Source of the DNA: Acropora yongei
Lineage: Eukaryota > Cnidaria > Anthozoa > Scleractinia > Acroporidae
Direction: 5' to 3'
NCBI GenBank assembly: GCA_014634225.1
Contig: BLFN01000010.1
Span: 722,507-756,900 of the forward strand
Length of the DNA stretch: 34,394 nt
The translations under genes were made by a program, and so were the position numbers. A model generated the notes under the pieces. The model made no database searches. It had not been told where the DNA came from and was given only the letters and a program-made list of their open reading frames with translations. Below are positions 1 to 34,394 of the stretch, piece by piece. The number at the start of each line of letters is the position of its first letter. Position 1 is the stretch's first letter.

Positions 1-700
1 TAAAAGCTAGTAGATACATTCCTAACTAGAGTTAATTTCATTAATTTATTTTTCCTAGTGTGCTTTGAAAACTATCCAAACAACTGAATTTGTAATAAGG
101 GCAGAACAAAAGAACAGAAAAGAGAAAAGGGTAACAAAAACCTCAAAAAGTTCAGTGGGTTTGAGGTCTATTATGTATTCGTGTATGTTCAAGATTGTTG
201 TTATTTTTCGATGTCTTGCGGGGGATATTGGTCTCATTGCTGTTATGTCGAAAAAAAAAAAGACACCGAACCAAGTTGTTTCTCAGTCGAGCGTCAACTC
301 CTTGCTTTTTGAGCCAGTCATTGAACGATTGACAATAACGGTACAGTATCTGTCACGTTTTGTCATTTCCCTTGACCGCAGGCATGACAGTCATGACAGT
401 TACTGATTACATTATTATCAGTACCAGGGGTCACTGATTCATTCTAGACTTTCGACTTCTTTTTGTCGCTTTTTCTAATGGATCTTATTCACGATGGTCG
501 CCATGTTGGATTTGCTATTATCATGCAAATTAGTTACAACCTTCTCTGGGGGCAAACAACACAAGTTCGAGAGATTGTAACAAATATCTTAGCCACACAG
601 GTCTTTTAGTTTGTTTATGGGTCATTTTAGCAATCTTTCTGAGCACATGAAAATCGCAAAGGAGGTGCATGGGAGTATCTGACCCCCCCTCTCCCCAAGG
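1..700. other. Gene-free left edge
   Basis: I see no supported gene here. The open frame at 65-406 (+) has no recognisable motif, and its composition looks like chance openness in AT-rich DNA. The phrase GATGGTCGCCATGTTGGA near 492-509 resembles the ends of short dispersed elements in cnidarian genomes, but I could not find a partner repeat. Confidence 0.5.
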
Positions 701-714
701 GGTTTTAGGCAACA

Positions 715-1145
715 CGGGAACGGGAGCATTTATTTTTAGGGAACAAGGGAACTCCTGATAAGATTGTTGGGATCAAGGGAACACCAGTCTAATTTCAATT
801 ACAATTTCTTCTATCATGAACAGAAGGTAAAACAAGAAAACAAATATGGGGAACAATGACTGTCAAAGAATAAGTCTCAGAAACAAGTGTTTACCTCGAA
901 GCAAATAAATTATATTCTTGATCAATCCGCAAAAATTACACACAATGGAAAAAAGGCGCGAATGCCCATATATGGCATGTCACACTAGACGTAACGTGTC
1001 AATGACAAACATTTTTGGGGATCAAGGGAACAGCGCAAAAGTTTTTGGGATCGAGGGAACTTGAGCTTAAAACATATTAGGGAACAAGTGGTTTTATTAA
1101 TTAACAAGGGATAAAATCAAAAAAGATCAAGGGATCATGGGAACA
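715..1145. repeat. Degenerate GGGATCAAGGGAACA repeat field
   Basis: Variants of GGGATCAAGGGAAC / GGGAACAAGGGAACT recur at irregular spacing, for example near 738-751, 770-783, 1018-1031, 1048-1061, 1079-1088 and 1126-1145. They are separated by unrelated AT-rich sequence. The copies lie in one orientation and are neither a clean tandem array nor coding. This looks like a decayed minisatellite or the inside of a non-autonomous element. Confidence 0.55.
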
Positions 1146-1212
1146 TGTACGCTCATGATCAGTAGGAAGGCTCATCTCTCCTCCCAGCTTCCTTGCAAGA
1201 TGATTGCCTGAA

Positions 1213-1829
1213 CACTGTGTTAAAGTTCGACTAACCCCCCAAATTTTTTCGCTTAATCAAGTAAACTTTCGCCACTGCCCTGTTTACTATGGCGAAAAAG
1301 TTTTTGGACAGATGTTATACTTTTTCAAAGTGGGGAATTTGGACGCTTTTTGGCCCATGGTCGACAATACAAGAGAATGGGTCTAGTTTACTTTGTAACG
1401 TCATTTCAGAGGTTCATTCGAGCGAAACAAGGATAAACAGAGAGTTTTACAGAATGCCCGATTCGTGTATTGTTTTCGGATGTAACAACAAAAGTAACCC
1501 AGAAAATGGCATAGCTTGCAGATAATACCCTTTTTTAACGATCATCGTGGGTGAGAAGAAGGAAAGAAATGGATCGATTTTACAATCTCTCATTGTTTAT
1601 GCTTGCTTCGTGGGCGAATAAACTCTGAGATGACGTCACAAAGTAAACTAGACCCATTCTCCTGTATTGTCAACTATGGGCCAAAAAGCGCCCAACTGCC
1701 TTATTTTGAAAAGGTATAACATCAGAGAAATCCAGGACTAAGAACTTTTTCGCCAAAGTAATCGGGGCTGTAGCGAACGTTTATTTATGCGAAAAACATT
1801 TTGAGGGTTAGTGGTACTTTAAACACTGA
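1213..1829. mobile_element. Long-TIR non-autonomous DNA transposon with THAP remnant
   Basis: The sequence from about 1213 to 1415 pairs with the reverse complement of about 1623-1829 as an imperfect inverted repeat of roughly 200 bp. Both arms share, in order, an outer CACTG..TTAAAG block, a CACTAACC-like block, TGGCGAAAAAGTT, GCGCTTTTTGGCCCAT (one change) and GAATGGGTCTAGTTTACTTT. The roughly 200-bp centre carries a broken THAP-domain coding start. THAP domains are the DNA-binding domains of P-element-like transposases, so this reads as an internally deleted element that kept its ends and the start of its transposase. I could not identify a target-site duplication, so the outer borders are approximate. 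Confidence 0.7.
1454..1595 (+). pseudogene. Broken THAP-domain fragment
   Basis: From the ATG at 1454 the frame reads MPDSCIVFGCNN, matching the start of a THAP zinc finger (Met-Pro, then Cys-x4-Cys at residues 5 and 10). After about 20 more residues the frame stops at 1523. A frame shifted by one base then continues with IIPFFNDHR and, past another stop, KKWIDF, which match the proline/phenylalanine core and the tryptophan segment of THAP domains. The downstream Cys-x2-His pair is missing because the right inverted repeat begins there. It is inactive and was probably left from the transposase of the surrounding element. Family membership is inferred from motif order alone. Confidence 0.6.
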
Positions 1830-4800
1830 TGAAAAAGTTTATGCAGTAATCGCTAAGCCATGCTTCAACTGTTCACAAGGCTCAAAATCTATCGAGTCCA
1901 TGATACAATTATTAATGCACTAAGACATAACAAATATGGGCTTTATGTCAAAATGTAGAGGGCCTTGATTCATAAAAAAAAAATAATAATATTTTGAGCA
2001 AAGAATGCAACTTGAAATCATCTCAACAGGGTCAAGAAAACAAACTTACATTATCGACTCTGTTGAGAAATATGTTCTCTGGAATGCACGTTTTGTTGAG
2101 TTCTGGTATCTTGAAGGTGCGGGGATTACACTCGTTGTTATCAGGTTTATTCGCTGACACGCATGACAGTTTGTCATTCAGGTATATCAAGGGAGTTTTT
2201 GTAGTTCAAGGTAATTCGACGGCAAATCTCGTTTGCAATACCGTAAATTTTCTTTTCTCTGAGCTGTAGAGCTTATTTTCCTGTTTACAAGTATTGTAGC
2301 TGAATTTAATTACACTAGGCTGTAAACGAGTTCTTTTCATTAATGAATACTACGGAAATGTTTCTTGCTCCTTGGGCTTCACGTGTTGTCTGTGAGCCCA
2401 TTCCGGACTCTTGTCCTCGTTATGGAGTCCAGAGTGAAAACGATTTGTTCTCGTTTCACTGTAGAGTCATTGGAGAACAACATCAACTTCAACGTGGAAG
2501 CAGCACCGCAGTTTCTTTCATAACTTCCTCCTTTATTTACCAATCGTGTTCCATAGCGAATTCGTGAGCACCGAAGACAAATCCAGTTTTAAAGAAAGCT
2601 TTGAACCCACTATCCGGGCGCCACACGCAATGTTGGCGCCTTAAATACAGTGAACCTCGTTGTTTCAGAAATATATGTATAAATTATATTCATTATTAAT
2701 ACAGTAATACCAAAGATTGCTACGGTGTATATGGCCACTCGAACAGCAACATTAATAATTTTAATGGCTATGATCATTTCTCCAAAGCACAGAATTCATT
2801 GCCGTGACGTTTAGAAGATATTTCAATACCATGCAAAGACAAAAGCTACGACGGTGGAGGATTATTTGACTTGTTACTTTCTATAAACGGCCTTGGAGGC
2901 TGAACGTTTCAAATACCAACCTGTATTACTATAGGTGTTTAGCTTTTGACCTCTCAAGGAAAGGAAAAGCGTGGAAGGATGGTGAAGGCGACGACTTCGT
3001 TTTCCAAGTTTAACCTTGTGTTGAACAAATAACTTACATAATTAGGTCTTATTAATCTTTAATATTCGTTTCAGCGCGACGAAATCGTGGTCTTTTCCGT
3101 TTTCTGGGTTTTGGCGAAAAGCAGAGCAAAGTATGTACATCGAAAATAACTTATACGAACTTTGGTTCCCGCGGAGGTTCCTTGTGTTGGGAACTTTAAA
3201 CGAGCCGTTTGGCAGAATTATTGAAACATTACGTGTATAAATTAAATATTTCATAGATTAATCATTCACTGATTGATTGACTGATTGTTGATTGATTGAC
3301 GCCATGCATACTTGAGCTCCTAATCAGTTTTCCTTGGACATCATCACGGATATGAAGTTGCGGAGAGGGATATTCCTTCAAAAACAGTTAAATGACAAGT
3401 TGAAGTATTGTAATTATATGGCAACTTTGCCTAAGAAACACTAAACCAACAAAATAAGTTCATATGTTTATGACAGGTGAAGGGTTCTCTGCCGTGGCCC
3501 GTCAAAGTTTCTCAATAAATTTATCACTTAAAATTACGCAACGACTAAGGCAGAAGAAAGATTTTCAACGAGAAAGCTAAAACCATGACACCAATGACTT
3601 ATAATCCTCAATATCAATGGCATCGCACTAAACGTGCAGCACACATTTTTACACATTTCTTTGCCGTAACCTGTCAGTAATCAATGTAAAAAAACCACAG
3701 GATTTAACGCAAAGGCGAGCCGAAGAGCAACTTTTTCACTGTCTATTTTTACTCTAGAACTGTTCGTGTGATCGTGCCATATTGCATAACTTGAGGAATA
3801 AAAACGATGGGTGAATACTTATACTGTAGTGCGCACTTACATTAAGTTGTAGAAAAAATTCAGTCGCCTATTTTTCAAACCTTGAGTGAGACGTAAAATA
3901 TGCAAAATACTTATGAGAGCGCAAGTGACACTTGCGTGGAATTAGCCTTAGGTTGCTAAGCCTGACTTCCTTATGTTAAAAGAGAGTCCCGAGTGAAGAC
4001 TAAACAAGAGACAGCGTAGCACGAGATCCTGTTGTATCAGTGCGGCCGGGCCATACAGTATCATCTTGCATATTAATCTGCTATTACAACATGCAGTGAT
4101 TACTTCAATTGGGTTATATCTACTTGTCGACTGATCTCTAGGCAAAATATTTTTCTTTTTCGTGTTTTCAACGTTATTCTTAACAAGCACGTCCGGCTTA
4201 TTCAGCTCTAACTGGCAAAATGAATTTAAAATAGAAATGCCATCGGCTATTTTAGCCTTGGAGACTTGAAAAAATCGCCTTAGTGCCAGTGAACCGCGCA
4301 AAAAAATAATTCTACAATTTTATGAGAAACACCCACAAATTTGTGAAAACATTTTGTTACTGCCTTCAGCTTCAGATAAAAACGGACAAAAAGGGGTTTA
4401 AATTGGAAAAGACGTGATCATCTTTTAAATTTACAAATATAATATGGATTGCTTCTTTACTGAGTGGCCACTCCTCAGTGAGATGTTCCCCAACTGATGT
4501 AAGATTTACTTCATGAAGCTGAAACCAACGAGGCTCTTGCACATATTTCAGGCGTTCTATACCGGAAGATGAAGAATTTCGACCTTAATTTAAGATACTT
4601 GCAACAATCGTTTGTGGGTCTTGAATTATTCGTCCTTGAGCTGTCGTGCGAGCTACTTTTCCAAGATTAGATTGGATTCGTTGCTTCTTTAGCACACAAG
4701 TCCTGCTGAGTCGCTTCTGATCAAACAATGCCTTGTTATCAGATGCCACATTCCTCATAGTTTTCTGTTAAGGCAAAAAGCTAAAAGCCACTTCTAACCT

Positions 4801-5205
4801 GTTTTTAACAATTAACTGAAGACTTTTTAACAATCTAGATCTGGAACTGATCGGATTTCCGCTGGATAGATGAAGTTGAAGGAATAATCTTTCTTCCAGA
4901 AACTGATGGATGTCTCAGAGATTCCTTACCAGAGTGCTTTCATAGAGCTATTACTACGCTAGCTCACCTTCTCACTAGTACAAAATTTGCAAAGACAACT
5001 TTTATGATTTAAGGGTTAATTTTTCCTGATTGCAAATCTTTTAAATGGCGTTCTTTCTGTAAACTTGACTGTTTTCTCAGTAAAGATGGAAAGTTCCAGA
5101 GTGTCACTTTAATACCCAAATTTCAACAATTGGGGGAAACCTTTGATCAGGATAAGAGGCGTGTTCAGTCGAACGGAAATCTTCCGTTGGTGACCAAGTT
5201 AATCT
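1830..5205. other. Gene-free stretch
   Basis: No supported gene. Open frames at 1994-2269 (+), 2343-2567 (+), 3042-3254 (-) and 3948-4301 (-) carry no recognisable motifs, signal peptides or convincing splice context. A short GC-rich hairpin (GGCGCCA paired with TGGCGCC) sits at 2617-2640, and a TGAT-type microsatellite lies at 3262-3300. Confidence 0.5.
3262..3300. repeat. Imperfect TGAT microsatellite
   Basis: A run of ATTGATTGACTGATTG-type units reads as an imperfect tetranucleotide repeat about 39 bp long. Confidence 0.75.
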
Positions 5206-5309
5206 AACACTTGAAAAAATACCAAAGCACCGGACAGAGTTGGGATGGCTTTCCATTAACACTTGAAAAAATACCAAAGCACCGGACAGAGTTGGGATGG
5301 CTTTCCATT
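5206..5309. repeat. Perfect 52-bp tandem duplication
   Basis: The unit starting AACACTTGAAAAAATACC and ending GGATGGCTTTCCATT occurs twice head to tail, at 5206-5257 and 5258-5309, with no mismatch. Perfect identity amid decayed surroundings suggests a recent event or an assembly artefact. Confidence 0.9.
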
Positions 5310-5689
5310 TGCCAGCCTCGTCTCTCAACTTGATGAGTTGAATGAAAGCACTAGTTAGCTACAGCGAGCATTCCACTTAGTCTGCATTTTTCTATCGATT
5401 GACAGCATATTTATCTTTTCCGGTTCCATTTATAAGTGTTTCAAAAAGGTAGAAATTTTAGCCGAAAAACGTCTTTTCTGAAGTAGGCTTTCTACCGACT
5501 TCCTCGAACTCTTGGCTGTAACAAGAAACCACAACTTAAGTGTTTAAGTTTAAAGATGATCAGTCAAATCACTTTTTAAAGTTTTTGTCAGTTTTTTGGC
5601 TCTTGATCGTTTGTTTCTGGTGGGTTGCGGAAGTTGAAAGGAAGCTCAGATACACACAGTAGGAAATGGGAAACCATCGAAAAATTGCC

Positions 5690-6050
5690 TCTCTGGAATC
5701 CGATGACCAAACTATTTAGTCCATTCTACTGGGCAGGATTTGTTGCCCAGAGGGAAAGGGCACAAGCGGACTTCAAGGTCCCTTACAAGGTGCCCCACCT
5801 CACCCACCCTCCATTTACATACGAAAGACAGCCACAGCACCTGGATCACCCTACTCTTATACGAATAGTGCGTGGGTTCTTTAACGTCCCACAGAATTAT
5901 CAACATTCAAGGAATTGTGAGATGTGACCTCCGGCTTATCGTCCTTATCCGAGAAGACTAGAAAGTCTAACCATTTGCAGATGAAATTACAAAGGCAGCA
6001 CTTTTCTCCTCAGTTATTTAAAGACCCTGAGTGTTGGTCCGGTCGGAGTC

Positions 6051-6081
<31 letters not shown>

Positions 6082-6105
6082 GTGCACAACCAAGTGAGCA
6101 ACCAA
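5690..6105 (-). mobile_element. tRNA-derived SINE, Nin/CORE-like body (minus strand)
   Basis: Read on the minus strand, the element begins near 6105 with a tRNA-like head. An A-box-like TTGCTCACTTGG lies at about 6091-6102, followed by a B-box-like GAGTTCGAGACTC at 6046-6058, giving an internal RNA polymerase III promoter. A non-tRNA body follows, including GGACGTTAAAGAACCCACG (5871-5889), a phrase I associate with deeply conserved animal SINE central domains. The 3' end near 5690 is approximate and I see no clear tail repeat. The open frames at 5625-5927 and 5712-5906 lie inside or overlap this element and are not genes. Confidence 0.65.
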
Positions 6106-6189
6106 AGTCGTTTCTTTCTTCAGTGAGACTCTTCAACCTTTCTTTCACTTATCAAAAATTTCTCAAGAAGGTCACTTTGTTCTTTCTTT

Positions 6190-6380
6190 GGGAGTACTTG
6201 CATTCACTGAATCCATATGTCCCGAGTTGATTCCAGGACTTGACATCGGTGGATTGAGTTCGCTGTTCTACTCTGTTCCGAGAGATTTTCCCCGGGTGTT
6301 CCATTTTTCTCCTCTATCCAAGAACCAACAGTTCATTTGATTTGCTTCATTGAAAGTTTCCTCTGAAAGTTTAGAACTCT
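6190..6380 (+). mobile_element. Decayed coral-type SINE copy (plus strand)
   Basis: The segment holds a weak B-box remnant (GAGTTGATTCC, about 6223-6233). A body follows with TTCTACTCTGTTCCGAGAG, then CCCCGGGTGTTCC, then a pyrimidine-rich stretch and CCAAGAACCAACAG. This order matches the body of the minus-strand SINE at 20425-20632 (CTCTGCTCCTAGAGG, TTTTCCGG, CCTCTCCTC, AACATTT). The head is badly eroded and the copy is old. Confidence 0.5.
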
Positions 6381-9300
6381 TGAGCTCGGTTTTTTCACTC
6401 TTACACTTGAAAAAAGTGATGATGACAATTATTGCTATTATTAATGTTATTATTCCTATTGTTACTCAGCCTTTTTATATACAAGCATACAATCATTCCG
6501 AAGGAAAATTCTACAGAAATCAAAACGCTGGCGCTAGAGGTGACTCTTTTTTCTCCGTTCACCTCTGATTCATTGATACAGGAGAGTAAAAAGTTTGCAC
6601 AAGTTGAACTTGTTAACGTTGAGAAAACAGACGGCACGAGCATTCCAGCGATTCTTCTTTAAATGTATGTTCTATCAGTTTAGTGAATCGGAAGGCATAA
6701 CTCAGATGCTAAAATAAGGAATGGAACGTTGTCATACATTTGGGCGTTTTCAATGAGTCGAAATAATTTATTTACTTCTCCGAAATTCTCAAAAGATAGT
6801 GCTTGAAAGAGTGGTTCGCGCGATGTTGATTTAATTTATGAGCCACACCACACCGACTTCATAGTTGCATGGAGAAACACATCTCTTACGGCTGACAAGC
6901 ATGCTCGAGATCACGATATTAGAATAAGGTCAAGCAGCCTTGATTTCAAAGAGTGTTTTCCTAAGATCATTGCCCGTTCACGTGAAATTGGGGTTATTAA
7001 CACGTGCTACAAAGAGGAAAACACGTTGGTTTATTCAACTGACGAAAACTGCCTATCGGGCCACAGGTTTTCAAGGCAGGCATCGGAGTACTGTACCAAA
7101 ATCGAAAAGTTATCCAGGGAATAATGATTTGTTGAACTGACAGTACTATACACGATTCGAACAACTGTGGCCAGAAGGAGCGTGTCGGCCTCACTCAATT
7201 CTACGCGGAAAGAGCCTCGAATTTATAAGAAATTGTTTTTATATTGTATCATTGCATGTTTTGTTTTAACATAATACGTTGATATACTGGCAGCGGACGA
7301 ATATAACTTTCGCTGTTGGGTGTAAAAGTCGTACCGAATGGTTCCAGATGCTATAATAAAGGATAACACAAACTCTCACACTGAGACCTTATGAGGGTTT
7401 TTTTGACAAGTTGTCAATATGTGGGGTAGGTTTTGGAGTTTCTGGAGATTAAGCCTATTAAAACAATTGATGAAATTAGAAATATACTTGACAATTTATC
7501 AAGATTGGGACAGCTTCCTGGCCTGTGTCATTACCACAATGAAGAAGCCCCTTAACAAGAAACCAGAACCCCTATTTTGCGCCAAAAATATCATGATCTT
7601 GAGAAGCATATTTTTTTACTGAATTCATCGAATGTCGAACCCTCGGAAAGAAATTGTTTGATGTTGGGGGTCTTAGCACTTGAGGATAACATAGGAGTAG
7701 AATTACTCACATAGCCTTCATACTGATAGGATATGTCGGAAAATTTCGTCTTGTTCTTTGAGCGCCAGGAGAGGAGAGTTTTGCACATAGGGAAGCACAG
7801 GTCCTCGGAAGTTGACACATGCAAACATCTGATTATGTCAGTTATATTAGTTTTTTTGAACAAAGTGGCTGAAATTCCTGGAATTCTTGTTTACTCGTTT
7901 GCAATCACTAAAACGAAATTATGATGGCCTTTTTTGTTCCCGTGTCTCCCGATATTCTCGAGGGAATTTTTCTTTTGGATTTTCACAATTTATGTACACA
8001 TGCACACGTGCTTAAGCTGACTGTACACCATTTCAAACCCTCACTCATGACCGAATCACATTTGGACTTTAGTAAAAATCAGCCACACAAACACACAAAA
8101 CAAAAATCGAGAAAGGAAAACCGAAAATTACCATGCAAGTCACTTTCAAATATAAGTATTTGCATAAATGATAAATCAGGATTCGAGGTAAACAATTTCT
8201 TGGCCTTTGCATCACATTACTTACAAGTGCCTCCGTGGTACATCACTTCCTTTAGCGGTGTCTTCTTTCACATAGAACTCAAGTGTTTTCGAAACGTATT
8301 AACAGTTTTAGCTACTGAGAAATGCGTGCTAAACAACGTTAGATTGTCCTTTTTTGGTTTGGCATTTGTACATTGGCGGCGGTAACAAAGCTGTCCTGCA
8401 AACGATTAGCATTTTTGAAACCCTTCCGGAAATTTCAACGACATCATCAAAGCCGCTTCTTGGGCCACAGGAATCAAAAGCTTTTTTTCAAAAAAAATTC
8501 AGTAAATGATTTTGCGATACCATGTGCTGAAATCGCTTCGTTTTTAATTCCAGGTATTAATTTCGAAATGCATGGTGTTTTTCGATAGTAACTCATGCAA
8601 AAAAAAAAATCTTAAGTGCTCCAAAGCAAACTAGGAGCCTAACATAAGACGTTTCCATTAATGGTTCGGATGCTAAGGTCGAGACTAATAGCAGCAAAGC
8701 CATTCAAAGCTAGCTTTGCTCGTAATTTCGTCACGATTAGAAAAGTTTCAACTCCAAAGGGGGGGACCAGACTGCAAGTGATGCGGCAACGCCGCTCTCC
8801 AAATACATGAATACATATGCGAACGTTGTGGTGTCGTTCAATTGTAACTTTGTCAGCAACTTCACAATTAGCTTCGGCTCCGTTAAAGCCCACATCAATA
8901 AAGTGTTCTGAGGACACTTCACAGCCCAGCTTGGAGAGTTGGGTAGAGCTATGTACTGTATATATCACTATCTACATTCACTACATGATCTACATTCATC
9001 AACTATGTTCCACATCATAACTCAATGCAACAGGGTTTCGTTGTACCCATGCAATGAAGAATGATCAGTAACTCTTGGAACAAATGCGGCCCGGAGGAGC
9101 AACTGACACACGAAAAGAGCACCGTTGTTACTAGGAAATTGAAAATAAACGCTGAAAACACAGCGAATACAGTAGAGACGAGGAGTGTGAGCTGACTGGC
9201 AAATAATACAGAGGGGTAGAACAAAAAGTTAGCAAAATTATGATATAAGAAAAATTGTGGATATTTCGCGGTGCACTCAGTATAGAATTCGTCCTAACGG

Positions 9301-9880
9301 CGGCTTGATCCTTGTAAGGGCGTGCAAGAAAATTATAATACATGGTTGTCCTAAAGTACTAATAAGTTTTTGTGGTTTCTACTTTTTATGAAGTTTTTTG
9401 AGTAAATAAACAATTTCCAGAGATAGAGAAGCAAATTTTTACTCCGACAGTAGAAATGTAAAACACACAAATTGCAATTCATTAGAACGATCTCTACAAA
9501 AAAAATGGTCAGCTACACGGAGGAATTGGTCGAATACATCACAAATGATTTTTACAAGTGGTTTACTAGAACTTGTTTGTGTTAAAAGCATGTAAATTCA
9601 GCCAATCCGTTACACGATGCCCTTGCAATACCATAGATTAAAACTGACCCTTTGCTTCAAAATAAAATGTTGGCATTATCATAAATTAATTGCCTTCTAA
9701 GCTAGGCCAAAATTGAGTATATTATAGTTTATTTTACTGACTGTTAATGTATTGTTAGTGTTGTTAAGTACATACTGAACTGTTTTGCCAATGTTGACTA
9801 CATCAAAAACTGTTGGCTGAAAGTCAACCCTTTCACTGAAAAAGCCACTGCACAACAGAACTGCACGCGAGGCGATCCAG
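6381..9880. other. Gene-free stretch
   Basis: No supported gene. The longest open frame (7921-8385, +, 154 codons) has a composition rich in His, Phe, Ser and Lys, no domain motif and no splice logic. The minus-strand frame at 8639-8968 is likewise unsupported. A 14-bp perfect palindrome, CAAAGCTAGCTTTG, lies at 8705-8718, and an imperfect ATT-rich microsatellite at 6427-6465. Confidence 0.5.
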
Positions 9881-10659
9881 GATGACTTTCAGGTCGTCTG
9901 GTTTAGTTTCGTAAATATTACTATGACGAGCTTGATTCAAAGAATACGGCCTTTTGCCGGTCGGCCCCGAAAACCGGACGATCTGTTCGACCTGGCATCC
10001 TTGGTGCTCTACATTTCCTCGATATCAGTGCTCAGCCGACAAAACTGCCCTGGCGGTTTCCCGTATTCACTTTGACTAACTACTAAGAAGTACAGGGTGG
10101 TATTGATTCTCAGCAAACTCTTCCATCACACTTTAATAGCATTTTTTGTGGATTAAATTGACGGAACATAATAGTAATAATAATACTATTAATTAGCATT
10201 TTATCCTTGAAAGAGACAAATGTTTCCCAACCAAAAGAAAATAGGAATTGCACGACCACAGTATTCAAGTTCCTTGCAGTCTAAGTGTTTTTGAGCACCT
10301 CGAAGATGCAGTATCGAACGATGACAAAATTCATTTGAAGATGAAAAGATGAAATTATCTCAGTGCAAATGGGATACAATTTCAATAGATTCTCAGGCTC
10401 AGTTGGGGAACAACTTTCGTGATCTGAACTATATATCAATAATTTTAATCCAATTCATTGGAATTCGTAGGTCAAACCCAAGAGTCCAACTACATGTGTG
10501 TTTTAAAGCAAGATGGAGTTTTCCCAAGTCATCTATGAGATCAATATAACCACTTCTCAATGATGACATATAGTTGACTAACTTCCCTCTGGAACGACTT
10601 GCACAGATAACACGCCAACCGCTATTTGTCTGTTTATTACAAGACGATTCTCGACTTAC

Positions 10660-10980
10660 ATTAGCACGCGACTTCGAGCTCCAAAGACGCCTTCCTCCTC
10701 AGTTACCTCTTTCCTGCTTTTCTTGTCGTACATGATAACTGCCACTTTTTTGTGCGCCTCTGATGAAAACCGCCACAATCTCATAATCTCTGGAAGTTCT
10801 TTTCCTATCGTGGTGTGCGGCAAACTCATCACGCCCTGCAGTTGAAATCTCGCCTTTCCAATGAAAGTAGGCAACTCAAGTACTCGGTTTCACGGTGTTA
10901 AATTTAATGTTGAGCAGAGGCGAATGACAGCAGTTCTTGCCTGATAAAATCCCGATGGCGGTTTTCGCTTCCTCTTCCAT
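10660..10980 (-). pseudogene. Exon-like ORF with one frameshift, unknown family
   Basis: On the minus strand an ATG at 10980 opens MEEEAKTAIGILSGKN and runs 34 codons to a TGA. Close to that stop a second frame takes over and runs about 70 codons (LELPTFIGKARFQLQGVM near its start, KKVAVIMYDKKSRKEVTEEEG near its end). That frame reaches a good splice donor, CTAAT|GTAAGT, after 10660. The two frames abut within a few bases, which suggests one former reading frame broken by a small indel, or a sequencing error. Residue composition is protein-like (charged and hydrophobic residues well mixed), but I recognise no domain and found no partner exon. It may instead be part of a mobile element. Confidence 0.35.
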
Positions 10981-13900
10981 TTTAACAAGATAGAAACGGT
11001 AAAATAAATTATCTTATCCGCGGTTTGGTTTTCTGCACGAGTCGACAAATCTGCTCGACGAATCATCAGTTAACTTGAAAATATCCCTTCGTGTTACTTT
11101 CAATACAATTACTGCGGGTTCCTTGTTGGTAGAGTGTTGAGAATATTTGCCTTCTCGTCCTTGTTTTTTCCAATTCAATTACCTGACACGACGCCAAATG
11201 CGGGTTGAACTTGTTCGTTTTCTAGCTCTACCGCGGGACGACCTTTTTCCGGGTTCTCCAGTTTTCTCTTTTCGGCGAGAAAAACCAAGTTGAACCTTTC
11301 TGGTTTTATTAATTAGATTTGATCTGAAGTCTCTTAATTACTGAAGCACTTGCGTTTGGTTATTTCATCGTGCGATTTAAATTGGCAAGAATACTGACAA
11401 ACATTTACCGAGTGTTTTCATGTAGGCAAGCCTTTGCATAGGTATATTTCTCTCGTCCCTGCCGAGGAACTCTACATCGCAGGTAAAATCTCGCTGCTGT
11501 GAACTCGTCCAACATCCCTCTTACAGTCCCACTAGCAGATTCAAACTATCATGCCAGTCTAGCATTGTATATTAAACGAATCATTGACCGTGGAGATTTC
11601 CAAAGAACAACACAGTTTTATGTTGTAACTGAAAGACGAGTTGAACGAATCCGAGTAAACGAATCCGTCCATGACAGTTTTACTCTCTGTTTTGCTTTTA
11701 TAGAGTCTCTCCATTGGATAGAACTCAGTTTCTATTTAGGTTAAAGAAAGTTGCTCTCGTCTTATTTATTCAGCTTTGTTAAACTGTTCTCTAGTTTGCA
11801 AATAACCAAACAATTTTTCGCCTGAATCGAACGATTACATTATGTAAGGGTCAACGTTTAATGTGGTTCAAGTCAAGTCCTCAAATTAAACCTTGTCAAT
11901 AAATCTTCATTATGGAAGTCGTGAGTGCTTGAAGCAACGAGTCGAATAAACTAAGTAATGCTGAGAATAATAACTGGAGAGAGTGAAAAAAATCGGTTAT
12001 CTACAGCAAAGTGCGGCAGCTGTGACCCAATCAGTGAGGGACAAAGCGTGGTTTCATGTTGAAGATGTGGTGCAAAGATTAAACCAAACCATCTGTCTTC
12101 TTCCGAGAGAAAGAGAGTAAAACATTTGATAATAACAGGAATCATCACTCGATGATGCAGTTCTGATAAACCTTTATTGGAGATATTAGCGAGACACTTT
12201 CAAGTCTGGTGAAAAACACCATTTGAGGGCGAAGGATGTTACATGTACAACACAAACCCACCCGCTTGCGATTGACTCTGATTTCCTCTATACCTTGCCA
12301 GGTTGGGTTTCTCAGTCGGTCCACACTATTGCGTTGATTTCTCTGTTGAGTCGCCTCGAGCTTTAAATATCATCACGTATAAAGAAAGGTTAACTTACTT
12401 TTTAAGGTTAAAAAAGAGAAGAATTCCACGCTGAACTGTCAATTAAAGGAATAACGATCGATCAAGCATAGAGGACGGTGCTATGAATTCAATATCGGGA
12501 GCATGCATCGAAAACTGGATACTTTGAAAAGAGATATTTATTGTTTGAAGTTATTCTAGACATAACTTCCACTATTATTTTAGTTAAAGCCTGAATAGGG
12601 CTTAAATCCCTTCCTTTCAACTACTAATGCGAAGAGACAGAGTTTCAAGATATGGTTAGGAATAAATTTGCTGTGTGAAATTCAATTCTTGCTCGAGATA
12701 AGGCGTGCGCTTTCCATTAAAAACTCACTGACTGACCTAGATGATCTGGAGAACAGTTTAACCTAAAAACACTCGAAACCATGCGAACAATTTCAATGAT
12801 ACGACCACAGTTTTCAAAGGTTTTATTGATTCACTGAATACGGGAACAAAGTAGGAGAGGCTGTTTTAATATCCTCTTTCAGTGGATGGAAGACTGTTTC
12901 AACATTTCGCCTACAAAATCTCAATTGAAAGATTTACAGCCAGGACTGAGAAGTTGTCTGACGTTTTCGAATGAGTTGTCATAGTGTTCCTCTAAATAAG
13001 GTCTGCTGACGTTCTTGAAGAAGTTTAAAAATAATTTGATATCAATTGCTTGAAAAGTAACTTACAATTATCAGTTTCTGAAGGGAAGATTTTATTCCAC
13101 ATCCTAAAAGAACACTATTACTTTAGAAATGGATAAGAGCAAACCGATGTAGCTGACACGGCTAACTCACTTAAAACAGTCTTTATCCATTCTTAGAAAC
13201 TTTGAAATTTATCTTTGAGGTTTTTAATGGAGTTTGTTAGTCAATTGTCGCTGTTTGTGGCTTAAAGGACTTAAAGGAAAGCCATGCACGTGATTACATA
13301 ATAAAATGACTGCAATCTTATCAGTTACATACGAGTCTTTTTTTACTTAAGCCACTAACATTTCGGACAGTTGGAGCCTTACACTTTAAACCTCTTTATT
13401 TTTTTCGCAAAACAGACTAATATGCCAAGGTCTGGCCTGAATACATCCACTTAGTCGCGCCATCTTGTTTCGGGTTGCATTTGCAGTCACCAAGTGTTAA
13501 TCAGTTAGACTAAAACTTATGATCCAATGACGTTGCAAAGATCACGATTTTTATAAACAAAAAAAATTAGAAATTGAACTTTCCTCACGTTGTTGTTCAG
13601 CATAAAAAAGTGTCCATAACTCTGTTCCGTGTTTTACTTCTTACTCTAGGACTTCGATTAACGACGTAAAATCCAGTGCATTTTCCAAAGATTTCAACAG
13701 TGGAATGCTCTGGTCAACCTCTATAACCCAAAGTCCCGATTATTACTTGTTGATTTCCTGTTTTTTTCATTTATCTTTTTTTTTTAGAAGGTTTTAAGAC
13801 CTGGAACCTAAGCTTCATTTCAGGGCGTGACTAACCGTGACACACTGCGGTATGTTGTCTGGAAGAAGTTAAACACTGTCAGCAGCAGACATGTTTTAAC

Positions 13901-15700
13901 ATAGCCACGCTAAGAAGGTGAATTGTCCCTTTTTCAGCGACGAGGTTAAGCTGGCGAGAAAATAACAACGACCTCGTTCAAGAAAAAATGTGCTCGCTTA
14001 AAAATACACCGAATTGAGAGCTAGGGTGTTTTGGTGTCACGGTGGCTGAGTTCACGCCACGCTGATCGTTAGACCTTTCACAGCGTACTAATTGAGAAAA
14101 TGGCTGTTAGTTTTCTCGTCGTAACAGCTCGGCTGACCAAGTAGGTTAGAGATCCGTCGATTTTGATACCTGAGGGTGTTGTTTCAAAATCTGCACAGGG
14201 TTCTGCAGAAATAACTGAGGGAGCGATACGTACAATCACTTCACACTCTAGTTTTCTCGGATGAGGACCATATGCCGGCTATTATCTCACATCACTAGTT
14301 TATGAAGTTTATTTCGTTTAAAAGCCTTTCGCCTCCTCAAAATCGAAGGAGACGGACTTAAAGTTCTCGGTGTTGCGGTGCAACTAGGTACTGTTTGTAG
14401 CACTTCTTGTGGCGTTAGCTAAGTATACAAGGAAAGGCTAAATGGAATGATGTAATCAAAGATGAAGCGCGCATCATAAATTGATGCTTATCACCGGATG
14501 CACTGCTCGGAAAGGGAAATTGTAGCAAATTTCCGACACAAATAAAAGAACAGGAATTGATCTGACATCGCAAATTGTACAACTAATGGCTAAAAGAAAA
14601 TTTACTTATTGAAATATAGATCTGAATGGAATAATCTAGTAACAATCTACAAAACTATCTCGCAGCTGAGTCTATGGATAGCTTCGGTCTTGGGGTGGAA
14701 TGGATCTCAAATTCGTGAACTGCTGAAGCGAGTATGCGTTAGTCAACATTAAACAATGTTTAAACGTTCACTCGTTTACCACAAGGCGAAAAAATAAAAA
14801 AAAGAATATCTTTACGAGTTCAACACAAGTTTTCCACTTCTCCTTTCTCCTAAAAAACACTGGATTGGCTAATCTTGACTGAGCATGAGTCGTTGGGCGA
14901 GAAGCAATCCCTTGAAGGTTCCTCTGTTTACTCTAATTTAATAATTTAATTGATAATCTATTTAATTTCTTATTTTTGTTTGCTTGCTGAAGTCACATAA
15001 TTTATAAAGGAAGTTGTAAATTGGAACGCATATAAGTAAGCATATTTTAATTAATGCCCTGCACGCGAAGCTAAAGTGCTTCACTTACAACTGATCGACG
15101 TTTAGTTTGGTTTAGTTTGCTAAACACTTGACAAAATAACTCAGTCAGGCTTTCATGAAGTTGCATGACAAAACTGACTAAATCGAACGATCTCTAGTGC
15201 TGTATCCCTTTTCGGGACACCAGAATTTTTTGCCCCAAGGGGTGCAAAGGGGATATCAAAGAAAAATTAGAGATTATTTGTTGTTTTTTTTCCACGATTA
15301 TTTCGTGCAAGGGCAAAAGGCTTACGTTTATCCCTTTTAATCAAGAAAAAATATTATCTACGGACTTTAATTTGCGCCCTGGACTTATCAAAAACACTGC
15401 TCTGTCTCGGCCTTTCACAGTTTTAATCACCTCGTATTGAAAATGTTTGACGAGCGTAACTCAAAAACTTCAACTGAAAAATTGTAGTTTCTGCCACAAA
15501 AAAGACTTACATCGCTAACATTTAATTTCGTGTTAAGCATGTTGCCTTATTCGAGTGCAATTAAAAGACAGTTCCGGCAATTAATTCCTTGAGCAAACAC
15601 GAGTTATAACGCTCAGAAACACGCTAAAAGCTATTTATGTTCACGCAAATTTCATACCTCTCAAGCAGGCGGTATATGATCTTAAAGTGCTAGAACGGAT
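10981..15700. other. Gene-free stretch
   Basis: I see no supported gene, tRNA or large repeat. The open frames at 11499-11744 (+) and 11951-12148 (-) are short and motif-free. A GCAG|GTAAAA donor-like site at 11480-11485 has no convincing exon attached. The interval is the 5' flank of the peptide gene and may hold distal control elements that I cannot identify by eye. Confidence 0.45.
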
Positions 15701-15710
15701 CACTGTCCAG

Positions 15711-15725
15711 CTTATCTTTCCGGAA
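15711..15725. promoter_or_regulatory. GATA-type and ETS-type sites upstream of the TATA box
   Basis: CTTATCT (reverse complement AGATAAG, a GATA-factor consensus) at 15711-15717 is followed at once by the palindrome TTCCGGAA (ETS core) at 15718-15725. They lie about 45-55 bp upstream of the TATA box. Motif matches this short can arise by chance; their position beside a promoter is the reason to note them. Confidence 0.3.
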
Positions 15726-15766
15726 ATCATGTGCCAAGAGAGCCGGAGCCCTGCTGCATACATGAC

Positions 15767-15774
15767 TATAAAAA
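15767..15774 (+). promoter_or_regulatory. TATA box of the peptide gene
   Basis: TATAAAAA in the context GACTATAAAAAGGCAG is a strong TATA match set in GC-rich flanks. A start about 30 bp downstream would fall near 15797, giving a short first exon that ends at the donor at 15855. The link to the peptide gene is inferred from order, strand and the ATG-adjacent acceptor at 18372. Confidence 0.5.
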
Positions 15775-15796
15775 GGCAGAGGCCCGGCTGCCATGC

Positions 15797-15854
15797 ACAG
15801 GACGTTTCCAACCAGAGTGCGAGCAAGCAGGAGAGACCGGCGATATACTTAAAG
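15797..15854 (+). other. Putative noncoding first exon of the peptide gene
   Basis: This segment runs from the expected start point of the TATA box to a near-consensus donor, CTTAAAG|GTAAGA (GT at 15855-15856). It contains no ATG, as expected for a 5' untranslated leader. Joined to the acceptor at 18371-18372 it would place the leader directly against the start codon. The transcription start is estimated, and other upstream exons cannot be excluded. Confidence 0.45.
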
Positions 15855-16854
15855 GTAAGATTGAAATTATCACTAATCATCTAAAAACACGAAAACCTTT
15901 AAGGTTAGTTTCAAATTTAAATGAAACGGCTTGTTTTGTTTTGTTTTTCTTTTTTGATGTAGTTCTATAGTTTCGTTTCAATGATTGTGAGCAAAATTGA
16001 CATTTTTCGTTTTAAAAATTAGGCTAAAGAGGCGTGACCAAATTTTGCTCGTGGATTTTAACTTGAGTACAAGTTTCCTTACATAATTTGAATTCGATCA
16101 TTTTCAAACTGGAGCCCTCTGTGAGGCTCGTTCTTTTCTGTGCGGATTAAGGCGAAATCTCAGCCTTTTTATCGAGTGGTATCTTACCCGACCTAACCCC
16201 AGAGAAGACACAGCAATAAAATTCTTTCTCCATTCTAATTGGCTTATCCTAATAGGCACTTCTCATCGGATCGCTAACCGTTTGCGAACGTTCGGCGCCT
16301 TAAGACATTCGTTCCATAATTTAGCTGAAATAAATTTTGCTTGGAATTTTAGCAACAATTTCCGAAAATGTTTGGACATTCCAGTGAGGAAAATAGAAAA
16401 TGCGATGCATCAACAAATTGTTTTTTACTGGCACTTTAAAATCATAACGACCCCCTTCAAAGAGGAAATATTTGCTCCCTTTATTTTTCACGCTGTTACT
16501 TGTGAAACGGTTATATATGATCTCGAAGCGGAATTCATAAACTGTGTTAAGAAGTGAAAAAGACGAGAAGTATTGGAAATGTGATGCTGGCAATGTGGAA
16601 AAGGGCTGAATGTGCTAATTTATCATAGCTGGGCAGATTTCATCAGTTCCACTTGAACTCTTGGTGATCTTTCAAGCAACAATTTGATACAGTGAATGAC
16701 AAATTATGCAACATAGCCATAACACATGTAGTACTTTGCTCTCTTTGGTGAAAAATCGTGCTGCCTGCCAGAACACGGGCAAAAGTGATTGTCACGTCCA
16801 ACCGCAGAACCCTGGGGTATTGACGGGAAACGTAACGTAAAATTCTGAAAATGA

Positions 16855-16862
16855 TGACGTCA
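16855..16862. promoter_or_regulatory. Full CRE palindrome TGACGTCA
   Basis: A perfect 8-bp CREB/ATF site in the putative first intron of the peptide gene. CRE sites are common in control regions of neuropeptide genes in other animals; function here is inference. Confidence 0.35.
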
Positions 16863-17340
16863 TTTCTTTGGAATTCATTCCTGCAACTCCTCTATCAACG
16901 TTAGTTAACTCCCCATACAGGCTTAACATCCTAAAAAGAGTATATTTTGCCCTCTTTTCCATTATTTACAATGTAAAAAAAGGCTTAAGGCCTTAATAGG
17001 TTTGTTTGTTCACGGTGAAGAAAAAAGGAAAAAAAAAGAAAAGTGTTCTTTTTGAGAGGATATCTTCGTTGCTATTATTGCTGACTCTCTTTGCATAACG
17101 CTATCACGGGCAAGATTTCACATTCAGCTCTTAAAGGCGCGGAGCTTCTCTCTTCAATTTTGCATTAATTTCATATAGCAATCCGGCGACGTGAGACGTA
17201 TCTTTACCTCAAAGCAATTCTTTCTTGCGAACTGTACTGTTCTTGCAAAGACTTAAATGGATTAATTCAACTACTTCAAACACATGAAAAGACTCATTTT
17301 CCTCTCGGGGCATTTGTGTGTGCGTTCTTGTATTTTAACC

Positions 17341-17800
17341 CGTGCTACTCGACGTTATGTATGTCAGTGACATGCATTCCTTAGCTCTCGCAGTGCTCGC
17401 AAATTACTCGTGTGTTCTGTTGCTCCAGTCATGCACTATGGTGGTATTTGTATCAACCACGCCGATCCTTTGTTCGATCGTTCAAGCTGCGGCTCGTATG
17501 TACTCGTACGTTTTCGCGTACGACTCGTGTGCTCCCGTATGCCACTCGTAAGTTCACCTTGGTGCTCGTATGCCACCAGCAAATGCTTGTAAAGTTCTCG
17601 TAAATAACTCGTTTTTCTTTCGTATGCTATTGAGTATAAGTGTGTAAACGAAATATATTTACTGTTTACGTTCTCGTAGGTCCACTGTTCTTCCGTGTAC
17701 TACTCGTGAATTACTCGTGCTCGTGTATCAACGAGATGTATTCTACGTACTCGTGTGTTCTCGTAAATAATTCGTAACTATTGGTGTTTGCTCCTCGTGC
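17341..17800. repeat. CTCGT-rich degenerate minisatellite
   Basis: CTCGT occurs about 15 times in roughly 400 bp on the + strand, mostly as TACTCGTG, GCTCGTATG or TTCTCGTAAAT, at irregular spacing that often falls between 10 and 30 bp. No such density is seen elsewhere in the window. The open frames over it (17342-17603) owe their openness to this repeat. Confidence 0.7.
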
Positions 17801-18372
17801 GTTTTTCCATACCAATCGTTTGTCCCGAAGCTGTAAATATATGCTAAATATTCAACATCAGCCAGTCGGCTGGGCATTGAGTGTGGAAATGACCACTCGC
17901 CGGCGGCCTCTGGGCTCAGTTTTGGTACTCAGTTGGGTTTAACAATCCTTTACTTTGCCCCGGTAAAGTGGTTAGCCTTCGAGTACTACGGTTTTCACGT
18001 CCCACACATAAAAAATAAAACATGTTTCATGAAATCAACCATATTTGTTGTCTACAAGGTCTCAATTAAAAGTGCGCCGGTACTGGGTAAATGTCGACAC
18101 TAAGTGTTTTTCATGATAATAATCTCCTCCTGTTTAAAGAGTCTCGAGTTAATACGGAAGTGAAAAGGTAATAAGCTAAGTAGGTGTCACTTATGTGTCA
18201 AAGATGGCATCACCGATCTCAATTCTGACAATCACGTGTTGAATCACAAACCGTGCGGAAGACGAATGTCACTTTACACGTCATTGAAGAAAAGACGCGG
18301 AAGAAACGACTTACCTTTTTACATTTTATTGATTAATAGATCTTACATTCTTGTCTTCTCTTTATCGAACAG

Positions 18373-18861
18373 ATGAAGCTGTTACACTTGACTTCGGCTA
18401 TCGCCATTTTAGTGGTGCTTGCAATTACTTTGGTCAATAGCAGTCCATTACAAAGACTCAAGCGAGCTCTAGAATCTCAAAAGAATCTACAAGACGAAGA
18501 CAGAATGTCGAGTTATACTCAGAAGAGAGTAGCTCCCGAACAGTCAACAGGAATCAAGAGCATGGAGGGCAAACATAAATGCTTGCCAGGGTTGTGGACA
18601 TGTCTCCATTCCAACCCAATGGCGTCAGAAAACACGGAGCTCAGCTACGACAAGGATCAGGCCTCGTCAGGGGAAGGTCTCCTTCAAGGACCAAGAGACA
18701 AACGAAGCCCTCTCACAGAAAGTGATATTGAAGAAAACAACAACGCTGAGTTGACCAAACAAAGTGGTAATAGATGCCCTCCCGGAATCTGGGTTTGTGG
18801 CAAGAAAAAGCGTTTAGACTTGAACAAAAAGTTTAGGCGAGCGTTAAAAAGATTTTACTGA
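18373..18861 (+). CDS. Secreted neuropeptide-like precursor with two cyclic PG(L/I)W peptides
   Basis: The product is a 162-residue prepropeptide. Residues 1-23 form a signal peptide (hydrophobic core AIAILVVLAITLV, likely cut after VNS). Dibasic cleavage sites lie at 30-31, 51-52, 110-111, 144-147, 152-153, 155-156 and 159-160. Two units share Cys-x-Pro-Gly-(Leu/Ile)-Trp-x-Cys: Cys70-Cys77 (CLPGLWTC) and Cys135-Cys142 (CPPGIWVC). These are the only four cysteines, so each unit probably closes its own disulfide ring. The second is followed by Gly143 and Lys-Lys-Lys-Arg, which predicts a C-terminal amide; the first lacks that Gly. Acidic spacers between units are typical of neuropeptide precursors. 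The ATG directly follows a strong splice acceptor (TTTATCGAACAG). The core resembles the PGLW of cnidarian GLWamides, but those are linear and end at the Trp. A secreted peptide of another class (defence or venom-like) is the main alternative. Confidence 0.85.
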   Translation: MKLLHLTSAIAILVVLAITLVNSSPLQRLKRALESQKNLQDEDRMSSYTQKRVAPEQSTGIKSMEGKHKCLPGLWTCLHSNPMASENTELSYDKDQASSGEGLLQGPRDKRSPLTESDIEENNNAELTKQSGNRCPPGIWVCGKKKRLDLNKKFRRALKRFY

Positions 18862-19162
18862 GATCTGGATGAGATTTTTTTGCGGACAGGGTTGCATTCA
18901 ACCTGAAATTACGGGACTGATTAGTTTTGACGAAGTGTCTATCAAACCGAGCATTGTAAAGTTTGCATTGACAGCTTATTGGTATCGCGTCTTTATTGTT
19001 TAACTTATTCATCTGGTAGCTTTGAATCTGTTTCATTTAGGAATATCTATTTAAACTTACTACGGTTCCCATGCTATTCTAAGGTTTTTGGAACTAATTA
19101 AGTTTATTTATAGCGTTTAAAGTGTTATATGTCTAGATATGTAACCCTTGGTGTGAAATTAG

Positions 19163-19168
19163 AATAAA
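19163..19168 (+). terminator. Poly(A) signal of the peptide gene
   Basis: AATAAA lies about 300 bp after the stop codon, followed by T/GT-rich sequence. It is the first canonical signal downstream of the coding region and would give a 3' UTR of roughly 320-340 nt. Confidence 0.65.
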
Positions 19169-19295
19169 ATAGTTGAGTCAGCTAAAAGTCAATTTGAAGT
19201 CTTTGTCTATTATTCCTTTTTACAAGTGGTGTCGTATTGAAAACACCGCCTGAGAATTCGTTTGATTAACGAGCATTTCCTTTACCGTCACACAG

Positions 19296-19597
19296 TTTAT
19301 GTTTCGGGTAACAACGGGGTCGCCAGTGCGGGTGATATCGAAACCTCATTTCCAGACTTTCTCGACCTCAAGACGAGGTATTCGATATTCTCAAGTATGA
19401 TATCAACAACCAGGAAGAGAAGACAGAAGAGAGAAAAGGCGAGAAAGAGACCGCAGAGTTCTCAACCACCCTGGCCTAACGGGTGTCGTCCATGTTTGTC
19501 TAAAACTCATGCAATCCCCTTTAAAATAAAATCTATACTCGCCTTTTTCAATGAAAAAGACGCGAATAAAAAAAGTCAAATAAAAGCACTCGGATGA
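19296..19597 (+). CDS. Orphan exon-like ORF with basic cluster and Cys pair
   Basis: A good acceptor (CATTTCCTTTACCGTCACACAG, ending 19295) leads into a frame that stays open for about 100 codons to TGA at 19597. It begins VYVSGNNGVASAGDIETSF, the V being the codon split across the acceptor. A dense basic block, RKRRQKREKARKR, follows, then QPPWPNGCRPCLSK with a Cys-x2-Cys pair. An acidic lead, basic cleavage-like block and short Cys segment look like the end of a secreted precursor, but there is no signal peptide here and I recognise no family. It starts about 130 bp after the peptide gene's poly(A) signal. It could be a terminal exon of a neighbouring gene, an alternative exon or chance. 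The end of the frame (Lys- and Ile-rich) looks less protein-like. Confidence 0.3.
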
Positions 19598-19753
19598 ATG
19601 TTATTCGTTAGTACAGTAAGTTTCTTGGAACGGGCTCAGTGGCACGAGAGCCGAGAGGGACGGTTGTAGTGAAAGATAGGTGCTCCAGTAATTAAGCAAA
19701 AAAAGACCAAAAAAAGATGACATGTCCTGATTTTTATCAATGCTAAGTTCACT

Positions 19754-19826
19754 TCAACCTCGTTCCCAGGGTCTCTCTTCTTCCCTCCAAGGAAGGGAAG
19801 AAGAGAGACCCTGGGAACGAGGTTGA
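19754..19826. repeat. Perfect 33-bp stem hairpin
   Basis: 19754-19786 is the exact reverse complement of 19794-19826, separated by a 7-base loop (CCAAGGA). The arm contains CTCGTTCCCAGGGTCTCTC. The symmetry fades just outside the arms. It is probably a tiny foldback element or the fused ends of a DNA transposon. Confidence 0.9.
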
Positions 19827-20366
19827 GTTCACTTACTGATGATCATAAAGACATCAGCAAGACTAAATCAATAGCCAGTTACCTAACATATGCCGGCACC
19901 AGACGAGAATGGAAATAACACAGTATAAAATCGAGATCCTTGAGAACGTATCGATGATATCTGACAAGTCACGGTTGGCAAACTGAAGCACTCAAATCCG
20001 AAATGACTTCAGTGGTCGAGTTGTTCAAAGCAAACTCCAACGAAAGATTCATTTCAGAGGACGAAGAGAGACTGGGATCTGGAAATCATGTCCAAATTCA
20101 TACTGAATTTCGATATTAAGTCTGAGGCTTTGCCTAAACCATATAGTTACAATTTAGGGCTTGTTTTTTTACCTTACGATCACGATTAGAGTTAAGAGTA
20201 AACCATGAAAACTGGACGAAATCATCTGTCAAAGTGACAGACTTTGTTTGTTTCAGCCAATGTATGTCCATCGTTGAAGGTAGGCCTTCGCCACTGACCT
20301 CCACGGGTCCCGCATTTGCACGACACAGTGCCAGTGTTTGTGAAACTGTCCGAGTGGTCCCTCCAT

Positions 20367-20425
20367 TTCGTAATAATAATAACAATAATTAATAATTATA
20401 TAACAATAATAATTACATATTATAT
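20367..20425. repeat. AT-rich microsatellite (AAT/ATT)
   Basis: A run of AATAATAATAACAATAATTAATAAT-like sequence. It lies at the 3' end of the adjacent minus-strand SINE and may have grown from its A/T-rich tail. Confidence 0.7.
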
Positions 20426-20632
20426 TTACCCAGGGAGCTCCATTCACTCGAAAGTGCTTTCAGGGAGGTCCTGCATCCGATCGAATACGAATTTGGAAAT
20501 GTTGATTTCTTTGAGGAGAGGGGAAAACCGGAAAAAAACCTCTAGGAGCAGAGAAAAGAACCTAAACCAACTTAACCCACTCGGAGGCGAGTGCAATCAC
20601 CACTACGCCATCCCTGCTCCCCCTTCGTCTGA
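20425..20632 (-). mobile_element. Coral-type tRNA SINE lacking its B box (minus strand)
   Basis: Read on the minus strand it begins GGGGGAGCAGGGATGGCGTAG, continues TGGTGATTGCACTCGCCTCC (a tRNA A-box and anticodon-arm-like head), and then jumps to GTGGGTTAAGTTGG. The GGTTCGATTCC-type B box expected between these is absent, so about 40 bp of the head seem deleted. The body follows (CTCTGCTCCTAGAGG, TTTTCCGGTTTTCCCC, AACATTTCC), ending CTCCCTGGGTAAATAT next to the AT microsatellite. The open frames 20316-20645 (+) and 20253-20447 (-) overlap it and are not genes. Confidence 0.65.
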
Positions 20633-20800
20633 AAGATTAGTTTGAATAGAAACAATGGCGTCTTGTCAATGTGAAAGTAAAAGACTAAAAAGCTGCTAAG
20701 GGTCAAATCTCCACCTTGAAGAGATGCCGAACCTGCCTTTTCGAGCGTTAACCCTTCGTTCTGCCTCTCCTTTGTCTTTTGTCTTCCTCGGTTCCTTGTA

Positions 20801-20878
<78 letters not shown>

Positions 20879-20917
20879 CAATGGTGCTACACGTGCAGCA
20901 CGCTTTTTGCAGCAATG

Positions 20918-20956
<39 letters not shown>

Positions 20957-21048
20957 CATTTGAGGTTCTGACGACAACGCGAGCTCCTAGCCGAAAATCT
21001 TTCACTCTTTACCTTTACATGGAATAATCGCAAAAGACTTAACTTAAG

Positions 21049-21080
<32 letters not shown>

Positions 21081-21099
21081 CCAGTTGCCGTCGTAGCTT

Positions 21100-32603: not shown

Positions 32604-32945
32604 GCGGGATGTGGGATAATGAAAACTTTTGAGACGGGATGCGGGATGAAATTGAAACGGCGAGATTAGGATATAAGTTCCATTCTGAAGGCGGGATACG
32701 TGTTAAGTCGACCACATGCGGGATTGTGATACTCAGAGAGTCACAGAACCTAAAAGTACACGAAGGGATAACTTTACTTTTAATTCGTTAGGCCTTGGCT
32801 ATTTGTCTTGGAGAGAATTTCACACTGCAAAGCCAAGTAAGTAATCTGTGTTGAAATATGGCGGCGCGCTGGAGCAATGTGATATCAGAATAGAAATGCT
32901 CAATTGGGCGGGATATGGGATAAAAAACACTGGCGGGATGGGCAA
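32604..32945. repeat. Degenerate GCGGGAT repeat field
   Basis: GCGGGAT or close variants, often doubled with GGGAT after 2-3 bases (GCGGGATGTGGGATAA, ACGGGATGCGGGATGA, GCGGGATATGGGATAA), recur at least eight times, near 32603, 32635, 32692, 32718, 32908 and 32933. The spacers are unrelated, and all copies lie on the same strand. Confidence 0.6.
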
Positions 32946-32949
32946 TTGA

Positions 32950-33790
32950 AGAAGCCTATGTCGGACCCTCTCACCAGGGAGTGGTAGATGGAAAGGAAAA
33001 ATGCCAATCTATAAAGCCGAAGGTGAAAAAATATCCTGCAAAGCTGGTATTTCTGTGGTGTGTCTTAATCAGGAAAAAATGGGATGAAAAAAAAAATGAC
33101 ACAGGGTAGAAGAAATAGTGAGACAGGTGCTATAGGACAAGTTGTCACAGAACACTCTTACGAAATGTAATCAGGAGACCTTTGTCCCAGATGGTTTATC
33201 TATTAATAAGTGACCTACACCTTACAACACAACAAAGAATTCACTGAAGATTTGTCTCGACAGAAGTGTTCTACGTACTCATATTTCACATTAAAAAAAA
33301 AAAAGAAAGGAAATATTGCAATGAAGACCGTCATGATGTAAAGTTGATGGGTTTTTTTTTATCGTCACGTTCTTCCTAATCAGATATTAGGTTGTACTTA
33401 CTATTTCATATACAAGCAGGAGAGTTTTACCAGATACAAGAAATCCCGATGGCGAAGCCCAAAGGATTTTTATATGATAAAACACGTGCTGGACGTGTTC
33501 TAAACGGCTTCAAATACTCCTCCACATTTTGACTAATCGTGACGGAAAAAAAGATTATTCCTTCATGAAAGGCGATCTACCTCAGTTCACCTGGGAATTG
33601 AAGAAATGTAATTCAGCGATCTATAAGAATTTTATTCACGTTGGCCGGTAAGCGTAAAAAAGCTCCCGTTTAGCATTCTGAGGGCTCTTGAACCAAGAAA
33701 AACATGCCTCCAAAACGCAGTTTAGGCCCCCAAAGAGGGAAGCGCAAAAAAAAAGACTGCATTCCAAAGGCAGGAATCTAACAAAGTGGT
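32950..33790. other. Gene-free stretch
   Basis: No supported gene or sharp repeat. A-rich tracts occur at 33087-33096 and 33293-33308, and a T run at 33352-33361. Confidence 0.5.
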
Positions 33791-34045
33791 CATTTCAGAT
33801 TTTTTCTGAGAGTGGTAGGTATCAAGGAACAACAAAGACCCTTCACAAGATCAATGTTCCTTCAAGGCGCTAAAATTCAGTCACTGGATTTAAATATCGC
33901 AAAAATGAATGTCGAGAGCTTGGACTCCTGGCTGACGAGGTTTGTTCAGGAGGTTGTGAAGGAGGAGGGGAGTCGCTACCCGGGAAAAGGAGTTTGCACA
34001 GCATTATAACTGGCCTGCAAAGTCATTTGAACATGAAGCATTTTA
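33791..34045 (+). pseudogene. Crypton-like recombinase fragment (DUF3504/ZMYM-like), broken
   Basis: The + strand reads WSFQIFSESGRYQG in one frame. A second frame then gives QSLDLNIAKMNVESLDSWL followed by TRFVQEVVKEEGSRYPGKGV, and a third gives HSIITGLQSHLN. The order W-x2-xIF-S/N-E, then L-x-W-L-x-(R/K)-F-V-x-E-V-x-K-x-G-x-x-YP, then I-x-x-G-L-x-x-(H/Y)-L is the pattern I know from Crypton-derived tyrosine-recombinase-like proteins (DUF3504, as in ZMYM-type proteins) that are plentiful in cnidarian genomes. Two frame breaks and the missing catalytic half make it dead. Recognition is by eye, and the frame joins are approximate. Confidence 0.6.
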
Positions 34046-34176
34046 TAGTGCCACTAGTGACATTACATTATGCTGCATATTCTTTTGGATTTCATGAAAC
34101 TTCAATTTACCTTGCTATTTCCCTGGCGACACGTTCAAGTCTCTCCCCGGGGTCCGTTTCTCGAAAGTCCCGAAAT

Positions 34177-34194
34177 CTTTTCGGGCCCGAAAAG
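34177..34194. repeat. 18-bp perfect palindrome in a likely dispersed repeat
   Basis: CTTTTCGGGCCCGAAAAG is perfectly self-complementary. The surrounding TCCGTTTCTCGAAAGTCCCG and GCGATTCGTAAAACTCCG add partial symmetry and look like the end or core of a dispersed element. Confidence 0.7.
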
Positions 34195-34394
34195 CGATTC
34201 GTAAAACTCCGACCAGCTTATTCTGTAAAGCTGCTCTTTTCATAATATGTTGCAAAGAGAATAAAAATGAAAACAACTGCAAAGTTATCTGATTGGTCAA
34301 AACCACTATTGAGTGTGGAGGAGTATTTTTATACACTATAGTTATGTTTCACCAAACTAACATTACGTGACATTCAACTAACTTGCTTTCAATA

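Follow-up and report, generated by a model that had tools for sequence, protein, structure and literature searches.

In the 34,394 nucleotides of the stony coral Acropora yongei analysed here (the window), one open reading frame carries two short cysteine-bounded units, CLPGLWTC and CPPGIWVC. The locus raises the question of whether these units are the active parts of a neuropeptide precursor, and whether they represent a new family, as an earlier note on this DNA had proposed.

Architecture of the precursor gene

The precursor was encoded by a single open frame on the forward strand, around which a putative gene model was drawn:

15767..15775, forward strand: TATA-box-like TATAAAAAG, a possible promoter; the sole TATAAAA[AG] in 15001-18400
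15798..15854, forward strand: putative non-coding first exon, ending AAAG/GTAAGA; 5' edge guessed from the TATA spacing
15855..18372, forward strand: putative intron, called on splice-site consensus; a pyrimidine-rich tract and CAG stand directly before the ATG
18373..18861, forward strand: precursor coding sequence, 162 amino acids and stop, identified from the open frame and its homologues (P0001 to P0004)
18373..18444, forward strand: signal-peptide-like N terminus, residues 1-24, called on hydropathy only, with an approximate cleavage point
18580..18603, forward strand: unit 1, CLPGLWTC, residues 70-77, followed by LHSNP, with neither Gly nor an adjoining dibasic site
18700..18705, forward strand: KR dibasic site, residues 110-111, possible N-terminal edge of a longer peptide from Ser112
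18775..18798, forward strand: unit 2, CPPGIWVC, residues 135-142
18799..18813, forward strand: GKKKR after unit 2, a potential amidation-donor Gly and basic cleavage site
19163..19168, forward strand: possible AATAAA polyadenylation-like signal, about 300 bases past the stop

Cysteine occurred only at residues 70, 77, 135 and 142 of the 162-residue protein, and both pairs had the spacing C-x6-C. All four cysteines lay inside the two units, which confirmed that these are the sole Cys-bearing parts of the precursor, as had been claimed. The N terminus was strongly hydrophobic, with a Kyte-Doolittle peak of 3.29 over an 11-residue span, and seven dibasic stretches were found (residues 30-31, 51-52, 110-111, 144-147, 152-153, 155-156 and 159-160), in agreement with the signal peptide and many dibasic sites described before. 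The Gly-Lys-Lys-Lys-Arg reported after the second unit was also present. The layout of the two units had been called identical; this held for the rings themselves but not for their surroundings, where unit 2 alone carried a Gly-basic site. Residue 112, from which the earlier note had an extended peptide begin, is the first one past the KR at 110-111.

The donor at 15854/15855 was the sole AG/GTAAG or AG/GTGAG in 13373-18372, where weaker GT sites exist, and it lay about 80 bases downstream of the TATA-like site. Further AATAAA sequences were located at 19525, 19565 and 19579. Because of the pyrimidine tract and CAG, the lone donor of this kind near the lone TATA-like site and the AATAAA at 19163, a two-exon gene whose first exon is non-coding and whose second, beyond one intron, holds the entire coding sequence is plausible.

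Other features were observed in the window. Positions 17320-17810, inside the putative intron, were by eye rich in degenerate CTCGTA/CTCGTG-like words, a region that the tandem repeat search did not report. At about 19756-19828, visual inspection showed a near-perfect inverted repeat whose arms, each about 30 bases long, flank CTCGTTCCCAGGGTCTCTCTTCTTCCCTCC; it was unlisted at the 40-base minimum. At 5205-5309, a 52-base sequence was perfectly duplicated in tandem (2.0 copies, 100% match). Positions 28572-29042 on the forward strand contained the 3' portion of a gene for a Ras-family GTPase (Pfam Ras, E 1.5e-31), whose nearest PDB match was the GTP-binding protein Rit1 (E 7.3e-46).

Occurrence of the units beyond chance

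Stop-free stretches of at least 173 codons were present in 30 of 200 Markov-resampled windows, so the length of the precursor frame is no evidence by itself. Residues 25-162 were shuffled 200,000 times. Not one shuffle contained even a single C-x-P-G-[LI]-W-x-C, and only one contained a pair of C-x6-C units sharing three or more inner identities. The DNA pattern for C-x-P-G-[L/I/M/F]-W-x-C matched three times in the 405 Mb genome, twice within the precursor gene, and its reversed control matched once. The third match began a 33-codon open stretch with no precursor around it and was rejected as non-coding. The shuffle test and the conservation of the units in homologues ruled out a chance open reading frame.

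A protein search of the coral's own genome yielded no paralogue, its one match being the precursor gene itself. Among viral contigs, 93 stretches matched a pattern and none encoded a relative, and the plasmid search likewise found none.

Homologues and conservation

A sequence search of about 5.8 billion proteins with E up to 10 gave two hits among 39 candidates, P0001 and P0002. A profile built from these and the window protein gave four hits among 1288 candidates, adding P0003 and P0004. P0001 and P0002 were 91% and 70% identical to the window protein, with E values of 4.8e-92 and 1.5e-61, respectively. P0003 and P0004 were both 34% identical, with E values in the profile search of 9.3e-21 and 1.5e-20, respectively.

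All 28 cysteines of these five proteins sat inside 14 C-x6-C units, and 13 of the 14 fitted C-x-P-G-[LI]-W-x-C, the exception being CPRGIWDC. Each precursor contained two or four units, an arrangement common in neuropeptide precursors; P0003 and P0004 had four each, the last one at the C-terminus of the listed protein. Identity to unit 1 of the window protein was 8/8 in P0001, 7/8 in P0002 and 6/8 in the aligned units of P0003 and P0004. Identity to unit 2 was 8/8 in P0001, P0002 and P0003, and 6/8 in P0004.

The 16 ring residues were compared with the 112 other positions from residue 35 on, using a Fisher test. Ring and other matches were 15/16 and 70/112 in P0002 (p 0.009), 14/16 and 23/112 in P0003 (p 2.8e-7), and 12/16 and 26/112 in P0004 (p 8.1e-5), respectively. 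In these three proteins the rings were kept while the spacers drifted. The earlier note had set beforehand that both units should be kept while the flanks change; this was seen in P0002, P0003 and P0004 but not measurably in P0001, a very close homologue with 16/16 ring and 98/112 other matches (p 0.14). Its reading of the protein as a secreted precursor with several units, the C-x6-C unit being the conserved and presumably active part, was supported. The SPLxRLKRxLE segment after the signal was conserved in all five proteins and the signal part was well kept too, so the rings are not the sole constrained part. K110, R111 and S112 were invariant across the five aligned proteins.

Pfam gave weak and inconsistent matches for the five members, the best being an unrelated receptor model in two of the five (E 0.0014); an Apelin match (E 0.16, below the cut-off) was rejected as noise. 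The best PDB matches had E values of 0.14 and 1.2, and no domain family was assigned.

Processing and the proposed mechanism

Gly followed the last ring in the window protein, P0001 and P0002, i.e., after 3 of the 14 units, and was absent after the other 11, among them all units of P0003 and P0004. The GKKKR sequence was identical at 5/5 positions in P0001 and 4/5 in P0002, and P0003 and P0004 lacked its Gly. The 14 units were of two sorts: in one, -WTC ran on into Leu or Val and a tail; in the other, -WVC or -WDC preceded Gly-basic, basic residues directly, or the protein end. From the occurrence of Gly in three proteins and after the last unit only, the ring appears as the constant part and the amide as the variable one. 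Since Gly varies within the homologous set, neither its presence nor its absence is likely to define the family; the amide may have been gained in one group or lost in others. The amidated product proposed before suits unit 2 of the window protein, with its Gly-basic site, but did not hold as a family trait, and the Nematostella product discussed below is also stated to be without the Gly. The disulfide-closed octapeptide proposed with it is consistent with the two-Cys layout of the units, for which such a ring is predicted.

In passages of a Nematostella mass spectrometry study, some peptides are cut without a basic residue where prolines occupy positions 2 and 3, and an acidic residue often precedes such cuts (PMC11087051, Thiel et al.). 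All ten units starting with CPP fitted the proline part of this rule. Asp stood directly before three of the ten (P0002 unit 2 and P0004 units 1 and 2) and two residues before one more (P0003 unit 1), and window unit 2 was preceded by Asn-Arg; the acidic part thus applied to a minority. Because the residue before window unit 2 is Arg, a single-basic cut there is also possible. The proline fit supports the octapeptide without settling its N terminus, and a longer form from Ser112 is possible. The computed [M+H]+ of amidated oxidised CPPGIWVC was 871.395 and that of the amidated oxidised Ser112 peptide 3398.574, both 2.016 lower than for the reduced peptides.

Judged from its sequence, the gene is likely to encode a preprohormone whose products are small neuropeptides closed by a disulfide and built on the core C-x-P-G-[LI]-W-x-C. 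In peptide layout, the gene is akin to NvLWamide-like (Nv242283) of Nematostella vectensis, which was reportedly described by Havrilak et al. 2017. After removal of the signal peptide, the two Cys of each unit would pair to form an eight-residue ring holding the PG-[LI]-W turn. Unit 2 would be cut C-terminally at GKKKR and its Gly converted to an amide, as the Gly and the basic residues suggest. Its N terminus would probably lie at or near the first Cys, the alternative being the longer form. Unit 1 would bear the same ring, with a C-terminal edge that the sequence leaves undefined. The peptide would be released by neurons or neurosecretory cells and would act on a receptor, probably a GPCR. 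Since Trp is internal and not an amidated end, this is probably not a GLWamide receptor.

Other explanations for the precursor

The peptides could belong, in derived form, to the ordinary GLWamide system and act at GLWamide receptors, with the Cys merely stabilising a GLW-type ligand. The units have the PPG-[LI]-W core in common with coral PPGLWamides (PMC7523074, PMC7287070), and an antibody to GLWamide was absorbed with the NvLWamide-like peptides KECPPGLWGC and KECLPGVWG, which suggests that cross-reaction was thought possible (PMC6152798). However, a residue and Cys follow Trp in every unit, so no Trp-amide can form, and NvLWamide-like itself is predicted in passages of PMC6152798 not to yield GLWamides, the amidation Gly being missing. 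We regard this explanation as unlikely. It is very improbable that the Cys pair between units, forming one folded prohormone domain instead of eight-residue rings. Cys numbers are even (4 or 8 per protein), as such pairing would have it, but between the two to four units lie diverging spacers with basic sites, and the KR at 110-111 between the window units was invariant in 5/5 proteins.

Secreted, Cys-paired layouts rich in basic residues occur among defence peptides. The precursor is predicted to share these traits, and two sub-threshold matches (E 0.075 for a bacteriocin model, E 0.32 for a spider peptide model) were obtained, each in one of the five members and at noise level. That the product is a venom, antimicrobial or other non-neuronal secreted one-disulfide peptide nevertheless seems quite unlikely, as conserved rings in repeated, spaced units together with a Gly-basic site resemble neuropeptide precursors, and the Nematostella gene of matching layout is neuronal, with mRNA and reporter expression in neurons (PMC4968017, PMC8128482). 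A GLWL peptide with receptor R18 (EC50 9E-7) is also described from Nematostella (PMC11087051); it may or may not be NvLWamide-like and was left uncounted as evidence. If both names refer to the same gene, the broad expression given there for GLWL would fit a non-neuronal peptide and count against a purely neuronal role.

Comparison with known systems

Allatostatin C is a bilaterian single-disulfide neuropeptide with a C-x6-C ring in a short secreted peptide. It is an analogy only, drawn on the Cys pair and on no further residues.

The preferred reading, a precursor of disulfide-closed neuropeptides, shares with GLWamides and metamorphosin A (Wamide superfamily) the PPG-[LI]-W core, multi-unit secreted precursors and amidation. 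GLWamides are linear and carry the amide on Trp, whereas Trp is internal in the units described here and any predicted amide would sit on Cys. This contrast, already drawn in the earlier note, was borne out in 14/14 units: a single residue separated Trp from the second Cys, T or V in 13 units and D in the remaining one. With regard to Wamide membership, 13/14 units had the P-G-[LI]-W core within a secreted precursor of several units, the other having PRGIW, and 0/14 had a C-terminal Trp-amide (W, then Gly and basic). Membership of the window gene among the GLWamides was rejected on the internal Trp.

GLWamides are called ubiquitous in hexacorals (PMC7523074). Two patterns for a GLWamide gene (two PGLWG-type units close together; PPGLWG with Arg or Ser behind it) and their reversed controls gave no match in the 405 Mb genome, and the GLWamide units of A. 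yongei may be written differently or missing. In the main text of the same hexacoral survey, the words cyclic, cysteine and disulfide are absent, and its abstract and sections 8 and 9 name no family of this kind (PMC7523074), which suggests that neuropeptide scans based on amidation can miss such precursors.

The closest known system is NvLWamide-like, whose predicted product is QCPPGLWGC (PMC6152798). The two Cys of CPPGLWGC enclose six residues that include PPGLW, which fits C-x-P-G-L-W-x-C, and a second predicted peptide contains CLPGVWG (PMC6152798); two Cys with six residues between, around PG-[LIV]-W, are thus common to the NvLWamide-like peptide and the window units. A query with the published NvLWamide-like peptides matched only P0001, P0002 and P0003 (three hits among five candidates). 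The Nematostella product is stated to be without the amidation Gly; the window protein, P0001 and P0002 carry one behind their final ring, and the other 11 units have none. The two systems differ before the second Cys, where Nematostella has Gly and the 14 units have T, V or D. The passages of PMC6152798 on the Nematostella peptide do not call it a disulfide ring.

In the open-licence PMC literature, the ring strings CPPGLW, PPGLWGC and CLPGVW occurred in PMC6152798 only and CPPGAW only in an unrelated clinical context, while PPGIW, CLPGLW, CAPGLW, CPPGVW, CPPGMW, PGLWTC and PGIWVC were absent as spelled. Passages of PMC9545775, PMC7270403, PMC6756747 and PMC7042181 contained nothing on such rings, and PMC9525235 had no occurrence of the ring text sought. 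The earlier note knew of no described family with this layout, which is not to say that none exists; novelty was not supported, as QCPPGLWGC had already been predicted from NvLWamide-like and fits the very pattern that the note gave (PMC6152798).

NvLWamide-like is a neuronal reporter gene in Nematostella, named by 16 papers in the open-licence PMC literature; in the published passages its product is given as a predicted peptide only, although one of them refers to a check in a figure supplement. The homologous set with its 14 ring units reveals the constrained part and supplies exact peptide masses. If the ring is real, it sets these peptides apart as a family from GLWamides, which are linear, and provides a clean ligand with which orphan receptors can be probed. 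We tentatively propose, at somewhat less than an even chance, an old family of cyclic neuropeptides shared by corals and sea anemones, with a disulfide-locked PPG-[LI]-W turn and its own receptor, which would have evolved beside the linear GLWamides, gained an amide on the ring in one lineage, and been overlooked because scans seek C-terminal amides. In peptide layout the window gene agrees with NvLWamide-like, and its mode of action is probably similar; most likely it extends this little-studied kind of precursor and does not found a new one.
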